In this document: piece after piece, positions 1 to 64,000 of the stretch | Numbering within the stretch: the stretch's first letter is position 1 | Layout: each line of letters starts with the position of its first letter | From: Clostridia bacterium | GTDB taxonomy: Bacteria > Bacillota > Clostridia > Christensenellales > Pumilibacteraceae | Direction of reading: 5' to 3' | DNA length: 64,000 bases | Assembly (NCBI GenBank): GCA_017623435.1 | Contig: JAGAPD010000008.1 | Coordinates: forward strand, 1 to 64,000 | Program-made: the position numbers and the translations under genes | The notes under the pieces: generated by a model | The model's input: only the letters and a program-made list of their open reading frames with translations | What the model was told of the DNA's origin: nothing | Databases searched by the model: none

Positions 1-73
1 GAGGTGGCAGCCGCAGGCTGACGGGGGGAGAGCCAGCCGAAGGCTGTTTAGTAGGCACGGAATAGGGCGTACG
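1..73. repeat. Dispersed intergenic repeat A, copy 1
   Basis: This 73-base unit recurs at 184-256 with one substitution (GGGGGGAG here, GGAGGGAG there). It holds a short hairpin (AGCCGCAGGCT) and a second one (AGCCGAAGGCT). Related, more diverged units lie near 5440-5515 and 18390-18465. There is no open reading frame, so it looks like a non-autonomous, MITE/REP-like intergenic element. The window starts inside this repeat cluster. Confidence 0.75.
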
Positions 74-112
74 ACCTGTAGACCTATGCGCAACCTTTTG
101 ACCACGCGGTAA

Positions 113-162
113 CGGCGGTAGCAAGCCACCGCCCTACGGGGTTATCGTACGGCAAGTGATGT
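113..162. repeat. Dispersed intergenic repeat B, copy 1
   Basis: Fifty bases that recur at 18317-18366 with a single substitution (TACGGCAAG against TACGACAAG). The unit begins with a palindrome, GGCGGTAGCAAGCCACCGCC, able to fold as a hairpin. In both places it sits directly upstream of a type-A unit, so A and B travel as modules of one composite element. Confidence 0.75.
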
Positions 163-183
163 AGTTGCCTCCATCTGACGAGG

Positions 184-256
184 GAGGTGGCAGCCGCAGG
201 CTGACGGAGGGAGAGCCAGCCGAAGGCTGTTTAGTAGGCACGGAATAGGGCGTACG
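184..256. repeat. Dispersed intergenic repeat A, copy 2
   Basis: Second copy of the 73-base unit at 1-73, identical except for one base. The preceding CCTCC...GAGGGAGG arms (about 168-189) form an additional inverted repeat that also precedes the related copies at about 5420 and 18371. Confidence 0.75.
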
Positions 257-294
257 GTTTTATGACCTACGCCAACGCCTTTGACCAAACGCAA

Positions 295-319
295 ACGGGC
301 GACTAATAGTCGCCCCTAC
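295..319. repeat. Dispersed hairpin repeat C, copy 1
   Basis: A 25-base hairpin unit, GGGCGACTAATAGTCGCCC with short flanks, found identically at 18582-18606 and as a diverged version (GGGCGATTCGTGAATCGCCC) at 5375-5400. The changes in the third copy keep the stem paired, which suggests selection on the folded structure or derivation from a palindromic mobile element end. Confidence 0.75.
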
Positions 320-452
320 AAACGCTTGCGTGGTTGTCATATTTTGGTAGGGTTCGCCTTCGACAGCCTGTAGTCAAAGGCGGATTAACAGGCTCTGCCT
401 GAAATTTTAAAAAAATATTTAAAAAATATTTAAAAAAAGTGTGCAAAAACGC

Positions 453-481
453 TTGACTTAATTTTTTAGGTGTGATAAAAT
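453..481 (+). promoter_or_regulatory. Sigma-A-type promoter without a following gene
   Basis: TTGACT at 453-458 and TAAAAT at 476-481 with a 17-base spacer. No open reading frame with a ribosome binding site follows on this strand before the terminator hairpin at 615-647, so transcription from here would give a short non-coding RNA. Confidence 0.5.
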
Positions 482-487
482 GTACCT

Positions 488-647
488 GTAAATCGAGGGA
501 CAAAAACTCGTTTACTTAAAATCGCTCATCATTTTCCCCCTTATCATATAGCAAGTCGGTCGGTTGTAAAATCGGCCGATTTGCAATTTAAACGCAAAAA
601 ACGTATAAAAAACGAAAACTTATGACCGCAAGATCATAAGTTTTTTT
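488..647 (+). ncRNA. Candidate small RNA, about 160 nt
   Basis: The segment lies between a promoter with consensus spacing (453-481) and a strong U-tailed hairpin (615-647). The ATG overlapping the -10 box reads only three codons before TAA, and no other ORF has a Shine-Dalgarno site. Internal pairing is visible: GAG...CTC near 494-511 and a self-complementary ATCGGCCGAT near 573. I do not recognise an Rfam family. It could also be just the leader of a decayed gene. Confidence 0.35.
615..647. terminator. Bidirectional intrinsic terminator
   Basis: Perfect 11-bp stem AAAACTTATGA / TCATAAGTTTT with an 8-base loop and T-runs on both strands. It ends the DUF1540 gene on the minus strand and any plus-strand transcript from the 453-481 promoter. 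Confidence 0.8.
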
Positions 648-655
648 CGTTTACC

Positions 656-955
656 TTATTTTTTAACGAAAGTTAAGCAGTTTGCACTACTTTTTTCGGT
701 GCTGACCGTAATTCCGTTAGCGTAGCACTTACCGTTTTTGTTAAACAAGCAATCCGCACCGCACGAAACGGAAGTATCCACCGAGTAATCAGCGCGTATA
801 AACTCACGCGACGATTCAAAGGACGACGTGCGTTTTTTCTCGTCGGGGGAGTAGGTAACGCAGTCCGTTTTGCCGTTGACGGTGATTTGCTTGGCACAGC
901 AACAGTAACCGCGATTGTATTTGCACTCTTTTAGCGCGCATTTAATATCTTTCAT
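656..955 (-). CDS. DUF1540 domain-containing protein (two Cys-rich modules)
   Basis: A 99-residue protein holding two similar cysteine-rich modules, roughly residues 5-36 and 60-95. Each follows the pattern C-x3-C-x2-N-x3-C with a second cluster containing an (I/T)TV strand and a final cysteine, which is the DUF1540 pattern known from Clostridia. The regular cysteines suggest metal or disulfide binding, but the function of the family is not established. No signal peptide is visible. The start ATG has an excellent ribosome binding site (AAGGAGG, seven bases away). The gene stands alone, divergent from rplI, and ends at a hairpin terminator at 615-647. Confidence 0.85.
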   Translation of the reverse strand: MKDIKCALKECKYNRGYCCCAKQITVNGKTDCVTYSPDEKKRTSSFESSREFIRADYSVDTSVSCGADCLFNKNGKCYANGITVSTEKSSANCLTFVKK

Positions 956-1028
956 AAACGCCTCCTTGCATATAGTACTAATATTATGTCTAAATTTTTT
1001 CGTTAATATTCCAAAACGCCCATAATCC

Positions 1029-1057
1029 TTGACAAAATTTTAATATCAGTATACAAT
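1029..1057 (+). promoter_or_regulatory. Promoter of the rplI operon
   Basis: TTGACA (1029-1034), 17-base spacer, TACAAT (1052-1057), 29 bases before the rplI start codon, followed by a clear AAGGAG site. It probably drives rplI and the three genes behind it. Confidence 0.8.
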
Positions 1058-1086
1058 ATAATAAACTAAATAAGGAGTAAATAAAA

Positions 1087-1530
1087 ATGAAAGTAGTACT
1101 TCTTCAAGACGTGAAAGGTCAAGGAAAGAAAAACGACGTTATTAACGTTAGCGACGGATACGCGCGTAACTTTTTAATTAAAAATAAGTTGGCGGTTGAA
1201 GCGACTGCGACTATGATAAATAGCCTCAATATCAGTAAGGCTGCTGACGAGCATAGAAAGGCGGTTGAAAAAGCGGAGGCGTTGGCTCTTGCGAAAAAAT
1301 TAGAGGGTACGACCGTCGTCGTTAAGATAAAAGTGGGCGAAACGGGTAAGCTTTTCGGCTCGCTTAATACCCAAGCCGTAGCGGATGCTTTGGCGGCTCA
1401 GGGCATTACGGTTGACCGCAAAAAAATCGTTATTGACGGAGTAATCAAGTCGGTTGGTACTTATACCGTGGTTGTTAAACCTTACGCTGAGGTCAGCGCG
1501 AAAATCAAGGTGCAGGTGGAGGCACTTTAA
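1087..1530 (+). CDS. rplI: 50S ribosomal protein L9
   Basis: 147 residues, the normal length for bacterial L9, a two-domain protein that binds 23S rRNA domain V at the base of the L1 stalk. The N-terminal domain is recognised by MKVVLLQDVKGQGKKNDV and the signature GYARNFLIKN at about residues 28-37. A long alanine/lysine helix (about 48-75) connects to the C-terminal domain, where GETGKLFGSLNTQAVADAL is typical. The start has AAGGAG nine bases upstream. It is the first gene of a tight operon; in other Firmicutes rplI is usually linked to dnaB or a DHH-family gene, which is not the case here. Confidence 0.97.
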   Translation: MKVVLLQDVKGQGKKNDVINVSDGYARNFLIKNKLAVEATATMINSLNISKAADEHRKAVEKAEALALAKKLEGTTVVVKIKVGETGKLFGSLNTQAVADALAAQGITVDRKKIVIDGVIKSVGTYTVVVKPYAEVSAKIKVQVEAL

Positions 1531-1536
1531 CCTTAA

Positions 1537-2121
1537 ATGAACAAGAAAACTACCTTTTATCTGGTGCTTATCGCACTTTTTAGCGCACTCGTCTTCGTCG
1601 TTACTTACCTTTTGCCCGTACCTATCGGCGTAGTTGGATACGTAAACTTCGGCGACGCGGTAATCTTTATCGCGTCAATGGTGCTTGGCCCTGTGGGCGG
1701 AATGGTCGCAGGCGCAGTAGGCTCTACTCTTGCGGACGTGTTTTTAGGTTACGTCACTTACGCACCCTTTACTTTTTTCGTTAAGGGAGCAGAGGGATTA
1801 GTTTGCGGACTGTTGTATGGAAAAGCGCTTTTTGGTAAAAAATCGTGGGTACGTAGGGCCGTTTCAATGACCGTAGCAGGCGTCGTAGCCACTTTGGGCT
1901 ACTTTATAGCCGACCTCGTATTGTACGGAATTTACGCTGCGCTCGCTAACTGCGTGTTTATGGTTTTGCAGGTGGGAGTGTCAATGCTGATTGCTTTCGT
2001 TGCCCTTCCTCGCGTGCCTGCCCTTTACGAGCACGGCGCGTGGAAAACGGACGCTATCCAAAAGAAGAAAGAGGATATCGAAAAGGAAGAAAAGGACGAA
2101 AACGATACTTCGGAGAAATAA
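1537..2121 (+). CDS. ECF transporter S component (PF07155-like)
   Basis: 194 residues with about five to six hydrophobic segments between residues 7 and 165 and a charged cytosolic tail rich in Lys and Glu (170-194). The run VNFGDAVIFIASMVLGPVGG, followed by GSTLADVF, a YAPFTFFVKG segment and GLV, is characteristic of substrate-binding S components of energy-coupling-factor vitamin importers of the ECF-ribofla_trS type. The substrate cannot be read from the sequence; it would share an EcfAAT module encoded elsewhere. It begins six bases after rplI and its stop codon abuts the next ATG, so translation is probably coupled. Confidence 0.85.
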   Translation: MNKKTTFYLVLIALFSALVFVVTYLLPVPIGVVGYVNFGDAVIFIASMVLGPVGGMVAGAVGSTLADVFLGYVTYAPFTFFVKGAEGLVCGLLYGKALFGKKSWVRRAVSMTVAGVVATLGYFIADLVLYGIYAALANCVFMVLQVGVSMLIAFVALPRVPALYEHGAWKTDAIQKKKEDIEKEEKDENDTSEK

Positions 2122-2994
2122 ATGAAGTTATTCGAAAACTTAAAACGAAATAACGCGTTACGGCGTGAACAAAAGGAAAACGAGCGCAAGCTTAAGCACG
2201 CGCGCTCGCGCGCTACCCTGTCTGCTAAAAAGAACGGCAAGGTGGCGCTTTGTTTATCGGGCGGTGGAGCGCGTGGGTTTGCTCACGTGGGTGCGATTCA
2301 GGCGCTTATGGAAGAAAATATCCATTTTGATTTAGTGGCAGGCACTAGTGCAGGCGCGCTCGTAGGCTCGCTTTACGCAGGCGGAATTAAGCCAAAGGAA
2401 ATTATGAACTACGCGCAAAATCTTGACCTAAAAGACGTAAAAAGCGGTTTTATCTTAAAGCCCGACAGCGCGGAAAACATAGCAAAGCTCGTTTCGAATT
2501 TTCTTGGAGAGAAAACCTTTGATCAGTTAGACAAGCCCTTTTACGCGGTGGCAACCGATCTCGTTACGGCGAGGCAAGTGGTTTTGGATAGCGGAAACGT
2601 CGCAACGGCGGTTTCGGCGTCGTGTGCAGTACCGCTCGCCTTTAAGCCCGTCGTGATGGGCGAGGCGCATTTGGTCGACGGAGGACTGCTTAATAATATT
2701 CCTGCCGACGTGTGCAGAATGATGGGCGCGGACTACGTTATCACCGTGGACGTAAACCCCGGGCGCGGTGAGGGCACTAACGAGCTGGGCATAGTGGAAG
2801 TGCTGAAAGCGACTTTTAGTATTATGGGCGTAAACGCTTCGGTTACGGGGCTGATGAATTCGGACGTGGTTATCAGCGCGGATACGAGCGGATACAGTTC
2901 GATGAAAAAAACGGGCTATCGCGAGATGTACGAGCTGGGCTACAAATCCGCGAAGAGTAAATGCGAAGAAATTATCAACCTAATCTATAAATAA
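2122..2994 (+). CDS. Patatin-like phospholipase
   Basis: 290 residues. After a basic N-terminal stretch (1-38) comes the patatin fold: the oxyanion-hole glycine motif GGGARGFAHVG from residue 47, the nucleophile elbow GTSAG with Ser76, and the second catalytic residue in VDGGLLNN with Asp186. This is the Ser-Asp dyad of bacterial RssA/YlbK-like patatins, which hydrolyse acyl esters of lipids at the membrane. No signal peptide is seen. Its ATG follows directly on the TAA of the ECF gene, so it belongs to the rplI operon. Physiological substrate unknown. Confidence 0.92.
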   Translation: MKLFENLKRNNALRREQKENERKLKHARSRATLSAKKNGKVALCLSGGGARGFAHVGAIQALMEENIHFDLVAGTSAGALVGSLYAGGIKPKEIMNYAQNLDLKDVKSGFILKPDSAENIAKLVSNFLGEKTFDQLDKPFYAVATDLVTARQVVLDSGNVATAVSASCAVPLAFKPVVMGEAHLVDGGLLNNIPADVCRMMGADYVITVDVNPGRGEGTNELGIVEVLKATFSIMGVNASVTGLMNSDVVISADTSGYSSMKKTGYREMYELGYKSAKSKCEEIINLIYK

Positions 2995-3004
2995 GGAGAA
3001 AATT

Positions 3005-4255
3005 ATGGCGAGAAAAAGCAGTTATAACGCGCATTGGCTTGCGCGCATAGTGGTCGTGCTGATCGTAGGCGTGGCGCTACTCGTTAGCGTATTGTTTTTT
3101 GAAAAGCAAATCAACACCGCGCTTGGACTTGAAAGAATTGAAGAGAGTACCTACGAGGGCGCGACGAGTGATAGCGTAATTTCGGGTAGCGTAGGTGAGG
3201 ACCTCGTGGTGCATTTTATCGACGTAGGGCAGGGCGACGCGTGTATAATTCAGTTTCCCGACTACAAAACGATGCTTATCGACGGCGCGAACAACGGTTA
3301 CGGTGACGTGATAAATAACTACATAGAAGAGAACATCAAGGATAAAAACGGCGACACTATTACCTACTTTGACTACGCAATGCTCACTCACTCCGACTCT
3401 GACCACTGCGCGTCGATGGACGAGGTGCTTAACGAGTACCCTGCAAAAACTTTTTACCGTCCTAACGTTTTAGCAAGTCGATCGGGCTATACTGATCCCA
3501 GCAAAAACGATCTTATCGGCAACTACACCTCCAAGGATACGGTTGCGTATAAAAACGCTATCGAGGCAGGCTGCAAAGGCGCTGAACAGGTTATTATCAA
3601 CGACGTGGATATGTCCGCAATCACGGGCACGAGCAGTAGCGGTGACGAATATTCGCTGTCCTTCTACGGACCGAACAGCGACAGCTACAAGGACTGGAAT
3701 AACTATTCGCCCATTATGATTTTGGAATATCAGGACGTAAGAATGGCGCTTACGGGCGACTGTGAAAAAGAGGGCGAAGAGGAGTTCGTTAACCTCGTAA
3801 ACAAGGGCACGGGCAAGTTCGCGCAGTTTACCAGCACCTACCACGTGGACGTGATTAAGGCAGGTCACCACGGAAGTCGCACCAGTACGGGCACTAATTT
3901 TATCAACGCGATTACCACCGAAAGCGAAATTCAGAACACGCTGCTTATCGTTAGCTGTGGCTTTGACAACAGCTACGGTCATCCGCACGACGAGCTTTTA
4001 AGTAGAGTAAAAGAAGTGGGTATCGTGGACGACAATATTTTGCGAACGGACACCAACGGTACTATCGTTTTGTCCGTAAAAGCAGACGGAACGCTTATGC
4101 ACGGCGCTAATCCTATCGTGAAAACTCCCAAAAAATTAGTTGACTGGCGCTATATTGCAATCACTTCCTTCGTGGCGATAGCAATGGTCGTTCTTATCCA
4201 GCCTGCCGTTAAAAAGGCAAAAAAACAAGTAAAACGCGCGACCAGAAGAAGATAA
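3005..4255 (+). CDS. ComEC/Rec2-type metallo-beta-lactamase fold protein, membrane anchored at both ends
   Basis: 416 residues. One TM helix at about 13-30, an extracytoplasmic metallo-beta-lactamase domain (about 65-355) and a second TM helix near 378-398 with a very basic tail. The domain opens with HFIDVGQGDACII, carries the metal motif HSDSDH (129-134), and ends with KAGHHGS and CG..N.YGHPH, all as in the nuclease domain of ComEC and related secreted hydrolases. It lacks the competence channel, so it is not ComEC itself. An extracellular nuclease or phosphodiesterase is a reasonable guess. Last gene of the rplI operon (AAGGAG before the ATG). Confidence 0.88.
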   Translation: MARKSSYNAHWLARIVVVLIVGVALLVSVLFFEKQINTALGLERIEESTYEGATSDSVISGSVGEDLVVHFIDVGQGDACIIQFPDYKTMLIDGANNGYGDVINNYIEENIKDKNGDTITYFDYAMLTHSDSDHCASMDEVLNEYPAKTFYRPNVLASRSGYTDPSKNDLIGNYTSKDTVAYKNAIEAGCKGAEQVIINDVDMSAITGTSSSGDEYSLSFYGPNSDSYKDWNNYSPIMILEYQDVRMALTGDCEKEGEEEFVNLVNKGTGKFAQFTSTYHVDVIKAGHHGSRTSTGTNFINAITTESEIQNTLLIVSCGFDNSYGHPHDELLSRVKEVGIVDDNILRTDTNGTIVLSVKADGTLMHGANPIVKTPKKLVDWRYIAITSFVAIAMVVLIQPAVKKAKKQVKRATRRR

Positions 4256-4496
4256 ATGGCTACACAATCGCAAAAAATTAAGTTTTTGGTGTGGTCGAAT
4301 TACGAAACGGGCTGTGCCTATAAAACGCGTGGTAAAAAATAATTAATGATAAGTTTACGGCGTGCATTTAATTTTCAGTGTGGTCGAATTACTTAACGGG
4401 CTGTGCCCGCAACTAATAGTTGCGTAAAAGTAAACAGATATGGGTGGCGCAAATCCACGGCTTTTGCTATAATAATGGCATAAGGAGTGTGAAAAA
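4256..4496. repeat. Intergenic repeat pair, 89-base period
   Basis: No gene. The segment GTGTGGTCGAATTAC followed by AACGGGCTGTGCC occurs at 4289-4318 and again at 4378-4408, exactly 89 bases apart. A related GTGTGGTCG-ATTAC core is found at 5553 and 5642, again 89 bases apart. A small hairpin CGCAACTAATAGTTGCG follows at about 4408-4424. A TATAAT at 4468-4473 could be the -10 of the next gene, but no good -35 is visible. Confidence 0.55.
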
Positions 4497-5117
4497 ATGG
4501 ACATTGCAAACAAACTAACACAATTAAGAAAAAATCACGGCTATTCGCAAGAGGATCTTGCCGAAAAATTGCTCGTTTCCCGTCAGGCGATTTCCAAGTG
4601 GGAGAGGGGCGAGGCTTTGCCCGATACCGAAAACCTTATTGCGCTGTCACGACTTTACGGCGTTTCGTTAGACGAGCTCGTGGGTAACGAAGTCAAAAAC
4701 GAGGAAAAAGAAGAAACGCAAGAAGAGATAAAAGTCGTTGATGCGACCGAAGAAGAGGACGACGAGGAAGATTACGACGTCGATTTGGAAGAAAAAGAGG
4801 GCGAAAGTCCCGTGCTTACCGCGTTTAACAGATTTCCTTATCCTATCGTTACGCTGATTGCTTATTTGCTTTTAGGATTTTTGTGTAACGCTTGGTGGAT
4901 AGCGTGGATCGTCTTTTTGACTATTCCTATTTATTATTCGGTAATATCGTGTGTCAGAAAAAGAAAATTGTCCGATTTTGCCTACCCCGTGCTTATAACT
5001 TGCGTGTACTTATTCATAGGCTTGTGGTGGGGCGTGTGGCATCCCGGTTGGATACTTTTCGTGTCCGTTCCCCTTTTCTACACCATATCGGAATTAATCG
5101 ACAAAAGAAAGAAGTAA
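4497..5117 (+). CDS. XRE-family HTH regulator with membrane domain
   Basis: 206 residues. An N-terminal XRE helix-turn-helix (about 1-62) with the usual LRKNHGYSQEDLAEKL and VSRQAISKWERGEALPD segments. An extremely acidic linker follows (about 65-105, almost all Glu/Asp/Lys), then three to four TM helices (about 115-200) containing WWIAW and WWGVWHPGW patches. This layout, a cytosolic DNA-binding domain tethered to a small membrane domain, is common in Clostridia and thought to sense membrane state. Single-gene unit with a GGAG ribosome site and a terminator at 5122-5155. Confidence 0.88.
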   Translation: MDIANKLTQLRKNHGYSQEDLAEKLLVSRQAISKWERGEALPDTENLIALSRLYGVSLDELVGNEVKNEEKEETQEEIKVVDATEEEDDEEDYDVDLEEKEGESPVLTAFNRFPYPIVTLIAYLLLGFLCNAWWIAWIVFLTIPIYYSVISCVRKRKLSDFAYPVLITCVYLFIGLWWGVWHPGWILFVSVPLFYTISELIDKRKK

Positions 5118-5121
5118 AATC

Positions 5122-5155
5122 AAAAACGGAGTGGTACGTCCTACTCCGTTTTTTT
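5122..5155 (+). terminator. Intrinsic terminator after the XRE membrane gene
   Basis: Stem AAACGGAGT / ACTCCGTTT with a run of seven T, starting five bases after the stop codon. Confidence 0.85.
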
Positions 5156-5729
5156 ATGTGCTCTCTCACGACGCTTCGTTGCCTTTTACCACCGAAGGTG
5201 GTTTCGTAGGCACGGAATATGTTTTACAACTTTACGACCGTACCAACAGGTTTGACCACGCGGTATGGTCTTATTTAAAGCCTCCCTCCGAGAGGGAGGG
5301 GGACCGCGTTAGCGGTGGAAGGAGCCTACGACGACAAAATATGCTTCCGTAAAAAATATACGTCCTCACGGTAAGCGGGCGATTCGTGAATCGCCCCTAC
5401 GATTTACTTTAAGGTGTGGGTATAGTAGCCTCCATCTGTCGAGGGAGGTGGCACGCGTAAGCGTGACGGAGGGAGAGCAGCCAAAGGCTGTTTCGTAGGC
5501 TTGGAATCGGGTGTGCGGGTTTATGACCTATACTAACCTATTTGACCGAGCGGTGTGGTCGTATTACTAATCAAGCTTTGCTTGTAGGCGTGGAATAAGG
5601 TGTACGGCTCGTTGACCTACGCCAACAGGTTTGACCGAGTGGTGTGGTCGTATTACTAATCAAGCTTTGCTTGTAGGCACGAAATAGACCGTTCAGTTTT
5701 ATCAAAAATAAGTTAGCGCAAACTAACCC
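5156..5729. repeat. Mosaic of dispersed repeats upstream of copA
   Basis: About 570 bases without a gene. Recognisable modules in order: a GTAGGCACGGAATA segment (5208) shared with repeat A; a CCTCCCTCCGAGAGGGAGG inverted repeat (about 5281-5299) with a flank that recurs at about 18491-18545; hairpin C (5375-5400); an A-type unit with CCTCCATCTGTCGAGGGAGG (about 5429-5515); and a near-perfect tandem pair of 89-base units at 5542-5630 and 5631-5680, each with ACTAATCAAGCTTTGCTTGTAGGC. Probably non-autonomous elements nested into each other. Confidence 0.65.
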
Positions 5730-5758
5730 TTGACAATTTAGCGTTTTAGTCGTATAAT
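5730..5758 (+). promoter_or_regulatory. copA promoter
   Basis: TTGACA (5730-5735), 17-base spacer, TATAAT (5753-5758). The start codon is only 22 bases after the -10 box, so the leader is about 15 nt and the operator below overlaps promoter and leader. Confidence 0.85.
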
Positions 5759-5776
5759 ATTACCAAGGTAATATTA
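5755..5776. promoter_or_regulatory. Palindromic operator of copA
   Basis: A perfect 10-bp inverted repeat, TAATATTACC-AA-GGTAATATTA, overlapping the -10 box and running up to the start codon. Its position fits a repressor that blocks RNA polymerase, as expected for a metal-responsive regulator such as CsoR or CopY, rather than a MerR-type activator, which would bind between -35 and -10. No regulator gene lies next to copA in this window. Confidence 0.7.
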
Positions 5777-5779
5777 ACT

Positions 5780-8227
5780 ATGAAAAAATTCGACGTAAAA
5801 GGTATGAGTTGCGCGGCGTGTTCAGCGCGCGTGGAAAAAGCGGTCTCCGAGGTGGAGGGCGTTGATTTTTGCGCGGTTAACCTTTTGACTAATTCAATGA
5901 CGGTTGACGGAAACGCTAATGAAAGCGATATCATTCACGCCGTAGAAAAGGCAGGTTATTTCGCTAATTTAGCAGGCGCGAAAAAGCAAGCCGCAGAAAA
6001 GGAAACGGAGCAGAGTGAAACGAGAATTTTACTAAAAAGGCATTTCGTTTCGCTTGGCTTTTTGCTTGCGCTTATGTACGTATCTATGGGGTACGTTATG
6101 TGGGGTTTTCCTTTTTTCGCGTTCTTTGACGCTAACCCCGTAGCGACAGCGCTTTTAGAAATGCTACTTGCTACTTGCGTAATCGTTATCAATAAAAAAT
6201 TCTTTATAAGCGGAACGAAAAGCCTTCTTCGTGGCGCGCCTAATATGGATACGCTCGTTGCCGTTGGCTCGGGCGCGGCGTATATCTACTCGCTCGTGGC
6301 GTTATTCATAATGACGGGTGAGACGGCGAGCGGAAATTTAGCGGGCGCAACGCACTATCTGCACGGGCTTTACTTCGAGTCTGCAGCAATGATTTTAGCA
6401 CTCATCACGGTGGGCAAAACGTTAGAGTCGTACGCCAAAGGAAAAACGACGAAAGCAATTACTTCGCTACTTAACCTCGCGCCCAAAACGGCGACGGTTA
6501 TTCGCGAAGGGAAAGAAACGACCGTGCCCGTTGGAGAAATTACGGTGGGTGAAATAATAGTAGTGCGCGCAGGCGGAGTGATGCCTTGTGACGGTGAAAT
6601 TATCGAGGGTAATTGCTCGGTGGACGAGTCGGCGCTTACGGGCGAAAGTATTCCCGTGGATAAAACGATAGGCGACAAGGTAAGCTCGGCGACCGTAAAC
6701 GCTTCGGGCTATATCAAAATTCGCGCAACGCGTGTGGGCGACGACACCACGCTTGCTGAAATAATCCGTATGGTTGAGGGCGCAAACGAAACGAAAGCGC
6801 CTATCGCGAAAGTGGCGGACAAGGTTTCGGGTGTGTTCGTGCCAGTCATTATGGCAATCGCGCTCGTCGTGACGGTGATTTGGCTGATTATAAACCAAGA
6901 TTTTGGATACGCGCTCGCTCGCGGAATATCCGTGCTCGTAATCAGTTGCCCGTGTGCGCTGGGCTTGGCTACGCCCGTAGCAATTATGGTGGGTAGTGGA
7001 GTAGGCGCGAAAAAAGGCGTGCTGTTTAAGAGTGCAACCGCGCTTGAGATGGCAGGCAGGGTAAAAATCGTTGCGCTCGATAAAACGGGTACGATTACCG
7101 CTGGCGTTCCCGTCGTGACCGACGTACTCCCGATAAATACCGAAAAGGAAAAATTCATCTCGCTTATCCGCGCGCTTGAAAGCAAAAGCGAGCATCCGCT
7201 CGGTAAAGCAGTAGCATCTCTTGGCGAGGGTGAATATCTGACGGTAGAGGATTTTACTACGCTTGCAGGTAACGGCGTTAGTGCAATAATTGATAATAAA
7301 AAGATAGTCGGCGGTAGCGTCAAGTTTATTGAGTCAATCACTCAAATTGACAAAACGACTATGGACGTATGTGCCCGTTTTGCTAACGATGGCAAAACTC
7401 CTATGTTATTTACTGCGGACGGAAAACTTATAGGCGCGGTTGCCGTAGCGGACAAAGTAAAGGACGACGCTATGGAATCGGTATTGACTTTAATTAGTCA
7501 CGGCGTACGAGTCGTAATGCTTACGGGCGACAACGAGCGCACGGCAAACGCCATAGCAAACAGCGTAGGTATTGAAGAGGTACGGGCAAACTTACTGCCG
7601 ACGGACAAGGAAAAAGTTGTTCGCGCCCTTATGCAAGAGGGTAAAACGGCAATGGTGGGCGACGGAATTAACGACGCGCCCGCGCTTGCGACTGCGCACC
7701 TTGGTATCGCGATAGGCGCAGGTACGGACGTTGCGGTTGAATCGGCTGACGTCGTTATCAGCGGTAAGGGGCTTTCGGGCGTTGCGACGGCTATTTTGCT
7801 TGGTGAAAAAACGCTTAAAAATATCCGTGAAAACTTATTCTGGGCGTTCTTTTATAATCTTTTGGCAATTCCCGTTGCGGCAGGCGCGCTTGCTTTTATG
7901 GGAATTACGCTCAGTCCTATGATAGGCGCGGCGGCAATGAGTTTGAGCAGTTTCTGCGTGGTAAGTAACGCGCTCAGACTTAACTTTTTCGGCAAAAAAA
8001 CGGTTAAAAAATCGGAGGTAAAAAATATGGAAATCACTCTTAAAATCGAAGGTATGATGTGTCCTCATTGTGAGGCTCGTGTCAAAAACACGCTTGAGGG
8101 AATTAGCGGCGTAAAGAGCGCCGTAGTTAGCCACAAGACGGGTACGGCGGTAGTAACTACTGATACCGTTACGCGCGAAACGCTCGTTTCCGCAGTTGAA
8201 AATCAAGGCTACAAAGTGGTAGGCTAA
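5780..8227 (+). CDS. copA: Copper-translocating P-type ATPase with N- and C-terminal HMA domains
   Basis: 815 residues, a P1B-type ATPase exporting Cu(I) across the cytoplasmic membrane. N-terminal heavy-metal-associated domain (1-70) with GMSCAAC (Cys11, Cys14); TM region; the channel motif CPC at 390-392 (SCPCALGLATP); phosphorylation site DKTGT with Asp434; hinge motif GDGINDAP with Asp628. Unlike standard CopA, a second HMA domain is appended after the last TM helices: EGMMCPHC with Cys761 and Cys764 (750-815). That domain is preceded in frame by its own ribosome site and ATG (8027). Promoter at 5730 and operator at 5755-5776 suggest metal-controlled expression. Confidence 0.95.
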   Translation: MKKFDVKGMSCAACSARVEKAVSEVEGVDFCAVNLLTNSMTVDGNANESDIIHAVEKAGYFANLAGAKKQAAEKETEQSETRILLKRHFVSLGFLLALMYVSMGYVMWGFPFFAFFDANPVATALLEMLLATCVIVINKKFFISGTKSLLRGAPNMDTLVAVGSGAAYIYSLVALFIMTGETASGNLAGATHYLHGLYFESAAMILALITVGKTLESYAKGKTTKAITSLLNLAPKTATVIREGKETTVPVGEITVGEIIVVRAGGVMPCDGEIIEGNCSVDESALTGESIPVDKTIGDKVSSATVNASGYIKIRATRVGDDTTLAEIIRMVEGANETKAPIAKVADKVSGVFVPVIMAIALVVTVIWLIINQDFGYALARGISVLVISCPCALGLATPVAIMVGSGVGAKKGVLFKSATALEMAGRVKIVALDKTGTITAGVPVVTDVLPINTEKEKFISLIRALESKSEHPLGKAVASLGEGEYLTVEDFTTLAGNGVSAIIDNKKIVGGSVKFIESITQIDKTTMDVCARFANDGKTPMLFTADGKLIGAVAVADKVKDDAMESVLTLISHGVRVVMLTGDNERTANAIANSVGIEEVRANLLPTDKEKVVRALMQEGKTAMVGDGINDAPALATAHLGIAIGAGTDVAVESADVVISGKGLSGVATAILLGEKTLKNIRENLFWAFFYNLLAIPVAAGALAFMGITLSPMIGAAAMSLSSFCVVSNALRLNFFGKKTVKKSEVKNMEITLKIEGMMCPHCEARVKNTLEGISGVKSAVVSHKTGTAVVTTDTVTRETLVSAVENQGYKVVG
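8027..8227 (+). CDS. Possible internally initiated CopZ-like copper chaperone
   Basis: Inside copA and in the same frame, GGAGG at 8014-8018 stands eight bases before ATG at 8027-8029. Initiation there would yield a free 66-residue HMA protein with the MMCPHC copper site, the size of a CopZ chaperone. The codons just upstream encode a charged linker (KKTVKKSEVKN), so the ribosome site lies in the least constrained part of the ATPase. Separate production of the small protein is an inference; the same bases also simply encode the C-terminal domain of the fusion. Confidence 0.45.
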   Translation: MEITLKIEGMMCPHCEARVKNTLEGISGVKSAVVSHKTGTAVVTTDTVTRETLVSAVENQGYKVVG

Positions 8228-8228
8228 T

Positions 8229-9518
8229 ATGATAACCGTCGTAGGAATAGGAATCCAAAGGGGTGATTTAGGCGCTAAGGGAAAGCGTGCGATTAAAGAG
8301 GCAACGCGCGTTTTTTCGCGTGTCAAAGTTTGGTACAAAAGTGAGATTTTGTCGCAAAAGCACGACGACGTATGCTCGTTTGAACAGCTTGACGAGCTTA
8401 TGGCTAATGAGATTATAAGCGCGGACGGGGAAAACGAGCGTGTCGTTTATTTGTCGGTAGGCGACGGATACACGGACACGGTGGTTGAAAAGCTTTGCAA
8501 AAAAACCGACGCCACTATTATCGCTGGCGTTAGCGAATATCGTGGTCGTACGCCCGGCTCGAAGGTCAATTTCGTTTCGGCTTACGACGTGAAGGAGGGT
8601 GACGTTTACGATACTTGCGTGCCTTTGGTCGTGTACGGAATCGACGACAAGTTTATTGCGGGTAACGTCAAAATTGCTCTTTCGGCTACTTACGGCGACG
8701 AGTGCGAAGTGACCTTTTCAACGGGCAAAAATAGCGTCAAGATTGCTCTATACGAGCTTGATAGACAAAAGTCGTATAACGGCTCTGCGCTCGTGCTTAC
8801 GGGAAGTGATAATTTTATCAACAAAAATCGCTACGGAATAAGTGACCTTATTGCCGTTATGACTCGTCTTACCGCGCCCGACGGATGTCCGTGGGATAAG
8901 GCGCAAACGCACGAAAGCATTCGCACGAATATGCTCGAAGAGGCGTACGAGGTGGTGGACGCTATCGACAAAAAAGATATTGATAATATGCGCGAGGAGC
9001 TTGGCGACGTGTTACTTCAGGTCGTTTTCCATTGCGATATGGCACAGCGCTCGGGCGAATTTACGCTTGCCGACGTCGTTAGTGAGCTTGTGCAAAAGCT
9101 CGTTTTCCGTCATACGCATATTTTTGGCGAAAACAAGGCGAGCGACGCCGAAAGCGCGCTTGGATTTTGGGAAGAGGCTAAGGCGAAAGAGAAGAAATAT
9201 CATTCTCTTTCCGAACAGCTTGACCGATTCCCCGACACCTTCCCGTCCACTTTGCGCACGCAAAAAGCGTACAAAAAGGCGGTCAAGGCAGGCGCACAGT
9301 TTGATACGAACAAAATCGCGGACAAGCTTAAAAGTATGATTGACGGCGGACTTAATCAGCAAAACGCAGGCGAGTTTTTGATGCTTGCCGATATTTTAGC
9401 GTCCACGACGGGCGCGGACTGTGAAACGGAGCTTAACAAGAGCGCGGCGCAGTTTATTGAAAAAATCAAGAGCGCGGACGAGAGAAAAACGCTCGATCGC
9501 ATAACGGACGAATTATGA
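8229..9518 (+). CDS. mazG: MazG-family pyrophosphohydrolase with N-terminal methylase-like domain (YabN type)
   Basis: 429 residues, two domains. Residues 1-195 resemble the tetrapyrrole (SAM-dependent) methylase fold found in front of MazG in Firmicutes YabN: VVGIGIQRGDLG at the start and LSVGDGYTD near 80. Residues 205-320 are a MazG NTP pyrophosphohydrolase: LTAPDGCPWDKAQTHESI, then EEAYEVVDAI and EELGDVLLQVVFH, the Glu/Asp-rich metal motifs. MazG removes non-canonical or excess NTPs. The methylase-like half lacks an obvious strong glycine loop and may be inactive. Starts one base after copA and overlaps dus by four bases. Confidence 0.92.
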   Translation: MITVVGIGIQRGDLGAKGKRAIKEATRVFSRVKVWYKSEILSQKHDDVCSFEQLDELMANEIISADGENERVVYLSVGDGYTDTVVEKLCKKTDATIIAGVSEYRGRTPGSKVNFVSAYDVKEGDVYDTCVPLVVYGIDDKFIAGNVKIALSATYGDECEVTFSTGKNSVKIALYELDRQKSYNGSALVLTGSDNFINKNRYGISDLIAVMTRLTAPDGCPWDKAQTHESIRTNMLEEAYEVVDAIDKKDIDNMREELGDVLLQVVFHCDMAQRSGEFTLADVVSELVQKLVFRHTHIFGENKASDAESALGFWEEAKAKEKKYHSLSEQLDRFPDTFPSTLRTQKAYKKAVKAGAQFDTNKIADKLKSMIDGGLNQQNAGEFLMLADILASTTGADCETELNKSAAQFIEKIKSADERKTLDRITDEL

Positions 9519-10471
9519 ACGAAAAACTTATTACGCCCTTTTATATAGGCAACGTAAAAGTGAATAACAGACTCGTGCTTGCGCCCATGGCAGGATATAC
9601 GGACTGCGCTATGCGTACGCTTTGCGCGCGCTTTGGCGCAGGGCTTACCGTGACGGAAATGGTCAGCGCAAAAGGGTTGCTGTACTTAGGAGATAAAAGT
9701 GCAGAACTGCTATATACGTCCCCTGCCGAAAGAGTGAAATGCGCCCAAATTTTTGGTCACGAACCGAGCGATTTTTACAAGGTTTTGACGGAGAGAGAAT
9801 ACCTTAATTCGTTTGATATTATTGATATAAATATGGGTTGTCCCGTGCCTAAAATCGTCAAAAACGGTGAGGGTAGTTCGCTGATAAAAGACGAAGTCAG
9901 GGCAAAAGAAATCGTATCGGCGTGCGTTGAGGGCGCTAAAAATAGGCCCGTTACGGTAAAGACGCGTATGGGCTTTAACGAGGGCGAGGACTGCGCGATT
10001 GAGTTTTGTAAGAAGATCGAAAGCACAGGTGCAAGCGCAATATCGCTTCACACGCGCACGAAAGCGCAGGGCTACGCTGGGAAAGCGGACTGGTCGGTTA
10101 TTGAAAAGGTCAAAAGCGAGCTTTCCGTGCCCCTTATAGGAAGTGGCGACGTAAACGAGCAAAACGCCGACGAGCTTATCGAAAAGTGCGACGCGCTGAT
10201 GATAGGGCGATCGGCCGTGGGTAATCCGCAAATTTTTGCGCAAATTTTAGGGGATAAAACGGACTACGATATCACGAGTATTTTGCTTGAGCATATAGAT
10301 CTTATGAACGAGTTTTACGGCGAAAGATACACCTACGTCAATATGCGCAAATTCATAGGCGGGTATTACGGCGGACTGCGCGGAAACAAGGAAATTAAGC
10401 AAAAATGTTTTTCCGCTCAATCGGTGCAAGAGCTTAAAAAAATCGTGCAAGAAATTAAAGTGAATTTATAA
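9515..10471 (+). CDS. dus: tRNA-dihydrouridine synthase
   Basis: 318 residues, the DusB-like flavoenzyme that reduces uridines in the tRNA D-loop. Visible signatures: LAPMAGYTDCAMR at the N-terminus (FMN binding), the catalytic cysteine in DINMGCPVPKIV (Cys109), KTRMGF near 150, and IGSGDV and MIGRSAVGNP in the second half. The ATG overlaps the mazG stop (ATGA), so the two are translationally coupled. The C-terminal helical domain (about 250-318) is complete. Confidence 0.95.
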   Translation: MNEKLITPFYIGNVKVNNRLVLAPMAGYTDCAMRTLCARFGAGLTVTEMVSAKGLLYLGDKSAELLYTSPAERVKCAQIFGHEPSDFYKVLTEREYLNSFDIIDINMGCPVPKIVKNGEGSSLIKDEVRAKEIVSACVEGAKNRPVTVKTRMGFNEGEDCAIEFCKKIESTGASAISLHTRTKAQGYAGKADWSVIEKVKSELSVPLIGSGDVNEQNADELIEKCDALMIGRSAVGNPQIFAQILGDKTDYDITSILLEHIDLMNEFYGERYTYVNMRKFIGGYYGGLRGNKEIKQKCFSAQSVQELKKIVQEIKVNL

Positions 10472-10519
10472 GCGAAAATCGCTTTATTTAATAAAAAAAT
10501 AGCTTACAAGGAGAAAACG

Positions 10520-13375
10520 ATGGAAAAGTACTACAATCAATCGCGCGCTATAAACGTGCTGGACACTCACGCTTATTATATCCCGTTTGAGAGCGCAAAA
10601 AAAGCGTTTTTGCCCCGAAGAGAGAGTGCAAAATATCTTGATCTTAACGGCAAGTGGGGTATCACCGAATACGAAACGGTGATGGACGTACCCGACGATT
10701 TTTACAAAAACGACACTAAAGGTGTAATTGACGTGCCCGGTTGCGTGCAAATTTTCGGCTACGATCAGCTCCAATATTTAAATACGCATTTTCCCTTCCC
10801 GTACAATCCTCCGTACACGTCTTCGCATAACCCTGCTTACCACTATAAGCGCAATTTTACGGTAAAGGCTGACGGCGAGAAAAAGTATATTTGCTTTGAG
10901 GGCGTGGATAGCTGTTTTTATCTTTATATCAACGGCAAGTTCGTGGGCTTTTCGCAAATTGCGCACCGACTAAGCGAGTTTGATATTACCGACTTCGTCG
11001 TGGACGGCGAAAACGCCTTGGACGTGCTAGTGCTTAAATGGTGTATGGGCTCGTACCTTGAATGTCAGGACAAGCTTCGCTACACGGGTATTTTCCGCGA
11101 CGTTTATATCCTTTCGCGCCCCGAAGGTCATATTACTGACTACCGTATTGACACCGCGCTTGACGGCAGGGTGGGCTTTACGCTTGAAAAGGGCGAGAGC
11201 GCGACCGTTACGCTTTGCGGACAAAAAAAGGAAGTTAAAGAGAACGAAAGAATTGAGTTTAAAATTGAAAACGTTCAGCTTTGGAGTGCGGAAAACCCGT
11301 ACCTATACGATATGATTATCGAGAGCAAGGGCGAGTATATCGGCGAGAAGGTGGGAGTTAGAACGACCGAGGTTAAGGGCAGATACTTCCTCGTCAATAA
11401 CAAGCCCGTACGCATTATGGGCGTAAACCGCCACGACATTAATTATCTTACGGGCGCGACGGTTACGGTCGAGGATATCGAGCGCGACCTTACTTTAATG
11501 AAACAGCTCAACGTCAACGCAATCCGTACCTCGCACTATCCTAATATGCCCGAATTTTATCAGCTTTGCGATAAATATGGCTTTTACGTTATGGACGAGA
11601 GCGACGTGGAATCGCACGGCGTTTGCGGTCACTTCCCGTACTGCTCGTATACGGGCGAGTACGATAAGATCGCTAACGATCCGCAGTTTGCCGAGGCGAT
11701 TTTAGAGCGTCAGATTTGTAACGTAATGCGCGACAAGAACCGCCCGTGCGTAGTATTTTGGAGTATGGGCAACGAGGCAGGCTACGGCAAAAACTTTGAA
11801 GAGGCGTCCGCGTGGATTAAGTCCTACGACTCCCGCCCCGTTCACTACGAGCGCGCAGTGGGCATTAACAACTACACCTACACGGGCAGAGAGTATTACG
11901 AGTCCGCCGTGGATATCGTGAGCAGTATGTATCCTAATCCCTCTTGGATAGAAGAGCGCCTCGCGGATAGCAAAGAAACGCGCCCCATTATTTTGTGCGA
12001 ATACTGTCACTCAATGGGTAACGGCCCGGGCGACTTTAAGCCGTACTGGGACATTGCAAACCGCGATGACCGCTATGTAGGCGGATTCGTTTGGGAGTGG
12101 GCTGACCACGGCTTGCTCGTGGGCGGTAAGGGCTTAACTTACGGTGGCGACTACGGGGAGTGGCAACACGACGGCAACTTCTGTATGGACGGAATCGTTA
12201 CCGCCGACCGCCGTCTTACTCAAAAATCTATGGAAATGAAAAAGGCTTACGAGCCCGTTTTCTTCACCTTTGAGGAAGGAAAACTGACCGTAAAATCCCG
12301 TCAATATTTTGAAAACGTCGTGGGCACGCTTACCGTGACGTACAAAAATACGGGCGAAATTTTGGGCGAAGAGAAATTTGCGATTGACCTTGCACCCCAG
12401 CAAGAAATTACCTTTGATATCAAGTCCGCGCACGTTACTATCGCGTCGCTTACCTTAAATAACGACACGGTTGCACTTAAAAAAGGTCACGAAATTGCCC
12501 GCGCAGGTTACACGAAAACTGACAAATCTTACGTTACGAAATTAGCAAGAGGAAACGTTCAATTTAGCGAAACGGGCAGGTACGTTACCGTCCGTTCTGG
12601 CGAAACGACCTTCGTAATTGACAAAGTTTCCGCGTCCATCACCTCTATAAATAAGGAGGGCGAATTGCTTAAAGCTCCGCTCGCGCTCAATATTTGGCGC
12701 GCGCCTACTGATAACGATATGTACGCGTCTAAAATTTGGCGCGACTCGTATTACGATAAATGCAGGGGAGAAGTAAGAAACGTTGAAATTCAAAACGACA
12801 GCGTTATTATTAAGGGCTATATCGCGTCACCCAGGTATATTCCGCCCGTAAGCTTTACGCTTAATTATACCTTCTCAGCTAACGCGGTAACCGCATATAT
12901 CGACTACGACAGCGCGGACTACGTGCAGTTCGTTCCGCGAATCGGATTTAAGACTGCGCTTTGTTCGTGCTACGAGTCCGTGCGCTACTACGGCTACGGT
13001 CCTAACGAAAGCTATATCGACCGTCGCCTTTCCTCAATTAAGGACGTTTACGACGATACCGTCACTAATTTAGAGGTAAGCTACGTTATGCCTCAGGAGA
13101 ACGGCTCGCACTACGGAAGTGAGTGGCTTGAGCTTACTAACGGCAAAACGACGGTACGCGTGGAGGGTGATTTTTCGTTCTCGGCACTTCCGCATTCGGT
13201 AGAAGAGTACACGAATTATAAACATAACTGGGAATTACCCGAAAGAGAATACACGCACCTTTGTATTGACTATTTTATGTCTGGCATAGGCTCGAACTCG
13301 TGCGGTCCTTCGTTGGCGGACGAGTGGAAAACGCCTAAAAAAGGCAACGGCAAATTTACTATAATCATTAAATAA
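10520..13375 (+). CDS. lacZ: Beta-galactosidase, glycoside hydrolase family 2
   Basis: 951 residues, typical of LacZ-size GH2 enzymes. Order: jelly-roll sugar-binding domain (about 35-210), Ig-like domain, TIM barrel (about 290-590), second Ig-like and C-terminal small-chain domain with YYGYGPNESYIDR. The acid/base is Glu419 in SMGNEAGYG and the nucleophile Glu494 in ILCEYCHSMGNGPGD; VNRHDIN and RTSHYP are also GH2 hallmarks. No signal peptide, so it acts in the cytoplasm on imported oligosaccharides. It has its own AAGGAG site and lies 48 bases after dus and 12 before the next glycosidase-like gene. Confidence 0.95.
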   Translation: MEKYYNQSRAINVLDTHAYYIPFESAKKAFLPRRESAKYLDLNGKWGITEYETVMDVPDDFYKNDTKGVIDVPGCVQIFGYDQLQYLNTHFPFPYNPPYTSSHNPAYHYKRNFTVKADGEKKYICFEGVDSCFYLYINGKFVGFSQIAHRLSEFDITDFVVDGENALDVLVLKWCMGSYLECQDKLRYTGIFRDVYILSRPEGHITDYRIDTALDGRVGFTLEKGESATVTLCGQKKEVKENERIEFKIENVQLWSAENPYLYDMIIESKGEYIGEKVGVRTTEVKGRYFLVNNKPVRIMGVNRHDINYLTGATVTVEDIERDLTLMKQLNVNAIRTSHYPNMPEFYQLCDKYGFYVMDESDVESHGVCGHFPYCSYTGEYDKIANDPQFAEAILERQICNVMRDKNRPCVVFWSMGNEAGYGKNFEEASAWIKSYDSRPVHYERAVGINNYTYTGREYYESAVDIVSSMYPNPSWIEERLADSKETRPIILCEYCHSMGNGPGDFKPYWDIANRDDRYVGGFVWEWADHGLLVGGKGLTYGGDYGEWQHDGNFCMDGIVTADRRLTQKSMEMKKAYEPVFFTFEEGKLTVKSRQYFENVVGTLTVTYKNTGEILGEEKFAIDLAPQQEITFDIKSAHVTIASLTLNNDTVALKKGHEIARAGYTKTDKSYVTKLARGNVQFSETGRYVTVRSGETTFVIDKVSASITSINKEGELLKAPLALNIWRAPTDNDMYASKIWRDSYYDKCRGEVRNVEIQNDSVIIKGYIASPRYIPPVSFTLNYTFSANAVTAYIDYDSADYVQFVPRIGFKTALCSCYESVRYYGYGPNESYIDRRLSSIKDVYDDTVTNLEVSYVMPQENGSHYGSEWLELTNGKTTVRVEGDFSFSALPHSVEEYTNYKHNWELPEREYTHLCIDYFMSGIGSNSCGPSLADEWKTPKKGNGKFTIIIK

Positions 13376-13387
13376 GGAGAGAAAATT

Positions 13388-14515
13388 ATGTCTAAAAAGT
13401 ACGACGTAGCAGCGTTCATTTGGCCCTCTTATACTGGCGACGAAACGCGTTCGCGAATGTTTTGGGACGAGGGCTACGGCGAGTGGCAAACGGTAAAGAA
13501 CGTAAGCAAGAATTGCTATAAAAAGCGTGACTGGTACGAAAATCATTGGCAGGGCCGTCAACCCGTTTGGGGGTACGTGAACGAGGCAAACGCCGACGTT
13601 ATGCAAATGCAAATTGATTGTGCCGTCTCGCACGGAGTAAACGTTTTCATTTACGACTGGTACTGGTACGATAACCGTCCGTACCTTGAAAACTGTCTTA
13701 ACGACGGATTTTTGAAGGCAAAAAACAACGACGAGATGAAGTTCTATCTTATGTGGGCTAACCACGACGTGACTCATCTTTGGGATATTCGTAATTCCAG
13801 CTACGTCGACGAGGTAATATGGGCAGGCGCGGTCACGCCTGAAATTTACAAGGGCATCGTTGATCGTTGGATTAACAAATATTTTTCGCACCCCTCGTAT
13901 TACAAAATCGACGGCAAGCCCGTTTTGATGATTTACGATCCCAGCAACTTCGTTAAAACCTTCGGCAACGTTGAAAACGCCAAAAAAGGGGTAGAATACC
14001 TTCGTGAGCAAGCCGTAAAAGCCGGACATAAAGGCGTTTATCTTCAAATGGTGGCGTACGCTGAGTCCGCTCAGCATTATGCAGGCGAGGGTAAAACGCT
14101 GGGCAACTGGGAAACGTGTCAGGCGCTTGGGCTTGACGCGCTGACGCATTATCAATGGGTAGCCTTTGCCGATCCTGACCGCGATTATAGTGAGTGGGCA
14201 GAAGCAGCGAAAAAGCAATACGCAAAAATGGATGAAAAGGGAGCAGTTTATTTCCCCAACGTCTCGCTTGGCTGGGATAATAATCCCCGTTTTGAGGATT
14301 ATACCTACGGCGTAATTAAGAACGCAACGCCCGACAAGATCGAGAGCGCGTTCAGAACGGCGAAGGAATACGTCGATACGCACGACCTTCCCGCACCTCT
14401 TATTACGGTAAATAGCTGGAACGAGTGGACGGAAACGAGTTACCTTCAGCCCGACAGAAAATACGGTTACGGTTATCTCAACGCCGTAAAAAAAGTTTTC
14501 GTAGATAAAGAATAA
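13388..14515 (+). CDS. Glycoside hydrolase family 99-like / WbsX-type protein
   Basis: 375 residues. The sequence opens with AAFIWPSY and contains HWQGRQPVWGYVNE, a YDWYWYDNRPYLE barrel strand (about 98-110), LMWANHD, and a closing VNSWNEWTETSYLQPD motif. This pattern is that of the WbsX / GH99-like family (PF14307), TIM-barrel proteins often found in polysaccharide gene sets and related to endo-alpha-mannanases. No signal peptide. Coupled to lacZ (12-base gap, AAGGAG), it probably degrades the same mannose- or galactose-containing glycan. Terminator at 14522-14553. Confidence 0.8.
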   Translation: MSKKYDVAAFIWPSYTGDETRSRMFWDEGYGEWQTVKNVSKNCYKKRDWYENHWQGRQPVWGYVNEANADVMQMQIDCAVSHGVNVFIYDWYWYDNRPYLENCLNDGFLKAKNNDEMKFYLMWANHDVTHLWDIRNSSYVDEVIWAGAVTPEIYKGIVDRWINKYFSHPSYYKIDGKPVLMIYDPSNFVKTFGNVENAKKGVEYLREQAVKAGHKGVYLQMVAYAESAQHYAGEGKTLGNWETCQALGLDALTHYQWVAFADPDRDYSEWAEAAKKQYAKMDEKGAVYFPNVSLGWDNNPRFEDYTYGVIKNATPDKIESAFRTAKEYVDTHDLPAPLITVNSWNEWTETSYLQPDRKYGYGYLNAVKKVFVDKE

Positions 14516-14521
14516 ATAAAC

Positions 14522-14553
14522 GAATCCCGACGCTTAAGTGCGACGGGATTTTT
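14522..14553 (+). terminator. Terminator after the lacZ-GH99-like pair
   Basis: AATCCCGACGC / GCGACGGGATT stem with a T-tract immediately after the GH99-like gene. Confidence 0.75.
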
Positions 14554-14577
14554 CACCAAATTAACACCAAAAAAGTG

Positions 14578-14606
14578 TTGACAAGCACGAAATATTGAGT
14601 TATAAT
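14578..14606 (+). promoter_or_regulatory. htpG promoter
   Basis: TTGACA (14578-14583), exactly 17 bases, TATAAT (14601-14606): a full-consensus sigma-A promoter directly followed by the CIRCE operator. Confidence 0.9.
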
Positions 14607-14609
14607 ATT

Positions 14610-14636
14610 TTAGCAGTCACGAGGTGTGAGTGCTAA
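14610..14636. promoter_or_regulatory. CIRCE element (HrcA operator) upstream of htpG
   Basis: TTAGCAGTC-N9-GAGTGCTAA. This is the CIRCE consensus (TTAGCACTC-N9-GAGTGCTAA) with one substitution in the left arm and exact nine-base spacing. It begins four bases after the -10 box, the standard place for HrcA repression of heat-shock operons. Confidence 0.92.
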
Positions 14637-14658
14637 TACTAAAATGCGGAGGCAAACT

Positions 14659-16545
14659 ATGAAACAGTTTAAGACGGAATCAAAGCGTATACTTGACCTT
14701 ATGATAAATTCCATCTACACTAACAAAGAGATTTTTTTGCGTGAGCTTATATCTAACGCGAGCGACGCGATTGACAAGCTTCACTTCATTTCGCTTACGG
14801 ACGCAAGCGTAAACCAAAATTTTGAGATAGAGATTAAAGCGGATAAGGAAAAACGCACGCTTACTATATCCGATAACGGTATCGGTATGACGGCGGAGGA
14901 ATTAGAGAAAAACCTTGGCACGATTGCCGAGTCGGGCACGCTCGCGTTTAAGAGCAAGCAAGAAGAAAAAAGCGAGCTTATCGGACAATTCGGCGTAGGA
15001 TTTTATTCGGCGTTTATGGTTGCAAACAAAATCGAAGTCGTTTCGCGCGCTTACGGAGCAGACACCGCGAATAAGTGGGAAAGCACGGGTGCGGAGGGTT
15101 ACACTATTACTCAAACCGAGAAAGAGGGCAACGGTACGACCATCACGCTTTATCTTCGCGACAAGGACGACGACTTTGACTACGACCAGTTTTTAGAGGA
15201 ATATTTCTTGCGCGGACTGGTCAGAAAGTATTCTGACTATATCCGCTATCCTATCGTAATGGACGTGACCAAGTCGCGCGTTAAGGAAAATCCCGATAAG
15301 AAAGAGGGCGAGCAGGACGAGTACGAAACTTACACCGAAAAGACGACGCTCAATAGTCGCGTGCCCGTTTGGAAACAGAAAAAGAGCGAGGTCACGGAAG
15401 AGCAGTACGCTGATTTTTACCGTAATAAATTCCACGATTACACCGCGCCTAGCAAGGTTTTCCACTTCAATATCGAAGGGGGCGTCAACTACACCGCGTT
15501 GTTGTTTATCCCCTCGTCCGCGCCTATGGATTACTACCAAAAAAGCTATCAAAAGGGACTTCAGCTGTACTCTAACGGCGTGCTTATTATGGACAAGTGC
15601 GAGGACCTTTTGCCCGACTGCTTTGGCTTTATTAAGGGTGTAGTAGATAGTAGCGACCTTTCTCTTAACATCTCGCGCGAAACGTTACAGCAGGACCGCC
15701 AGCTCCGTGCGATTGCGACCTCGCTTGAAAAGAAAATCATCAGCGAGCTTAAAAAGTTTATGGAGTCCGACCGCGAAAGCTACGACAAATTCTTTAAGGA
15801 GCTTGGTTTGTCTATTAAGTTTGGCGTGTATAACAACTTCGGCGTTAAAAAAGAGCAACTTAAAGAGCTTATTCTTTTCCATTCGTCTACCGAAAACAAG
15901 CTCGTCACTCTCCACGAATACGTCAGCCGTATGAAAATCGACCAAAAGTATATCTACTACGCGTGTGGCGACACCGTTGAAAAGATTGACAGCTTGCCCC
16001 AGACCGAGCTTCTCAAGGACAAGGGCTACGAGATTTTGTATATGCCCGACAGCGTGGACGAATTCGTCGTAAAGACCTTGCAAACCTACGAGGAAAAAGA
16101 ATTTAAGTCCGCTGGCGCAAAGGACCTTGGACTTGAAAGCGAGCTTGAAAAGGAAGAGAACAAGAATAAGAGCGAAGAAAATAAAGAAATGTTCGACTTT
16201 ATCCGTGACGCGCTTGACGGTGAGGTAAAGGAAGTGCGCCTTTCTTCGCGCCTTAAAAACAACGCGGCTTGCCTTACTGCTGACGGCGAGGTTTCGCTTG
16301 AAATGGAGAAGGTGTTTAAGGCTATGAAAACCGCGTCCGCTTTCCCCGTGAAAGCAGAAAAGGTGCTTGAGCTTAACCCCGATCATAAGTTGTTTGCAAA
16401 GCTCGTTGCGCTTTATAAGGACGATCAGGAAACGCTTAAAAAATACGCAAAACTTCTCTACGTTCAGTCGCTTATAACCGAAGGTATGGAGATTGAAAAC
16501 CCTGCCGAATTCGTAAAGCTTATGAGTGAAGTAATGGCTGACTAA
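14659..16545 (+). CDS. htpG: Chaperone protein HtpG (Hsp90)
   Basis: 628 residues from the ATG at 14659, which has GGAGG nine bases upstream. A longer frame from GTG 14626 would put its start inside the CIRCE operator, so it is rejected. GHKL ATPase domain: FLRELISNASDAIDKL (ATP/Mg-binding Glu and Asn), DNGIGM, and GQFGVGFYSAFMVA lid. Middle domain with SDLSLNISRETLQQ and its conserved Arg. C-terminal dimerisation domain to the end. The family is an ATP-dependent cytosolic chaperone. Expression should be heat-inducible through HrcA. Terminator at 16549-16579. Confidence 0.97.
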   Translation: MKQFKTESKRILDLMINSIYTNKEIFLRELISNASDAIDKLHFISLTDASVNQNFEIEIKADKEKRTLTISDNGIGMTAEELEKNLGTIAESGTLAFKSKQEEKSELIGQFGVGFYSAFMVANKIEVVSRAYGADTANKWESTGAEGYTITQTEKEGNGTTITLYLRDKDDDFDYDQFLEEYFLRGLVRKYSDYIRYPIVMDVTKSRVKENPDKKEGEQDEYETYTEKTTLNSRVPVWKQKKSEVTEEQYADFYRNKFHDYTAPSKVFHFNIEGGVNYTALLFIPSSAPMDYYQKSYQKGLQLYSNGVLIMDKCEDLLPDCFGFIKGVVDSSDLSLNISRETLQQDRQLRAIATSLEKKIISELKKFMESDRESYDKFFKELGLSIKFGVYNNFGVKKEQLKELILFHSSTENKLVTLHEYVSRMKIDQKYIYYACGDTVEKIDSLPQTELLKDKGYEILYMPDSVDEFVVKTLQTYEEKEFKSAGAKDLGLESELEKEENKNKSEENKEMFDFIRDALDGEVKEVRLSSRLKNNAACLTADGEVSLEMEKVFKAMKTASAFPVKAEKVLELNPDHKLFAKLVALYKDDQETLKKYAKLLYVQSLITEGMEIENPAEFVKLMSEVMAD

Positions 16546-16548
16546 AAC

Positions 16549-16579
16549 AAAACGGGCTACCACGTCGTAGCCCGTTTTT
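16549..16579 (+). terminator. htpG terminator
   Basis: Perfect 12-bp stem AAAACGGGCTAC / GTAGCCCGTTTT plus T-tail, starting four bases after the htpG stop. Confidence 0.9.
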
Positions 16580-16670
16580 AATATTCTCATAATTTTTCCC
16601 AAAATTTACTAACCTTTTTCTATTTCGCGTGTCTATATTAGCGAAAAGGCTTTTCAACAGAGGAAGATAA

Positions 16671-18272
16671 ATGAACAAAACTGACGCCGAAAAAGCAATA
16701 AAAAGCTATATAAAGCCCATTTTGGGCTTTGCGTTAAAGCGCTGTAAAAGCGTATCCGACGCTGAAGATTTAGCGCAGGAAATAGCGTTAAAGGTTTTCC
16801 GTGCGCTTATTTTGCGTGACGATATCAGCGATTTACGCGGTTATATATGGACGGTTGCGCATAACGCTTTGGCTAACTATTATCGCAAATGCGGGGGTAC
16901 GTATACCGTCGTTTCGCTTGAAACGGTACAAAACAGTTTGTTTGGCGATAGTGATTTACTGCAAAACGCGCAAAAACGCGAGGATAGTAAATTGCTCCGT
17001 GGTGAGATTGCAAAGCTTACTGAAATTCAGCGCAAGATTTTGACGGCGTATTATTACGAAAATAAAACGCAGGCGCAAATTGCAAAAGAGCTTAAAATTA
17101 CGCTTTCGACAGTTAAGTGGCATTTATTCGACTCGAAAAAGAATTTAAAGCGAGGTATTGAGAATATGAAAGAAGAACAACTTGCATTTAACCCCGTGTC
17201 TTTTTCGCTGATGGGGTTTAACGGTAGCGCAGGCACGATGGGTGGCACGCAGGCGTTTTTTAGGAGCGCGCTTGCGCAAAACGTGGCGTATTGCGTTTAC
17301 CGTGAGCAAAAGAGCGTAGAGGAAATTGCCGACTGCTTGGGCGTGTCCGCCGTTTACGTGCGTAGCGAGGTTGAGTTTTTGCGCGAATACGGGTATCTGA
17401 TTGAAAACAAGGGTAAATATATCGCGAATATGCTTATTGACGAGGGCGATGAAAGTTTAGTAAAATTGCACGACGAAATTTATTCTGCAGTTGCAAAATT
17501 ATTCGGCGACGACCTTTATAGCGAGATTATAACGAGCGGACTGCTAAACGACGAGCGCATAATTTGCAAGTGGCGCGAGGATAAAAACTATCTGCTTTGG
17601 GCGATTTTGCCTTTCGTCGGCGCCAACAGCGACGATAGCGAGGAGAAAATCAAGTTCGAAGAAGTGGCGACTATGCGCCCCGACGGAGCGTTTGATATCG
17701 CTAACGTTTCACTTAAATGTGACCGCTCGCCCTTGGCAAAATCAATGGAAAAGTGGTGCGGTCCGAGCTGGTCGGGCACAAGCGAGCGTAGCTTGTGGTG
17801 CTGTCGTTCGGAGTGGAGTAAGGAAAAGAGTATGCAACAGCTTTGGGATTACGTTTCTCCGCGCAGTATAAAGCTTTTGTGTAGATTTATGGATGGCGAT
17901 TCGCTTTCGGTGGACGAGTACGCGTATTTGTCCGAACAAGGCTTTATCCGTCAAACGCAGGGGGAGTGGGAAATTTGCGCGGTGTGGTTTGCCGATAAAA
18001 ATATCAGCGACGAATTGCTTTCTATCGGCAAGCGCGTGCGCCAAAAACATAAAAAAGTAATGGATAAAATAAAGAAGGATTATTCTGACGCCGTGCTTTC
18101 CGTTACGCCAAAACACCTTCACAAAACGCAAGCGTACGGACTTCAATATATGTTCCGCGCGGACGGATGGTTTTTGTTGTATCTACTTAAATATTTGGTT
18201 GCAGTAGGCAAACTGTCACTTCCCACAGACGAGCAAAAAAGTTCGCTCACGACAATAGTTCATAAGCTCTAA
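16671..18272 (+). CDS. ECF-type sigma factor with long C-terminal extension
   Basis: 533 residues. Residues 1-165 are a group-4 sigma factor: region 2 (DAEDLAQEIALKVFRAL, LRGYIWTVAHNALANYYRK) and region 4 (LTEIQRKILTAYYYENKTQAQIAKELKITLSTVKWHL). After about residue 168 comes a 365-residue extension: a glycine-rich patch (SLMGFNGSAGTMGGTQAFF), a second helix-turn-helix-like stretch (KSVEEIADCLGVSAVYVRSEVEFL, about 205-228), then a mixed domain with a Cys/Trp-rich patch (WCGPSWSGTSERSLWCCRSEW). No TM helix, and no separate anti-sigma gene adjacent, so the extension may itself sense a ligand. Terminator at 18278-18306. Confidence 0.85.
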   Translation: MNKTDAEKAIKSYIKPILGFALKRCKSVSDAEDLAQEIALKVFRALILRDDISDLRGYIWTVAHNALANYYRKCGGTYTVVSLETVQNSLFGDSDLLQNAQKREDSKLLRGEIAKLTEIQRKILTAYYYENKTQAQIAKELKITLSTVKWHLFDSKKNLKRGIENMKEEQLAFNPVSFSLMGFNGSAGTMGGTQAFFRSALAQNVAYCVYREQKSVEEIADCLGVSAVYVRSEVEFLREYGYLIENKGKYIANMLIDEGDESLVKLHDEIYSAVAKLFGDDLYSEIITSGLLNDERIICKWREDKNYLLWAILPFVGANSDDSEEKIKFEEVATMRPDGAFDIANVSLKCDRSPLAKSMEKWCGPSWSGTSERSLWCCRSEWSKEKSMQQLWDYVSPRSIKLLCRFMDGDSLSVDEYAYLSEQGFIRQTQGEWEICAVWFADKNISDELLSIGKRVRQKHKKVMDKIKKDYSDAVLSVTPKHLHKTQAYGLQYMFRADGWFLLYLLKYLVAVGKLSLPTDEQKSSLTTIVHKL

Positions 18273-18277
18273 AAAAC

Positions 18278-18306
18278 AAAACGCGTACCCACGTGGGTGC
18301 GCGTTT
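18278..18306 (+). terminator. Terminator after the extended sigma factor
   Basis: AAACGCGTACCCAC / GTGGGTGCGCGTTT stem, six bases after the stop codon, followed by TTTTAATTATTT. Confidence 0.85.
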
Positions 18307-18316
18307 TAATTATTTA

Positions 18317-18660
18317 CGGCGGTAGCAAGCCACCGCCCTACGGGGTTATCGTACGACAAGTGATGTGGGGGCCTCCATCTGTCGAGGGAGGTGGCACGCA
18401 TCAGCGTGACGGAGGGAGAGCCACCAAAGGTGGTTTCGTAAGTGTGGAATAGGGTGTACGGGTTTAGTATAAGGCAAATGATGTAATAGCCTCCCTCCGA
18501 GAGGGAGGGGGACCGCTTGCGGTGGAAGGAGCTTGCGACGAAAGAAGGTGTTTTCGTGCAAAAAATTACGACCAAATAAAAACGGGCGACTAATAGTCGC
18601 CCCTACAAAAATGAACGATAAATGTGGTCTTATTATAAATCAGGCTTTTTTGTCAGTATA
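18317..18660. repeat. Mosaic of dispersed repeats between convergent genes
   Basis: No gene. Order: repeat B copy 2 (18317-18366, 49 of 50 bases equal to 113-162); CCTCCATCTGTCGAGGGAGG and an A-type unit (about 18371-18465); a CCTCCCTCCGAGAGGGAGG unit (about 18491-18545) matching 5281-5345; hairpin C copy (18582-18606, identical to 295-319); and a TGTGGTCTTATTATAAATCAGGC segment related to the 89-base units near 5542 (about 18619). The same modules occur in the gaps at 1-320 and 5200-5690 in a different order. Confidence 0.65.
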
Positions 18661-18708
18661 CCATACAAAAGAGGACAACCCTGTTATGTTAAATATAGTA
18701 TGAAAGAA

Positions 18709-18750
18709 TTTAACAAAAAATAAACCCCCTTTGGTTTGACCGAAGGGGGT
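18709..18750 (-). terminator. Terminator of the beta-mannosidase gene
   Basis: ACCCCCTTTGG / CCGAAGGGGGT stem, with a T-rich run on the minus-strand transcript directly behind it. Confidence 0.85.
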
Positions 18751-18761
18751 GTAGTAGTGGG

Positions 18762-21164
18762 TTATCTGATGTCGTAAACGGATTTTACGGTGAGAGCATT
18801 AGGCTTGCCCGAGATGATTTTAACCGTCTTTTTGCCGGCGCACAGGTCGAAGAAGTTATCCGACAAAACGAGGTCGTCGTTTTCGTTGCTGATATAAACG
18901 TATTTAGCAAAAGCGCTTGCCGTAATGGTGATTTCGCCGCCGTTTACCGTAACTTCGAGGTTGGGGTTGAGGAAGTTAAAGTGCTTGGGCTTGGTGAAAA
19001 GTACCGTGCCTGCGGACACCATTTTGCCGTCCACGACGAACGCAAAACTCAAATAATTGTTGCGAGGATTAGTTTTGTTAAAGTCAATTTCGGGTATGCT
19101 CGCGTACGAAAGGGCACTAACGTTAAGGGGCGTTTCGCCGTTTTTGAGGATTTCGCCCTTGTTGTTACGAAGTTCCCACTTAACGATACCAGCTACTTCG
19201 CTCATAGTATCGTTGGTGACGAAAATATGCGCTTTGGTCGCGTAATCGTAGTAGCGCTCGGCGGTGATATCAAATCTCGTCGAGTATTCGCCCGTTTCGG
19301 CGCAGGAAATATGTACGGGCTCGAAGAATCTTCTTGCCTCGTAGTGTAGCGCCTTGTATCTGCCGTTGCTGTCAATGCTCGACCAGCTCGCAACCGGCCA
19401 GCAGTCGTTAAGTTGCCAGTAAAGCGCGCCCATACATCTACCGCGATTTCTGCGCAAATGCTCAACGCCGTACTTGATTGCCTCGGCTTGCAAAAGCTGT
19501 GACGCGTAAGTTAGCTTTTCCATGCTCGTCGGGTAAAGGTAGGTTTGCGAGAGGTAGTTAAGGATTTTGCCGTTAGCAGATCCGTTTCTTTGGTGAAGCT
19601 CCATCACGGGCGAGAACGGGTTTCTGTCCTCGGGCAGAGCGAACTGCTCAATGGTCTTGTACGAGGGGAAGGACTGGAATCCGAACTCGCTCAAAAATCT
19701 AAAGTAGTGATTTCTGTATTCGGTGAAGGGCAAATTGCCGTGCCATACCATCCAGTAATGACTGTCGCCGATATTCTCGTCGGTGGGCGTAACCAAGCCA
19801 CCGCGCGCAGAGGGAGAGGAGGGCACGAAGGAAACCTCGGGCCATTCCTTTTTCATAATCTCGGGGATAATATTTTCAAAAAGCTCCAAATAATCGGCTT
19901 TTTCTTGCTCTTTCCACCAGTTAGGAACGCTCGCCTGTTCCTCAATTTCGTTGTTGCCCGAAATTACACCGATACAAGCGTGGTGACGCATTCTGCGCAC
20001 GTTTTGCGTAACTTCAACCTTGACGTTGTCGTAAAATTCCTGCGAGCCGGGTATCGCCGTGCAGGCAAACGCTAAGTCCATAAATACGATTATGCCCATC
20101 TCGTCGCACAGCTCGAAGAAATAGTCGTGCGGATAGAATCCACCGCCCCAAACGCGGATAGCGTTGAAGTTAGCAAACAAGCAGTCCTCAAGCAGTTTTT
20201 TAGTGCGCTCGCGACTTAATCGGCTTAAAATATTGTCCTCGGGGATATAGTCTGCGCCCATTGCAAAGATTTTTACGCCGTTCACTTTGTAGCAAAATTC
20301 TTCGCCCCATTGATCTTGCTCTCGGCTAACCACGAGCGTGCGCAGTCCTATCTTTTTAACGCTCTCGTCCACCACTTTTTCGCCGCTCAAGCACTTCGTC
20401 GTCACGGTGTAAAGAGGCTGTGCACCGTAGCCGTTAGGCCACCAAAGCCGTGCGTTTTCTATCTCAACCTCTTCGCCGTTTTTAGCGGAAATGGTCTTTC
20501 CGTCGGGCGTCGTGATTGTTACGGAAATATCCGCTTTGTCAGAAGTCTGGGCATACGTTGTCACGAAAACTTGACCGTCTTCGTGTCTTTGTGTGATTTT
20601 TACGTCGGTAATACGGGGGAGTGAGCCGTCAATAAGGTAAATATCTTTCCAAATTCCTGCGTCAGTAAGCATCGGGCCCCAGTCCCATCCGCTCATATAA
20701 AAAGCCTTTCTCACGTACGCAAAACCTATCATCGTTGCGATCGTGCCCGAAGTGATTTCCTTTTCCTTCGACTTTTCTTTTATGTAAGCGTCGTAGGGCG
20801 GAAAAACTGCTTTTATCGTGTTTTCGCCGTTCACTAAAAATTTGGTCACGTCGAATTCGTACGCGCGGTGCATATTTTCCGTGTGCGCTACGAACTTGTC
20901 GTTGATATAAAGGTCGCAAAGCGTGTCAATGCCTTCGCAAACTAAAATAACGCAATCGGACGGCTTTTCGTAGTTGAAAGTTTTGGTGAAAACGAACTTC
21001 TCGTCCATAATAGCCACCGCCTTCGCCTCGTTGTCGCGGTAGAACGGATCGTCCATCAATCCGTTTTCAAGCAAAGCCGAAAATACCGAGCCGGGCACTT
21101 GTCCAACCGTAGCGTAAGTGTTGCTACTTATAAGCCACTGACCGTTAAGAGAAAATTTTTCCAT
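18762..21164 (-). CDS. Beta-mannosidase, glycoside hydrolase family 2
   Basis: 800 residues from the ATG at 21164. The reading frame is open further upstream to 21230, but a promoter (TTGACA-18-TATAAT, 21201-21230) lies in that part and a GGGTGG ribosome site precedes 21164. Sugar-binding domain starts FSLNGQWLIS; FYMSGWDWGPML is typical of beta-mannosidases. TIM barrel with the acid/base glutamate in VISGNNEIEEQ and the nucleophile in LSEFGFQSFPS; GALYWQLNDCWPVASWSSID near the end of the barrel. It releases terminal mannose from beta-mannosides in the cytoplasm, matching the glycan-degrading genes at 10.5-14.5 kb. Confidence 0.94.
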   Translation of the reverse strand: MEKFSLNGQWLISSNTYATVGQVPGSVFSALLENGLMDDPFYRDNEAKAVAIMDEKFVFTKTFNYEKPSDCVILVCEGIDTLCDLYINDKFVAHTENMHRAYEFDVTKFLVNGENTIKAVFPPYDAYIKEKSKEKEITSGTIATMIGFAYVRKAFYMSGWDWGPMLTDAGIWKDIYLIDGSLPRITDVKITQRHEDGQVFVTTYAQTSDKADISVTITTPDGKTISAKNGEEVEIENARLWWPNGYGAQPLYTVTTKCLSGEKVVDESVKKIGLRTLVVSREQDQWGEEFCYKVNGVKIFAMGADYIPEDNILSRLSRERTKKLLEDCLFANFNAIRVWGGGFYPHDYFFELCDEMGIIVFMDLAFACTAIPGSQEFYDNVKVEVTQNVRRMRHHACIGVISGNNEIEEQASVPNWWKEQEKADYLELFENIIPEIMKKEWPEVSFVPSSPSARGGLVTPTDENIGDSHYWMVWHGNLPFTEYRNHYFRFLSEFGFQSFPSYKTIEQFALPEDRNPFSPVMELHQRNGSANGKILNYLSQTYLYPTSMEKLTYASQLLQAEAIKYGVEHLRRNRGRCMGALYWQLNDCWPVASWSSIDSNGRYKALHYEARRFFEPVHISCAETGEYSTRFDITAERYYDYATKAHIFVTNDTMSEVAGIVKWELRNNKGEILKNGETPLNVSALSYASIPEIDFNKTNPRNNYLSFAFVVDGKMVSAGTVLFTKPKHFNFLNPNLEVTVNGGEITITASAFAKYVYISNENDDLVLSDNFFDLCAGKKTVKIISGKPNALTVKSVYDIR

Positions 21165-21200
21165 AATCCACCCTGAAATGAAGATTTTTTCGTTGAAATT

Positions 21201-21230
21201 ATTATACCAAAACGCACGAAGTTTTGTCAA
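21201..21230 (-). promoter_or_regulatory. Beta-mannosidase promoter
   Basis: On the minus strand TTGACA (plus 21225-21230), 18-base spacer, TATAAT (plus 21201-21206). It fixes the start of the downstream gene at 21164 rather than 21230. Confidence 0.8.
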
Positions 21231-21254
21231 TGGATTAGATAATAATTAAAAGGA

Positions 21255-21288
21255 AAAGAAAAACGACAACCTTATGGTTGCCGTTTTT
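21255..21288 (-). terminator. Terminator of the PH-domain gene
   Basis: AAACGACAACC / GGTTGCCGTTT stem with one mismatch and a T-rich tail on the minus-strand transcript. Confidence 0.75.
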
Positions 21289-21291
21289 GTA

Positions 21292-21702
21292 TTAGTTTAA
21301 TTCTAATTCGTGAAATTGTTTTTTGACTTGTTCAGCGTTTTTGATATAGGAAAAAGATACGTTGTTGTGGTTTGCGCCTTGGAAGCAAATCGTAGCGTAA
21401 TTGAAAATTTTACCCCAGAAAGTATAAGTAACGGTTACGTTTTCAACTTTATTTAAGGGCATTTCATCTGTGTGGGTGGATATCCAACCGTATTTTTCCA
21501 TAACCCTTTTATCGGTAACTAGATATTCGCTCGTGTGATATTTTACCGTAGCGATTATCGCTTGAATGGTAGGTATGAAAATTAGCCAACAACCAAGCAC
21601 GCCCCAAATCCATTTTAACACCAAAAATATAGGATTTTTCGTCGGCTCGATTTTTATGATTTCATTGCTACCAACTACGTTCTTTTTTAAATAATTACCC
21701 AT
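21292..21702 (-). CDS. PH-domain (bPH_2/DUF304-type) membrane protein
   Basis: 136 residues from the ATG at 21702, which has GGAGG; the frame opens ten codons earlier without a ribosome site. Two close hydrophobic segments (about residues 25-55, FLVLKWIWGVLGCWLIFIP) are followed by a bacterial PH-like domain: EYLVTDKRVMEKYGWISTHTDEMPLNKVENVTV. This is the usual pattern of small bPH_2 membrane proteins of unknown function. It is transcribed divergently from the XRE regulator at 21797, and the two share an intergenic region with two operator-like palindromes. Confidence 0.85.
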   Translation of the reverse strand: MGNYLKKNVVGSNEIIKIEPTKNPIFLVLKWIWGVLGCWLIFIPTIQAIIATVKYHTSEYLVTDKRVMEKYGWISTHTDEMPLNKVENVTVTYTFWGKIFNYATICFQGANHNNVSFSYIKNAEQVKKQFHELELN

Positions 21703-21734
21703 TTTTCGTTCCTCCATTATTAAGTTATGCATAT

Positions 21735-21763
21735 ATTATACGGAACATTTTGTTCCAAGTCAA
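21735..21763 (-). promoter_or_regulatory. Promoter of the PH-domain gene
   Basis: On the minus strand TTGACT (plus 21758-21763), 17-base spacer, TATAAT (plus 21735-21740). The entire palindrome 21742-21756 lies in the spacer, so binding there would shut the promoter. Confidence 0.8.
21742..21756. promoter_or_regulatory. Operator-like palindrome 1
   Basis: GGAACA-TTT-TGTTCC, perfect 6-bp arms, sitting between -35 and -10 of the minus-strand promoter. Confidence 0.7.
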
Positions 21764-21770
21764 GTATTTT

Positions 21771-21785
21771 GGAACATTTTGTTCT
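21771..21785. promoter_or_regulatory. Operator-like palindrome 2
   Basis: GGAACATTTTGTTCT, identical to palindrome 1 except for its last base and 29 bases away from it, placing both on nearly the same face over less than three helical turns. It lies just upstream of the XRE gene, touching its putative -10 (TAAAAT, 21785-21790), so it would allow autoregulation. Confidence 0.65.
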
Positions 21786-21796
21786 AAAATAATAAT

Positions 21797-22006
21797 ATGA
21801 AGAACAATTTTGCAGAACAACTTAACGCTTTGAGAACGGAAAACGATCTTTCTCGCAGTCAGCTTGCCGAAAGGCTTAACGTGTCGGTGCGGCTTATTTC
21901 GTACTGGGAAAACGGTAAACGCGAGTGCGATTTTGATATGCTTATTAAAATTGCTGATATGTTTTCAGTAAGCGTAGATTATTTGCTAGGCAGAAAAGAT
22001 TACTAA
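21797..22006 (+). CDS. Small XRE-family repressor
   Basis: 69 residues, a bare Cro/CI-type helix-turn-helix: FAEQLNALRTENDLSRSQLAERLNVSVRLISYWENGKRECDFDMLIKIADMFSVSVDYLLG, split here only for description. There is no room for a ribosome binding site: a TAAAAT box ends at 21790, putting the transcript start at or next to the ATG, so the mRNA may be leaderless. It is divergent from the PH-domain gene and is the obvious candidate to bind the two GGAACA-TTT-TGTTCY palindromes between them. Confidence 0.9.
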   Translation: MKNNFAEQLNALRTENDLSRSQLAERLNVSVRLISYWENGKRECDFDMLIKIADMFSVSVDYLLGRKDY

Positions 22007-22048
22007 ATTTACGAGCAGAGGAATTTATTTAAGTAAGAAAATACGCAA

Positions 22049-22082
22049 AGAAAAGCCCCACAACGAAAGTCGTGGGGCTTTT
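22049..22082. terminator. Terminator between convergent genes
   Basis: AAAAGCCCCAC / GTGGGGCTTTT stem with flanking A and T tracts. It can serve the XRE gene on the plus strand and the EEP gene on the minus strand. Confidence 0.85.
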
Positions 22083-22097
22083 AGTGAGTTTTTTAAC

Positions 22098-22856
22098 CTA
22101 TTTAATTTCTAATTCCGCGCAAATACCGTAATGATCTGAGGGGAATTTGTTTTCAACGAGTTCGTCTATGATTTTAAAGGTAACGGGATTGATTTTTTCA
22201 TTTATAAAACAGTAATCAATATGCTCGTCAAAATCGTTTTGCTGATTGTATCCGTGATAGGTCGAGCGCCTATCTTTTACGGTAAGGGCGTTGACGTCCG
22301 CAACTTTTTTAATCATTTCAGCATAAGGTAGAGAAGAGGGCGTCATATTAAAATCTCCCGTAATAAAGGTGGGGTAGGCGGAAAATTTTTCCATATATTT
22401 ATGGATTAAGCGTACGCTTTTTACCTGATTTTGCTCGCCGAAACCTAAATGTGTATTCATAAATACAAAGGTTTTGCCGTCGTTTTTGTTTTTCAATACG
22501 GCGTACAAACAGATGCGGTTGTGTTGATAATCGTCCCAGCCCCCCGACATAATTTCAGGAGTATCGGAAAACCAAAAATAACCGCGCTTTAAGCAATCGA
22601 ATTTTTCTTTTTTCCAAAGTATCGGCGCAGACTCAATCCAACCCGTATCGGTGCGATATTTATTGAAAAATTCATACTTATCGCAAAAATATTCGTTTAT
22701 AAAATGCTCCCATGCCGGTGTGTATTCTTGAAAACCGATTACGTCAGCATCGTAGGGCGCAGTTACCGTTGAAAGTCGTGGCGCTCTTTCTTGAACGCTG
22801 TTACCGTTTTTATCGTCTGCGCATCTGATATTAAAACTTATTACTTTTAAACGCAT
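22098..22856 (-). CDS. Endonuclease/exonuclease/phosphatase family hydrolase
   Basis: 252 residues covering one complete EEP (DNase I-like) fold. All blocks are present: VISFNIRC at the start, DVIGFQE with the metal-binding Glu, FMNTHLGF with the catalytic His, TGDFNMTP, DEHIDYCFIN and the final SDHYGI with the Asp-His pair. There is no signal peptide, so the enzyme is cytoplasmic. Families with this fold cleave DNA, inositol phosphates or phospholipid head groups, and the substrate cannot be told here. ATG has GGAG; promoter TTGCGT-17-TATAAT at 22904-22932. Confidence 0.92.
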   Translation of the reverse strand: MRLKVISFNIRCADDKNGNSVQERAPRLSTVTAPYDADVIGFQEYTPAWEHFINEYFCDKYEFFNKYRTDTGWIESAPILWKKEKFDCLKRGYFWFSDTPEIMSGGWDDYQHNRICLYAVLKNKNDGKTFVFMNTHLGFGEQNQVKSVRLIHKYMEKFSAYPTFITGDFNMTPSSLPYAEMIKKVADVNALTVKDRRSTYHGYNQQNDFDEHIDYCFINEKINPVTFKIIDELVENKFPSDHYGICAELEIK

Positions 22857-22903
22857 AGCGGACTCCTTTTTTAAGGTAATAATTATTTATTAAATCCGTT
22901 TTA

Positions 22904-22932
22904 ATTATAGCACGGAAAAGTTAATGACGCAA
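22904..22932 (-). promoter_or_regulatory. Promoter of the EEP hydrolase gene
   Basis: Minus strand: TTGCGT (plus 22927-22932), 17 bases, TATAAT (plus 22904-22909). Confidence 0.7.
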
Positions 22933-22939
22933 GAATAAT

Positions 22940-23196
22940 ATCACGGTTGGAATGAAAAATATATGACGAGTGAAGTCGGCTATGGTAAGGTGGGGAAGAG
23001 AAGAAACCACAACGTAAGCTAGAGTCAGCGGGAATACTCGCTGCGCTCCGAACTCTTGCGTTGCAAGAGTGAATATCGTCAGAAAAATACAATTGCAAGC
23101 AAGTATTTTTCCTCGATATATGAGTGCGTTCGCACCTGCGGTGCTCGGCTAGCGAACCTCAACTGCGTTGAGGTCGCGATTCCCGTGGAGGCATAA
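22940..23196. repeat. Repeat-like segment downstream of tRNA-Glu
   Basis: About 250 bases with no gene, made of short hairpins (CTCTTGCGTTGCAAGAG, GTGCGTTCGCAC, CTCAACTGCGTTGAG). Its left part contains AGTCAGCGGGAAT and its right edge GCGATTCCCGTGGAGGCA, both resembling the 3' part of tRNA-Glu in opposite orientations. The core GCAAGCAAGTATTTTT resembles, in reverse complement, part of the duplicated repeat beside tRNA-Ser (46561, 46835). Confidence 0.45.
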
Positions 23197-23232
23197 AAAA
23201 ATAACGACAACTAATGGTTGTCGTTATTTTTT
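23195..23232 (-). terminator. Terminator of the tRNA-Met/tRNA-Glu transcript
   Basis: Perfect 11-bp stem ATAACGACAAC / GTTGTCGTTAT with A and T runs on either side, adjoining the tRNA-Glu 3' end. Confidence 0.85.
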
Positions 23233-23306
23233 GGTGACTCCAGCGGGAATCGAACCCGCGTTACCGCCGTGAAAGGGCGATGTCTTAACCGCTTGACCAT
23301 GGAGCC
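23232..23306 (-). tRNA. tRNA-Glu (anticodon UUC)
   Basis: 75 nt including an encoded CCA. Acceptor stem GGCTCCA pairs with TGGAGTC; the anticodon arm has loop CTTTCAC (anticodon TTC) between TCGCC and GGCGG; the T-arm reads GCGGGTTCGATTCCCGC. It follows tRNA-Met by six bases on the same strand and is likely processed from the same precursor. Confidence 0.95.
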
Positions 23307-23312
23307 AAAGTG

Positions 23313-23389
23313 TGGTGGCGGCGAATAGATTCGAACTATCGACCTGTCGGGTATGAACCGAATGCTCTAGCCAGCTGAGCTACGCCGCC
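23313..23389 (-). tRNA. tRNA-Met (anticodon CAU)
   Basis: 77 nt with encoded CCA. Acceptor GGCGGCG pairs with CGCCGCC; D-arm GCTCAGCTGGCTAGAGC; anticodon loop TTCATAC; T-arm with GTTCGAATC. The acceptor pairs fully at 1-72, so it is an elongator type rather than initiator; a tRNA-Ile with modified CAU cannot be fully excluded. Confidence 0.93.
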
Positions 23390-23406
23390 GCAAAATCAGC
23401 CTTAAT

Positions 23407-23435
23407 ATAATAACATAAAAAAAAGAATATTGCAA
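23407..23435 (-). promoter_or_regulatory. Promoter of the tRNA-Met/tRNA-Glu pair
   Basis: Minus strand TTGCAA (plus 23430-23435), 17-base spacer, TATTAT (plus 23407-23412), 17 bases before the mature tRNA-Met 5' end. Confidence 0.65.
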
Positions 23436-23525
23436 CAAAAAAGAGGGTATTTGCAAAAAAAATTTTTTAAAAAGGGCAAAAGCTGACAAAAATCCCGTAA
23501 AGCCAAGAAAAATGAATAATTCGTA

Positions 23526-23559
23526 GCAAAAAATAGCCCCGAAGAAATAGTCGGGGCTA
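23526..23559 (-). terminator. Terminator of the Sel1-repeat gene
   Basis: TAGCCCCGA / TCGGGGCTA stem with a T-run on the minus strand. Confidence 0.85.
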
Positions 23560-23564
23560 AAAAA

Positions 23565-25949
23565 CTATTTAATTTTTTTACCGCAAACGGAGCAAACGGT
23601 CTTAAAGCCAAACAGCGCTTTTACCTGCTGACCGGTAAAATATTTACCGCAATGCGGACATTTATTCTTTTCGTAATTATCCATTTCGCGTTTTGCCGCG
23701 TCCTTGTACGAGTAAGTTTTTCCGTTCGTATTCGCGGATACGTACCAGTCGACAGCTTTGCGTAAATAAGTAGCGATTTTTTCAAAATCACGGGGTACGT
23801 TACCATCCGTTACGTATAATCTTGACGCTAAATAGTAGTTGTCGCCGTTGTGTTTTCCTGCGATTTCGAAGTAAGAATCAGCCTTCGTTTCGTCCTTTTC
23901 GCACCCCAAACCTTTTAGGTAGCATACGCCGAGGTGGTAATACGCGTCAGGGAATTTTTGGCTGGCGCCGTTTAGCAAATCAAAGCCTTTTTTAGCATCC
24001 ACGTCAAGTAGCAGCGCGCCAAGCTTAACCGCGCTTTCCTCGTCGCCGAGAGCATGCGCCTTTTCGTAATAGGTAATTGCTTGCGTTATATCCGTTTTTT
24101 CGTAGTAGTGGGCGAGTAGAAGTGCGGAAGGCAAATGGTCTTGCTCGCTTGCCATTTTCAAAAATTCCACGCCCTCGTCCGCGCTGGGCAGAGGATAAAG
24201 GCGAATTCCCGAGCCGTCAGGGACGGGCTGATAGCTGAGCGCGTGATAGCCCACCTCGTACTGCGCCTGCGTGTAGCCAAGCTTTGCGGAATTGATTAGC
24301 GTTTGCGTAGCCTCAGTAGAGGAGTTACAGCGTTTTGCATACTCGTACGCGCCCTCGCCGTCCTTGTCCTTTATGAAAGATAGAATATATAAAACGTCTT
24401 CGTTTTCAGTCGTTTGGTTTGCTAAATCAAGAATTTCTTCAACGCTTGATTTTTCGCAAAAACTTTTCATATCAAGCTTATAAATCTCGTCTACTATTTT
24501 TTCGCAAACGCTTTTATCCATATTGTTTACGACTTTAGCCGCGTCCTCGTCGCCTTGAAGATACGCCCAGTAAACTATGTGGTTTGCTAAATCTTCGCTG
24601 CGTTCGAAATAAATGCCTCTTCGTATAAATTCAGAGCATACGTACACGGCTTTTGGGAACGCTTGATCCATCGCGAGCGAAAAATATTTGACGCTGGTGG
24701 CGTAGCTGGGGTTATTTTTGCGGTAAGCGTAGCCGTCCGCATTCATAAACGAATACACGCCGTAAGCGAACTGTGCAGGCGCGTAACCCTCGTCAGCGGC
24801 TTGGCGGATGTAGTCGTAGTTTTTAGGATATTCGCTACCGTTTTCGTGTTTTTCCCTGAAAAAGCAAATGGCGTAAGCGTATTTCACGTACGCGCTACTA
24901 TTTTCGGGGTTAGGGTAGTCGGCGCAAGTGCCTAAAACGTAATCGTCCTTTAAGTAATGCTCGCGCAAATACAAGTAGAGCGGATCTTTTTGCTTGTCAA
25001 TTTTAGTAAGCTCGGGGTTGCCGCAAGGCGTAAAACCGTAATAAATTTCGTCAGGAGTGGGCTTATGCTGTGCCTTTTCTTGCTCGATTAGCAAAGGAAT
25101 ACGCGCTTGCGCTTTTTCGTTGCCTTTTTGAGCGGCAAGTCTGCACCATTTAAGCGCCGTGTGCGCACTCGTGGGTACGCCCTGACCGAATTCGTAGCAA
25201 AGCGCAAGGTTATACATACCCACGGGGTTTAACTGCTCGGCTGATTTTTTGTAGTATTCGACGGCTTTTGCTTGGTTTTTTGGCGTTCCAGCACCTTCTT
25301 CGTACATAACGCCTAGCCAACATTGGGCGTCGCTGACGTTCATTTCAGCCGCTTCGCTCATAAGCGTAAAAGCTTTGTTTAAGTCTTTCGTAACGCCGTT
25401 ACCGTTATAGTAGCAAATTGCGAGATTGCATTTTGCAGTCGCATTGCCTAATGCGGCTGCGCGCTCGTAATATTCGATCGCTTTTATGATGTTTTTCTCA
25501 ACGATTTCGCCTTGTTCGTATAAAAAACCTAATTCTGCAAGCGCAAATGGATAGTCGGCGGTTGCTGATAACTGAAGGTAACGTAGTGCTTCGTTTGGAT
25601 CTTTTTCACGCTTTTTGAGGTAAACTAACGCTAGTTTGTATTGTGCAGCAGGGTGACCCGTGTCAGCCGCTTTTTTAAGCCAATTAATAGCGTCTTTTAC
25701 GTATGGTATCGTGCCGTAGCGGTTTGCGTAGCACAAACCGACCTTGTAACAAGCTTCAATATTGCCTTGCGTAGCAGCACGACCGTACCACGAAAGTGAT
25801 TGAGTGTAATCTTTGTAGACGTATTTTCCTTCAAAATAAAAATCGCCTAGTTTTAGTTGAGCGTCGGCATCACCGTTTTGAGCACGGCAACAAATATCGT
25901 AAAACTCTTTATTGTAGGGGGATAGTATGTCAAGATTAATGTTGTTCAT
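23565..25949 (-). CDS. Large Sel1-repeat protein with C-terminal zinc ribbon
   Basis: 794 residues built almost entirely of Sel1-like helical repeats, recognisable by recurring A.Y.LG..Y..G..V..D...A..YY..AA..GN.. patterns (for example LGFLYEQGEIVEKNIIKAIEYYERAAALGN and LGVMYEEGAGTPKNQAKAVEYYKKSAE). Such solenoids are protein-protein scaffolds. The last 35 residues hold two CxxC pairs (CPHCGKYF, CSVCGKKI), a zinc ribbon. No signal peptide or TM helix, so a cytosolic adaptor. AAAGGA precedes the ATG. No neighbour suggests a partner. Confidence 0.88.
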   Translation of the reverse strand: MNNINLDILSPYNKEFYDICCRAQNGDADAQLKLGDFYFEGKYVYKDYTQSLSWYGRAATQGNIEACYKVGLCYANRYGTIPYVKDAINWLKKAADTGHPAAQYKLALVYLKKREKDPNEALRYLQLSATADYPFALAELGFLYEQGEIVEKNIIKAIEYYERAAALGNATAKCNLAICYYNGNGVTKDLNKAFTLMSEAAEMNVSDAQCWLGVMYEEGAGTPKNQAKAVEYYKKSAEQLNPVGMYNLALCYEFGQGVPTSAHTALKWCRLAAQKGNEKAQARIPLLIEQEKAQHKPTPDEIYYGFTPCGNPELTKIDKQKDPLYLYLREHYLKDDYVLGTCADYPNPENSSAYVKYAYAICFFREKHENGSEYPKNYDYIRQAADEGYAPAQFAYGVYSFMNADGYAYRKNNPSYATSVKYFSLAMDQAFPKAVYVCSEFIRRGIYFERSEDLANHIVYWAYLQGDEDAAKVVNNMDKSVCEKIVDEIYKLDMKSFCEKSSVEEILDLANQTTENEDVLYILSFIKDKDGEGAYEYAKRCNSSTEATQTLINSAKLGYTQAQYEVGYHALSYQPVPDGSGIRLYPLPSADEGVEFLKMASEQDHLPSALLLAHYYEKTDITQAITYYEKAHALGDEESAVKLGALLLDVDAKKGFDLLNGASQKFPDAYYHLGVCYLKGLGCEKDETKADSYFEIAGKHNGDNYYLASRLYVTDGNVPRDFEKIATYLRKAVDWYVSANTNGKTYSYKDAAKREMDNYEKNKCPHCGKYFTGQQVKALFGFKTVCSVCGKKIK

Positions 25950-26028
25950 ATATCGTCCTTTATTGCTTAAAATGATGGTTTGTTGATTCGTTGTAATTAA
26001 ACAACAGGGTACGTATACGCTCGTTTTG

Positions 26029-26667
26029 TTAAAGAGACTTCAAAAAACCCGTAAGTCGCGAGCAAATAATCTCGTGACCAAGGTCGTTTGGATGCAAGCC
26101 GTCGGGCATATAAAGATTGCGCTGAACTTCAACGTGCGGTTGCATACCGCCTACTGCGTAAAGGTCAAGCACGGGAATGGAGTAGTATTCGCAAACTTCT
26201 TTAATCGCGTTTCTATATTCGCGTAAGCACGGTTTTCCGTCGTGCGCAGCCTCTTCAAGACGGTGAAGGGGAGTCATAAACACGATAGTAGCGCTGGGGT
26301 TATGCTCCATAAGGTTTTGGATAAGCGTGTGAGTCGCGCCGTAGAAGGTATAAACGTCGCGATCGCTCATAGTGCCAAAGCGTACGTTGCCGTGGCCGTA
26401 GTCGTTAGTACCGCCGAAAACGACGATAATATCCGCGTCGCGTTCCATTTCTTCCTCGCGCATTACGAAATCGCGTTCTCCGCCGATAAATTCGCTAACG
26501 CCTAATTGGCGAGCAATACGCGATCCGCCTACGCCGTAGTTGCGCACGGTAGCGCCCTCGTTTTTGCCCAGAAGCGCAAGAAAGGTTTTGTTTTCCCAGT
26601 CGCTCGTGCCACTACCTGCCGTGATTGAATCCCCCAAAAAGTTGATAGTAAGTCCTTTAAGTTCCAT
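26029..26667 (-). CDS. SGNH/GDSL-family hydrolase
   Basis: 212 residues from the ATG at 26667, which has GGGAGAG just upstream; the frame stays open to 26772 but a promoter lies in that stretch. All four SGNH blocks are seen: NFLGDSITAGSG with Ser14, a GVGGSRI glycine block, FGGTNDYGHG with the Asn, and DGLHPNDLGHE with the Asp-x-x-His pair near the end. These enzymes remove acyl groups, commonly acetyl esters from carbohydrates. No export signal is evident. Divergent from the transporter-phosphatase gene. Confidence 0.92.
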   Translation of the reverse strand: MELKGLTINFLGDSITAGSGTSDWENKTFLALLGKNEGATVRNYGVGGSRIARQLGVSEFIGGERDFVMREEEMERDADIIVVFGGTNDYGHGNVRFGTMSDRDVYTFYGATHTLIQNLMEHNPSATIVFMTPLHRLEEAAHDGKPCLREYRNAIKEVCEYYSIPVLDLYAVGGMQPHVEVQRNLYMPDGLHPNDLGHEIICSRLTGFLKSL

Positions 26668-26697
26668 AATTCTCTCCCAAAAAAGATTGTTACTAAA

Positions 26698-26726
26698 ATT
26701 ATAACGCGATTTTACGATATAGTCAA
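26698..26726 (-). promoter_or_regulatory. SGNH hydrolase promoter
   Basis: Minus strand TTGACT (plus 26721-26726), 17 bases, TATAAT (plus 26698-26703). Supports the start at 26667. Confidence 0.8.
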
Positions 26727-26755
26727 ACATTTTAAAATGTTTGGGTGCAATAACT

Positions 26756-26783
26756 TGATTTTCCTTACTCAAAGTGCTATACT
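26756..26783 (+). promoter_or_regulatory. Promoter of the transporter-phosphatase fusion
   Basis: TTGATT (26756-26761), 16-base spacer, TATACT (26778-26783), 30 bases before the ATG. Its -35 box is 30 bases from that of the divergent SGNH gene. Confidence 0.65.
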
Positions 26784-26813
26784 TAAACGCGAACTTGATT
26801 TTGGAGCGTAGAA

Positions 26814-28778
26814 ATGGAAAAGAGCAAACGACAAAGTTTACTTATCGCGCTGTGCTGGGCGGTTTACGTTCTGTCTTACGTAGCGCGGTATAGTTATAAC
26901 GCAAACATCAATCCCATTATTTCCGACTACGGAATAGGACAAAAAAGCGTAGTAAGTACGCCTCAGACCTTATTCTTCTTCGCCTACGGCATAGGGCAGG
27001 TCGTAAACGGATTTATGTGCCGAAGATATAATAAGAGGGTGGTCATTCCCATCGCACTTGCCGTGTCGGGCGTATGCAACTTCGTTCCCTTCGTAGCAAA
27101 CGATTTTAGCATTCTGAACGCGATATGGTTACTTAACGGAGTAGCACAATCGTTTTTGTGGACTTCGATCATATTCTCGCTTTCTAACTCGCTGGATAAA
27201 GAACGACTTCCGCAGGCGACCTTTATAATGAGCTCGACCGTAGCGCTCGGAACTTTTTTGGCGTACGGACTAAGCGCGCTTTTCACCACGATGGGCGCGT
27301 ACAGAGTAATCTTCCTGTTCGCAAGCATCGGTATGGCGGTTATGGCGATATTGTGGTTCTTGTCGTACAACAAGCTTGCTATCCCGCGTGAGCTTGCCGA
27401 AAACGAGAAAGAGGCGCAAACGAGTAAAAGTCAGAGAAAAACGAATATAACTACGGGCGTGTTCATCACGGTGGCGATGCTTGCCGTGTTCGCCGTGCTC
27501 AATAACCTTATTAAAGACGGTCTTAGTGGCTGGAACGCAACCATCTTTAAGGAATGCTTCGGCTTTGGCGATAACTTCGCGCAAATTACTACCATCGTTC
27601 TTCCCGTCGTCGGCTTTATCGGTCAGGGAATTAACGTAAAACTGCAAAAGAAAATCACCAATTTCGTAACGCTTTCAGGACTTTGGTACACGCTCACGGC
27701 AGTTTGCTTACTGGGCGGAACGATTGCAACGTATTACGGATTGTGGCTGATCGTACTGATTTGTTTCGCACTTGCGTTTATGTTTATGCTCAACGTAAAC
27801 AACGTAATCACCTCGATGGCACCCCTTTATATGCGCGACAGTATTCCCTCGGGATTTATGGCAGGACTTATGGACGGATTCTGCTACGTTGGTAGCACGA
27901 TTAGTATGATCGGTCTTGGCTCGATTGCGGACGCTTTCTCCGTGCAGTACGCCGGCTCGCCTACGACTATCTGGAGTAGCGTGCTTGCCGTGCTAGTCGT
28001 TCTTTCCGCCGTTGCCGTGGTTATTGCGATAGCGTATATCGTAATCAGTTATCTTGCAAAAAAGAACAAACGCAAGGTATCGTCCCCCGTCGTTTGTCAA
28101 AAATCAAAGGTAAAAGCAATCATTTTTGACCTTGACGGAACGCTACTTAATACGCTTGACGACCTTCATATCAGCGTAAATATTATGCTCGAGCGCAACG
28201 GCTTTGCTACGCGCACGTACGAAGAAATAAGACGCTTCGTGGGTAACGGAGTTGCAAAGCTCGTTGAACGCGCACTTCCTAACGGTAAGGACGAAAAGTT
28301 TGACGAGTACTTAGCGCAGTTCAAGAGCATTTACGACGAGCATAAAAACGATAATACCGCACCTTACGAAGGTATTATCGATTTACTTAAACGAGTTAAA
28401 AAGGAAGGATACAAAAGCGCGATCGTTTCTAATAAGTACGACGCTGCCGTTCAACAGTTAAAGAACGAAACCTTCGAGGGCTTAATCGACTTTGCGGTGG
28501 GCGAGGGTAACGGAATCGCGACCAAGCCTGCACCCGACGGAGTGTGGCTTGCGCTTGAAAAATTAGGCGTTAGCAAAGAGCAAAGCGTGTACGTGGGCGA
28601 TAGCGAGGTGGACGTGCTTACCGCTAAAAATTCCGGGCTTGATTGCATTGCCGTAACCTGGGGATTTAGAGACAGAGAAATACTTGAAAGCGAGGGCGCA
28701 AGGTATATAATTTCTGCTCCCGACCAGCTTTTGCCCCTTCTTTTAAGTAAAGATTTTTTGGAGAAAAAACAATCGTAA
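26814..28778 (+). CDS. MFS transporter (organophosphate antiporter-like) fused to a HAD phosphatase
   Basis: 654 residues, two proteins in one. Residues 1-425: twelve-helix major facilitator, with ARYSYNANINPIISDYGI, FFAYGIGQVVNGFMCRRYNKR and late helices as in the GlpT/UhpT-like organophosphate:phosphate family. Residues 435-645: a HAD superfamily hydrolase of the phosphoglycolate phosphatase type with FDLDGTLLNTLDD (nucleophile Asp), IVSNKYD (motif II), KPAPDGV (Lys, motif III) and VYVGDSEVDVLTAKN (motif IV). The linker (RKVSSPVVCQKSKVK) is short and no internal ribosome site is seen. Import of a phosphorylated compound and dephosphorylation on the inner face is a natural reading. Confidence 0.9.
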   Translation: MEKSKRQSLLIALCWAVYVLSYVARYSYNANINPIISDYGIGQKSVVSTPQTLFFFAYGIGQVVNGFMCRRYNKRVVIPIALAVSGVCNFVPFVANDFSILNAIWLLNGVAQSFLWTSIIFSLSNSLDKERLPQATFIMSSTVALGTFLAYGLSALFTTMGAYRVIFLFASIGMAVMAILWFLSYNKLAIPRELAENEKEAQTSKSQRKTNITTGVFITVAMLAVFAVLNNLIKDGLSGWNATIFKECFGFGDNFAQITTIVLPVVGFIGQGINVKLQKKITNFVTLSGLWYTLTAVCLLGGTIATYYGLWLIVLICFALAFMFMLNVNNVITSMAPLYMRDSIPSGFMAGLMDGFCYVGSTISMIGLGSIADAFSVQYAGSPTTIWSSVLAVLVVLSAVAVVIAIAYIVISYLAKKNKRKVSSPVVCQKSKVKAIIFDLDGTLLNTLDDLHISVNIMLERNGFATRTYEEIRRFVGNGVAKLVERALPNGKDEKFDEYLAQFKSIYDEHKNDNTAPYEGIIDLLKRVKKEGYKSAIVSNKYDAAVQQLKNETFEGLIDFAVGEGNGIATKPAPDGVWLALEKLGVSKEQSVYVGDSEVDVLTAKNSGLDCIAVTWGFRDREILESEGARYIISAPDQLLPLLLSKDFLEKKQS

Positions 28779-28874
28779 TTTCACAAAAACGCGGATACGT
28801 ATCCGTCAAATTATGACAAAAGAGGTCGTTTTATTTTGTAAGACGACCTTTTAAATTCTAAAAATAAAATTTAT

Positions 28875-28906
28875 GCAACAAAAATAGATTTCGTTTCGTT
28901 TAATAA
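28875..28906 (+). promoter_or_regulatory. ECF-type promoter before the sigma factor gene
   Basis: GCAAC (28875-28879), 17 bases, CGTTTAATAA (28897-28906). The same two boxes with the same spacing stand before the lipoprotein gene at 30775-30806. AAC in the -35 and CGT in the -10 are typical of ECF sigma promoters, so the sigma factor probably controls its own gene and the lipoprotein. Confidence 0.8.
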
Positions 28907-28927
28907 TCGGAGGGCGAGAGAGTAGAA

Positions 28928-29440
28928 ATGAAAAAGGCGGAAGTTGACAAACTTCTTTGTCGGGTTGCCGACGGGGACAATAACGCTTTTGAGCAGTTAT
29001 ATATAAGTACGGGACGCTGAGTTTACGCGTTCGTCTTGTCGTACCTGCATTCTCGTCAGGACGCCGAGGACGTCGTGCAAAACGTCTATCTTAAAATAAA
29101 GACGAGCGTGAGCGGATATCGGCGTGGAAGTAACGCAAGCGCGTGGATTTTGCAAATCGCTAAAAATACCGCACTCGACTTCTTGCGAAAAAGAAAGCAA
29201 GAAATTTACCTCGACGAGATTGAGCATATTGGAAAGATAGACGAGGTAGATAGCGGCGAGGTTATGACAGCCATTGAAAAATATTTAAGCGAAGAGGAGC
29301 AAAGAATCGTGATTTTGCACGTTTTGTGGGGTTACAAGCACCGCGAAATAGGTCAGATTTTATCGCTCCCGACGGGAACGGTTACTTCAAAATACAAGCG
29401 TTCAATTGAGAAACTGCAAAAAGTCTTAAAGGAGGTATGA
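28928..29440 (+). pseudogene. ECF sigma factor gene interrupted by an in-frame TGA
   Basis: From ATG 28928 (CGGAGGG upstream) the frame encodes the start of an ECF sigma factor, KKAEVDKLLCRVADGDNNAFEQLYISTGR, meets TGA at 29018-29020, and continues in the same frame with VYAFVLSYLHSRQDAEDVVQNVYLKI (region 2), the -10 recognition segment, and region 4 (EEEQRIVILHVLWGYKHREIGQILSLPTGTVTSKYKRSIEKL) to TGA 29440. A CGA to TGA change would restore an Arg at a position that is normally Arg/Lys-rich. No ribosome site allows a restart. Broken gene, sequencing error or readthrough are all possible; everything else is intact. Confidence 0.8.
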
Positions 29441-29444
29441 GCGA

Positions 29445-30773
29445 ATGAAAAACTTAAAAAACCGTTGGAACGAAGAGCTTGGTAACGCTCTGCCTGTACT
29501 GAATGAAAAGGTTAAAAACGCCCCTATCGTTACGGGCGAAAAGAAAAAGGAAAGGGGCTTTACGGCGTGGATAAAGCAAGCGAAAAACGTGGCGCTAACT
29601 GCGTGTGCGCTCGTAGCCGTTTTGTGCTGTTGCATAATTATTCCGCTATTAAATCAGTCCACCCAGCCACAAGGTCAAGCGTACGCTTTTTCGCTTGAAA
29701 TCAATCCAAAAGTTATGTTTTCGGTGGACGAATACGGCAAGATTGATAGCGTAGTGGCGCTTAACGAGGACGCGGACGTCGTGCTTTCGGGCGAGGGCGT
29801 TTTGACGAGTATTAAAGGAAAAAGCGCGGACGAGGGCGCAAAAATTTTCGTAGATTACTGTGCGCAACTTGGTTATTTGGATATCACGGCGCAGGGTGCG
29901 GTAAAGCTTACGAGCGTGGGCGAAACGAATATTAAAAGCTCGCTTGAAAGCTACTTTAAGCAAAAGGGTGTGCTTTTTGCGGTGGTGGAAGAGCAAACGA
30001 GCGAGCAGAGCTTTAAGCAGAAGTGGGATCTTGGTGATGCGTCTTTAAGCGACGCAATAGGGCAAATGGATACGTTGTTCGTTCAGCGTGATATTGACGG
30101 AAAGAATGAAGAACAACTCAAAACGCACTTTAAGGATAAGCTAAACGATAACGAAGTAAGTGAATTTTTGTACGATAGTTTAGACAAGGCAATAGACGTC
30201 GTAAGTGAAAAATCAAGCGATACGTTAGCGCTCGTTTTGCAAAATTACTTGATAATGACCAGCCCGTACAATCCCCTATTGATGCTTGATTACTGGACGG
30301 TAAAGAATAGCGACGTTAACTGTTATTACGACGAGTTTAACGACCTTATGAAAGAAATGGAAAGCTTGCTTAGTCGTTACGAGAATAAGTATAACGAAAG
30401 CATAAATTCTTTAGACGAGCTTACGGCTTTATCGCTACGCTATTCGCAAGATAACGTTGATAAGCTTACTGCCATATTTAACGGTTTCAGTATTGACAAT
30501 TTTATTAGAGAGGTTGACGCGCTTAGCGACGTTTTAGAAGGGATAGGAGTTGATTTTTCGTTCGCGACTTCGTTACCTGAAAACGAAGAAGAATATATCC
30601 AAAAAACCAGCGAAAGACTTAACGGACAGTTCCACTCCAAGAAGGATAAAAACAAGCAAAAATACGAAACGGATAGGAACGTGGTATCGCAAAACGATTA
30701 CGACGACTTCATTTCGTCCATAATAAGCGAATACGGATCGCTGGAAAAATATTGGGAAAATTTTCAATCTTAA
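29445..30773 (+). CDS. RsgI-like anti-sigma factor, membrane bound
   Basis: 442 residues. Cytosolic N-terminus (1-46) long enough to hold a sigma factor, one TM helix (about 47-68, VALTACALVAVLCCCIIIPLL), and outside it a module like the middle domain of RsgI: YAFSLEINPKVMFSVDEYGKIDSVVALNEDADVVL (about 82-116), then GYL and a helical region to the end. The gene starts four bases after the sigma gene, the classic sigma/anti-sigma arrangement. In Clostridia RsgI proteins hold SigI until an extracellular signal arrives; here the partner is an ECF-type sigma. The extracellular part has no carbohydrate-binding module that I recognise. Confidence 0.82.
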   Translation: MKNLKNRWNEELGNALPVLNEKVKNAPIVTGEKKKERGFTAWIKQAKNVALTACALVAVLCCCIIIPLLNQSTQPQGQAYAFSLEINPKVMFSVDEYGKIDSVVALNEDADVVLSGEGVLTSIKGKSADEGAKIFVDYCAQLGYLDITAQGAVKLTSVGETNIKSSLESYFKQKGVLFAVVEEQTSEQSFKQKWDLGDASLSDAIGQMDTLFVQRDIDGKNEEQLKTHFKDKLNDNEVSEFLYDSLDKAIDVVSEKSSDTLALVLQNYLIMTSPYNPLLMLDYWTVKNSDVNCYYDEFNDLMKEMESLLSRYENKYNESINSLDELTALSLRYSQDNVDKLTAIFNGFSIDNFIREVDALSDVLEGIGVDFSFATSLPENEEEYIQKTSERLNGQFHSKKDKNKQKYETDRNVVSQNDYDDFISSIISEYGSLEKYWENFQS

Positions 30774-30774
30774 C

Positions 30775-30806
30775 GCAACAAAACGCAAAGCCCAGTCGTT
30801 TAATAA
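30775..30806 (+). promoter_or_regulatory. ECF-type promoter before the RsgI-like lipoprotein
   Basis: GCAAC (30775-30779), 17 bases, CGTTTAATAA (30797-30806): both boxes and the spacing equal those at 28875-28906, while the spacers themselves are unrelated. The box starts two bases after the stop codon of the anti-sigma gene. Confidence 0.8.
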
Positions 30807-30832
30807 GTGCAAGATAAATCGGAGGCAAAAAA

Positions 30833-32323
30833 ATGAAAAAAAGAATTTTAGCATCAATTTGCGCGCTTATTATCGCGCTCACGTGCGCAGTCTTTACAGG
30901 CTGTCAGACACCCGACCAGTCGCGTGCAGTAGTTAACGTGGACGTCAACCCGTCCATTCAGTTCGTCGTTGACGCGCAAAACAAAGTGGTCAGCGTAAAC
31001 GCGCTTAACGAGGACGCTCAAGTGCTCCTCTACGGCGAAGCAAGCTTTGAAGGTAAGGATATCGAGCAGGCAATTGAAACGATTACTTCGCTTGCCGTTG
31101 AGTACGGATACCTTGACGAACAAAACAAGGTCGTTCAGACTTCCGTTTCCTCGGATAACGAGGATTTAAAGAACAAGCTTACGACGAAAGTGAACGCGTC
31201 CGTTACCGCAGGTGCGCAAAAATTAGGATTTAGCGTAACGGTGGACGACGAGGTTGCTTATTCGCTTATGCGTAAATACGAAGATTACAAGCTGGAGCAC
31301 TTAGACGACGAGCAAATTCAAGCGCTCACCGTTGAAAAATTCAGACTTGCGCTTAACCTTTCGCAGTCTGGCAAGGTTAGTCTTGACGTAGCCGTTAAGA
31401 TGGATGAAAAGCAGTTGATTGACAAGATCAGCGAAGTGGATAAAAAGGTTAAAAACTTCGCGACTAAGGCGTACGAGAAAGCAAAGGCTTTGGCGCAAAA
31501 CGCTTACGACGAGGCAGTAGGAGTGCTCGTTGACAACGTGTACAACGAATATTACCTTACGCACCTTCTCGCTCACCCCACGACCTTCTATTACGGCTCG
31601 GCTTATCAGTCTTACAAGCTCGCGTCGCGCGGTTTCGGGGCAGTAGCGAAAGTTATGACGATTGCTGAAAATATCTACGTTTGTCCGCTTGATAGCGCGG
31701 TAGTGGAAAACGCTGCGCAGTCGTTCGGAATTGCTGACCAGCTTGACCAGCTCAAAGACAACGACGGCAATTATACGCTCGAAAGCATTTGTGCTTACGC
31801 CGACAAGGTTATTAAGAACAGCGAAGAGGGCGTTGAGCTTGAACAGCTCAAAACGCAAATCGACGCTCAGATCAATACGCTCGTTAACGAGGCAAAGGAC
31901 GAGGTGGCTGAACTTTTGGCACAGTACGAGCCTCAGATCCGCGAGATCATCAGCAAAGTAAACGACGTAGTAAAATCGGTTGAAAACGTTATGCCCGCAA
32001 CGCTTAAAGCTTCTTTTGAAGAAAGCATGAGCACCTTTAACGAGGTAGTGACCGAATTTGAAGAGGCGATTGAGAGCGGTACGTTTAACAGCGCAAAGGT
32101 TTACGAATTTCAGGCAAAAATGGTAGATAAGGCGAACAAGATGCTCGCGCTTATCAAAGCAGATATCGGTGATGAGGCGTTTAACGAATGCCAAAACGTA
32201 ATTTCCAGTCGTCAGCAAAGCCTTGACCAGTTGAAAACTACGATGGAAAACGCAATCGCTCAGGCTGAAGAGCAAGCGAAAAACTTCCTTTCCTCGCTTA
32301 AAGAGAGCAGAAAGGAAAATTAA
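30833..32323 (+). CDS. Lipoprotein with RsgI-like domain and helical C-terminus
   Basis: 496 residues. Signal peptide with lipobox VFTGC (Cys at about 23), so it is anchored outside the membrane. Residues 30-90 repeat the RsgI middle-domain pattern of the preceding protein: VVNVDVNPSIQFVVDAQNKV, then VNALNEDAQVLL and SLAVEYGYL. The remainder is Ala/Lys/Glu-rich and mostly helical, with heptad-like stretches (about 190-230 and 330-490). No DNA-binding or cytosolic part exists, so it cannot bind sigma itself. It may compete with or feed signals to the membrane anti-sigma factor. Own ECF-type promoter, GGAGG site, terminator at 32350-32397. Confidence 0.82.
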   Translation: MKKRILASICALIIALTCAVFTGCQTPDQSRAVVNVDVNPSIQFVVDAQNKVVSVNALNEDAQVLLYGEASFEGKDIEQAIETITSLAVEYGYLDEQNKVVQTSVSSDNEDLKNKLTTKVNASVTAGAQKLGFSVTVDDEVAYSLMRKYEDYKLEHLDDEQIQALTVEKFRLALNLSQSGKVSLDVAVKMDEKQLIDKISEVDKKVKNFATKAYEKAKALAQNAYDEAVGVLVDNVYNEYYLTHLLAHPTTFYYGSAYQSYKLASRGFGAVAKVMTIAENIYVCPLDSAVVENAAQSFGIADQLDQLKDNDGNYTLESICAYADKVIKNSEEGVELEQLKTQIDAQINTLVNEAKDEVAELLAQYEPQIREIISKVNDVVKSVENVMPATLKASFEESMSTFNEVVTEFEEAIESGTFNSAKVYEFQAKMVDKANKMLALIKADIGDEAFNECQNVISSRQQSLDQLKTTMENAIAQAEEQAKNFLSSLKESRKEN

Positions 32324-32349
32324 ATAGTCTATTCTCTCATTTCTTTAAC

Positions 32350-32397
32350 GAACGGTAACGCGTCCTCCCCCATAAGCGTTGCCGTTCATTTTTTTTG
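32350..32397 (+). terminator. Terminator after the RsgI-like lipoprotein gene
   Basis: GAACGGTAACGC / GCGTTGCCGTTC stem (one A-G mismatch), 14-base loop and a run of nine T. Confidence 0.85.
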
Positions 32398-32475
32398 ATT
32401 AAAACGCATTTTAATCGTAACGTTTATAATAAATTATGTAAAATAAAAATTTCCAAAGTTTTTTTGCGTAAACTA

Positions 32476-32504
32476 TTGTGTTTTGCGTAAAAGTATGTTA
32501 TAAT
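32476..32504 (+). promoter_or_regulatory. Promoter of the VTC-DUF4956 pair
   Basis: TTGTGT (32476-32481), 17 bases, TATAAT (32499-32504); a 65-nt leader follows. Confidence 0.65.
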
Positions 32505-32574
32505 GAATTGACTGAAAATGATACACCTGCCCGTTGTGGCGGAAAAAGTAAAATGATGAGTAGAAAGGAGAAAT

Positions 32575-33285
32575 ATGGTTAGCTACGTTTTTAAGCGCTA
32601 CGAGAATAAATACATACTTACTCCCGAGCAATACGAAACCATTTTGCGTGAAGTTGAAAAGCGTATGGACCCAGACGAATTCGGCGAAACGACGATACAA
32701 AGTTTGTATTATGATACGCCCACCTGCTTGCTTGTAAGAAATTCTATCTTAAAGCCCAAGTACAAGGAAAAGATTCGCGTGCGCAGTTACGGTCTTGCAA
32801 CGCCGGATAGCAAAGTTTATCTTGAACTGAAACGCAAAAGCAAGGGTATCGTATACAAGCGCCGTATCTCGCTAAAAGAAACGAAGTGCAACGATTTCTT
32901 TGAAAAGGGCGAGTCGCTTGGTACGGATCAGATTTCACGCGAAATTGATTATTTTAAGAATTTTTACGGAACTCTCCGTCCGCTTATATTAATACTTTAC
33001 GATCGCATCGCTTTTAAGAAAAAAGAGATTGACCTTCGTATCACGTTTGACCGAAACACGAGGTACCGTAGTACGCGGTTATCGCTTTGCGACGGGCTGG
33101 ACGGCATTCATTTGCTCGAGCAGGGACACGTGCTTATGGAGATAAAATCATCGCTGGGATTCCCTATGTGGCTTACTAAGCTTCTTAGCGAAAATAAAGT
33201 GTACAAAAGGTCTTTTTCCAAGGTGGGAGAGGCTTACAAAAGAGAATTGACATTATCAAGACAGGAGGCAAAAAAAATTGTTTGA
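32575..33285 (+). CDS. VTC-domain protein (polyphosphate polymerase-like)
   Basis: 236 residues forming one VTC/CYTH-like beta-tunnel domain: FKRYENKYIL at the start, SLYYDTP, KIRVRSYG and LELKRKSKG with the basic residues that line the tunnel, KRR, EIDYF, and late acidic residues in LRITFDRN and LMEIKSS. In yeast this domain synthesises polyphosphate from ATP; bacterial versions occur near CotH, DUF4956 and carbohydrate-binding proteins, where their role is unclear. Start ATG with AAAGGAG. The end overlaps the start of the next gene by eight bases, so the two are coupled. Confidence 0.88.
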   Translation: MVSYVFKRYENKYILTPEQYETILREVEKRMDPDEFGETTIQSLYYDTPTCLLVRNSILKPKYKEKIRVRSYGLATPDSKVYLELKRKSKGIVYKRRISLKETKCNDFFEKGESLGTDQISREIDYFKNFYGTLRPLILILYDRIAFKKKEIDLRITFDRNTRYRSTRLSLCDGLDGIHLLEQGHVLMEIKSSLGFPMWLTKLLSENKVYKRSFSKVGEAYKRELTLSRQEAKKIV

Positions 33286-33952
33286 CACTATCTTTACTGA
33301 CGGCGTAATGACGCCAGCTACGTTTTTTATAAGCATCGGTTCGGCGATCGTTACGGGCATAATTCTTTCGTTTATGTGCTTTTTCCGTACCCGTTCGTCG
33401 AAGTCGTTTTTGATCGCGTCCGCGCTTATGCCCGCGGCAGTAGCTATCGTTATAGCAATCGTTAACGGTAACCTCGGCGCAGGTATCGCGATTGCAGGTG
33501 CGTTCAGCTTGGTTCGTTTCCGTTCCGCACCCGGTACTGCAAAAGAAATTTGCATTATCTTTATTTCGATGTCGTCCGGACTTGCTTTCGGTATGGGCTA
33601 TATCGCGTACGGCGTGCTTTTCTCGGTAGGTTGCGGTGCAATCTTAATGCTTTTCGAGGCGTTGAAGATTTGGGAGAAAAAGCCCGATCAAAGAGAGAAG
33701 AATATCCGTATCACGCTCCCTGAGGATCTTGACTACACGGGCGTATTTGACGACATCTTCGAAAAGTACACCGAAAGAGCAGAGCTTATGCGCGTTAAGA
33801 CCATCAATATGGGAAGTATGTTCCGCGTTTACTATAACGTAAAACTTAAAGTAGGCGTTAAGGAAAAAGAATTTATCGATGAAATCCGCATTAGAAACGG
33901 TAACCTCGAGGTTTCCGCTGAACGCGTAGATTATCGTAAAAACGAACTTTAA
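33278..33952 (+). CDS. DUF4956 membrane protein
   Basis: 224 residues from a TTG start with GGAGG eight to nine bases upstream. About four TM helices (residues 15-135), with the conserved segment NLGAGIAIAGAFSLVRFRSAPGT split by the membrane, then a cytosolic alpha/beta domain (about 145-224). This is the DUF4956 family, nearly always next to a VTC-domain gene as here. A role in moving or anchoring the VTC product is likely but unproven. Terminator at 33958-33989. Confidence 0.88.
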   Translation: MFDTIFTDGVMTPATFFISIGSAIVTGIILSFMCFFRTRSSKSFLIASALMPAAVAIVIAIVNGNLGAGIAIAGAFSLVRFRSAPGTAKEICIIFISMSSGLAFGMGYIAYGVLFSVGCGAILMLFEALKIWEKKPDQREKNIRITLPEDLDYTGVFDDIFEKYTERAELMRVKTINMGSMFRVYYNVKLKVGVKEKEFIDEIRIRNGNLEVSAERVDYRKNEL

Positions 33953-33957
33953 AAATA

Positions 33958-33989
33958 CGAAACGGAGTGGCACGTACCGCTCCGTTTTA
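33958..33989 (+). terminator. Terminator of the VTC-DUF4956 pair
   Basis: AACGGAGTGG / CCGCTCCGTT stem with a G-U pair, then TTTTAT. Confidence 0.8.
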
Positions 33990-34002
33990 TCATTTTTTAC
34001 AG

Positions 34003-34033
34003 AAAAACCGCCTCAAAACGAGACGGTTTTTTA
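34003..34033 (-). terminator. Methyltransferase gene terminator
   Basis: AAAAACCGCCTC / GAGACGGTTTTT stem, one mismatch, directly after the minus-strand stop codon. Confidence 0.8.
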
Positions 34034-34774
34034 TTATTTTTTTACGGCTTTTACTATTAAAAACGAAGGCTTTATAAATTCCTTGCGTAAGGAGGGGCGA
34101 ATGGAAAGCGCGCGTTCGTCAGGCGTAGGCTCGACGACTTGCGTTACGGTTAGTCCTGCCTGCGCGACTGCGTTTATAACTTGCGCAAAAGTGCGATGAT
34201 ATTTTTGTACGCCCTTTACGAACCATTCAACCGTGCGTTTTCCGCTTTTATTGTAGTGTGAGAAAGTATAGGAAACGGGCTCGTCACCGTCGTAGTTATA
34301 GTGACCGTTACCGTCTATCGTTGCCGTAGCAATAGGGTGTTCTTGCGAAAATAGTAAGGTTGCGCCCTCGTTCATAACGGCGTAAATTTTTTTCATCAGC
34401 ACGTCAAATTCGTCCGTATAATGAAAAGCGAGTGAGCTGTAAACGAGGTCAAATTTTTCGTTGAGAGTGTCAATATTTTCAAAACGGCTGTGGACGTACT
34501 GCACCGTTTCGTGAGAATTTTCTTTTTTGGCTACGGAAAGCATCTTTTCTGAAATATCAATTCCAACCACGCGTTTAGCGCCCATGCGAGCAAATTGTGC
34601 GCAGTTATCGCCAAAACCGCAGCCAAGATCAAGCACGCACTTGTCCTTTACTGCGCATATCAGCTTTGACATAGCAGGTTGTTCAATAAGAACGTTATAG
34701 TTGTCTTTCGTTTGGCGCAAAGCGAAATAGCCGTTAAAAAATTTTTCGTCGTCGTAAACGTTTTGATCGTACAT
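34034..34774 (-). CDS. Class I SAM-dependent methyltransferase
   Basis: 246 residues from the ATG at 34774, which has AAGGAGG; the frame opens 19 codons earlier, but the TATAAT of the promoter (34803-34831) lies in that stretch. Rossmann methyltransferase: motif I VLDLGCGFGDNCAQFA, acidic ribose-binding VVGIDISEKML, post-motif LVYSSLAFHYTDEF. The C-terminal part (SQEHPIATA, YHRTFAQVINAVAQAGL) is as in UbiE/ubiquinone-type small-molecule methylases. The substrate is not deducible. Convergent with DUF4956. Confidence 0.9.
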   Translation of the reverse strand: MYDQNVYDDEKFFNGYFALRQTKDNYNVLIEQPAMSKLICAVKDKCVLDLGCGFGDNCAQFARMGAKRVVGIDISEKMLSVAKKENSHETVQYVHSRFENIDTLNEKFDLVYSSLAFHYTDEFDVLMKKIYAVMNEGATLLFSQEHPIATATIDGNGHYNYDGDEPVSYTFSHYNKSGKRTVEWFVKGVQKYHRTFAQVINAVAQAGLTVTQVVEPTPDERALSIRPSLRKEFIKPSFLIVKAVKK

Positions 34775-34802
34775 AACCGCCTCCTTGTAAAAATGGAAAC
34801 AC

Positions 34803-34831
34803 ATTATATCAAAAATTTTGCAATAAAGCAA
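34803..34831 (-). promoter_or_regulatory. Methyltransferase promoter
   Basis: Minus strand TTGCTT (plus 34826-34831), 17 bases, TATAAT (plus 34803-34808). Confidence 0.7.
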
Positions 34832-34873
34832 CCGTTTTTTAGCGTTTTTGAGGTGAATAACGTATATTTTGCG

Positions 34874-34902
34874 TTGACAAAAACTGATGGCGGTGTTATA
34901 AT
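34874..34902 (+). promoter_or_regulatory. Promoter of the type VII-like gene cluster
   Basis: TTGACA (34874-34879), 17-base spacer, TATAAT (34897-34902). No further promoter or terminator is obvious until 42384, so it probably drives all six genes to 42335. Confidence 0.85.
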
Positions 34903-34965
34903 TGTAAAGTATATTATATATTTATATTAAACAATTTACCAAAAAATCGTTATTTGGAGGCAAAA

Positions 34966-36870
34966 ATGGACGATAAGAAAAAGAGCGGATTAAACGCTTT
35001 TGCAGGCAGAAAGGTAGGCGGTAGCGACAAGTACCGCGAGCATCACCTTGAAACGCTCCGTCACGAGCGCGCAGTTGAAACGACGGATAGAATCAATCAG
35101 TTCTACGCGCAAAACAAGACGCTTGAGTGGGCAAGACGTGCGTTTGATTTTTGTGATCGCGAGCAAGAAAACGGCGTGGATATAGCGGACATTTGCGAAG
35201 GACTTAAAAAGCTTCCGCTTATCAGAAGTGAGGCGCAGAGCATTATTGACGACGACGCGCGCCAAAAGCAGAAGAAAATTGACGATGAAAACGCGAAAAT
35301 CCGCGCGCGAGAAGTTGCGGACGCGCAAAGAAAACGTCAGCTTGAGCTTTTGCAGAAAGAGCAGGATCTTAAAAATCAGGCGGACGAGGCGGCGTACGTT
35401 GCTAACGTTGAAAAGCTTATTTCTTCGCTTTCGGGCGACGACAGAACGCGCGCGTGGGTAGAGTCGGTAAAAAACGCGTACGCTATCGCGAGTGGACTTC
35501 CCCAAGCGTCGTACAATAAGATTAAAAACCGTCACCTTCTCGAAGATTTCGTAAAAGAGACGGCGCTGGTAGAAAAGGCGCTTGATCTTGACGCGGAAAT
35601 TATCGACCTTCAAAATTCCAGAACGAAGAGTAAGGCGTGGGCGGATAAGGTATTTAAGCTGGAAAAACAGCTTGACGGCGCTCACGAAAAATATCTTACT
35701 AAGAAAGAAAACTATTACGAAGTTTTGTCGCTTGCTGGCAAGGTTTTCTACGCGCCTCAGCTTGCTACTATCGAGGGCTTTTTGAAAAAGATTGAGCGTG
35801 GCGATAGCCGTTTGGCGCTTGAGGATTACCCCAAGACCACGACGACGGTAGAAAAACTGCGCGAGGCAATTTATATCGACGAGTATATCGACAACTTCGA
35901 AATTCGCTGGACGGACGCGCAGGACGTTATGAGCACGCTCAAAGCAAAGGACAAGAAGGCTGCTGATGCTGAAAGGGCGCGTTTGATTGAAGAAGAAAAG
36001 GCGCGTAAGAAGGAGCAAGAGCGTTTAGCGGAAATCGATCGTCAAAACGAAATTAAAAGAAAGCAAGAGATTGCAAGAAAGAAAGAGCTTGAAAGGAAAA
36101 AAGCGCTTGCAAGAAGAAGAAATTCCTACATAATTATGGCGGTTAGTGCGCTCGTAGTTTTGGCAGGATCTATTATCGGCGGTATATTTACGGAAGGAAT
36201 CGTTCGTTCCATTTTGTTCGGCGGTGGCTGTTCGGTAGGCGCGCTTGTAATCTACGCTATCATTGCTCGACTTTTGGGTAGCAAGGGCGCGGACGAGGCG
36301 AGAGGCGTCGTTTATATCGTGTTCAGCTTGCTCCACATTGCAGCAGGAATCGCGTGTATTTTCCTGGATGCAAGTGGAATAATGACGCTTTGCGTATCTG
36401 TGGGCGTGTTCGCAGGAATGATTCTTAATCTTGTGATGTCCATTGATTGTAGAGACGACTTTGAAAACGATATGATGTTCGTCGTGCTGTTTGTTAATAG
36501 CATACTTTTGTCTGCGGCGCTTTATATGGTGATTCCCTCTATTTGGGGCGGAGTAATCGGTGCGGTTATTATCTTGACGATGGCTATCGTTTGCGGTTGC
36601 ATCGTTAACGCTAACAACCCCTACGACACGGGTATCGTAGTTTTGATGGGCGTGTTCGTGGCGACCATTTTGGGTGCGCTCGTTGCAATGTTCTTCAGTT
36701 GGGGATTGTTTATTATGGGCGTTGCGGCAGTAATCGGCTGCGTTATTCCCCTTTGCGTTATGGCGAGCAACGACGTTGACGGATCGATGGTTATCGCTAT
36801 GGGCGCAATTATTATCGGAATTATCGTAGCGTTTATTGCAGTAGCCGTGCATTGTGGCTGGTTCGCATAA
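34966..36870 (+). CDS. Coiled-coil protein with nine C-terminal TM helices (type VII-like cluster)
   Basis: 634 residues from ATG 34966 (GGAGG at 34956-34960; a TTG four codons earlier is not used because the ribosome site would be inside it). Residues 1-385 are soluble, charged and largely helical, ending in a highly basic/acidic stretch (about 345-390, many KKEQER/KRKQE-like heptads). Residues 390-634 hold nine hydrophobic helices with short loops and almost no extracytoplasmic domain. I recognise no family. As first gene before the EssC-like ATPase it is the best candidate for the membrane channel or platform that the ATPase, which lacks TM helices, must dock to. Confidence 0.75.
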   Translation: MDDKKKSGLNAFAGRKVGGSDKYREHHLETLRHERAVETTDRINQFYAQNKTLEWARRAFDFCDREQENGVDIADICEGLKKLPLIRSEAQSIIDDDARQKQKKIDDENAKIRAREVADAQRKRQLELLQKEQDLKNQADEAAYVANVEKLISSLSGDDRTRAWVESVKNAYAIASGLPQASYNKIKNRHLLEDFVKETALVEKALDLDAEIIDLQNSRTKSKAWADKVFKLEKQLDGAHEKYLTKKENYYEVLSLAGKVFYAPQLATIEGFLKKIERGDSRLALEDYPKTTTTVEKLREAIYIDEYIDNFEIRWTDAQDVMSTLKAKDKKAADAERARLIEEEKARKKEQERLAEIDRQNEIKRKQEIARKKELERKKALARRRNSYIIMAVSALVVLAGSIIGGIFTEGIVRSILFGGGCSVGALVIYAIIARLLGSKGADEARGVVYIVFSLLHIAAGIACIFLDASGIMTLCVSVGVFAGMILNLVMSIDCRDDFENDMMFVVLFVNSILLSAALYMVIPSIWGGVIGAVIILTMAIVCGCIVNANNPYDTGIVVLMGVFVATILGALVAMFFSWGLFIMGVAAVIGCVIPLCVMASNDVDGSMVIAMGAIIIGIIVAFIAVAVHCGWFA

Positions 36871-36929
36871 TATTTTTGCATCTCAAAAACTTTACACAAA
36901 ACCTTATTAAACGTTTAGGAAACAGATAA

Positions 36930-39900
36930 ATGATATCTACTTTTGACAAATTAAAAAAGCTACGCGTTACGTACGAAACGGAGCTTAAACAAAGAAAAGA
37001 AGAGTACTCACAAGCGGTTGCGGAGGCGAAGGACGACTATAACCGTTCGCTTTCTATTGACTTCGTGGACGAGGAAAAGTTGCGTTTTGAAGTGTCGCTT
37101 GACTCGCTTGAAGAGCTTTATCAGGACATCGTCGACATTTACGCGCGCACGAAAGGTTTGACCTTTTCGGTTACGCGCCATATGGCTGGCGTTAGCGCAC
37201 GCCCCGTGCCTCACGGCGGAGTAAACGAGTATTTTGACCGTCTCGTAGAGGACTGTAACGGTGCGCTTGACGCTATTGAGAGAAGTCGCTCGCCCGAGCA
37301 GGATATCGTGCCTATCAAGGCGTTTTGTCAGGGACTTGCCGACCTTCGCTACGTGGTTAAAAACGCGCGTAGACTGGTGGAGGAAACGGGCGATACCCAG
37401 CGCAAAAAACAGGAGCTTTTGCAACGCAAAAAGGAGCGAATTTCTGAAGCTGAGCGCGAGTACGCCGAGCAAACGAGGGTAGAAAACTTCGATTGCTACG
37501 GTGAACTGGAAAAGTTCAGCCAAAAGATTATTGAAGAGTATAAAATCACCGGCGACAGTATGCTTTCAAACAAGCCAATTAGGTGCAGAAACGATCATAA
37601 ATATTTGATGGGATTTTATACTGCTGACGTGCCTACGGCGGATTTGAATTTTGCCGAGCGCGTACTTCATATTCCCTCCGCGGCGTTTGCGACTAACCCT
37701 ATCTATTTTAACCTCAACGCCGACCACACGACCTTGCTTATCAACGCGCCCAAGATGTTCTACGAAAAGTCGCATATTTTATTCCACGACGAGCGTAGAA
37801 AACTGGAATTTCACAAGCTTCTGACTAATATTTACCTGTCGCTTATCAGCAATATGCCTGCAAAACAGTTACTCTTTACGGGCGTAGAGCCGGACGGGGC
37901 AGGCGACTCCGTTTTGGGCGGAATCGAGATGTCCATTAACGAGAAGCTCAAAACGGGAGTTTTCAAAAAGGTGAGCAAAAAGGTGGATATGGCTACCGAG
38001 TCTATCCCCGAGCTTTTTGAGGAAATCAGATCGCTTTGCGACGAGCGTTCAGCAGTCTATACCAACCGCGGAATAAGCGATATTTTCGCGTACAACGAGA
38101 AGAATACTTCCAGTAGCAATTATTTTTTGGCGTTTTTTGCAAACCGCTACCCGTACGGATTTGACAGTACGCGTTACGACGGTCGTCAAGAACTCGTTAA
38201 TATGGCTACGCGCAACGGCAGTAAGGGTGTAATTTCCATTATTTGTCAGGAAACCGACGCTAAATTTACGCCTAACGCTCAGCCTCTTACGGCGGAAGAG
38301 CTTAACGCTGACGTAATTGATATTTCCGCTGACGGAACGATTACTTACAACGGAAAACGCGCAACGCTTGATATCCGCTCGCTTGACTTTGACTACGATA
38401 ACTATATGAAAGAATTGTCCAGTTACTTGGTCAAAGCGTCCAGCATTTGGCTTTACGATATTTTGGACAAGGAGGACGCTAAGCCTGCCATAGTTAAAAC
38501 GGCGGACAAATCGGGCGACAACGTGTTCTACAAGCGTATCACCGTACCTATGGGCGAGAGCGCAGGCAAGCAGTTTAATTTCTCTATGAAGGCGTGTTCG
38601 ACCGAAAGCTTTGCGCTTTTGGTGGGAGCGGCTGAATCGGGTAAATCTTCTTTCCTTCATACCTTTATTCTTAGCGCGGCGGCTAAATATTCGCCCGACG
38701 AGCTTCAATTTGGTTTAGTTGACTTTAAGGCGAAAAAGGATTCTCCCGAGTTTTCGCAATATATTAAGATCCCGGGCAAAGATAATTTATACGTTCCGCA
38801 CGTTAAATACCTTATGGTTAACGGAAAGGCGGAGTGCGCGATTGACCTATTTAATATGCTCGTCGATATCAAAAACGAGCGAAGTGCACTCTTTACGCAG
38901 GCAGGAGTTACCGAGCTTTCCGCGTATAACGACAGCGAGCTGGTAAAGAGCGGTAAGCTTCCGCGCCTACCCATTTATATGTTCATTATCGACGAATATA
39001 ACGTTATGCTTGAAGGTGACGGAAAGCGCGATAGAAACGTTAACCGTATGATAGTTACCGCGCTTACGACCACGATTAAGGCGGTGCGCGCTTACGGTAT
39101 CGGCATTATGCTTTCCGGTCAGTCGGTAGCCAGCGGACTTACGGGCGAGGAAGGTGCGCTCGCGCAAATGAAAACGAGAATTTCGCTGTACACCAACAGT
39201 ATCGAGGGCTACGGCACGCTTATGGGTGCGAGCAACGTAGCGGGAAAAGACGCGAAAAACGAAGTAGGATATTTGCGTGATAAGGGCTATTCAATATTCA
39301 CCTCCGACGCCGGCAGAACGCGTACGCAGGTGCGCCACGCTTACGCAGGACAGACGGGCTGTAAGCGTCAGCTTGAGCTTGCAAAGCGTATCCGTCAGCA
39401 ATGGGGCGAGGGCGATCAGCTTATCGCGGGCGACGTAACGAAGTACCCCGTATCCCACGATTCGAAAAATAAGTTTACCGTGGGAAGAGTGGAAAAGAAG
39501 AAATTCCAAATTCCGCTGGGCATTTCCTCCGCGTCTATGAAAGCGCAAGGACTTGAATATTCGTCCGAGCAAGACGGAATGGGATACTTCGCGTTTGCCG
39601 CTACAGATCAAATCGTGGATATTGAAAGAAACGCTATGTTTTCTTTCCTTTCTACCACGCGCCGTCAAAACCTTTCTATAAACCAGATTCAGTATCTGAG
39701 TACTTTTGAGTCGTATAACGGCTATTTTGACGAGTACTTTAACGCTTATCCGCAACTGAATAATTATATCAACCTCGTTTTGGGCGAGGAGCTTACCGCT
39801 AAAAAGTTCATTGAGATTTACGACGCGTACGAATCGCGCCGTGCAAAAGCGGCGAAGGAGAGATGCGAATTCGAGCCGTTATTCGTTATAATGCACGATA

Positions 39901-40484
39901 TCGAGTGGCTGACGGACGATAGAGTTTCTTGGCTGGACGCCGTCAACGGCAATCAAGAATCAGAGCAGGAAGAGGGCGAAGTGGTTAAGTACGAGGGCGC
40001 TAAGGTTTCGGTAGAGGACCTTCAGAAAAACGAACGACTTGCCGCGGCTCTTCCGCCTGAGCTTATGGCTGCGATTGCTAAAAAGGCGCAAAGCGGTGGT
40101 CAATTCGTGCGTAAAATGGACGCGCCTCAAACTAAGAGTAAAAGAACGCGACTGAGCTTAGAGGACGTAAGAACTATGTTCCGCACGCTTTACACCCGTG
40201 GTAACAGATACAAGATTTTCTTGCTCGTGACTAGCGCCACGATGGACACTATCAACAAGGCTATCGTTGACAAGCTTGACGCGTCGGGTAAGACCATCGC
40301 AAAGGAAAGCTACGCGGTGTACGGCTCGCAAAAAGAGCGCGAGGGAAATGGAAAACGCGACAAGGAAAGCAATCACGAGTGTATCTACGTTTGCCCCGAG
40401 GAAAGCAACACCAGACTTTTTGACTACTCACTTGCAAACAACGGTAAGTGGTGGGACGAGTTTATAAAAATTTTGAAGGACTAA
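36930..40484 (+). CDS. EssC-like FtsK/SpoIIIE ATPase
   Basis: 1184 residues. N-terminal coiled coil (about 1-200). A first, apparently degenerate FtsK/SpoIIIE module follows (about 240-460), betrayed by DERSAVYTNRGISDIFAYN at 371-389. The second module is intact: Walker A GAAESGKS at 566-573, Walker B IIDE with Asp688/Glu689, and NERSALFTQAGVTELSAYN at 649-667, parallel to the first module. A third module (about 860-1184) has lost its P-loop and keeps only a Walker-B-like FVIMHDIEW (Asp990). Three tandem modules are the EssC/EccC plan of type VII secretion. TM and FHA domains are absent, so this is not a canonical EssC or a DNA-translocating FtsK. Confidence 0.85.
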   Translation: MISTFDKLKKLRVTYETELKQRKEEYSQAVAEAKDDYNRSLSIDFVDEEKLRFEVSLDSLEELYQDIVDIYARTKGLTFSVTRHMAGVSARPVPHGGVNEYFDRLVEDCNGALDAIERSRSPEQDIVPIKAFCQGLADLRYVVKNARRLVEETGDTQRKKQELLQRKKERISEAEREYAEQTRVENFDCYGELEKFSQKIIEEYKITGDSMLSNKPIRCRNDHKYLMGFYTADVPTADLNFAERVLHIPSAAFATNPIYFNLNADHTTLLINAPKMFYEKSHILFHDERRKLEFHKLLTNIYLSLISNMPAKQLLFTGVEPDGAGDSVLGGIEMSINEKLKTGVFKKVSKKVDMATESIPELFEEIRSLCDERSAVYTNRGISDIFAYNEKNTSSSNYFLAFFANRYPYGFDSTRYDGRQELVNMATRNGSKGVISIICQETDAKFTPNAQPLTAEELNADVIDISADGTITYNGKRATLDIRSLDFDYDNYMKELSSYLVKASSIWLYDILDKEDAKPAIVKTADKSGDNVFYKRITVPMGESAGKQFNFSMKACSTESFALLVGAAESGKSSFLHTFILSAAAKYSPDELQFGLVDFKAKKDSPEFSQYIKIPGKDNLYVPHVKYLMVNGKAECAIDLFNMLVDIKNERSALFTQAGVTELSAYNDSELVKSGKLPRLPIYMFIIDEYNVMLEGDGKRDRNVNRMIVTALTTTIKAVRAYGIGIMLSGQSVASGLTGEEGALAQMKTRISLYTNSIEGYGTLMGASNVAGKDAKNEVGYLRDKGYSIFTSDAGRTRTQVRHAYAGQTGCKRQLELAKRIRQQWGEGDQLIAGDVTKYPVSHDSKNKFTVGRVEKKKFQIPLGISSASMKAQGLEYSSEQDGMGYFAFAATDQIVDIERNAMFSFLSTTRRQNLSINQIQYLSTFESYNGYFDEYFNAYPQLNNYINLVLGEELTAKKFIEIYDAYESRRAKAAKERCEFEPLFVIMHDIEWLTDDRVSWLDAVNGNQESEQEEGEVVKYEGAKVSVEDLQKNERLAAALPPELMAAIAKKAQSGGQFVRKMDAPQTKSKRTRLSLEDVRTMFRTLYTRGNRYKIFLLVTSATMDTINKAIVDKLDASGKTIAKESYAVYGSQKEREGNGKRDKESNHECIYVCPEESNTRLFDYSLANNGKWWDEFIKILKD

Positions 40485-40490
40485 ACGAGT

Positions 40491-40772
40491 ATGATTATTT
40501 ATGAAAGAGTAAAAAGCTTGAGTGACGAGATGATCGTTGAACTTGCGGAAATGAAAGCTTGCGCTACGAAGTTTAAGAGTAAAACTTCTGATTTCAGCGA
40601 CACTTTGGGTGATAAGATTTCAAACAGCGCGTTCTCGATTAGTGAGGATATCACGCGAATTATCGGCGAAACGGAAAGCATTATCCGTCAAAAGACCACT
40701 AACGTGGGCGATTTCGCGCAGGAGCTTAAAAGAGTAGAAGATATGATTAAATCAAAGGTGGATAATATATGA
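40491..40772 (+). CDS. Small helical protein, WXG100-size, FSDTLGD motif
   Basis: 93 residues, predicted all-helical, with no Trp and one Cys. The segment FSDTLGDKIS (35-44) recurs as FSDTLGDSIS near the C-terminus of the 336-residue protein of the same cluster (41325-42335). Starts six bases after the ATPase gene with GAAGGA upstream, and its stop overlaps the next start (ATGA). Size, helicity and place after an EssC-like ATPase suggest a secreted substrate or partner of the WXG100 kind, though the WXG turn itself is absent. Confidence 0.7.
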   Translation: MIIYERVKSLSDEMIVELAEMKACATKFKSKTSDFSDTLGDKISNSAFSISEDITRIIGETESIIRQKTTNVGDFAQELKRVEDMIKSKVDNI

Positions 40773-41068
40773 GCGTTAACGACCAGATTGCAGCGGCAAC
40801 CGAGGAGTTGCTTGGCATCGTAAGAGATTATTACAAAGACCTCAACGGTTTTATTGAGGATATGCTCCGCGAGATTGAATCGCTCAACGACAAAATGAAT
40901 CAGATTAACCAAAACTGGAACGACGCTAACTTCGACGATTTCAGAAATAGCGTTAACGTCAAAATCAGGGAGCTTGAAAGCCAGATTAATCGCGCAAAGG
41001 ACCTTTTGTCTATGGTAAAAGAGACCGAAAATTCCTTTGCGTCTGCGCTTGCTATTTTAAGGGGTTAG
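40769..41068 (+). CDS. WXG100-like small helical protein
   Basis: 99 residues. Two amphipathic helices flank a turn with Trp50 (QNWNDANFDDFRNSV), i.e. W-N-D in place of W-x-G, with Phe55 and Phe58 behind it. Length, central Trp and hairpin layout match the WXG100/EsxA family of type VII secretion substrates. No signal peptide, as in that family. Four-base overlap with the gene before. The identification rests on architecture, not on overall sequence similarity. Confidence 0.72.
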   Translation: MSVNDQIAAATEELLGIVRDYYKDLNGFIEDMLREIESLNDKMNQINQNWNDANFDDFRNSVNVKIRELESQINRAKDLLSMVKETENSFASALAILRG

Positions 41069-41074
41069 TCCGTT

Positions 41075-41332
41075 ATGGGAAAAATTTACGACGACGGCAA
41101 CTTCTTTTCGGGCGTAAGCTATTCGGTTGACGAGATTAGTTTTACCTATACTTCGTGGAACGATAGCGTAGGTAGTGCGCTTACGAAGGTGGCGAAAACC
41201 GTTCCCTCTTCCTTTAACTACGCGCAGGGTGAGCTGTGGGAAAAGATTGCGCCCCTTCTTAAAGTGGAGGAAAACGAAATCAAATACTGTGGCTACGAGG
41301 GCGAAATTGGAGGGCTGAAAGTAGATGAGTAG
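41075..41332 (+). CDS. Small protein of the type VII-like cluster
   Basis: 85 residues, no recognised family. It shares a W-N-D turn (TSWNDSVG, Trp28) with the preceding WXG100-like protein; the rest is mixed, with KVEENEIKYCGYEGEI near the C-terminus. AAGGGG precedes the ATG and the last eight bases overlap the next gene, so it is firmly part of the operon. It may be an adaptor or chaperone for the helical substrates. Confidence 0.65.
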   Translation: MGKIYDDGNFFSGVSYSVDEISFTYTSWNDSVGSALTKVAKTVPSSFNYAQGELWEKIAPLLKVEENEIKYCGYEGEIGGLKVDE

Positions 41333-42335
41333 CGTACACGTATCCCCCGAAAACATAGGAAGATTTGCCGACCACGCGCGCGATTGCGCCAGCGAGGTCA
41401 ATAACGAGCTTGCTAAAGGGCGTAGTGCCGTTATTGACGTAGAAAACAAGGTAAACGTTGCTATCTCTAACACGAACGCGCTTATTGAGGAAATGGTACG
41501 CGATTTTGAACACGCGCAAAAGGTTTACGAGGAAAACTGTGAACTTTTAGAAAAAAAGGAGGCGGAATATAACGCGGTAGAAAAGCAGTTATCCGCCGCG
41601 CGTGATAGTTTAGAGGCAGCGCAGGAAGAGCAAACGCGTGCGAAAAATTCCTCGTCAGGCTCGACTCCCGAGGAAAAGAAAGCGCACGACAGCGCAGTTT
41701 CCGCTGCTAATAGCGCCGTTTCTTCGGCAAGTAGTGCAGTTTCCTCGCTTAAAAGCGAGCTTACCAAAATAGGCAAGGTTATCGAGCGTATCAACCGCGC
41801 AAACAGTAGGCTTAGAGATATAATGTATATCGTCAAAAATCAAATGCGCGAGGCGAGAGAGTATATTGCAGGGCTTCAGAAACAGCTTCGCGCCGTTATG
41901 GGCAAAAAGGAAAGGTTTGAATCGGAAGGTAAACGCGCGGTAGACAGCTTTAACACGCTTGCAATCGTTGCGACTAACGCGAAAAGCTATATTGATTCGG
42001 CTTGTAAGTCCCTTGCCGACGCGGCCGATAAGGATTATTCCTCGTACGATAACAGGGTAAGTATGAATTCCATTCACGCGCTTATCGACGCTGCTGAAAT
42101 TATGGAAAATATGAAGGAAAGCGTGCAAAATTTCACGCACGACCAAAAGGAGCGAGTGCAGGAATTTAGCGACACTTTGGGCGATAGTATTTCTTACCAT
42201 ATGGCGCAGGTGGGAGCGGATATAGGTGAAAAGATGGTGCACGCTACCGCTACCTTTGACGAAAAAGCGCAAAAATTACGCCAGGCGTACAAGCAGTTAG
42301 TCGCCTACACTAATATTCATTATACGAGATATTGA
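41325..42335 (+). CDS. Long helical protein, putative type VII-like substrate
   Basis: 336 residues, almost entirely helical. The N-terminus (VHVSPENIGRFADHARDCASEV) resembles the beginning of WXG100/LXG-type helical domains. Residues 65-150 form a coiled coil interrupted by a Ser/Ala-rich segment with repeated AVSSASSAVSS (about 110-145). The C-terminal part carries FSDTLGDSIS, shared with the 93-residue protein. There is no recognisable toxin domain. Last gene of the cluster, before the hairpin at 42384-42442. Confidence 0.68.
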   Translation: MSSVHVSPENIGRFADHARDCASEVNNELAKGRSAVIDVENKVNVAISNTNALIEEMVRDFEHAQKVYEENCELLEKKEAEYNAVEKQLSAARDSLEAAQEEQTRAKNSSSGSTPEEKKAHDSAVSAANSAVSSASSAVSSLKSELTKIGKVIERINRANSRLRDIMYIVKNQMREAREYIAGLQKQLRAVMGKKERFESEGKRAVDSFNTLAIVATNAKSYIDSACKSLADAADKDYSSYDNRVSMNSIHALIDAAEIMENMKESVQNFTHDQKERVQEFSDTLGDSISYHMAQVGADIGEKMVHATATFDEKAQKLRQAYKQLVAYTNIHYTRY

Positions 42336-42383
42336 TTAAAGGAAACGGTATAAGTGAGTTCCTATAAGGGAAATTTAATTTAA

Positions 42384-42442
42384 GATAAAAGTATAGCCCA
42401 CTATACTTCGCAAAAAGCGAAATATGGTGGGCTTTATCTTTA
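42384..42442 (+). terminator. Long hairpin after the type VII-like cluster
   Basis: Imperfect stem of about 24 pairs (AAAGTATAGCCCAC...CTTCGC with GCGAAATA...GTGGGCTTTATCTTT) around an AAAAA loop. It has only a short T-tract, so it may slow or end transcription, or stabilise the mRNA end. Confidence 0.55.
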
Positions 42443-42469
42443 CCACAAAAGATTAAAGATTTTAGTTTT

Positions 42470-42720
42470 ATTTTTAGGCTTGTGGCTAAAAGTTATAAGC
42501 AAATAAGTTTTGCGTTATGATAGCAAACAAGTTTGCTAACTATGATAAATAAATCCTTTAACTTGCCGTTAGGCAATCATAACGATACGCAGTATCTCAT
42601 AACTCATAACAAATCCGTTTACGGATTTATTTAGTTGCCGAATCCCTTGTAGGGACTCGGCTAACGCCGTTTCTTTTTTTGTTCGTGATAAAAAGGCGTT
42701 AACTATCAAATTTTGATACT
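42470..42720. repeat. Composite hairpin repeat (ATAACTCATAAC family), copy 1
   Basis: About 250 bases without a gene, made of short hairpins: AGCAAACAAGTTTGCT, TTGCCGTTAGGCAA, AAATCCGTTTACGGATTT, GAATCCCTTGTAGGGACTC. It contains ATAACTCATAAC (about 42597). The same 12-mer, flanked by similar small hairpins and a closing NAACGGNNNN segment, is at about 61733-61744 in the gap before 61870. Probably one family of non-coding element. Confidence 0.5.
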
Positions 42721-42727
42721 ACGGCAC

Positions 42728-42756
42728 TTGAAAAAAGTCGAAAAGTGTTGTATAAT
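42728..42756 (+). promoter_or_regulatory. Promoter of the double-XRE/InlB-repeat gene
   Basis: TTGAAA (42728-42733), 17 bases, TATAAT (42751-42756). The -10 box overlaps a possible upstream TTG start, so translation starts at ATG 42775. Confidence 0.75.
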
Positions 42757-42774
42757 GTAATAAAGGATGAAAAA

Positions 42775-45700
42775 ATGCAATTTTACGAAAGATTAAAACA
42801 ACTCCGAAAAAATGCGAATTTAACGCAAAACGAGTTTTCAGAAAGGGTGGGCGTGCATTTTCAGACCGTTTCAAAATGGGAGCGTGGTGCGTCTGAGCCG
42901 GATATTTCTCTACTTGGGATAATATCGGGCGTTTTGTCCGTATCGGTAGAAACGCTTTTGGGAGTAGATCAGGGCGAGCAAGTTTTTACGGGCGATTTTA
43001 ACGCCGAGAAAATGGGCATATCCATTGCCGAGCAACGCAAAAAGCAAGGACTAAATCAAAACGAGCTTGCCGAAAAATTAAGCGTTTCAGCGGACATAAT
43101 ATCCAAGTGGGAGAGAGGCGTTACCAGTCCTGACCGAGCGTCGCTTACTTCTCTTTCCTCGCTTTTATCCGTCCCCTTATCCAAGCTTTACTTTGGCGTT
43201 TTGGACGACGCGGAGGTGATAAACTACGCCACGGAAAAGAAACGCAAAAATCCGTTTTGGCAGATTTTGGCGGTAACGTGTGCCTGCGTTTTGGTCGTTT
43301 GTTTGTCCGTTTTTATTCCGATCATAACTAATTTAACTCAAAATAATAGCGTTGAAACGGTCGAGCCTGTCGTTTACACGGTGGACTTCTGGGTGAACGG
43401 TGGACAAATCGAGGGCGAGTACGAAAGCGAGTTTACCGGTGTTGGCGACGAGATTTCGTTGCCTACGCCACGAAAAGAGGAGGACGTTTTCGTTGGGTGG
43501 TACTTAAATAGCGACTACTCAGGCGACAGCGTAAGTAGCGTTACCTGTGACGGAAAAAGCGTAAGCGTTTATGCGAAGTGGCAGTCGGGTGAGTGCGGAA
43601 TCAGATACGAGCTGGGCGGCGGTACTTGTGACGGCAATCCTACGGTCACTAACGGTAGCGACGTAATTACGCTTAACGACGCGAAAAGAAACAGCCATAT
43701 TTTCCTTGGTTGGTACACCGAGAAAAACGGTGGCGAAAAGTACGAATACGTGGGTGGTGATCATTCTAAAAATATCACGCTTTACGCGCGCTGGCAAAAG
43801 GTCGAACAGACTTTTTCCGTAACCTACACTTATAACGGTGGTAACCTTGAAAAAAGCAATCCTTCGTCGCTTTCTTACGGCGAAGTTTATATCCTCAATC
43901 CCGCGCAAAAAGTCGGTCACAAGTTTTTGGGCTGGTACGACGACGCTAACGGCGAAGGCAAGGCTTACGAATGGATTGAGGGAAATGCCGACTTGCACCT
44001 TTACGCGCTTTTCGAGCCTATTTGCTACGTCATCTCTTACGAGTACGACGGCGTTTATAAAAACGAAAGCAACCCCTCGTTCGTGACCTACGGCGAGGAA
44101 GTGGAGCTGAGTGACGTGATTTTTGAAGGTCATAACTTCGTTGGTTGGTTTACGAGCGAAGAGGGAGGCCAAAAAATTGAACGCATTACACCCGAAAACG
44201 TAACCTCGTTAACTACGCTTTACGCGCGTTACGAGCCAAAAACTTACACCGTCACGCTGTTTGCAAACGGCGGAATAGTGGACGAAAAGGAGGTGGAAAC
44301 GTGCTATCTAACTTATACTTACGGCACGGTTTTGCCCCTTCCCGTTGCACTCAAAGACGAGTACACTTTTGAATGCTGGGTGGACGAGGACGGACGCGAA
44401 TTTAGCGAAATGACGGTATACGCATACGGCGATTTGGTTTTGACGGCACGTTATTATCGCACGGACGGTACGAAAATTATTTACGAAAAAGAGGGCGGAG
44501 AGCCGACTGCGGATCTCCCTGAAAAGATTATTCACGGCACGCGTCAATCGCTTTGCTCGCTGACTAAAGAGGGATTTATTTTCCTTGGCTGGAACGATAA
44601 AAAAGACGGCTCGGGCGAGTTTTATACGCTTACGCCCGTAAGTGATGCGGAGCAGTTTACGCTTTACGCCATTTGGCAAGAAATTCTGACCAACGGCAGT
44701 AGCGAGCATTTTGACTTCGTTAAGGGCGCAACGACCGTGACGGTGACCAAATACAAGGGGCAAACGGGCGAGCATATCGACGTCGTTATTCCCTCGTATA
44801 TAGAGGAATTGCCCGTCTCAAAAATAGGTGACGGACAAAGCGCGTATTCCATTTTTGGCGAAGAAAACGTCAAACTCAATTCGCTCACCCTTCCGCTTAC
44901 CTTGCGCACGATAGAGTGCAACGCGCTATCCAATATTGAACTTACGCAAACGCTGATTATCCCTGCAACTACGATTGAGATAAAAGCGAACGCGTTTGCT
45001 AACTCCTTTTTGGCGGTAGAGTTTGCGGAAAATAGCGAGCTTAAAGCTTTAACGAAGAACGCTTTTTATAGCGCGAAGATTAAAAACGTTTTCGTTATTC
45101 CCGATAGCGTTGACGTGATAGAGGGCTTTTCACTTTCAACGTCTTGTATGGGCGTAAAACTTCCAAACAAGCCTATACGTATAGCGTCGTTTGCCTTTTA
45201 TGATGAAGATAATGGTGCGCATACCGTTTACTTTCCCGATAATATTGACTTCGATTTGATTGAAGAAAATGCCTTTTATAAAAATGGCAGTAATTCAGTT
45301 AATTATTGTGTGTATTCAAAGAAAGTTATTTCCGAAGAGTTGAAGAGAAAATGGGGTGCGTACGAAACGCACATCGTAGCAAGCGGCGTGACGCTCGTGG
45401 ACGGCGATTCCGTAACTACGCTTGACGGCAACGAATTTATTTTACCTACGCCTCAAAAGGAAGGCTACCGTTTCCTTGGCTGGCAAAAGCCTAACGGGGC
45501 AATAGCAGGTCAGTATTACGTCGCAAAAGAGAATAATCTTACCCTGACTGCATTGTACGAAAGTAATAACGACTTCTTGGGAAGTGATAAAACTTCGCCT
45601 ATCACGTTAAACGTAGGGGATAGCGTTGAAATTGATTTAGTGCTTGCGCAAAACGTGCATTTCTTTATTCCGGATCAAGGAATGGCGTATCAGGTAAAAG

Positions 45701-45948
45701 TTATTCCGCTAAACGATTATACTAACGTTGACGGTTCGTGTAGCGGTTGTTTTAGTTATCCAGTTGACACCGCTCTTAGTCTAATAGATTTTGCAACGCA
45801 AGTTACGAATTGGTATACTGATTTCACACCAACGCTATTTTGTATAGAGGAAGGTGACCAAAATTTTGCAATAAGACGCGTGAGAAACACGTGTGGAATT
45901 GCTTATTCGCTCCGCTATAAGGTTTCCGTAACCCCCTATACGCAGTAA
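42775..45948 (+). CDS. Double-XRE transmembrane protein with InlB-type repeats and leucine-rich segment
   Basis: 1057 residues from ATG 42775 (AAAGGA). Two tandem XRE helix-turn-helix domains (1-63 and about 79-140; FQTVSKWERGASEPD and ADIISKWERGVTSPD), a basic stretch, one TM helix (162-187), then a large outside region. That region has about six consecutive Listeria-Bacteroides (InlB B-type) repeats, each with a Y.....GG start and an F.GWY..........YA.W end, a BspA-like leucine-rich segment (about 680-800), a seventh InlB repeat and a C-terminal domain. A DNA-binding head on an adhesin-like ectodomain is unusual and suggests direct signalling from surface contact to transcription. Terminator at 45990-46021. 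Confidence 0.88.
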   Translation: MQFYERLKQLRKNANLTQNEFSERVGVHFQTVSKWERGASEPDISLLGIISGVLSVSVETLLGVDQGEQVFTGDFNAEKMGISIAEQRKKQGLNQNELAEKLSVSADIISKWERGVTSPDRASLTSLSSLLSVPLSKLYFGVLDDAEVINYATEKKRKNPFWQILAVTCACVLVVCLSVFIPIITNLTQNNSVETVEPVVYTVDFWVNGGQIEGEYESEFTGVGDEISLPTPRKEEDVFVGWYLNSDYSGDSVSSVTCDGKSVSVYAKWQSGECGIRYELGGGTCDGNPTVTNGSDVITLNDAKRNSHIFLGWYTEKNGGEKYEYVGGDHSKNITLYARWQKVEQTFSVTYTYNGGNLEKSNPSSLSYGEVYILNPAQKVGHKFLGWYDDANGEGKAYEWIEGNADLHLYALFEPICYVISYEYDGVYKNESNPSFVTYGEEVELSDVIFEGHNFVGWFTSEEGGQKIERITPENVTSLTTLYARYEPKTYTVTLFANGGIVDEKEVETCYLTYTYGTVLPLPVALKDEYTFECWVDEDGREFSEMTVYAYGDLVLTARYYRTDGTKIIYEKEGGEPTADLPEKIIHGTRQSLCSLTKEGFIFLGWNDKKDGSGEFYTLTPVSDAEQFTLYAIWQEILTNGSSEHFDFVKGATTVTVTKYKGQTGEHIDVVIPSYIEELPVSKIGDGQSAYSIFGEENVKLNSLTLPLTLRTIECNALSNIELTQTLIIPATTIEIKANAFANSFLAVEFAENSELKALTKNAFYSAKIKNVFVIPDSVDVIEGFSLSTSCMGVKLPNKPIRIASFAFYDEDNGAHTVYFPDNIDFDLIEENAFYKNGSNSVNYCVYSKKVISEELKRKWGAYETHIVASGVTLVDGDSVTTLDGNEFILPTPQKEGYRFLGWQKPNGAIAGQYYVAKENNLTLTALYESNNDFLGSDKTSPITLNVGDSVEIDLVLAQNVHFFIPDQGMAYQVKVIPLNDYTNVDGSCSGCFSYPVDTALSLIDFATQVTNWYTDFTPTLFCIEEGDQNFAIRRVRNTCGIAYSLRYKVSVTPYTQ

Positions 45949-45989
45949 GATTAGTAGCGAAAGTAAACTAACGTTTTTTGAATAAAAAA

Positions 45990-46021
45990 GAGCCGTTTTT
46001 GATACTCAAGACGGCTTTTTT
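45990..46021 (+). terminator. Terminator of the double-XRE gene
   Basis: GAGCCGT / ACGGCTTT stem and six T. Confidence 0.7.
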
Positions 46022-46216
46022 ATTGACAAAATTTAAAATTAAGCGTTTTTTTCCATAAACTAAGCGGAATTTTCCAGCGATTGGAAATACAGGCTAACAA
46101 CAAAACGCACAAAATATGATATACTTGTATTGTCGAAAGGGAAACCCTTTTCGATAGGTTGGCCACCAAAAATAAATAAAGGAGTTTATAAAAGCGCTTT
46201 TCAAACAGAAAAACAA

Positions 46217-46447
46217 ATGTCAAAATCTTACGTTGTATTGCACCTGTACGACGCCTTTACAAAAGGCGAGCCCGTCACGGTAGAGAAGTGTTGCGAAGCT
46301 TACGACATCTCTATCCCCACCTTCCGTCGCTATATCGCCCTTCTTCGCGATTATTTTATGGAAGAGTATAGCTACGAAATCGTGTACAGTAAGACCAGAA
46401 ACACCTATTACCTGCGTAAAGACAAACTACCAACTGATTTAAGTTAA
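46217..46447 (+). CDS. Small winged-helix protein (WYL-regulator N-terminal-like), paralogue 1
   Basis: 76 residues from ATG 46217. One helix-turn-helix domain: VVLHLYDAFTKGEPVTVEKC, YDISIPTFRRYIALLRDYF, and a wing with EIVYSKTRNTYYLRK. It is clearly paralogous to 49594-49809 (same length, STFRRY/ATFRRY recognition helix, same wing), and resembles the DNA-binding half of WYL regulators without the WYL domain. No ribosome site stands close to the ATG: an AAAGGAG lies 30 bases upstream, and the leader from about 46133 contains a TCGAAAGGG / CCCTTTTCGA hairpin and GGTTGGCCACC, so translation may be structure-controlled. Confidence 0.8.
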   Translation: MSKSYVVLHLYDAFTKGEPVTVEKCCEAYDISIPTFRRYIALLRDYFMEEYSYEIVYSKTRNTYYLRKDKLPTDLS

Positions 46448-46507
46448 AACGCTCGCTTATTTAAGTGGGTGCTTTGACGCGCTCGTAATAGGAAGAAACG
46501 TGTGATA

Positions 46508-46543
46508 GCAAAACCACCGTGTAATATTACGCGGTGGTTTTGC
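46508..46543. terminator. Bidirectional terminator
   Basis: GCAAAACCACCG / CGGTGGTTTTGC, 12 pairs, enclosing a further GTAATATTAC palindrome. It follows the winged-helix gene. Confidence 0.8.
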
Positions 46544-46560
46544 TTTGTGAATTATAGTTA

Positions 46561-46671
46561 GAGGGCGGATTTGCGCGATATGCAAATCCTTTGGGACATC
46601 ATATAACAAGTAAAAATATTTGCTTGCAAGGATATTTTTACGCCGTTATTTACGAGCTTGCGAGTTATGCT
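46561..46671. repeat. 111-base direct repeat next to tRNA-Ser, copy 1
   Basis: Identical to 46835-46945 except one base (GAGGGCGG against GAGAGCGG); period 274. It includes hairpin GATTTGCGCGATATGCAAATC and GCAAG-rich arms. Both copies are followed by a TCTACGAAAAAA segment and a CCCGAAA-GGGTATGG hairpin. Confidence 0.85.
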
Positions 46672-46834
46672 TGCGCATTGATAAAAAGAAAGCGAGATAG
46701 CAGGAAACTGAGTTTCCCTTGGTCGCAATGCGACCGCGAACTACAACATCGCTGACGCTCGTTGAAGTTCTCGTCAAGCATTGTCTACGAAAAAAAGACC
46801 CGAAAAGGGTATGGCTAATGCTTTTTATAAGCGA

Positions 46835-46945
46835 GAGAGCGGATTTGCGCGATATGCAAATCCTTTGGGACATCATATAACAAGTAAAAATATTTGCTTG
46901 CAAGGATATTTTTACGCCGTTATTTACGAGCTTGCGAGTTATGCT
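46835..46945. repeat. 111-base direct repeat next to tRNA-Ser, copy 2
   Basis: Second copy, ending about 95 bases before the tRNA-Ser 3' end. The 163 bases between copies contain no gene; they hold GAAACTGAGTTTC and GGTCGCAATGCGACC hairpins. No copy of the tRNA is present between the repeats. Confidence 0.85.
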
Positions 46946-47005
46946 ACGCATTGGTCCGCGAACGAAATTGCAAGCAATTTCAGTTCAGAATCGATGCTTT
47001 CTACG

Positions 47006-47040
47006 AAAAAATCCATACCCGAAATGGGTATGGATTTTTT
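47006..47040 (-). terminator. Terminator of tRNA-Ser
   Basis: AATCCATACCC / GGGTATGGATT stem with A and T tracts at the two sides, abutting the tRNA 3' end. Confidence 0.85.
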
Positions 47041-47134
47041 GGCGGAGAAAGCGAGATTCGAACTCGCGCTTCAGTTTATCACCGAACTAACCCCTTAGCA
47101 GGGGGTCCCCTTATAGCCTCTTGGGTATTTCTCC
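47040..47134 (-). tRNA. tRNA-Ser (anticodon GCU)
   Basis: 95 nt with encoded CCA, a class II tRNA. Acceptor GGAGAAA pairs with TTTCTCC; anticodon loop CTGCTAA (GCT) on stem CCCC/GGGG; a long variable arm (GTTAGTTCGGTGATAAACTGAAGC); T-arm GCGAGTTCGAATCTCGC. Confidence 0.95.
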
Positions 47135-47170
47135 GTGCAAAAGGCTACGTGCAATATTGATAGCCTAATT

Positions 47171-47199
47171 ATTTTAGCATAATAAAAATACTTTGTCAA
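47171..47199 (-). promoter_or_regulatory. tRNA-Ser promoter
   Basis: Minus strand TTGACA (plus 47194-47199), 17 bases, TAAAAT (plus 47171-47176). Confidence 0.8.
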
Positions 47200-47333
47200 G
47201 GAATAGAGCCATAATTCCCAAATATATTTTGGGAAAATTTTATTAAGAGCAATAAAGCGTTTTTGCTTTTATCCCCGTTGATTTTGGTGGAAAGAAAATT
47301 TACTACAAAAGTGCGTGCAAAAAAGAACGCAAA

Positions 47334-47366
47334 CAAAAAACGGACGTATACGTGTACGCCCGTTTC
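47334..47366 (-). terminator. Terminator of the beta-helix lipoprotein gene
   Basis: AAACGGACGTA / TGTACGCCCGTTT stem with mismatches and a TTTTTTGTTT tail on the minus strand. The gap 47135-47333 holds only the tRNA promoter and AT-rich sequence. Confidence 0.65.
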
Positions 47367-47382
47367 CGTTATTTAACCAAAA

Positions 47383-49281
47383 TTATTGAGCAGTAGGGGG
47401 AGTGAACTGAGTGTTGAGTCCGTAGTTGCCCTTGCCCATTTTGTTCATGCCAAGCGCGATACCGTTTGAGGTGAACGTAGCGGTATAAGCAACGCTACCC
47501 ACGGTCATAGTGTAAGTTTTGTTTGCCTCAAACGCGGACAAAGCAACGATAACCGACTGGTAGCTTTGCAAGGGTGTGAAGGTGTAAAGCACGCCGTTGT
47601 CGTCGTAAACGGTAATTGCCGTTCCGCCCGTTACTGCAACGGGAAGAGCGAGCGAGAGGTAGCGCACGGAGGAGTTTGACGCAGGTAATTGAACCATACC
47701 TTTTCCACCCACGGCGCACACGTTACCACCGCTGAAAAGGATACCGCTTTCAGAATTTAACGCGCTGTTAGATGCGTCGCTAGGACCGCAAACGTTAACG
47801 TTACCGCCCTTGATCTGAATATTGTCGTTGCTGTCGATAGCGTCGCCCAAAGCGTTGACCGTAACGACACCGCCGTCGATATACACGTAGAAGTCGTAGC
47901 CCGTGAAGTTATCGTTGTTAGCGTTGATTCCGTCGTTTGTAACGTTAAGATTTACGTCCGCATTTTTCAAAACGACGTTAGCGCTTTCCATGCCCTCGTA
48001 TGCACGGGGAACGCTGATTTTAGCGCCCGAAACGTAGATGAAGCGGTCAGCAGAGAATGCGTCGTTTCCGCTCGTTGCGGTTATTTCGCCACCCGTAATA
48101 ATAATATGGTCGCGTGAGGAAATAGCGTCGCTGTTTGAGTTAAGCGAGAATTTACCGCCCTTAATAACGATCGCGTATCCGCGCGGGTAAGTAGCGTTGA
48201 CGTCCGTTTCGACTGTTCCGTTAATAAACTTAATGCCCGAAATGTTGAGCGTTTTACCGTCAACCGTATCGCTGGTTGCCTTGTCAATCGTGGTGGGCGT
48301 GCCGTTGTTGGTCTTAACTTTAATAAGGTTAGAGTTGGTGTTGTCGATAAACAAACAAGCGTTTGCGCTAAGTCCGTTATCTTTGGAAGTAACGTTGAGC
48401 GAAGTGTTTTTGACGTATACGTACCCCGCCGTTTTGTCCTGAGCGTACGCCATAGCGTCTGCGTAAACGTCACTTTGCGTGGTCGTCTTAACGCCGTCGT
48501 TAAGCGCGTTGACGATAACGTTCGCATCAAAAAGGGCAATGCGCTCGTCCGAAGTGATACCGTTGTTAGTAGCGTTTACGTTGATATTCGTGTTGAAAAC
48601 GTTAAGCGTTTTCTTAACCTTAATGCCCGTACTGCTTGCGCCGTTAGCGGTTACGTTGAGCGTGCCACTTCCGTTGATGGAAAGTGCGCAACGCTTTGCC
48701 TGAATAACCGCGCCGTCACCGCTCAAAATATCGTTGCCGGTAGAATCGCTTACGTTATTTACCGTGCCTTGAGCAACGGTAAGAATACGCTTTGCCGAAG
48801 TCTCTTTGAAAACGAGAGCAGCGATAGGAAGAGCAGGCGTTGTGCTTATGGTCGCGCCGTTTAGAATAACGTGAACGTCTTCCTCGATTTTAGCAACCTC
48901 AACTGCGCCGTTAAGCGTTCCGCTGAGGACGTACGTGCCGCCTGCGGTAATGGTCAAAACGCCGTTTGCAAATTCCGTGCCGTCGGGCGCGGTGCTTGCG
49001 CTGAGCGTAGAGAGGTCAATATTGACGGGATCAGCGCCCGTAACCGCTTTAAGCGATTCGTCGGGGTTTGCTACCGTCGTTTCGAAGTAATCGGAATCGT
49101 TGAAAGATTGCGCCGTAATTTCGTTTGCGCTTCTGCCCCCGTCCAGCTCGTCCCAAGGAGCAAAGGGTGCGCTTTGCGGTCCTTGCGGAGTGATGGGGTT
49201 AGCCATTTCGGGCTGGCAAGCCGTCAGCGCAAAAACTAAACTCATCATCAGGATTGCGAAAAGGGTAAAGAGTTTTTTCAT
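47383..49281 (-). CDS. Carbohydrate-binding beta-helix lipoprotein (Cthe_2159 / DUF4353-like)
   Basis: 632 residues. Signal peptide with lipobox FALTAC (Cys about 22). Residues 85-560 are a right-handed beta-helix with repeated ...GG.....S..DAI.S.D...I.GG... turns (SNSDAISSRDHIIITGG, SGNDAFSADRFIYVSGA, LGDAIDSNDNIQIKGG), plus VHVILNGATIS and SDTVDGKTLNISG. This is the pattern of the Cthe_2159 family, calcium-dependent polysaccharide (cellulose/pectin) binders of Clostridia. It is surface anchored. GGAGG before the ATG; alone in its transcript. Confidence 0.88.
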   Translation of the reverse strand: MKKLFTLFAILMMSLVFALTACQPEMANPITPQGPQSAPFAPWDELDGGRSANEITAQSFNDSDYFETTVANPDESLKAVTGADPVNIDLSTLSASTAPDGTEFANGVLTITAGGTYVLSGTLNGAVEVAKIEEDVHVILNGATISTTPALPIAALVFKETSAKRILTVAQGTVNNVSDSTGNDILSGDGAVIQAKRCALSINGSGTLNVTANGASSTGIKVKKTLNVFNTNINVNATNNGITSDERIALFDANVIVNALNDGVKTTTQSDVYADAMAYAQDKTAGYVYVKNTSLNVTSKDNGLSANACLFIDNTNSNLIKVKTNNGTPTTIDKATSDTVDGKTLNISGIKFINGTVETDVNATYPRGYAIVIKGGKFSLNSNSDAISSRDHIIITGGEITATSGNDAFSADRFIYVSGAKISVPRAYEGMESANVVLKNADVNLNVTNDGINANNDNFTGYDFYVYIDGGVVTVNALGDAIDSNDNIQIKGGNVNVCGPSDASNSALNSESGILFSGGNVCAVGGKGMVQLPASNSSVRYLSLALPVAVTGGTAITVYDDNGVLYTFTPLQSYQSVIVALSAFEANKTYTMTVGSVAYTATFTSNGIALGMNKMGKGNYGLNTQFTPPTAQ

Positions 49282-49593
49282 TTTATCCTCCCGTATTTTT
49301 AGGATTTTCCACGGCGAAAGTGATCGCCGATTTTTTAGTCTATATATTATAACATATAAGTGAGTAGTTTGTAAAGCACCTTTCTTTTTTTATTTAAAAA
49401 ATATTCTAAAAGTGAAAATGTATTAATATACAACGCAAAAAAAGTATGTTTTATTGCAAATATGGAAAAAAATAAAAAATTTTTAAAATTTTTTTGTCTA
49501 TTATCAAAAATTGATACACCCAATTAGTATAATATTATATATAATTGCATTTTATTGCAAACGCGCTTATTTTACTTAAAGAAGAGAGAGGAA
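49282..49593. other. AT-rich intergenic region between divergent genes
   Basis: No gene. It holds the promoter of the minus-strand lipoprotein and its leader with a small GGCGA...TCGCC hairpin (about 49313-49328), then about 180 bases of very AT-rich DNA with A/T tracts leading to the winged-helix gene. A TTGATA at about 49511 and TATAAT about 11 bases later do not have promoter spacing. Confidence 0.6.
49346..49375 (-). promoter_or_regulatory. Promoter of the beta-helix lipoprotein
   Basis: Minus strand TTTACA (plus 49370-49375), 18 bases, TATAAT (plus 49346-49351). Confidence 0.6.
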
Positions 49594-49809
49594 ATGGAAA
49601 AAACTTACGTAATTTTAAAAATGTACGACTCGTTGATGGCGGGAGAAGAAATTAAGCTGGTGGATACCATGGCTAACTACGGTATCTCGATAGCTACTTT
49701 CCGTAGGTACGTATCCTTTTTAAGGTATTACTTTTTGTCGGTGTACGGCAGGGAACTCGTTTACGACGCCGGTGAAAACATTTACAAATTGGCAGAGGCA
49801 AATCAGTAA
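49594..49809 (+). CDS. Small winged-helix protein, paralogue 2
   Basis: 71 residues from ATG 49594 (GAGAGAGG upstream). Sequence YVILKMYDSLMAGEEIKLVD, NYGISIATFRRYVSFLRYYF and a wing GRELVYDAGENIYKL align throughout with the protein at 46217-46447. It is a stand-alone DNA-binding domain of the type that precedes WYL domains in longer regulators. The murC gene begins 32 bases downstream and could be on the same transcript. Confidence 0.8.
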   Translation: MEKTYVILKMYDSLMAGEEIKLVDTMANYGISIATFRRYVSFLRYYFLSVYGRELVYDAGENIYKLAEANQ

Positions 49810-49841
49810 CCACCGTTAAACTGCTTTCATATATTAAAAGT

Positions 49842-51101
49842 ATGAAGGTGCATTTCGTTGGTTGTGAAGGAATAAGCATGCGCAGATTGCGCGAATTAAC
49901 AAGCAAATTTGGTCACGAAACGAGTGGGTCTGACGTCGCAAGTGGTGGTCACGACCAAAAAAACGTTTACGGAGCGGAGTTGGTTGTCTTTTCTAGTGCC
50001 GTTAATTTAGACAACGAAGAGCTCGTTTACGCGCGCGAGAAAAGCTTGCCCGTCGTTAGTCGAGCGCAGTATTTGGCTAAAATAAGCGAGAGATTTAATT
50101 CTACGGTAGCCGTATCGGGTACGCACGGTAAAACGACGGCTACGGCAATGACGGCTACGGCGATGAGGAGCTTGCGTCCTACGTTGCACGTCGGAGCGAA
50201 TTTTTCGCTCGATCAAAACGAAAGAGAAGACGTTTTTATTACGGAGGCTTGCGAATACCGTCGCAACTTCCTTTTTCTTTGTCCTGACGTTGCCGTGATT
50301 TTAAACTGCGAGTGGGAGCATACCGACTGTTACCGTGACGAGGAGGAAGTGAAGTCCGCCTTTCTTGAATTTGCTAAACGCTCTAAAAAAGTGGTGGTAA
50401 ACGGCGACGAGGAAAACTTAAAAAATATCCGTGGCGAAAACGTAATTACTTTTGGTAAGGGCGAGGGTAACGATATCTGGGCAAGTCAAGTGCGAAAAAA
50501 CGCGCGTGGCGGATACGATTTTACCGTGACGGCTTACGGACTTATTTTGGGTGAAATCAGCTTGTCCGTTTTGGGTGAGCATAACGTTTATAACGCGCTA
50601 TCCGCCGTGGCAGTTGCGCTTGATTACGGTATCAGCTTTACACAGATAAAGCAAGAATTAGAGCAGTTTAAGGGAGTGGGGAGAAGGTTAGAGCGAGTAG
50701 GCGCAAAAAGGGGCGTAGAGGTGTATTGCGACTACGCGCATCACCCTACGGAAATACGTGCGTGCGTCCGTTCGTTAAAAGGCGAAAAAAGGCTGATCGT
50801 TGTGTACGAGGCGCATACGTACTCGCGTACTTACGACCTTTTTGATAAATTTACGCGTTGCTTTGAGGGCGCTGACGAGGTAATTTTTGCGCCCGTGTTT
50901 GGCGCGAGAGAGAAAGGAGACGACACGGTCATAAACAAACTTATGCGCGAGGTAAGCGTAAAAACACCTGCAAAATACTTTTCTTCTTACGATAAAATAA
51001 AGGAATATTTAGTATCCTCGCTAAAGAAAGGCGAGCGAGTGGTTTTCGTGGGCGCTGGAAATATCGATAGGCTTTGTAAGACGTTCGTAAGTGAAGTTTA
51101 A
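49842..51101 (+). CDS. murC: UDP-N-acetylmuramate--L-alanine ligase
   Basis: 419 residues, somewhat short for MurC (about 450). It ligates L-Ala to UDP-MurNAc in peptidoglycan synthesis. N-terminal UDP-binding part HFVGCEGISMRRL, where the usual GIGGIGM glycine run is changed; ATP loop SGTHGKTTAT with Lys97; TEACEYRRNFL and LNCEWEHTDCY as in MurC; LSVLGEHNVYNALSAVA and CDYAHHPTEI with the conserved His/Asp residues; EAHTYSRT near the C-terminus. Ribosome site is weak. Terminator at 51171-51203. Confidence 0.9.
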   Translation: MKVHFVGCEGISMRRLRELTSKFGHETSGSDVASGGHDQKNVYGAELVVFSSAVNLDNEELVYAREKSLPVVSRAQYLAKISERFNSTVAVSGTHGKTTATAMTATAMRSLRPTLHVGANFSLDQNEREDVFITEACEYRRNFLFLCPDVAVILNCEWEHTDCYRDEEEVKSAFLEFAKRSKKVVVNGDEENLKNIRGENVITFGKGEGNDIWASQVRKNARGGYDFTVTAYGLILGEISLSVLGEHNVYNALSAVAVALDYGISFTQIKQELEQFKGVGRRLERVGAKRGVEVYCDYAHHPTEIRACVRSLKGEKRLIVVYEAHTYSRTYDLFDKFTRCFEGADEVIFAPVFGAREKGDDTVINKLMREVSVKTPAKYFSSYDKIKEYLVSSLKKGERVVFVGAGNIDRLCKTFVSEV

Positions 51102-51170
51102 GTAAAAAATAAATCATTTTTCGTCGACGAAAAGAAGTGGATTTTATTAGCGAAATAGTCGTCAATTTTT

Positions 51171-51203
51171 CAAAACGGACGGGTACGTTACCCTCCGTTT
51201 TAC
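51171..51203 (+). terminator. murC terminator
   Basis: AAAACGGACGGGTA / TACCCTCCGTTTT stem with one bulge and a TTTTACTATTTTT tail. Confidence 0.75.
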
Positions 51204-51265
51204 TATTTTTACCGTAATTTTATTGAATAGCGGAATAAGTCGCGCGAAATAATAGGGTAAAAGGG

Positions 51266-51294
51266 TTGACAAAAACGCGTCTTAAATATATAAT
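51266..51294 (+). promoter_or_regulatory. Promoter of DUF1858-pth-mfd
   Basis: TTGACA (51266-51271), 17 bases, TATAAT (51289-51294). Confidence 0.85.
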
Positions 51295-51319
51295 ATTTAA
51301 TCGAACGGAGGTATTTATT

Positions 51320-51523
51320 ATGAACGATATAACCAAAGATATGACCATTTACGAAGTATTGCAGATCAACCCCCAGATTGCACCCGTTTTCTTTGAATTC
51401 GGTATGCATTGCTTGGGATGCCCTATCTCCCGTGGCGAAACGGTAGAACAGGCTGCTCGTGCGCACGAAGTTGACGTTGACGTAATGCTTAAACGTCTTA
51501 ACGAGTTTAACGACGCAACCTAA
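51320..51523 (+). CDS. DUF1858 domain protein
   Basis: 67 residues from ATG 51320 (GGAGG). The whole protein is one DUF1858 domain: TIYEVLQINPQIAPVFFEFGMHCLGCPISRGETVEQAA, here quoted for its two cysteines in HCLGC, followed by a helical HxVDVDxxLxxLN segment. Similar domains form the N-terminus of ScdA/YtfE-type di-iron repair proteins and occur alone in anaerobes; the redox-active CxxC-like pair suggests a thiol or metal role. The stop codon overlaps the pth start (TAATG). Confidence 0.85.
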   Translation: MNDITKDMTIYEVLQINPQIAPVFFEFGMHCLGCPISRGETVEQAARAHEVDVDVMLKRLNEFNDAT

Positions 51524-52077
51524 TGAAAATCGTAGTAGGATTAGGTAACTACGGCGACAAATACGCGTACACTTTTCACAATATGGGATTTTTGACCGTA
51601 GAGTGTCTTGCGGACAAGCTGGGGCTGAAATTCAACAAAAAGGAATGTGACGCGCTCATTGCCGTGGGCTATCGCGGTGGCGAAAAGATTATCCTTGCAA
51701 AGCCCTGGACGTATATGAATCTTTCGGGCGTGGCAGTAAAACAGCTTATGCGAAAGTATAAAGCTCAGCCTAGTGATCTCGTGGTAATCTTCGACGATAT
51801 TGATATCCCAAAAGCAAGCGTTCGCGTTAGAATGAAAGGTAGCGCAGGCACGCACAACGGCATGCGCAACATCATTGCTGAAATCGGCACGCAGGACTTT
51901 GCGCGCGTAAGGGTGGGCATAGGTCCGCGCCCCGAACGAGTACCGCTCGTTGACTACGTTTTGGCGGAAGTACCCAAAGCGGAACGACAAATTTTCTTCG
52001 ACGCGTTTTCCGTTGCGGCTGACGAGGCGATAAAACTCATTGACGGCGAAACTACGGACGGCAAAACCGTTCAGTAA
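51523..52077 (+). CDS. pth: Peptidyl-tRNA hydrolase
   Basis: 184 residues, normal for bacterial Pth, which frees tRNA from stalled peptidyl-tRNA. Seen: VVGLGNYGDKYAYTFHNMGF with the catalytic His19 and Asn9, KPWTYMNLSG, the IFDDIDIP segment with the second catalytic Asp, and KGSAGTHNGMRNI. One-base overlap with the DUF1858 gene. The order pth then mfd is conserved in Firmicutes. Confidence 0.96.
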   Translation: MKIVVGLGNYGDKYAYTFHNMGFLTVECLADKLGLKFNKKECDALIAVGYRGGEKIILAKPWTYMNLSGVAVKQLMRKYKAQPSDLVVIFDDIDIPKASVRVRMKGSAGTHNGMRNIIAEIGTQDFARVRVGIGPRPERVPLVDYVLAEVPKAERQIFFDAFSVAADEAIKLIDGETTDGKTVQ

Positions 52078-52125
52078 AGGGCTTGTCACTATAAAAAGGA
52101 GGAGCGCGAGTAGCGCGTTTTCCGA

Positions 52126-55100
52126 TTGCTCGACTTAAAACAAATTTTCAATAGCGAAGAGAGTGACGCGTTAAAACTTGCTCAAGCATACCGGGACGGA
52201 AAAAAAGTCTCGGCTTTTGGGCTGTGCTCTTTTGCAAAATCCGTCGTTACGGCGCTTGCGAGCGAGGGGCAAAAAACTCTGATAGTTACGGGCGATTTTT
52301 ATCTTGCCCGTTCTTTTTACGATAAGCTTCGCTCGGTAACGGAGGGCGTTACGCTACTACCGGCGCGCGACGACACGCTTATGTACCGCGACGCGCTTTC
52401 GGGTGAAAACGTGAGCGCAAGACTGAGAGCGCTTTACGAGATAGCGACGGGCAAAGCAAGCTACGTCGTCTGTCCTGCGGAGGCGCTGACTCAGATTTAC
52501 CCCGTGCGTGAAAGATACCTCGACGCGTGTTTGTCCTTAAAAAAAGGGGAGGAGTACGCGCTTGACGAGGTAGTAAAAAAGCTGACGAGGGCAGGGTACA
52601 AGCGTGAGGCGCAAATTTCAGACGTGGGTAGGTTTGCTCTTCGCGGTGACATTCTCGACGTGTGGTCGGTGGCGGAAAGCCAGCCTGCAAGAATTGAATT
52701 TTTCGGCGACGAGGTGGAAAGCATACGCTACGTGGATAGCGAAACTCATCGCTCGGGTGAGCACGCGGACTGCTACGACGTCGCACCCGTGACCGAATTT
52801 TTCGCGACACAGGACGAGTGCGAAAAAATGGTAGAGGTTCTCAACGCCGAGGCGAGCGGAAGCAAGCTTTCGCCCGACTATATAAGTAAAATGCGCGAGA
52901 CGGCAAGTCAGCTTATTACGCGCCTTACCGCAGGGGATAGGGGCGTAGCGATGAGTTACCTGTTGCCCTTATGCGCTCACGAAACGCTATATTCGTTTGG
53001 TGCGTTTGAGGGCGTGGTGTACGACGAAACTAAGCAGGTTTACGACAATATCCACATTCACGCGACCGAGCATAACAATAGATTTACGTCCTTGCTTGCA
53101 CGCGGTGAAACGCTTTCTTTTACCGTCAAGCAGTTCGTTGGCGACGACCAGATTTATAACTTTGAGGGCAAAAAATTAGCCTTCCATAACGTTATGACCG
53201 CCAACAGAATTTTTGCACCAGACGCGGTATTTTCCTTCAAAAGCACGGAAAATCCGCCCTACTATAAGGACTATCGCGCGCTCGTTACCGATATGCTTTC
53301 GCTCGATCAAAAAGGGTACACGATTTACCTTTTTGCCGACGACGAAACGCTGGTTAAGTCTATCCGTAGCGTGCTGGGAGAATACGAAATCGGATACCAC
53401 GTGGGTTACGGTTTTGGCGGAATTAGACTAATTAAGCAGTTTTGCGAACGCGGTTGCGTGTTCCATAGCGAGAAGGTCGCGTTAGTCGGAACTTACGACT
53501 TAAAACACAAAAACGACAAGAAAAAATTGCGCCGCCACAAGAGCGAAATTTTCGGCGCGCCTGAAAAGGGCGATTACGTCGTGCACGAGCTTCACGGCAT
53601 AGGTCGCTTTGACGGAATAGTAAAGCTTGACGTGAGTGGCGCTCGTCACGACTACCTGCTTATCTCGTACGCAGGCACGGACAAATTGTACGTCCCTATC
53701 GAGAATATGGATTCGCTGTCAAAGTACGTTGCCGACGGCGGTCAGCCAAAGCTAAACAAGATAGGCGGAGCGGACTTTGCCAAGGTTAAGGACAAGGTAA
53801 AAAAATCAGTTAAGGAGCTTGCAATTAACCTCGTCGACCTTTACGGCGAAAGAATGAATAGCAAGGGCCACGTTTATAGCGAAGACGACTCTATCGTGGA
53901 CGAGTTTGGCGCAAGCTTTGAATTCAGCGAAACGGAAGATCAGATTACCGCCATTGAAGACGGACTAAAAGATTTAAAAACGGGCAAAATTATGGACAGA
54001 CTGCTATGCGGTGACGTGGGCTACGGCAAAACGGAAGTTGCGTTACGCATAGCGTTCAAGGTTATTGCCGAGGGTAAGCAAGTCGCGTTTATGTCGCCCA
54101 CCACCATTTTAGCGAAACAGCATTACGAAACTGTGGTAAAGCGAATGGAGCAGTTTGGAGTAATCGTAGGCAGACTCACGCGCTTTGATAGCGAGCAAAG
54201 CCAAGCAAAAACTATCGCCGCGCTAAAAGCTGGCAAAATGGATATAGTCGTGGGCACGCACAGGCTTTTGTCAAAGGACGTGGACTTTGCCGACCTTGGA
54301 TTATTGATATTAGACGAAGAACAGCGCTTTGGCGTGGCAGACAAGGAAAAAATTAAGGACCTTAAACGCGGAGTAAACGTTTTGACGCTATCCGCAACGC
54401 CCATTCCGCGTACTCTCCATATGTCGCTGGTGGGAATCAGGGATATAAGCGTGCTTGATACTCCGCCCGTCGAGAGAATCCCCGTGCAAACTTACGTTAT
54501 GGAGTACGGCGAAACCTTGCTCGTCGACGCTTGCACGCGTGAGATAAACCGTGGCGGTCAGGTATTTATAGTTTATAACAGGGTAAGCGATATCGACAGG
54601 TTTGCTGGGCGCGTTCAGGACCTTATGCCGTCGGCGAAAGTTATTTACGCGCACGGGCAGATGCGTGAGGACGCGCTTGAAAAGAGAATAGAGCAGTTCG
54701 TTTCGGGGAAAGCGGACATTTTGGTGTCAAGTACTATCGTGGAAAATGGTATCGATATCGCGCGCGCTAACACTATGATAGTAACGGACGCGGACAGACT
54801 GGGACTTAGTCAACTTTATCAGCTTCGCGGACGCGTGGGCAGAAGTAATAGACTGGCGTACGTGTTCTTTACTTACGACGGACGAAAAACGCTGACCAGC
54901 ACCGCTTATCAGCGACTGGACGCGATAACGCAGTTTACCGAGTTTGGTAGCGGATTTAAGATCGCTATGCGCGACCTCGAAATCCGTGGTGCAGGATCGG
55001 TTTTGGGCGCACAACAGCACGGGCATATGGAAAAGGTAGGCTACGATATGTACTGCAGGCTTTTGTCCGAGGCGGTGGGCGAGCTGCGTGGCGAAAGCGT

Positions 55101-55530
55101 AAAGAAAAAGAGCGAAGTACGCGCCGTCGTGGACTACCCCGTATTTATTCCCGAGGGGTATATCACGGACAAGGAATGGAGACTGCGTGTGTACTCACGA
55201 ATTTCCAAGGTTTCGTCCGTAAAAGAACGCGAAAATCTGCTCGTGGATATGAAAGATATTTACGGCGAAGTGCCTGACTCGGTTAAGAATCTTATTGACG
55301 TTGCGCTCATTAAAAATTTGGCGTCGACGCAGGGCGCGAGCGGTATTACTTTAAAAAGAAAAGAGACGGCGCTCGTTTTTGACAAGGTGGCAGACATTGA
55401 CAGCCGTATAATTTCCATCGTCAACAAACACGACGGAAAGGTGGTTGCGGACGCAAAACCGTACGTAAAATTCCCTTCTGGAGCAAAACTCCTTAAATTT
55501 TTACTGAATTGTCAAAAAATGCAAGCGTAA
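52126..55530 (+). CDS. mfd: Transcription-repair coupling factor Mfd
   Basis: 1134 residues. N-terminal UvrB-like domain (KVSAFGLCSFAKSVV onward), RNA-polymerase interaction domain around 470-540 (KGDYVVHELHGIGRFDGI), then the RecG-like translocase: Walker A GDVGYGKT ending at 636, DEEQ box at 730-733, TATPIPRTLHMS-type motif and QLRGRVGRSNRLAYVFF. C-terminal TRCF domain present. It removes RNA polymerase stalled at DNA lesions. The only start in frame after the stop at 52111 is TTG 52126; AAGGAGG lies 21 bases upstream and a small GCGC-GCGC stem between them could bring it closer. Confidence 0.95.
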   Translation: MLDLKQIFNSEESDALKLAQAYRDGKKVSAFGLCSFAKSVVTALASEGQKTLIVTGDFYLARSFYDKLRSVTEGVTLLPARDDTLMYRDALSGENVSARLRALYEIATGKASYVVCPAEALTQIYPVRERYLDACLSLKKGEEYALDEVVKKLTRAGYKREAQISDVGRFALRGDILDVWSVAESQPARIEFFGDEVESIRYVDSETHRSGEHADCYDVAPVTEFFATQDECEKMVEVLNAEASGSKLSPDYISKMRETASQLITRLTAGDRGVAMSYLLPLCAHETLYSFGAFEGVVYDETKQVYDNIHIHATEHNNRFTSLLARGETLSFTVKQFVGDDQIYNFEGKKLAFHNVMTANRIFAPDAVFSFKSTENPPYYKDYRALVTDMLSLDQKGYTIYLFADDETLVKSIRSVLGEYEIGYHVGYGFGGIRLIKQFCERGCVFHSEKVALVGTYDLKHKNDKKKLRRHKSEIFGAPEKGDYVVHELHGIGRFDGIVKLDVSGARHDYLLISYAGTDKLYVPIENMDSLSKYVADGGQPKLNKIGGADFAKVKDKVKKSVKELAINLVDLYGERMNSKGHVYSEDDSIVDEFGASFEFSETEDQITAIEDGLKDLKTGKIMDRLLCGDVGYGKTEVALRIAFKVIAEGKQVAFMSPTTILAKQHYETVVKRMEQFGVIVGRLTRFDSEQSQAKTIAALKAGKMDIVVGTHRLLSKDVDFADLGLLILDEEQRFGVADKEKIKDLKRGVNVLTLSATPIPRTLHMSLVGIRDISVLDTPPVERIPVQTYVMEYGETLLVDACTREINRGGQVFIVYNRVSDIDRFAGRVQDLMPSAKVIYAHGQMREDALEKRIEQFVSGKADILVSSTIVENGIDIARANTMIVTDADRLGLSQLYQLRGRVGRSNRLAYVFFTYDGRKTLTSTAYQRLDAITQFTEFGSGFKIAMRDLEIRGAGSVLGAQQHGHMEKVGYDMYCRLLSEAVGELRGESVKKKSEVRAVVDYPVFIPEGYITDKEWRLRVYSRISKVSSVKERENLLVDMKDIYGEVPDSVKNLIDVALIKNLASTQGASGITLKRKETALVFDKVADIDSRIISIVNKHDGKVVADAKPYVKFPSGAKLLKFLLNCQKMQA

Positions 55531-55535
55531 AACGA

Positions 55536-55564
55536 TTGATTTTTTTCGAAAATAATAGTATAAT
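55536..55564 (+). promoter_or_regulatory. Promoter of the foldase gene
   Basis: TTGATT (55536-55541), 17 bases, TATAAT (55559-55564), six bases after the mfd stop. Confidence 0.75.
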
Positions 55565-55630
55565 AAATGATAGCTATGTGTATAATGCGATATTTGCTTA
55601 TAATCGCACTACAAAATAAAGAGGACAAAA

Positions 55631-57463
55631 ATGCGTAAGAAACTAATTTCAATCATTTTAACGGTAATTATGTGCTTTACCCTTTTCACGGGTTGCACGC
55701 TCTTCCAGTACGACGCTGAAAGAGATTACAAACAGGTTATTGCTACCATCAAGCCCGTAACCATCACCGACGGCTCGGGCGAGAGCAAGAAGACCTTTAC
55801 TTCCAAAGAAAAGTACATTTACAAGTACGACCTTGTAAACAGTATGAACAACTCTTTGGCGTTGCTCGTAAACAACTACGGCATGACGTTGGAGGCTGCG
55901 GTAGATTATCTTTACGAACAGCTTATCGTTCGTGAACTCGTTCTCAACGAGGCTGACGCTCAGATCGCGTTCGGCAACATCATTTGGGGACAGAACGAAA
56001 AGAATCAGGTTCAGCAAGGCATCTACGCTACGATCGACAACCAGCTTGCTACGATCAGAGGCGAAATCCTTACCGAGCACGGCGATCCCGTTCCCTCAGG
56101 ATCAAGTAGCGAAACTACCGAGACGGAAACGGAGACCACCTATCCTACGGAAGAAGTGGAAGAGCCCGGTCTTTACGACGAGCTTAGCCGTAACGAGCTT
56201 ATTAACGCAGTAGTTGACGCTGGCCTTGCAGTTCGTGACAGAGCAGAAGAGTACTCTAACTCCAAGCTCATCGCGATTTTGGAAAAGGCTGACCTTGATA
56301 ACGTTGAGCCCTGGACTCCCGACACCGTTCGCTATCCCGGTCTTTACGGTAGCGACGACGTTAAGTCGCTTGAAATCGAGGCAATGACTCGTTTCATGGC
56401 AATTCTTCGTGAAAACGTTACTGAAAACTACCGCTTGACGGACGAGCAAAAGTCTACGTTCAGCGCTGAAATCAGAGATCTTACTACGATTGCTAACACG
56501 CAAGGCGTTCCTTACGTTTACCCCGAGCTTGGTAAAACCGAGCTTATGCACTACCTCGTAGGCAGAGATTACGAGAATAATATCAAGCTTACTCTTTTGC
56601 AGGACACCATCGTATCTGGCGTTGACGTAACCGAAACGGAAGTTTTGGAAGAGTACAACAACATGCTCAAAGCTCAGCAAAACAAGTACGCTAACGTTGA
56701 CTCTTTCTATTCGGACGTTAAGGGCGGCAGCGTTGATCCCCTCCTTTACTATCCCAACGGAAGTTACTACTACGTAAAGCATATCCTTATTCCTTTCACG
56801 GATGCTCAGACCAAAGAGCTTGAAGCCTTCAAGACCAACTACGGTACGATCCTTGGCAACGAGGCTATCGTAGAAAAGAAAGAAGCGCTTGGTAAAGCAG
56901 TCGTAGGCTTTGAACACCGCAACGGTGAGGATTACGGCAAGCCCCTTTCTATCGACACCATTTACGCTGATATCGTTGCTACGATGGAGGCGGCGAAGGC
57001 TAATAAGAAAGCAAGCGACCGCGCGTTCGATTCCCTTATCTATAAATATAATACCGACCCCGGTATCTTCGGTAAGGAGCTTGGTTACGCAGTAAACGCT
57101 AACCTTGGCGACGCAGAGTACGATTCCTCTTATATGGAAGAGTTCTCCAGAGCAGCAAAAGAGCTTTTCGAGGCAGGTGTTGAGGGTGCTATTTCTCAGC
57201 CCGCAGTTACCGATTACGGCGTGCATATTCTTTACCTTAGCCGTATCATTCCTTCTAACGGTCTTACCGTAGGTCTTAACGACTACGTTTCCTACGGCGA
57301 GAGAGAAACGGTTTACGAAAAGATTGAAGAAACCGTTCGCACCGAGAAGGTAAATAACGTATTTAACGTATGGCAGAACAACAAGATCGGTTACTATCAG
57401 ACCGAGGCAAAGGTTATCGTTAGAAACGAGAGCGCGTTTGCTGACCTTAAAGAAAGCGACTAA
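55631..57463 (+). CDS. PrsA/SurA-like foldase lipoprotein
   Basis: 610 residues. Signal peptide with lipobox FTGC (Cys about 22), SurA/PrsA-type helical N-terminal domain with a large insertion that includes a Glu/Thr-rich, apparently disordered segment (about 160-180), then a parvulin-like domain from YYVKHILIPF (about 375) to GVHILYLSRI (about 540). The parvulin core is enlarged and some active-site residues are uncertain. Parvulin lipoproteins help exported proteins fold outside the membrane. It follows mfd as in many Clostridia. Terminator at 57478-57507. Confidence 0.85.
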   Translation: MRKKLISIILTVIMCFTLFTGCTLFQYDAERDYKQVIATIKPVTITDGSGESKKTFTSKEKYIYKYDLVNSMNNSLALLVNNYGMTLEAAVDYLYEQLIVRELVLNEADAQIAFGNIIWGQNEKNQVQQGIYATIDNQLATIRGEILTEHGDPVPSGSSSETTETETETTYPTEEVEEPGLYDELSRNELINAVVDAGLAVRDRAEEYSNSKLIAILEKADLDNVEPWTPDTVRYPGLYGSDDVKSLEIEAMTRFMAILRENVTENYRLTDEQKSTFSAEIRDLTTIANTQGVPYVYPELGKTELMHYLVGRDYENNIKLTLLQDTIVSGVDVTETEVLEEYNNMLKAQQNKYANVDSFYSDVKGGSVDPLLYYPNGSYYYVKHILIPFTDAQTKELEAFKTNYGTILGNEAIVEKKEALGKAVVGFEHRNGEDYGKPLSIDTIYADIVATMEAAKANKKASDRAFDSLIYKYNTDPGIFGKELGYAVNANLGDAEYDSSYMEEFSRAAKELFEAGVEGAISQPAVTDYGVHILYLSRIIPSNGLTVGLNDYVSYGERETVYEKIEETVRTEKVNNVFNVWQNNKIGYYQTEAKVIVRNESAFADLKESD

Positions 57464-57477
57464 TTATTAAAAACGAG

Positions 57478-57507
57478 AGGACGGACCAAAAGGGTTCGTC
57501 CTTTTTT
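57478..57507 (+). terminator. Foldase gene terminator
   Basis: AGGACGGACC / GGTTCGTCCT stem with a G-U pair and T-run. Confidence 0.85.
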
Positions 57508-57587
57508 CGTGTTAAAAAACGAAACTTCGACAAAAGTCCTCATAATCTTACGCGTGCGTTTTGGTATAATGCATTCGGAGGATAGGT

Positions 57588-58787
57588 ATGAGCGATAATT
57601 TTACTTGTATTTCTGACGCTATCGAGGGCGAAAGCACGCTTGAATTTTTGGGCGAAGAGATGGGCAAAATCGCGCCCGAGGGGAGCGAGGTTCTGTTTCT
57701 TTACGACGAACGCGAAAAATGTCAAACGGTTAGGGACGTAGTGGGGCGTTTTTGCAAAATTGATAGCGTAAAAATAAGCGATTGCACCCTTGTTAAGTGC
57801 CAAAAAATTATCCCGAGCGAGCAATGTAGGGCGGTGGTTGGAGCGGGCGGACGTGAGTGCGTAAACGTAGCAAAGTACGTATGCACGAAATATTCGCTTC
57901 CGCTTATTTTCGTGGCGTTGGAGCAAAGCTGTCACGACTATTTAACGGGCGCAAGTACCCTGTTTTTTAACGGTTACCCCGAAATTTATAGCGTAAAACC
58001 GCCCGTAAAAGTTATTGCGGACGCGACTTTATTAGAAGGCGGTGACGAAAACGCAAGAGGATACGGCGCTACTTGTGCTCGGCTCGTTACGCTTTTCGAC
58101 GAGGACGTAAAGCGCGCGATGGGCGAGAGCGTAGACGATCAGACCTACGCGTATTTGCTTGCGGAAATTTGCGACCTGATTGAGTGTGAAAAGAACGGTC
58201 TTACTGCGCGTCGCGTGATGCAAAGTGCGTTAAGGGTATCGTACGCGCTTGAAAAAATGCGCGCCTACACGGACGGGTGTCGCCAAAGCGCGCAAGTGCT
58301 TTCGCTTATTAAAAACAAGGCGAACGAGAAGAGTAAAACGCAGGCGGAAAACGAGAGTATTTTAGCGCCGTTCGTTATGGCGTGTTACTTGCTTTCGATA
58401 TGCGTAGATAACGGAACGGGCGTATACGTACCCGACAATAACGCGCAAATTGATATAATGTACAGGCTTTTGGGTATCAGTCCGCTTACGGCAATCAAGG
58501 TGGTGAACAGACACGAAAGCTTAAACGGAATTCTTCAAAAAATTCATTGCTTAAAAGTTTATAAAAGCGAGCTTATACGGCGAGGCGAAATTTATCGCAA
58601 AGTATTGGAATTTGCGCAAAACCGAGTTAAAAGACTTTACAAAGACCGCGGTTTTTCGTATAATAAATACTTGGACGGACGAACGGTCAAGCGGTGTTTT
58701 GCCCTCGCTCCCGAAATGCGCGGGAAGCAGACTTTGTTTTCACTTATGAAACAAACGGGAATTGCAAAAGCCTTTCTGTCCAAATAA
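57588..58787 (+). CDS. Iron-containing alcohol dehydrogenase-fold protein, G1P-dehydrogenase-like, degenerate
   Basis: 399 residues. The middle part follows sn-glycerol-1-phosphate dehydrogenase (EgsA/AraM) order: AVVGAGGRECVNVAKYVCTKY (nucleotide loop, normally GGG-D), LPLIFVALEQS in place of the usual P-T-x-x-S-D, VKPPVKVIADATLL, and GYGATCARLV. The metal and cofactor signatures are altered, for example SCHDYLTGAS for S-D-G-x-x-S, so catalysis is doubtful. A C-terminal helical region follows. GGAGG at the start; followed by the HAD phosphatase gene in the same transcript, which could hint at glycerol phosphate metabolism. Confidence 0.65.
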   Translation: MSDNFTCISDAIEGESTLEFLGEEMGKIAPEGSEVLFLYDEREKCQTVRDVVGRFCKIDSVKISDCTLVKCQKIIPSEQCRAVVGAGGRECVNVAKYVCTKYSLPLIFVALEQSCHDYLTGASTLFFNGYPEIYSVKPPVKVIADATLLEGGDENARGYGATCARLVTLFDEDVKRAMGESVDDQTYAYLLAEICDLIECEKNGLTARRVMQSALRVSYALEKMRAYTDGCRQSAQVLSLIKNKANEKSKTQAENESILAPFVMACYLLSICVDNGTGVYVPDNNAQIDIMYRLLGISPLTAIKVVNRHESLNGILQKIHCLKVYKSELIRRGEIYRKVLEFAQNRVKRLYKDRGFSYNKYLDGRTVKRCFALAPEMRGKQTLFSLMKQTGIAKAFLSK

Positions 58788-58804
58788 ACTTGAAGGATAA
58801 AAAA

Positions 58805-59581
58805 ATGAGAGAGATTTTACAGCAGGTCAAGTGTTTTTTGCTTGATATGGACGGCACGATTTACCTTGATAACGAAGTCATTGACGGTGCAATCGACGCG
58901 GTTAACCGTATGCGTGAAAAAGGTAGAGTAATCTTTTTGACCAACAACAGCTCTTCTTCTCGCGACGCTTACGTGACCAGACTTAACAAGCTTGGCTTTA
59001 ACGCTACGGACGACGAGGTTTTCACTTCGGGTAACGCCACGGTAGAGTACTTGAAGGCGCACTACGAGGGTAAGCGTATTTACCTTTTCGGCACGAAAAG
59101 CTTGCATCGCGAGTTTATCGCGTCGGGAATTACCCCCGTTGACGATAACCCCGACCTTATCGTTTTGGGATTCCATACCGAGTTTGATTATAACGAGCTG
59201 GAAAAATTATGTAATTTCATTCGCGAGGGAGTGCCCTATATTGCAACGCACCCCGATATCAACTGTCCTACGGCGCGCGGATACAAGCCCGACGTAGGTG
59301 CGTTTATTGCGCTTATTGAAAAGTCGACGGGCGTTTTGCCTACGCTCGTGTGCGGAAAGCCCAACCGTCCTATCGGCGAGAGCGTAGAAAGATTGCTCGG
59401 CTTAAAGTCGCACGAAATTGCTATGGTGGGCGACAGATTATCCACCGATATCCGCTTTGCCTACAACAACGGATTTGTGTCTATCTTCGTTTTGTCGGGT
59501 GAAGGCACGCTTGCCGAGGCGCAAAAAATGGAAAGAATGCCCGACGTCGTACTTCCTACGATAGCGCATTGGGACGAATAA
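58805..59581 (+). CDS. HAD-IIA family phosphatase (NagD-like)
   Basis: 258 residues from ATG 58805 (GAAGGA). HAD subclass IIA: FLLDMDGTIYLDNEVIDGA with the nucleophile Asp, FLTNNSSSSRDAY (motif II), a C2 cap domain with GFHTEFDYNELEKL and ATHPD.NCPT, LVCGKPNRPIGESV (motif III Lys), and MVGDRLSTDIRFAYNNGF (motif IV). Family members dephosphorylate nucleotides, glycerol phosphate or p-nitrophenyl phosphate. The gene ends at a terminator (59587-59617). Confidence 0.93.
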   Translation: MREILQQVKCFLLDMDGTIYLDNEVIDGAIDAVNRMREKGRVIFLTNNSSSSRDAYVTRLNKLGFNATDDEVFTSGNATVEYLKAHYEGKRIYLFGTKSLHREFIASGITPVDDNPDLIVLGFHTEFDYNELEKLCNFIREGVPYIATHPDINCPTARGYKPDVGAFIALIEKSTGVLPTLVCGKPNRPIGESVERLLGLKSHEIAMVGDRLSTDIRFAYNNGFVSIFVLSGEGTLAEAQKMERMPDVVLPTIAHWDE

Positions 59582-59586
59582 AAAAC

Positions 59587-59617
59587 AAACGGTTGACGAA
59601 AAGTCAGCCGTTTTTTT
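59587..59617 (+). terminator. HAD gene terminator
   Basis: AAACGGTTGAC / GTCAGCCGTTT stem, GAAAA loop, seven T. Confidence 0.9.
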
Positions 59618-59682
59618 ATAGCCGTATCAATTTTAATCTAATTTTAATGTTTGCTTAATAGGTTTGTTAATATTATTTGGTA

Positions 59683-60207
59683 TTATGATACCGTAGAAAT
59701 AATTTTGCGCTCTGAAAAGGCTAAACTTACACCGCCGTGTATCGTTTTCGCGATAGTAAGCGCGTGCTGGTAAATAAAACCCAGTCGGACTTTTCCCAGC
59801 GGATTTTCCTCGCGAGAGGACGCGACGGTCAGCGTTACGGACAAATCACCCGCGTCGGGTAAAACCTTTCCCGTCGCAAGACCGGGCTTGATACTGCCCT
59901 TATAAAAGCGCGTTTTGCCCACTTCGCAAAGTGGACCTACGGACGAATCCACGGCAATAACCGTGCTGCTGGGGTGACGGACGGAGATAAAGCGCAAAGC
60001 GTCTTTTAGGTTAAGCGCGGTCACGGGAGTTGTCAAAGTGCCGTATACGTATGCAGGGATTTTGCTATTTACCAGCATTTCGCCCACGATAGGACCTAAC
60101 GCGTCGCCGATTACTTTGTCCGTGCCGATACAAAGTATTACGGGAAGGCAGGTATTATTTTCAAGCAAGGTGGCAATGCTTTTTGGAGTAAAAGTTATTT
60201 CGTTCAT
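59683..60207 (-). CDS. yyaC: Spore protease YyaC-like (DUF1256)
   Basis: 174 residues from ATG 60207. The frame also opens from a TTG at 60246; neither start has a good ribosome site. Features of DUF1256, the GPR-like protein YyaC: VILCIGTDKVIGDALGPIVGEML, TPVTALNLKDAL, VIAVDSSVGP and KPGLATGKVLPDAGDLSVT. The family belongs to the spore protease/hydrogenase-maturation fold and is confined to spore formers and their relatives, which informs the taxonomy. Divergent from the CvpA-like gene. Confidence 0.9.
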   Translation of the reverse strand: MNEITFTPKSIATLLENNTCLPVILCIGTDKVIGDALGPIVGEMLVNSKIPAYVYGTLTTPVTALNLKDALRFISVRHPSSTVIAVDSSVGPLCEVGKTRFYKGSIKPGLATGKVLPDAGDLSVTLTVASSREENPLGKVRLGFIYQHALTIAKTIHGGVSLAFSERKIISTVS

Positions 60208-60272
60208 AATTTGATTATGGACAAATGAAAGCGGATTAAACCGCAAAAATGCACGAATATTTTGGAGGACTT

Positions 60273-61421
60273 ATGAGTTACGTAGATATTGCCATTATAG
60301 CAATCGTCGCTTTGTTTGCGCTTATCGGAATGTGGAAGGGCGTTGGCAAGACGGCAATTAAAATTATTTGCTTTGCAGGCGCTATCGTCATTACTTATTT
60401 AGTGGCGGAGTACGTCATAAATTGGCTACTTGGCGTAGAATTCTTGCGCGGATTTATCGTGGGTGACGGGCTTTCGCTCCGTACGCTTTACTATAACGCT
60501 ATCGGAGGCGAGGCGTTCGTCGGCGCAGAATCGCTTACGGGTGCAATGAACTTGTACGTTCAGCCTATGATTGACAGATATACCGCGCTTGGAATAGAGG
60601 ATTTGTACGCAATGAGCGTTGCCGAATTTACTGCAATTAGCCTTACGCTTAATACGCTCAGCATTCTTATTTGCGTGATCGTTTATTCGCTTGCTCGCGT
60701 CGTTTGCGCAATCGTTGGTTGGATTTTGGGCAAGATTTTCCTTCACGGCGATACCAAAGTTTTAAGCAGACTTCTCGGGTTCGTTTTCGGTAGCGTAAGA
60801 GGCGCGATTTGGGTTATGGTGGCGCTGATTATTTCCACGGTGATTATGCCTTTTGGATGGGCGCTTCCGTACAGTCAGACTGTAAAGGACAGCGTGATCG
60901 GAAACACTGCCGCTACCTATACCTATCAGTTTTATGATACCGCGTTGTTTGGAACGACTGAGGCGGACAAAACCATCACGCTTTTAGAATCCGCAGGGTA
61001 CGTACCCCTTAGCTTTGAACAAAAACAGGCAAAAGCGGAAAGCGATCTCGTCAATTACAGAGTGATGCTTGAAACGAATAGCGTTTATTCGGACAAGGGT
61101 AAGGCGGAGCTTGATTCCGTGCTTAATTCCGCAAAAACGACCGTTCAGCTTGCAACTGATAGCGCGTCGCTCAAGCTTGCGCTTGCTAACGGAAAAAAGA
61201 TGCTTGACGACGTTGCGACGAGCGAGCAGGAAAATAAAATTGAGTCGCTTAAAAGTTATTACGAAGGACTGTGCGTAGGAAAAGATCTGGGCACGGTTGC
61301 TCAGCTTACGGGCGTGTATAGCGAAGGCGTTACCGCCATTAAAAATGCTAACGACAGCGAGTCAATCGAGCTTGCTTTTGATAACTGTAAGCTCGCAATG
61401 AACGCCCTCGTCGGCGCGTAG
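60273..61421 (+). CDS. CvpA-family membrane protein with helical tail
   Basis: 382 residues from ATG 60273 (GGAGG). Residues 1-205 resemble CvpA: VDIAIIAIVALFALIGMWKGVGKTAIKI, then three further TM helices including RLLGFVFGSVRGAIWVMVALI, the conserved G..RG segment. Residues 215-382 form a soluble helical domain rich in Lys, Ala and Ser, probably extracytoplasmic or cytosolic depending on topology. CvpA proteins are linked to envelope homeostasis. Terminator 61557-61601. Confidence 0.82.
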   Translation: MSYVDIAIIAIVALFALIGMWKGVGKTAIKIICFAGAIVITYLVAEYVINWLLGVEFLRGFIVGDGLSLRTLYYNAIGGEAFVGAESLTGAMNLYVQPMIDRYTALGIEDLYAMSVAEFTAISLTLNTLSILICVIVYSLARVVCAIVGWILGKIFLHGDTKVLSRLLGFVFGSVRGAIWVMVALIISTVIMPFGWALPYSQTVKDSVIGNTAATYTYQFYDTALFGTTEADKTITLLESAGYVPLSFEQKQAKAESDLVNYRVMLETNSVYSDKGKAELDSVLNSAKTTVQLATDSASLKLALANGKKMLDDVATSEQENKIESLKSYYEGLCVGKDLGTVAQLTGVYSEGVTAIKNANDSESIELAFDNCKLAMNALVGA

Positions 61422-61556
61422 ATCCGTAAAAAGAAAATCTTCCCTAACAAATGGGTGGGGTTCTTAACGGAAAAATTCCACTTTGAATAAAGCGCAAACA
61501 TCGCATTTTGCTAGTCAAACACAAATATGGGCTAAGCCCAAACCCATATAACGACA

Positions 61557-61601
61557 GAAGAGAGAACAAATCGGTTTGTAGCCGAAATGTTCTCTCTTTT
61601 T
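61557..61601 (+). terminator. Terminator downstream of the CvpA-like gene
   Basis: Perfect 11-bp stem AAGAGAGAACA / TGTTCTCTCTT with an inner hairpin TCGGTTTGTAGCCGA in the loop and a T-tail. It lies 136 bases after the stop; the bases between carry only a small GGGCTAAGCCC palindrome. Confidence 0.85.
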
Positions 61602-61810
61602 CCGTTTGCTTTAGTTTAGAGTTATGAGGCGCGCTTTGCCCACGTTATGAATTTACTGCGCAAACGTTATGATATGATTGCCCATTTAATCTAAAACTTG
61701 GCGAAGCCAATTATAACTATGCGAAGCATATTATAACTCATAACTTGCCCGTAAGGGCAATCATAGTTTAGCGTGATTTGTCCGCTAAGGACTTCACGCT
61801 AAACGGTAGG
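61602..61810. repeat. Composite hairpin repeat (ATAACTCATAAC family), copy 2
   Basis: No gene. Short hairpins in series: TTGGCGAAGCCAA, TATGCGAAGCATA, TTGCCCGTAAGGGCAA, GTGAAGTCCTTAGCGGAC-like inverted arms, and a terminal TAGCGTG...CACGCTA pair. ATAACTCATAAC occurs at about 61733. Matches the 42470-42720 region in design and in the shared 12-mer. Confidence 0.5.
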
Positions 61811-61869
61811 GAGTTTTTTTGTAATATTTTTCACGCGTTGACATATATATTAGGGTAACGGAGGCCGTT

Positions 61870-62877
61870 ATGGTTTTTGAAAAGAAAATGATAATATTAA
61901 CGGGCGAGGGCAAGGGCGTGCTGAAAACGGAAAATAACGCGTTCGGTAGCGAAGGCGCGCTTACCTTGTTTGGCGTACCCAGCGAAAGGAATAGGTTTCT
62001 TATCGTAAAAAGCGGTGAAAATTTGCGCGAGTACGAATTAGGTAAAGCGGATAAAATTACGCTTAAATTCGAGCGCAAAATCGTGGGCGACGAGCATTTT
62101 ATCGTCAGCGATCACGACCGTGCGCTTTTGTACGGTACGCTGTCGAAAAACAGGCTTTGGAAAGCAAATTTGCCCGTTGGCGTGGAGAATAGGAGTGAGA
62201 AGAAGATTATTAAGACGCCGAAGGAGTCGGGCGCTGAATATTCGACGCGTAAAAGCATCGACGACATCTTTCCGTCGTCGAACGGGTACGCCGACAACGC
62301 GGTAGAAACGGAAAATTATTACGAGGGTTTGCTGGGAGGCGGTGAGGAAAGCGTGAGCGAAATTGAAAGAAAAATAGAGGACGAGAAGGAAACGAAGGGG
62401 CTGAGCTTGCGCGAGCGTGCAAATCGGAAAAGGGCGCAGGAGTGTGAGCGCGAACTGCGAAAAAAGCTTGAAAGCGTAAGCGAGGGCGCGTCAATTTTAG
62501 TGCCTGCCACGCAAAGCGAGGAAATTTTTACCGTGCCCACGCGCGAGATGACCTATTACGAAAGGGTGAGCAACCAAATAGAAAAGCTGTTTTCCCTTGG
62601 CGAGCGTGACAAGAATTTAGAAGAGCTTTTGCCCTTTACCAAGTGGGTTAAGATTGATTACGACGGCAGGGGCAAAAAGTTCGTAGTAGGGCTTATCGGC
62701 GAAAAGCCCGATTATATTTGCTACGGTCTTCCCGGTAAATATTCGCCCATTCCGCCTGCCGAGCTTGACGGTTACTGTCAATGGTTACCCCTCGAAGTGA
62801 CTAATCCTCACGGGCGCGGATACTGGCTTATTTATCAAAGCGCGGACACGGGCGAAAGCGTGACGCGTTCACTTTGA
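61870..62877 (+). CDS. Protein of unknown function
   Basis: 335 residues, GGAGG at the start, stop TGA. N-terminal beta-rich part (1-110: MIILTGEGKGVLKTE, VSDHDRALLYGTLSKN), a charged low-complexity middle (110-215, many Glu/Lys/Arg), and a conserved-looking C-terminal domain (about 245-335) with WVKIDYDGRGKKFVVGLIG, DYICYGLPGKY and VTNPHGRGYWLIYQ. No TM helix or signal. I do not recognise a family. A TTGACA at 61839-61844 lacks a matching -10 box. Confidence 0.75.
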   Translation: MVFEKKMIILTGEGKGVLKTENNAFGSEGALTLFGVPSERNRFLIVKSGENLREYELGKADKITLKFERKIVGDEHFIVSDHDRALLYGTLSKNRLWKANLPVGVENRSEKKIIKTPKESGAEYSTRKSIDDIFPSSNGYADNAVETENYYEGLLGGGEESVSEIERKIEDEKETKGLSLRERANRKRAQECERELRKKLESVSEGASILVPATQSEEIFTVPTREMTYYERVSNQIEKLFSLGERDKNLEELLPFTKWVKIDYDGRGKKFVVGLIGEKPDYICYGLPGKYSPIPPAELDGYCQWLPLEVTNPHGRGYWLIYQSADTGESVTRSL

Positions 62878-62949
62878 GTAAAATACCCACGCCTAATTTA
62901 AAAAGTTGTAAAATAAGCGATTTTATTTGCCGTTAGATTAGTTAAACGG

Positions 62950-62978
62950 TTGACTTATGCTCCGATTTTGTCTATAAT
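62950..62978 (+). promoter_or_regulatory. Promoter of the last lipoprotein gene
   Basis: TTGACT (62950-62955), 17 bases, TATAAT (62973-62978). Confidence 0.8.
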
Positions 62979-63012
62979 ATATAGTGATTAGTAAATTGGA
63001 GTAATATGGTAA

Positions 63013-64000
63013 ATGACTAAAAAGATTATCACTTTCGTGACACTTCTTCTTTGCGCTTTGCTTGCACTTACGGGTTGCGCAGGAGACCAGTACAACAAAA
63101 TTAACATTAGCGGTGCGCAAGACACCGGCTATATCGTAACCGGCAACGGCGGTAGTGCAGTAACGTACGGAAATTACGTTTACTTCCTTAACGGTACGCG
63201 CGGTTATGCGGACAGCGACGGAACGAATAACGTTTTCGGCGAAGTAGTTAAGGGTGGCGTTTACAGAGCAGAGCTTCTTGGTAGCAAGGTAGAGGGCGCT
63301 GATTACGACACTTTCGCAATCGAGCGCGACGCTGAAACGCTTTTGACGCTTAAATCTCACAAAGAGACCAACTACAAGCGCGACGAAGTAGACGTCGTTG
63401 ACGTTCAGCTTATTGCACCTAAGACCGTTGGTACGAGCGGATATTCGCAGGGCGGTATTTACATTCTTGGAAACAATATGTATTACGCCTCCCCCAACAA
63501 CCTTAAAAACAAGTCGGGTGTAGTTCAGGATAACAAAACGGACTTCTTCCGTATGACGCTTGACGGCGCAACGACGCAAAAGCTTTATACGACCACTTCG
63601 GATAGCGCGTCTTCCCCCTATACCTTTATGGAGAAGGGCGGATACGTTTACGTAGTAGTGCTTGACGGCACCGACCTTATTTCCGTAAAGACCAACAAGG
63701 CGACGGGTAAGGTTGAAGACACCATCAAGATTGCTGAAAACGTTACCAGCGCAGTTCTTCCCACCAAGCCCGTTTATTACGACGGCATCAGCGAAAACAC
63801 GATTTACGATTTCATCTACTTCGAGCGTCAGGCTGACGAAAACGACCGTACGCAAACGGGTGAAGTTTTGGAATTCGTTCGTCCCGACGGCTCGGCTCGT
63901 TACGTTTTCGCCGCTGACGGAAGTAGCGACTACACGCTCGAGGGCGTACGCGACGGATACCTTTTCTATCGCAAGCCCGTTAGATATTCTGACGACAGAC
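63013..64000 (+). CDS. Lipoprotein of unknown function, 3' end outside the window
   Basis: At least 329 residues, open to the window edge, starting at ATG 63013 (GGAG about 11 bases upstream). Signal peptide MTKKIITFVTLLLCALLALTGC with the lipobox LTGC. The mature part is beta-rich with recurring aromatic strands such as TYGNYVYFLNG, GIYILGNNMYYAS, GGYVYVVVLDG and VRDGYLFYRK at about 50-70 residue spacing, as in beta-propeller proteins of the DUF5050 kind. The function is unknown. Its own promoter lies at 62950-62978. Confidence 0.82.
   Translation, partial: MTKKIITFVTLLLCALLALTGCAGDQYNKINISGAQDTGYIVTGNGGSAVTYGNYVYFLNGTRGYADSDGTNNVFGEVVKGGVYRAELLGSKVEGADYDTFAIERDAETLLTLKSHKETNYKRDEVDVVDVQLIAPKTVGTSGYSQGGIYILGNNMYYASPNNLKNKSGVVQDNKTDFFRMTLDGATTQKLYTTTSDSASSPYTFMEKGGYVYVVVLDGTDLISVKTNKATGKVEDTIKIAENVTSAVLPTKPVYYDGISENTIYDFIYFERQADENDRTQTGEVLEFVRPDGSARYVFAADGSSDYTLEGVRDGYLFYRKPVRYSDDR

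Follow-up and report, generated by a model that had tools for sequence, protein, structure and literature searches.

In Escherichia coli, CopA(Z) is the released N-terminal HMA of CopA, and the CopA/CopA(Z) system was reportedly described by Meydan et al. and Drees et al. in 2017. In that system copA yields CopA(Z) through ribosomal frameshifting (PMC9548414). The copA gene studied here is similar in that a single gene would supply a copper pump as well as a free copper chaperone of one HMA. It differs in its route: the frameshift that releases the N-terminal HMA would be replaced by initiation at an in-frame internal start close to the 3' end, and the segment concerned is a distinct C-terminal HMA of the CxHC type. 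A second parallel is Cas11, which arises by internal in-frame initiation inside cas8/cas10 and is likewise a small C-terminal protein made beside the full-length one (PMC11899642). Cas11 belongs to a different pathway; the segment shared by both products here is a metallochaperone, joined to a membrane pump in the full-length protein.

Archaeoglobus fulgidus CopA is also a Cu P1B ATPase whose C-terminal end bears a metal-binding domain, and to our knowledge no internal start is known in its gene. The gene order here also matches that of separate copA-copZ pairs, found in four relatives belonging to family f1 (L054, L064, L067 and L069). Two of these (L054 and L064) carry a Shine-Dalgarno (SD) sequence before the copZ ATG directly after copA, as at the internal site. 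Unlike in these pairs, where copA has a stop codon, the frame here stays open, so that the fused form is also made. A search of titles and abstract beginnings in the open-licence literature found no earlier report of internal initiation in copA.

Anatomy of the copA locus

The window, a 64,000-nucleotide stretch of Clostridia DNA, contains copA together with the features listed in Table 1. The copA product matches TIGR01511 (copper-translocating P-type ATPase) at 564.3 bits, above the cut-off of 397, and TIGR01525 at 591 bits (cut-off 346). It misses the equivalog cut-off of PRK10671 (NF007952, 615.8 vs 1316 bits), and by this model it is no E. coli-type CopA ortholog. The protein is classed as a Cu(I)-type P1B ATPase with predicted transport activity. 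Its linker is bounded by the end of the TIGR01511 match at residue 734 and the beginning of the CopZ/HMA match at residue 752.

Table 1. Positions of the copA features and their neighbours in the window
Feature	Position	Strand	Basis
sigma-70-type promoter for copA, perfect TTGACA-17-TATAAT	5730..5758	+	promoter scan
inverted repeat TAATATTACC-2-GGTAATATTA, perfect 10-bp arms	5755..5776	+	sequence
copA, 815 aa, N-terminal HMA and C-terminal CopZ-like HMA in one frame	5780..8227	+	single ORF
N-terminal HMA, motif GMSCAAC	5789..5959	+	PF00403, 67.6 bits
A-rich linker from ATPase core to C-terminal HMA, holding the internal ribosome-binding site	7982..8026	+	model boundaries
internal SD, GGAGG	8014..8018	+	sequence; SD kept in 228/246 relatives with ATG
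internal ATG start codon	8027..8029	+	sequence; ATG in 246/263 fused relatives
predicted free CopZ-like chaperone, 66 aa, motif GMMCPHC	8027..8227 incl. stop	+	translation; HMA 60.7 bits
next gene, 429 aa	8229..9518	+	ORF coordinates

The C-terminal domain is a Pfam HMA (PF00403, 60.7 bits; cut-off 24.8), with CPHC as the CxxC metal site. For the 66-residue protein the best NCBIfam family is CopZ; because it scores below the curated CopZ cut-offs (CopZ_AFE_1862, 67.3 vs 85; CopZ_Bs, 54.7 vs 91), it is called CopZ-like. The CxHC motif is typical of known CopZ proteins. Among the relatives described below, CxHC occurs in 255 of 263 C-terminal motifs and in 0 of 115 N-terminal ones, which are mostly CAAC. 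By this motif the C-terminal HMA appears chaperone-like. The only other HMA ORF in the organism's own genome (L070, contig C40) has an ArsR-type regulator on one side and a Zn/Cd-type ATPase on the other, both assigned by eye; thus no separate copper-type free HMA or copper chaperone gene was found in that genome. Small HMA ORFs similar to L070 also occur near Zn/Cd-type ATPases in several relatives. In six relatives (L018, L019, L020, L023, L026 and L062), the linker ahead of the internal start has a high Cys content, with segments such as CSCNNC and ACPIACPI, possibly an extra metal site confined to the fused form.

Upstream, the inverted repeat covers the -10 box of copA together with the position where transcription probably starts, and it is a probable operator of a metal-responsive repressor. 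This arrangement would make the 5' leader of copA very short and its own SD weak. A simple consensus scan of 5550-8300, which is weak evidence, found no second promoter inside copA or for copZ. Several near-repeated segments (e.g. 'aggtttgaccg..gcggt.tggtc') and G+C-rich inverted segments occupy positions 5170-5700 of the intergenic region before copA and look like small dispersed repeats. On the other side, the downstream gene, which is probably MazG-like, has its ATG 1 nt past the copA stop (TAATATG, 8225-8231), an arrangement that suggests translational coupling to copA.

The internal start site and its conservation

The initial annotation had proposed a GGAGG and an ATG in frame before the C-terminal HMA, which would begin a 66-residue product. 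Both elements are present, the ATG follows GGAGG after a gap of 8 nt in the copA frame, and the coding span 8027-8224 specifies 66 residues. The proposed site (8014-8029) and product hold with their positions, while 8010, given as the start of the feature, falls inside the linker. Predicted pairing of the site with the anti-SD reaches -10.9 kcal/mol, whereas the gene's 22 other in-frame ATGs average -2.4 and reach -6.3 kcal/mol at best. By this comparison the site is more than chance. A search of the organism's own genome found no 16S gene, and the anti-SD was taken from four relatives, whose 16S 3' ends carry the canonical sequence (CACCTCCTTT / GGATCACCTCCTTT). Synonymous redraws of this copA by itself equal the strength of the site in 13% of draws (P 0.13, not significant); therefore a single gene cannot settle the matter, and the case rests on relatives.

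Relatives were sampled at increasing distance. A CopA query matched 74 of 74 genomes of the family, and 61 copA loci were read (L009-L069). For the wider set, a profile of the tail was run against 396 genomes of the order, 391 of the class and public species genomes (best 80 of 592). The order and class sets consist of the highest-scoring matches and, like the public-genome set, do not sample CopA genes at random; many of the genomes are metagenome-assembled. From 301 loci examined, 263 unique fused tails were kept; the 38 dropped were 15 duplicates, nine loci without a same-frame HMA after the ATPase and 14 in which the ATPase-end pattern failed. Two of these 14 (L061 and L068) are unfused, and the other 12 are fused, each with an ATG and an SD of at least 4 nt, so the exclusion did not favour the claim. 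Six of the 263 genes have two or three C-terminal HMAs; ATG and SD matches were counted at the first HMA, and presence of a start codon with an SD was counted at any of them.

Within the family, 50 of 61 copA loci carry the in-frame fusion to the C-terminal HMA, including that of a same-genus relative. The 11 unfused loci comprise the four copA/copZ pairs, one gene whose HMA is interrupted by a stop (L066) and six in which no HMA was seen beside the ATPase end. One fused family gene (L016) lacks an ATG at the usual place; 48 of 49 nearby ATGs in the family have an SD of at least 5 nt, as against 16 of 921 other in-frame ATGs of the same genes. Among all unique fused relatives, an ATG stands 6-16 codons upstream of the HMA metal motif GMxC in 246 of 263. 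An SD of at least 5 nt precedes 228 of these 246 ATGs, leaving 18 with a shorter one, while in the same genes the figures for control ATGs are 73 of 3663 in frame and 77 of 2063 off frame. The ATG lies 8 codons before GMxC in 191 of the 246, and the SD spacing has its mode at 9 nt from GGAG. Predicted RNA folding is also weaker at the internal ATGs, with a mean of -2.8 vs -11.7 kcal/mol at control ATGs, a difference that is significant after GC correction. At copA's own starts, where the best candidate ATG was taken, an SD of at least 5 nt occurs in 41 of 103, and the internal SD is generally the stronger of the two.

Fused relatives that lack the site, which the initial annotation had named as counter-evidence, are few. 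Counting any C-terminal HMA, a start codon with an SD of at least 5 nt is kept in 234 of 263 genes, and 247 have one with at least 4 nt. The 5-nt counts are 48 of 50 in the family, 93 of 112 in the rest of the order, 27 of 28 in the class and 66 of 73 in the public-genome scan (from the best 80 of 592). By hand-assigned genus labels, 66 of the 79 labelled genera contain at least one such gene. Two records named as Treponema (L241 and L253) and two named as Erysipelotrichaceae (L256 and L282) carry the same fusion and internal ATG with an SD of 5-6 nt, which suggests horizontal transfer or misnamed bins.

The initial annotation had also proposed to look for conservation at synonymous sites, and the signal is strong. 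In 400 synonymous redraws of 246 genes, an SD of at least 5 nt was retained in a mean of 93 and a maximum of 112 genes, compared with 228 observed. Taking one gene per genus, the redraws gave a mean of 27 and a maximum of 37 against 66 of 75 observed; the relatives are not independent, and this count and the tree correct for that only partly. Across relatives the SD is encoded as Lys-Glu, Gly-Gly, Glu-Glu, Gly-Glu and other pairs, and all three codon phases are used (158, 51 and 17 genes). Lys-Glu is spelled AAGGAG in 109 of 116 cases at the site vs 136 of 715 elsewhere (Fisher p about 1e-57), and Gly-Gly is spelled GGAGG in 17 of 17 vs 61 of 545. Protein-level selection on the linker alone does not account for this conservation of the SD. 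An in-frame SD and start codon, both conserved at the nucleotide level, are the sequence signature of internal in-frame translation initiation, and both are found in copA.

The site could instead be a relic of gene fusion. Adjacent copA and copZ genes would have lost the copA stop codon, the old copZ ribosome site and ATG would not yet have decayed, and the fusion protein alone would matter. The four f1 pairs, in which the two genes are still separate and in the same order, fit such an origin, as do internal stops in some of the wider matches and a linker that resembles a former intergenic region. The fusion is, however, too widespread for this account, as the count of genera indicates. CopA cores are often only 45-57% identical and linkers have diverged, both in sequence and in length (22 to 82 residues from the ATPase end to GMxC), yet the SD persists and shifts between codon phases, 14 times on a tree of 161 genes. 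Loss of the SD and start is sporadic on that tree, and we regard undecayed remains of a fusion as improbable.

A different role for the SD-like sequence would be a programmed pause that slows elongation, letting the membrane part fold before the C-terminal HMA, with no initiation involved. Such slowing of ribosomes has been proposed for SD-like sequences inside genes, and the site does lie between a membrane domain and a soluble one. A pause needs no start codon, yet ATG, GTG or TTG lies a constant distance ahead of GMxC, usually 8 codons, and the SD spacing is of the initiation type. Genes without the start codon also lack the SD (at least 5 nt in 1 of 14), and pausing as the function of the site is highly improbable.

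The A7 run at 7994-8000 raises two further alternatives. In the first, a -1 frameshift on this run would end at TAA 8005-8007 and give a pump without CopZ, and CopZ would follow by reinitiation at 8027. Both other frames do stop soon after the run, at TAA 8005-8007 and TAA 8019-8021, although in A-rich sequence early stops in a shifted frame are to be expected. A conserved slippery site with a shifted-frame stop, of the kind in E. coli CopA(Z), was not found: with slippery sites scored as linker A-runs only, a run of at least 6 A occurs in just 109 of 246 relatives, while the SD and ATG are near-universal. Frameshifting was rejected as the main route, since the A-runs are not conserved and ribosomes reach the C-terminal HMA without leaving the zero frame; we give it very little credence.

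In the second, a homopolymer mistake in assembly or sequencing would have artificially fused two genes in a metagenome-derived genome. A one-base change in the length of A7 could hide a copA-SD-copZ operon, given the stop of the other frame at 8005-8007. The fusion is nevertheless open at the 50 family loci and at all 263 unique loci, some of them from named cultured strains; records of Hornefia butyriciproducens, Schaedlerella arabinosiphila and Butyrivibrio sp. FCS014 are in the set. An artefact was rejected because relatives have the same open fusion, and its probability is close to nil.

Absence and ancestry of the site

Start codon and SD are coupled in their absence as in their presence. 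An ATG in range is missing from 17 genes. Three of these carry GTG (two) or TTG (one) exactly 8 codons before GMxC, each with an SD of 7-8 nt. In the other 14, the first C-terminal HMA is not accompanied by any start codon, and the only one of these genes that retains an SD of at least 5 nt (L127) has two C-terminal HMAs. No start codon preceded by an SD of 4 nt or more is present in 16 of the 263 fused relatives, and about half of the absences fall in one family (f11). On the tree, built with FastTree from the 161 cores and returned with a long-branch warning, a start with an SD of at least 5 nt is absent in nine of the 161 genes through nine changes. This scatter indicates sporadic losses at the tips, and the internal start is therefore probably ancestral.

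Among losers with at least 280 nt of downstream sequence, a separate copZ lies just downstream in 3 of 11, vs 1 of 226 keepers. All three belong to genus g69 and therefore represent at most one event. In these genes (L129, L145 and L195), a fused copA without an internal start is followed within 40-50 nt by a small HMA ORF with the motif GMRCGGC, possibly a new gene in place of the lost start. Other small HMA ORFs are frequent in losers, in a survey of 12 losers and 12 keepers that did not separate metal types.

Two predicted products of one gene

Taken together with its relatives, copA is very probably a two-product gene that encodes a pump with a tethered CopZ and, by internal initiation, a free CopZ of 66 residues. 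The fused and free chaperone that the initial annotation envisaged from one gene is thus supported by conservation of the site. Ribosomes starting at 5780 would produce the pump, a P1B ATPase that exports Cu(I) and carries a C-terminally tethered CopZ domain. Other ribosomes on the same mRNA would bind GGAGG at 8014 and start at AUG 8027, releasing the small product. Initiation at the internal site would be independent in the cell, and free CopZ would perhaps outnumber the fused pump. The conserved start site points to a soluble CopZ-like protein, which may act as a copper chaperone, picking up cytosolic Cu(I) and passing it to the pump, while the tethered copy would serve as a local metal-binding domain. 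The cell would presumably need both products.

Beyond this locus, it is likely that copA is a standard two-product gene across Clostridia, with the internal start setting the ratio of free chaperone to pump and with a CopZ that annotation pipelines miss. Together with the E. coli frameshift, the economy of obtaining pump and chaperone from one gene would then have evolved at least twice by different translational routes. The approach also suggests a cheap genome-wide screen for conserved internal starts ahead of C-terminal domains. If the reading is true, the gene annotation of many gut Clostridia omits a copper chaperone that these bacteria make. The chaperone-to-pump ratio would be set by an internal ribosome site and not by a separate gene or a frameshift, and the outcome known from E. 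coli CopA(Z) would be reached here by a second route, for which the comparative record is deep.

What the first reader, a model, noticed from the sequence alone, without database searches (positions are those of the whole stretch)
34874..42335. Reduced or divergent type VII-like secretion cluster
One promoter, six tightly packed genes: a coiled-coil protein with nine TM helices, an EssC-plan ATPase with three tandem FtsK/SpoIIIE-like modules of which only the middle one has Walker A (566-573) and Walker B (688-689), then 93-, 99- and 85-residue proteins and a 336-residue helical protein. The 99-residue protein has WXG100 size and a central Trp50 with W-N-D instead of W-x-G. Known T7SSb loci add EsaA, EssA, EssB, EsaB and LXG toxins; none is recognisable here. 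The ATPase has no TM or FHA domains, so the channel would have to be the novel nine-TM protein. That would be a different machine architecture.
Basis: partly seen in the sequence, partly recalled or inferred. Interest (0 to 1): 0.85.

Follow-up and report, generated by a model that had tools for sequence, protein, structure and literature searches.

The report
Compact type VII-like export gene cluster
A gut-type Clostridia genome carries a six-gene cluster that looks like a stripped-down cousin of the type VII secretion machine, in which the motor protein is soluble and a separate multi-pass membrane protein sits beside it; sister clusters carry antibacterial-type toxins, so it is probably a small, mobile toxin exporter whose channel is still unknown.

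Summary
In detail: a perfect promoter (34874-34902) precedes six tightly packed genes: a nine-TM protein, a TM-less EssC-plan ATPase with one active (central) module, 93/99/85-aa proteins and a 336-aa helical protein. The ATPase is not a chromosomal FtsK (the genome has its own). In a tree of active modules it falls with 23 soluble EssC-like ATPases (96/95), apart from EssC/EccC and FtsK. That group includes the Type III-A CoCoNuT/TerY-P-associated 'FtsK-like ATPase + WXG100' cassette, already described with the same architecture (PMC11090510). The 99-aa protein is WXG100-like: it is the only WXG100-profile hit in its genome, it models as a hairpin with Trp50 in the turn, and its group matches canonical WXG100 (E 1e-8). 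EssB and over-cutoff EssC are absent. New here: polytopic membrane proteins inside 11 of 16 stand-alone clusters (linkage recovered with one as bait) and toxin/immunity-like genes (nuclease, ADP-ribosyltransferase, swapped C-termini) at sister clusters. Best reading: a stand-alone, horizontally spread T7-like exporter with a soluble motor. Export, and a channel role for the nine-TM protein, remain unproven. New variant of a known, uncharacterised kind.

The parts
34874..34902 (+). promoter TTGACA-17-TATAAT
   Evidence: 12 of 12 consensus matches
34966..36870 (+). 634-aa membrane protein: ~385-aa charged helical (probably cytoplasmic) part, then nine TM segments; possible membrane dock or pore
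   Evidence: no Pfam family; no homologue in 200 genomes of the order
36930..40484 (+). 1184-aa soluble EssC-like ATPase: helical N-terminus, module 1 (degenerate), module 2 (active), module 3 (degenerate)
38625..38648 (+). Walker A GAAESGKS (residues 566-573) of the central module
38991..38996 (+). Walker B acidic pair D688-E689
   Evidence: invariant in 19 homologues
40491..40772 (+). 93-aa helical protein without Trp; candidate partner of the 99-aa protein; related to the C-terminus of the 336-aa protein
40769..41068 (+). 99-aa WXG100-like hairpin, W50-N-D in the turn
41075..41332 (+). 85-aa protein with SWNDSVG; conserved small-protein group of these clusters, not recognisably WXG100
41325..42335 (+). 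336-aa helical protein in the position of the toxin carriers of sister clusters; no toxin domain found

Best explanation
The cluster is a stand-alone type VII-like export device built on a soluble motor. The ATPase (helical N-terminus, three FtsK/EssC-type modules, only the central one able to hydrolyse ATP) would form a hexameric ring that recognises a complex of the small helical proteins: the 99-aa WXG100-like protein with its 93-aa partner, the 85-aa protein and the 336-aa carrier. Because the ATPase has no membrane anchor, it would be held at the membrane by the co-transcribed nine-TM protein, whose ~385-aa non-membrane part is available for docking and whose TM part could form the pore. 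At sister clusters the carrier position holds proteins with toxin C-termini, so the usual job is export of antibacterial toxins; the window copy carries only the carrier. Shown: gene order, single active module, family membership, WXG100-like partner, toxin carriers at sister clusters, recurrent membrane protein. Inferred: hexamer, docking, pore, and that anything is exported.
For: Three-module EssC-plan ATPase in one clade with other soluble EssC-like ATPases. The 99-aa protein is the only WXG100-profile match of the whole genome, and in four of the six sister genomes the best match also lies in the cluster; profile match to canonical WXG100; hairpin model. Sister clusters carry toxin domains on helical carriers: ADP-ribosyltransferase, Endonuclea_NS_2, Gln_amidase, and on a Helicobacter plasmid a WHH nuclease next to a SUKH immunity-type protein; L136 holds two carriers identical for ~211 aa and then unrelated. 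A membrane protein with three or more TM lies in 11 of 16 stand-alone clusters, and the L037 membrane protein used as bait finds an ATPase-linked relative.
Against: No export has been shown for any member. The window copy has no toxin or immunity gene. The membrane proteins of the clusters are mostly unrelated to each other and the window's has no detectable homologue. JAB-, Hsp70- and TerY-P-linked relatives mostly lack an obvious polytopic partner. Loss of TM and FHA in the ATPase is equally compatible with an intracellular role.
Confidence: 0.6

Rival explanations
1. It is an intracellular conflict or anti-phage module. The soluble ATPase and WXG-like proteins act inside the cell, and the membrane protein is a membrane-perturbing effector or a sensor, not a channel.
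For: The closest described relatives sit in CoCoNuT/TerY-P islands predicted to be defence systems (PMC11090510); L089 and L145 have such neighbours; sporadic distribution and likely transfer; a decayed copy.
Against: WXG100-like proteins are export substrates wherever tested (established knowledge); carriers with toxin C-termini and immunity-type neighbours at sister clusters fit export of polymorphic toxins.
Confidence: 0.22
2. It exports proteins, but the nine-TM protein is not the channel: it is an anchor, an accessory or an unrelated passenger, and the path across the membrane is something else.
For: The membrane proteins differ from cluster to cluster; several related loci have none in view (L139, L141).
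Against: A polytopic protein recurs at 11 of 16 loci, overlaps the ATPase gene in L037 and L151, and is ATPase-linked when searched independently.
Confidence: 0.12
3. The ATPase is a second chromosomal DNA translocase (FtsK/SpoIIIE) and the small proteins are unrelated to type VII secretion.
For: The active module alone scores as well against FtsK as against EssC/EccC D1 (E 3e-23 against 2e-21 and 1e-23).
Against: No TM segments and three modules instead of one; it lies outside the FtsK clade; the genome has a normal FtsK beside recA on contig C23; the only WXG100-like protein of the genome is two genes downstream.
Confidence: 0.03
4. It is the decayed remnant of a canonical T7SSb locus.
For: EssC-like plan, two modules degenerate, no EssA/EssB/EsaA/EsaB recognised.
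Against: Degeneracy of modules 1 and 3 and loss of TM are shared by the whole clade, which is separate from EssC; all six reading frames are intact; no EssB in 74 family genomes.
Confidence: 0.03

Closest known systems
EssC-like ATPase / WXG100 cassette of Type III-A CoCoNuTs and TerY-P islands (PMC11090510, citing Anantharaman et al. 2012; H. pylori HP0062/HP0066, 'minimal set of type VII', PMC4978471)
   Same: N-terminal helical region in place of FHA and TM; three ATPase modules with only the central one active; WXG100-type proteins with and without the motif; helical toxin-type carrier; one clade in the tree.
   Different: No vWA, kinase, phosphatase or McrBC genes; a nine-TM protein is the first gene of the operon; W-x-D instead of W-x-G; extra 85-aa small-protein group; no toxin domain in the window copy.
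T7SSb (EssC/EsxA) and T7SSc-T7SSj (PMC11217815)
   Same: EssC-related multi-module ATPase plus WXG100-like protein plus helical carrier/partner genes; toxin types at sister clusters (EsaD-type nuclease domain, ADP-ribosyltransferase).
   Different: ATPase is not membrane-bound, no FHA, three modules instead of four NTPase domains; no EssB, no ubiquitin-like TsxB recognised; all ten described subtypes have a membrane-bound ATPase.
T7SSa (ESX, EccC/EccD)
   Same: EccC D1 is among the best matches of the active module; a separate polytopic membrane protein also exists there (EccD, established knowledge).
   Different: No EccB/EccD/EccE/MycP recognised; ATPase soluble; no homology seen between the nine-TM protein and any Pfam family.
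Chromosomal FtsK/SpoIIIE
   Same: Fold and motifs of the active module.
   Different: Three modules, no TM, separate clade, own FtsK elsewhere in the genome.

Membership tests
soluble EssC-like ATPase / WXG100 cassette | ATPase without TM or FHA, with N-terminal helical/coiled-coil region | tested here: met
   no TM, no FHA in Pfam; coiled coil judged from sequence only, no predictor run
soluble EssC-like ATPase / WXG100 cassette | three ATPase modules, only the central one with Walker motifs | tested here: met
soluble EssC-like ATPase / WXG100 cassette | groups with the CoCoNuT-linked ATPase and apart from EssC/EccC and FtsK | tested here: met
   96/95 for the 24-row group; the window row is on a long branch
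soluble EssC-like ATPase / WXG100 cassette | two WXG100-type proteins, one with and one without the motif | tested here: met
   99-aa with W-N-D; 93-aa without Trp, match to WXG100 borderline
Type III-A CoCoNuT / TerY-P island | vWA, kinase, PP2C, McrBC/CoCoNuT genes alongside | tested here: not met
   neighbours are sigma/anti-sigma, VTC, DUF4956, methyltransferase, HTH-repeat protein
canonical T7SS (a-j) | membrane-bound EccC/EssC ATPase | tested here: not met
   no TM segments; EssC/EccC model scores far below cut-off
canonical T7SS (a-j) | WXG100 protein TsxA in the locus | tested here: met
   99-aa protein: profile P 95.5 %, E 1e-8 to canonical WXG100; below the Pfam cut-off on its own
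T7SSb | EssB (YukC) in the genome | tested here: not met
   0 of 74 family genomes, control rings in B. subtilis
T7SSb | ubiquitin-like EsaB/TsxB in the locus | tested here: not met
   no such Pfam match among the six proteins; genome-wide search not done; T7SSd also lacks it
T7SS substrates (LXG) | LXG domain protein | tested here: not met
   no PF04740 match in the genome; the 336-aa carrier is only analogous
any secretion system | ATPase-dependent appearance of substrates outside the cell | not testable with these tools
   needs an experiment
chromosomal FtsK/SpoIIIE | N-terminal TM domain, single motor module, FtsK clade | tested here: not met
   own FtsK at G000:C23

The most novel reading that the evidence does not exclude
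A type VII-like exporter in which motor and channel are separate proteins: a soluble EssC-type ring docks on a polytopic membrane protein that forms the pore, and this pore component has been replaced several times by unrelated membrane proteins while the motor and WXG100-like substrates stayed.
Probability: 0.25. Interest if true: 0.85.

Novelty: new variant of a known kind. Interest (0 to 1): 0.58.

Why it matters
How a TM-less EssC homologue could export proteins is an open question; the CoCoNuT paper says 'a different mechanism appears likely'. The stand-alone clusters in this bacterial order offer a concrete candidate, a linked polytopic membrane protein, and give toxin-type cargo for the family, so the question can be tested with a six-gene unit. 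If true, type VII-like export would include machines with separable motor and channel, with relatives also in bacteria that have two membranes (Helicobacter, Caballeronia).

Tried and rejected
First genome-contig scan with the ATPase alone found no relative. Most ATPase hits in relatives are ordinary FtsK near recA and were rejected as cluster homologues. Fold search with the 99-aa hairpin does not discriminate: many coiled coils score as well; CFP10-ESAT6, HP0062 and EsxA are in the list but do not stand out. Pfam hits of the 99-aa and 336-aa proteins to eukaryotic coiled coils were rejected as composition noise. The ATPase structure job had not finished at the last poll, so there is no model of the three modules; HMM-HMM comparison stands in. 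hhalign of the nine-TM protein against 14 other membrane proteins gave nothing. The empty-site test in the sister species failed: the flanking VTC gene was not found there. The first tree, with D3 modules, had poor support for the group (23/0) because of long branches and was repeated without them. Whether the active module is the counterpart of D1 or D2 of EssC is unsettled: on its own it is most like D1, but aligned along the whole protein it stands in D2 position.
Full report
WHAT IS THERE. The window is contig 4 of a 1.84-Mb draft genome whose relatives are Bacillota/Clostridia MAGs. Between a methyltransferase gene on the other strand and an HTH/repeat protein lie six co-directional genes behind a 12-of-12 promoter at 34874. 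They encode a 634-aa protein with nine TM segments, a 1184-aa ATPase, and proteins of 93, 99, 85 and 336 residues. Gaps are 59, 6, -4, 6 and -8 bp. Additions: the 85-aa protein also holds W-N-D, and the 93-aa protein is related to residues 243-300 of the 336-aa protein.

THE ATPASE. Family models see only the active module (FtsK_SpoIIIE 2e-16, EccCa 9e-16, EssC 2e-14, the last two far below their cut-offs). HMM-HMM comparison inside the family shows two further modules of the same origin whose P-loops have decayed. Aligned along its length it follows EssC through D1, D2 and the start of D3 (E 9e-18); chromosomal FtsK matches one module only. It has no TM and no FHA. The family members examined have one Walker A each and no convincing TM domain; three rows show a single hydrophobic stretch inside the protein.

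RELATIVES. Searches of 74 genomes of the family, 396 of the order and 391 of the class, plus plasmids and genome contigs, found about 20 loci with the same ATPase and small helical neighbours (maps). Seven of 74 family genomes have one (some at contig ends), so it is sporadic. The ATPase genes of L080 and L133 are 94.8 % identical over 1.7 kb of DNA although the genomes are in different families: recent transfer, or mis-binning of one contig. In a maximum-likelihood tree of active modules the 24 soluble ATPases form one side of a branch (96/95) against EssC/EccC D1+D2 (90/82) and FtsK (100/100). The set includes ATPases linked to vWA+PP2C+kinase (L145), CARF/vWA/AAA genes (L089), Hsp70 (L142, L144, L090) and JAB+ThiF genes (L138, L140, L143). 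The window's nearest rows are L081, L137 and L037 (93/97), though it sits on a long branch.

SMALL PROTEINS. Scanned with the WXG100 profile, the whole genome gives one hit at E <= 0.1, the 99-aa protein; in G020, G073, G091 and G312 the top hit also lies in the cluster, while in G033 it does not and in G352 there is none. Among 15 W-x-D proteins of the clusters, WXG100 is the only Pfam family that recurs (8 of 15; the next best 2). Profile-profile comparison with Listeria and Nocardia WXG100 proteins gives P 95.5 %, E 1.3e-8, Trp on Trp. The model is a hairpin, pLDDT 92.8, with W50-N-D in the turn. The 85-aa group is not recognisably WXG100 (P 1.4 %); the Trp-less partners are borderline (P 38 %).

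CARRIERS AND TOXINS. At sister clusters the long helical protein carries toxin domains: ADP-ribosyltransferase (L135, 5e-24), non-specific endonuclease (L141, 9e-33), papain-fold glutamine deamidase (L145, 3e-8), and on a Helicobacter plasmid a WHH nuclease with a SUKH neighbour (L090). L136 holds two carriers identical over ~211 residues and then unrelated, one with HEFGH, each followed by small genes. L135 and L143 share one C-terminal domain on different N-termini. This is the pattern of exported polymorphic toxins. The window's 336-aa protein has no toxin domain.

THE MEMBRANE PROTEIN. Eleven of 16 stand-alone clusters hold a protein with three or more TM segments beside the other genes (window, L033, L037, L131, L080, L081, L082, L083, L134, L135, L137); of the other five (L132, L133, L136, L139, L141) two run into a contig end and one has lost its partners. 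Polytopic proteins are common, so this count alone is not strong. They fall into several unrelated groups: L037/L082; L033/L131, joined to L080/L081 by LRR repeats; L134/L135; L083; L137; and the window alone. In L037 the gene overlaps the ATPase gene. As an independent test, the L037 membrane protein used as bait in 200 genomes found one relative, and there it overlaps a truncated ATPase gene of this family. Linkage is therefore real for that group and, by position, likely for the window. A channel role is inference.

CANONICAL PARTS. EssB is absent from all 74 family genomes, an EssC over cut-off from all 31 tested, LXG from the genome. The genome's other ATPase matches are its FtsK and a short frame.

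KNOWN OR NEW. PMC11090510 describes this ATPase plan with two WXG100 proteins in Type III-A CoCoNuT islands and cites a 2012 paper (not held here) for stand-alone occurrence as a secretion system; PMC4978471 calls WxG+FtsK a minimal type VII set in H. pylori. PMC11217815 lists T7SSa-j, all with membrane-bound ATPase. The window is therefore a new variant of a known but uncharacterised kind. What I did not find described is the linked polytopic membrane protein and the toxin carriers in this order of Clostridia; the literature search covered open-licence papers only.

Noticed in passing
window 42778-45948 (+): 1056-aa protein with two HTH_3 domains, one TM, six Listeria-Bacteroides repeats and an LRR_5 region: a membrane-anchored regulator with outside repeats, directly behind the cluster with its own promoter at 42728. 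LRR_5-type repeats also occur in membrane proteins of sister clusters.
   Followed up: partly
window 29036-32323 (+): Sigma factor gene followed by two proteins with RsgI-like anti-sigma central domains.
   Followed up: no
L138, L140, L143: ATPases of this family next to JAB-type and ThiF-type genes plus WXG100-like proteins: a ubiquitin-like-pathway-linked branch.
   Followed up: partly
L090 1811-10506: Helicobacter plasmid with the same ATPase family, an Hsp70-like protein, a WXG100-like 89-aa protein, a WHH nuclease with helical N-terminus and a SUKH neighbour: a type VII-like toxin cassette in a two-membrane bacterium.
   Followed up: partly
L151 5967-9516: Decayed copy: L037-type membrane protein overlapping an ATPase gene that ends before the active module.
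   Followed up: yes
L080 1-1691 and L133 8470-10160: 94.8 % DNA identity over the ATPase gene between genomes of two families, ending at the end of the ATPase; the L133 copy lacks the small genes.
   Followed up: partly
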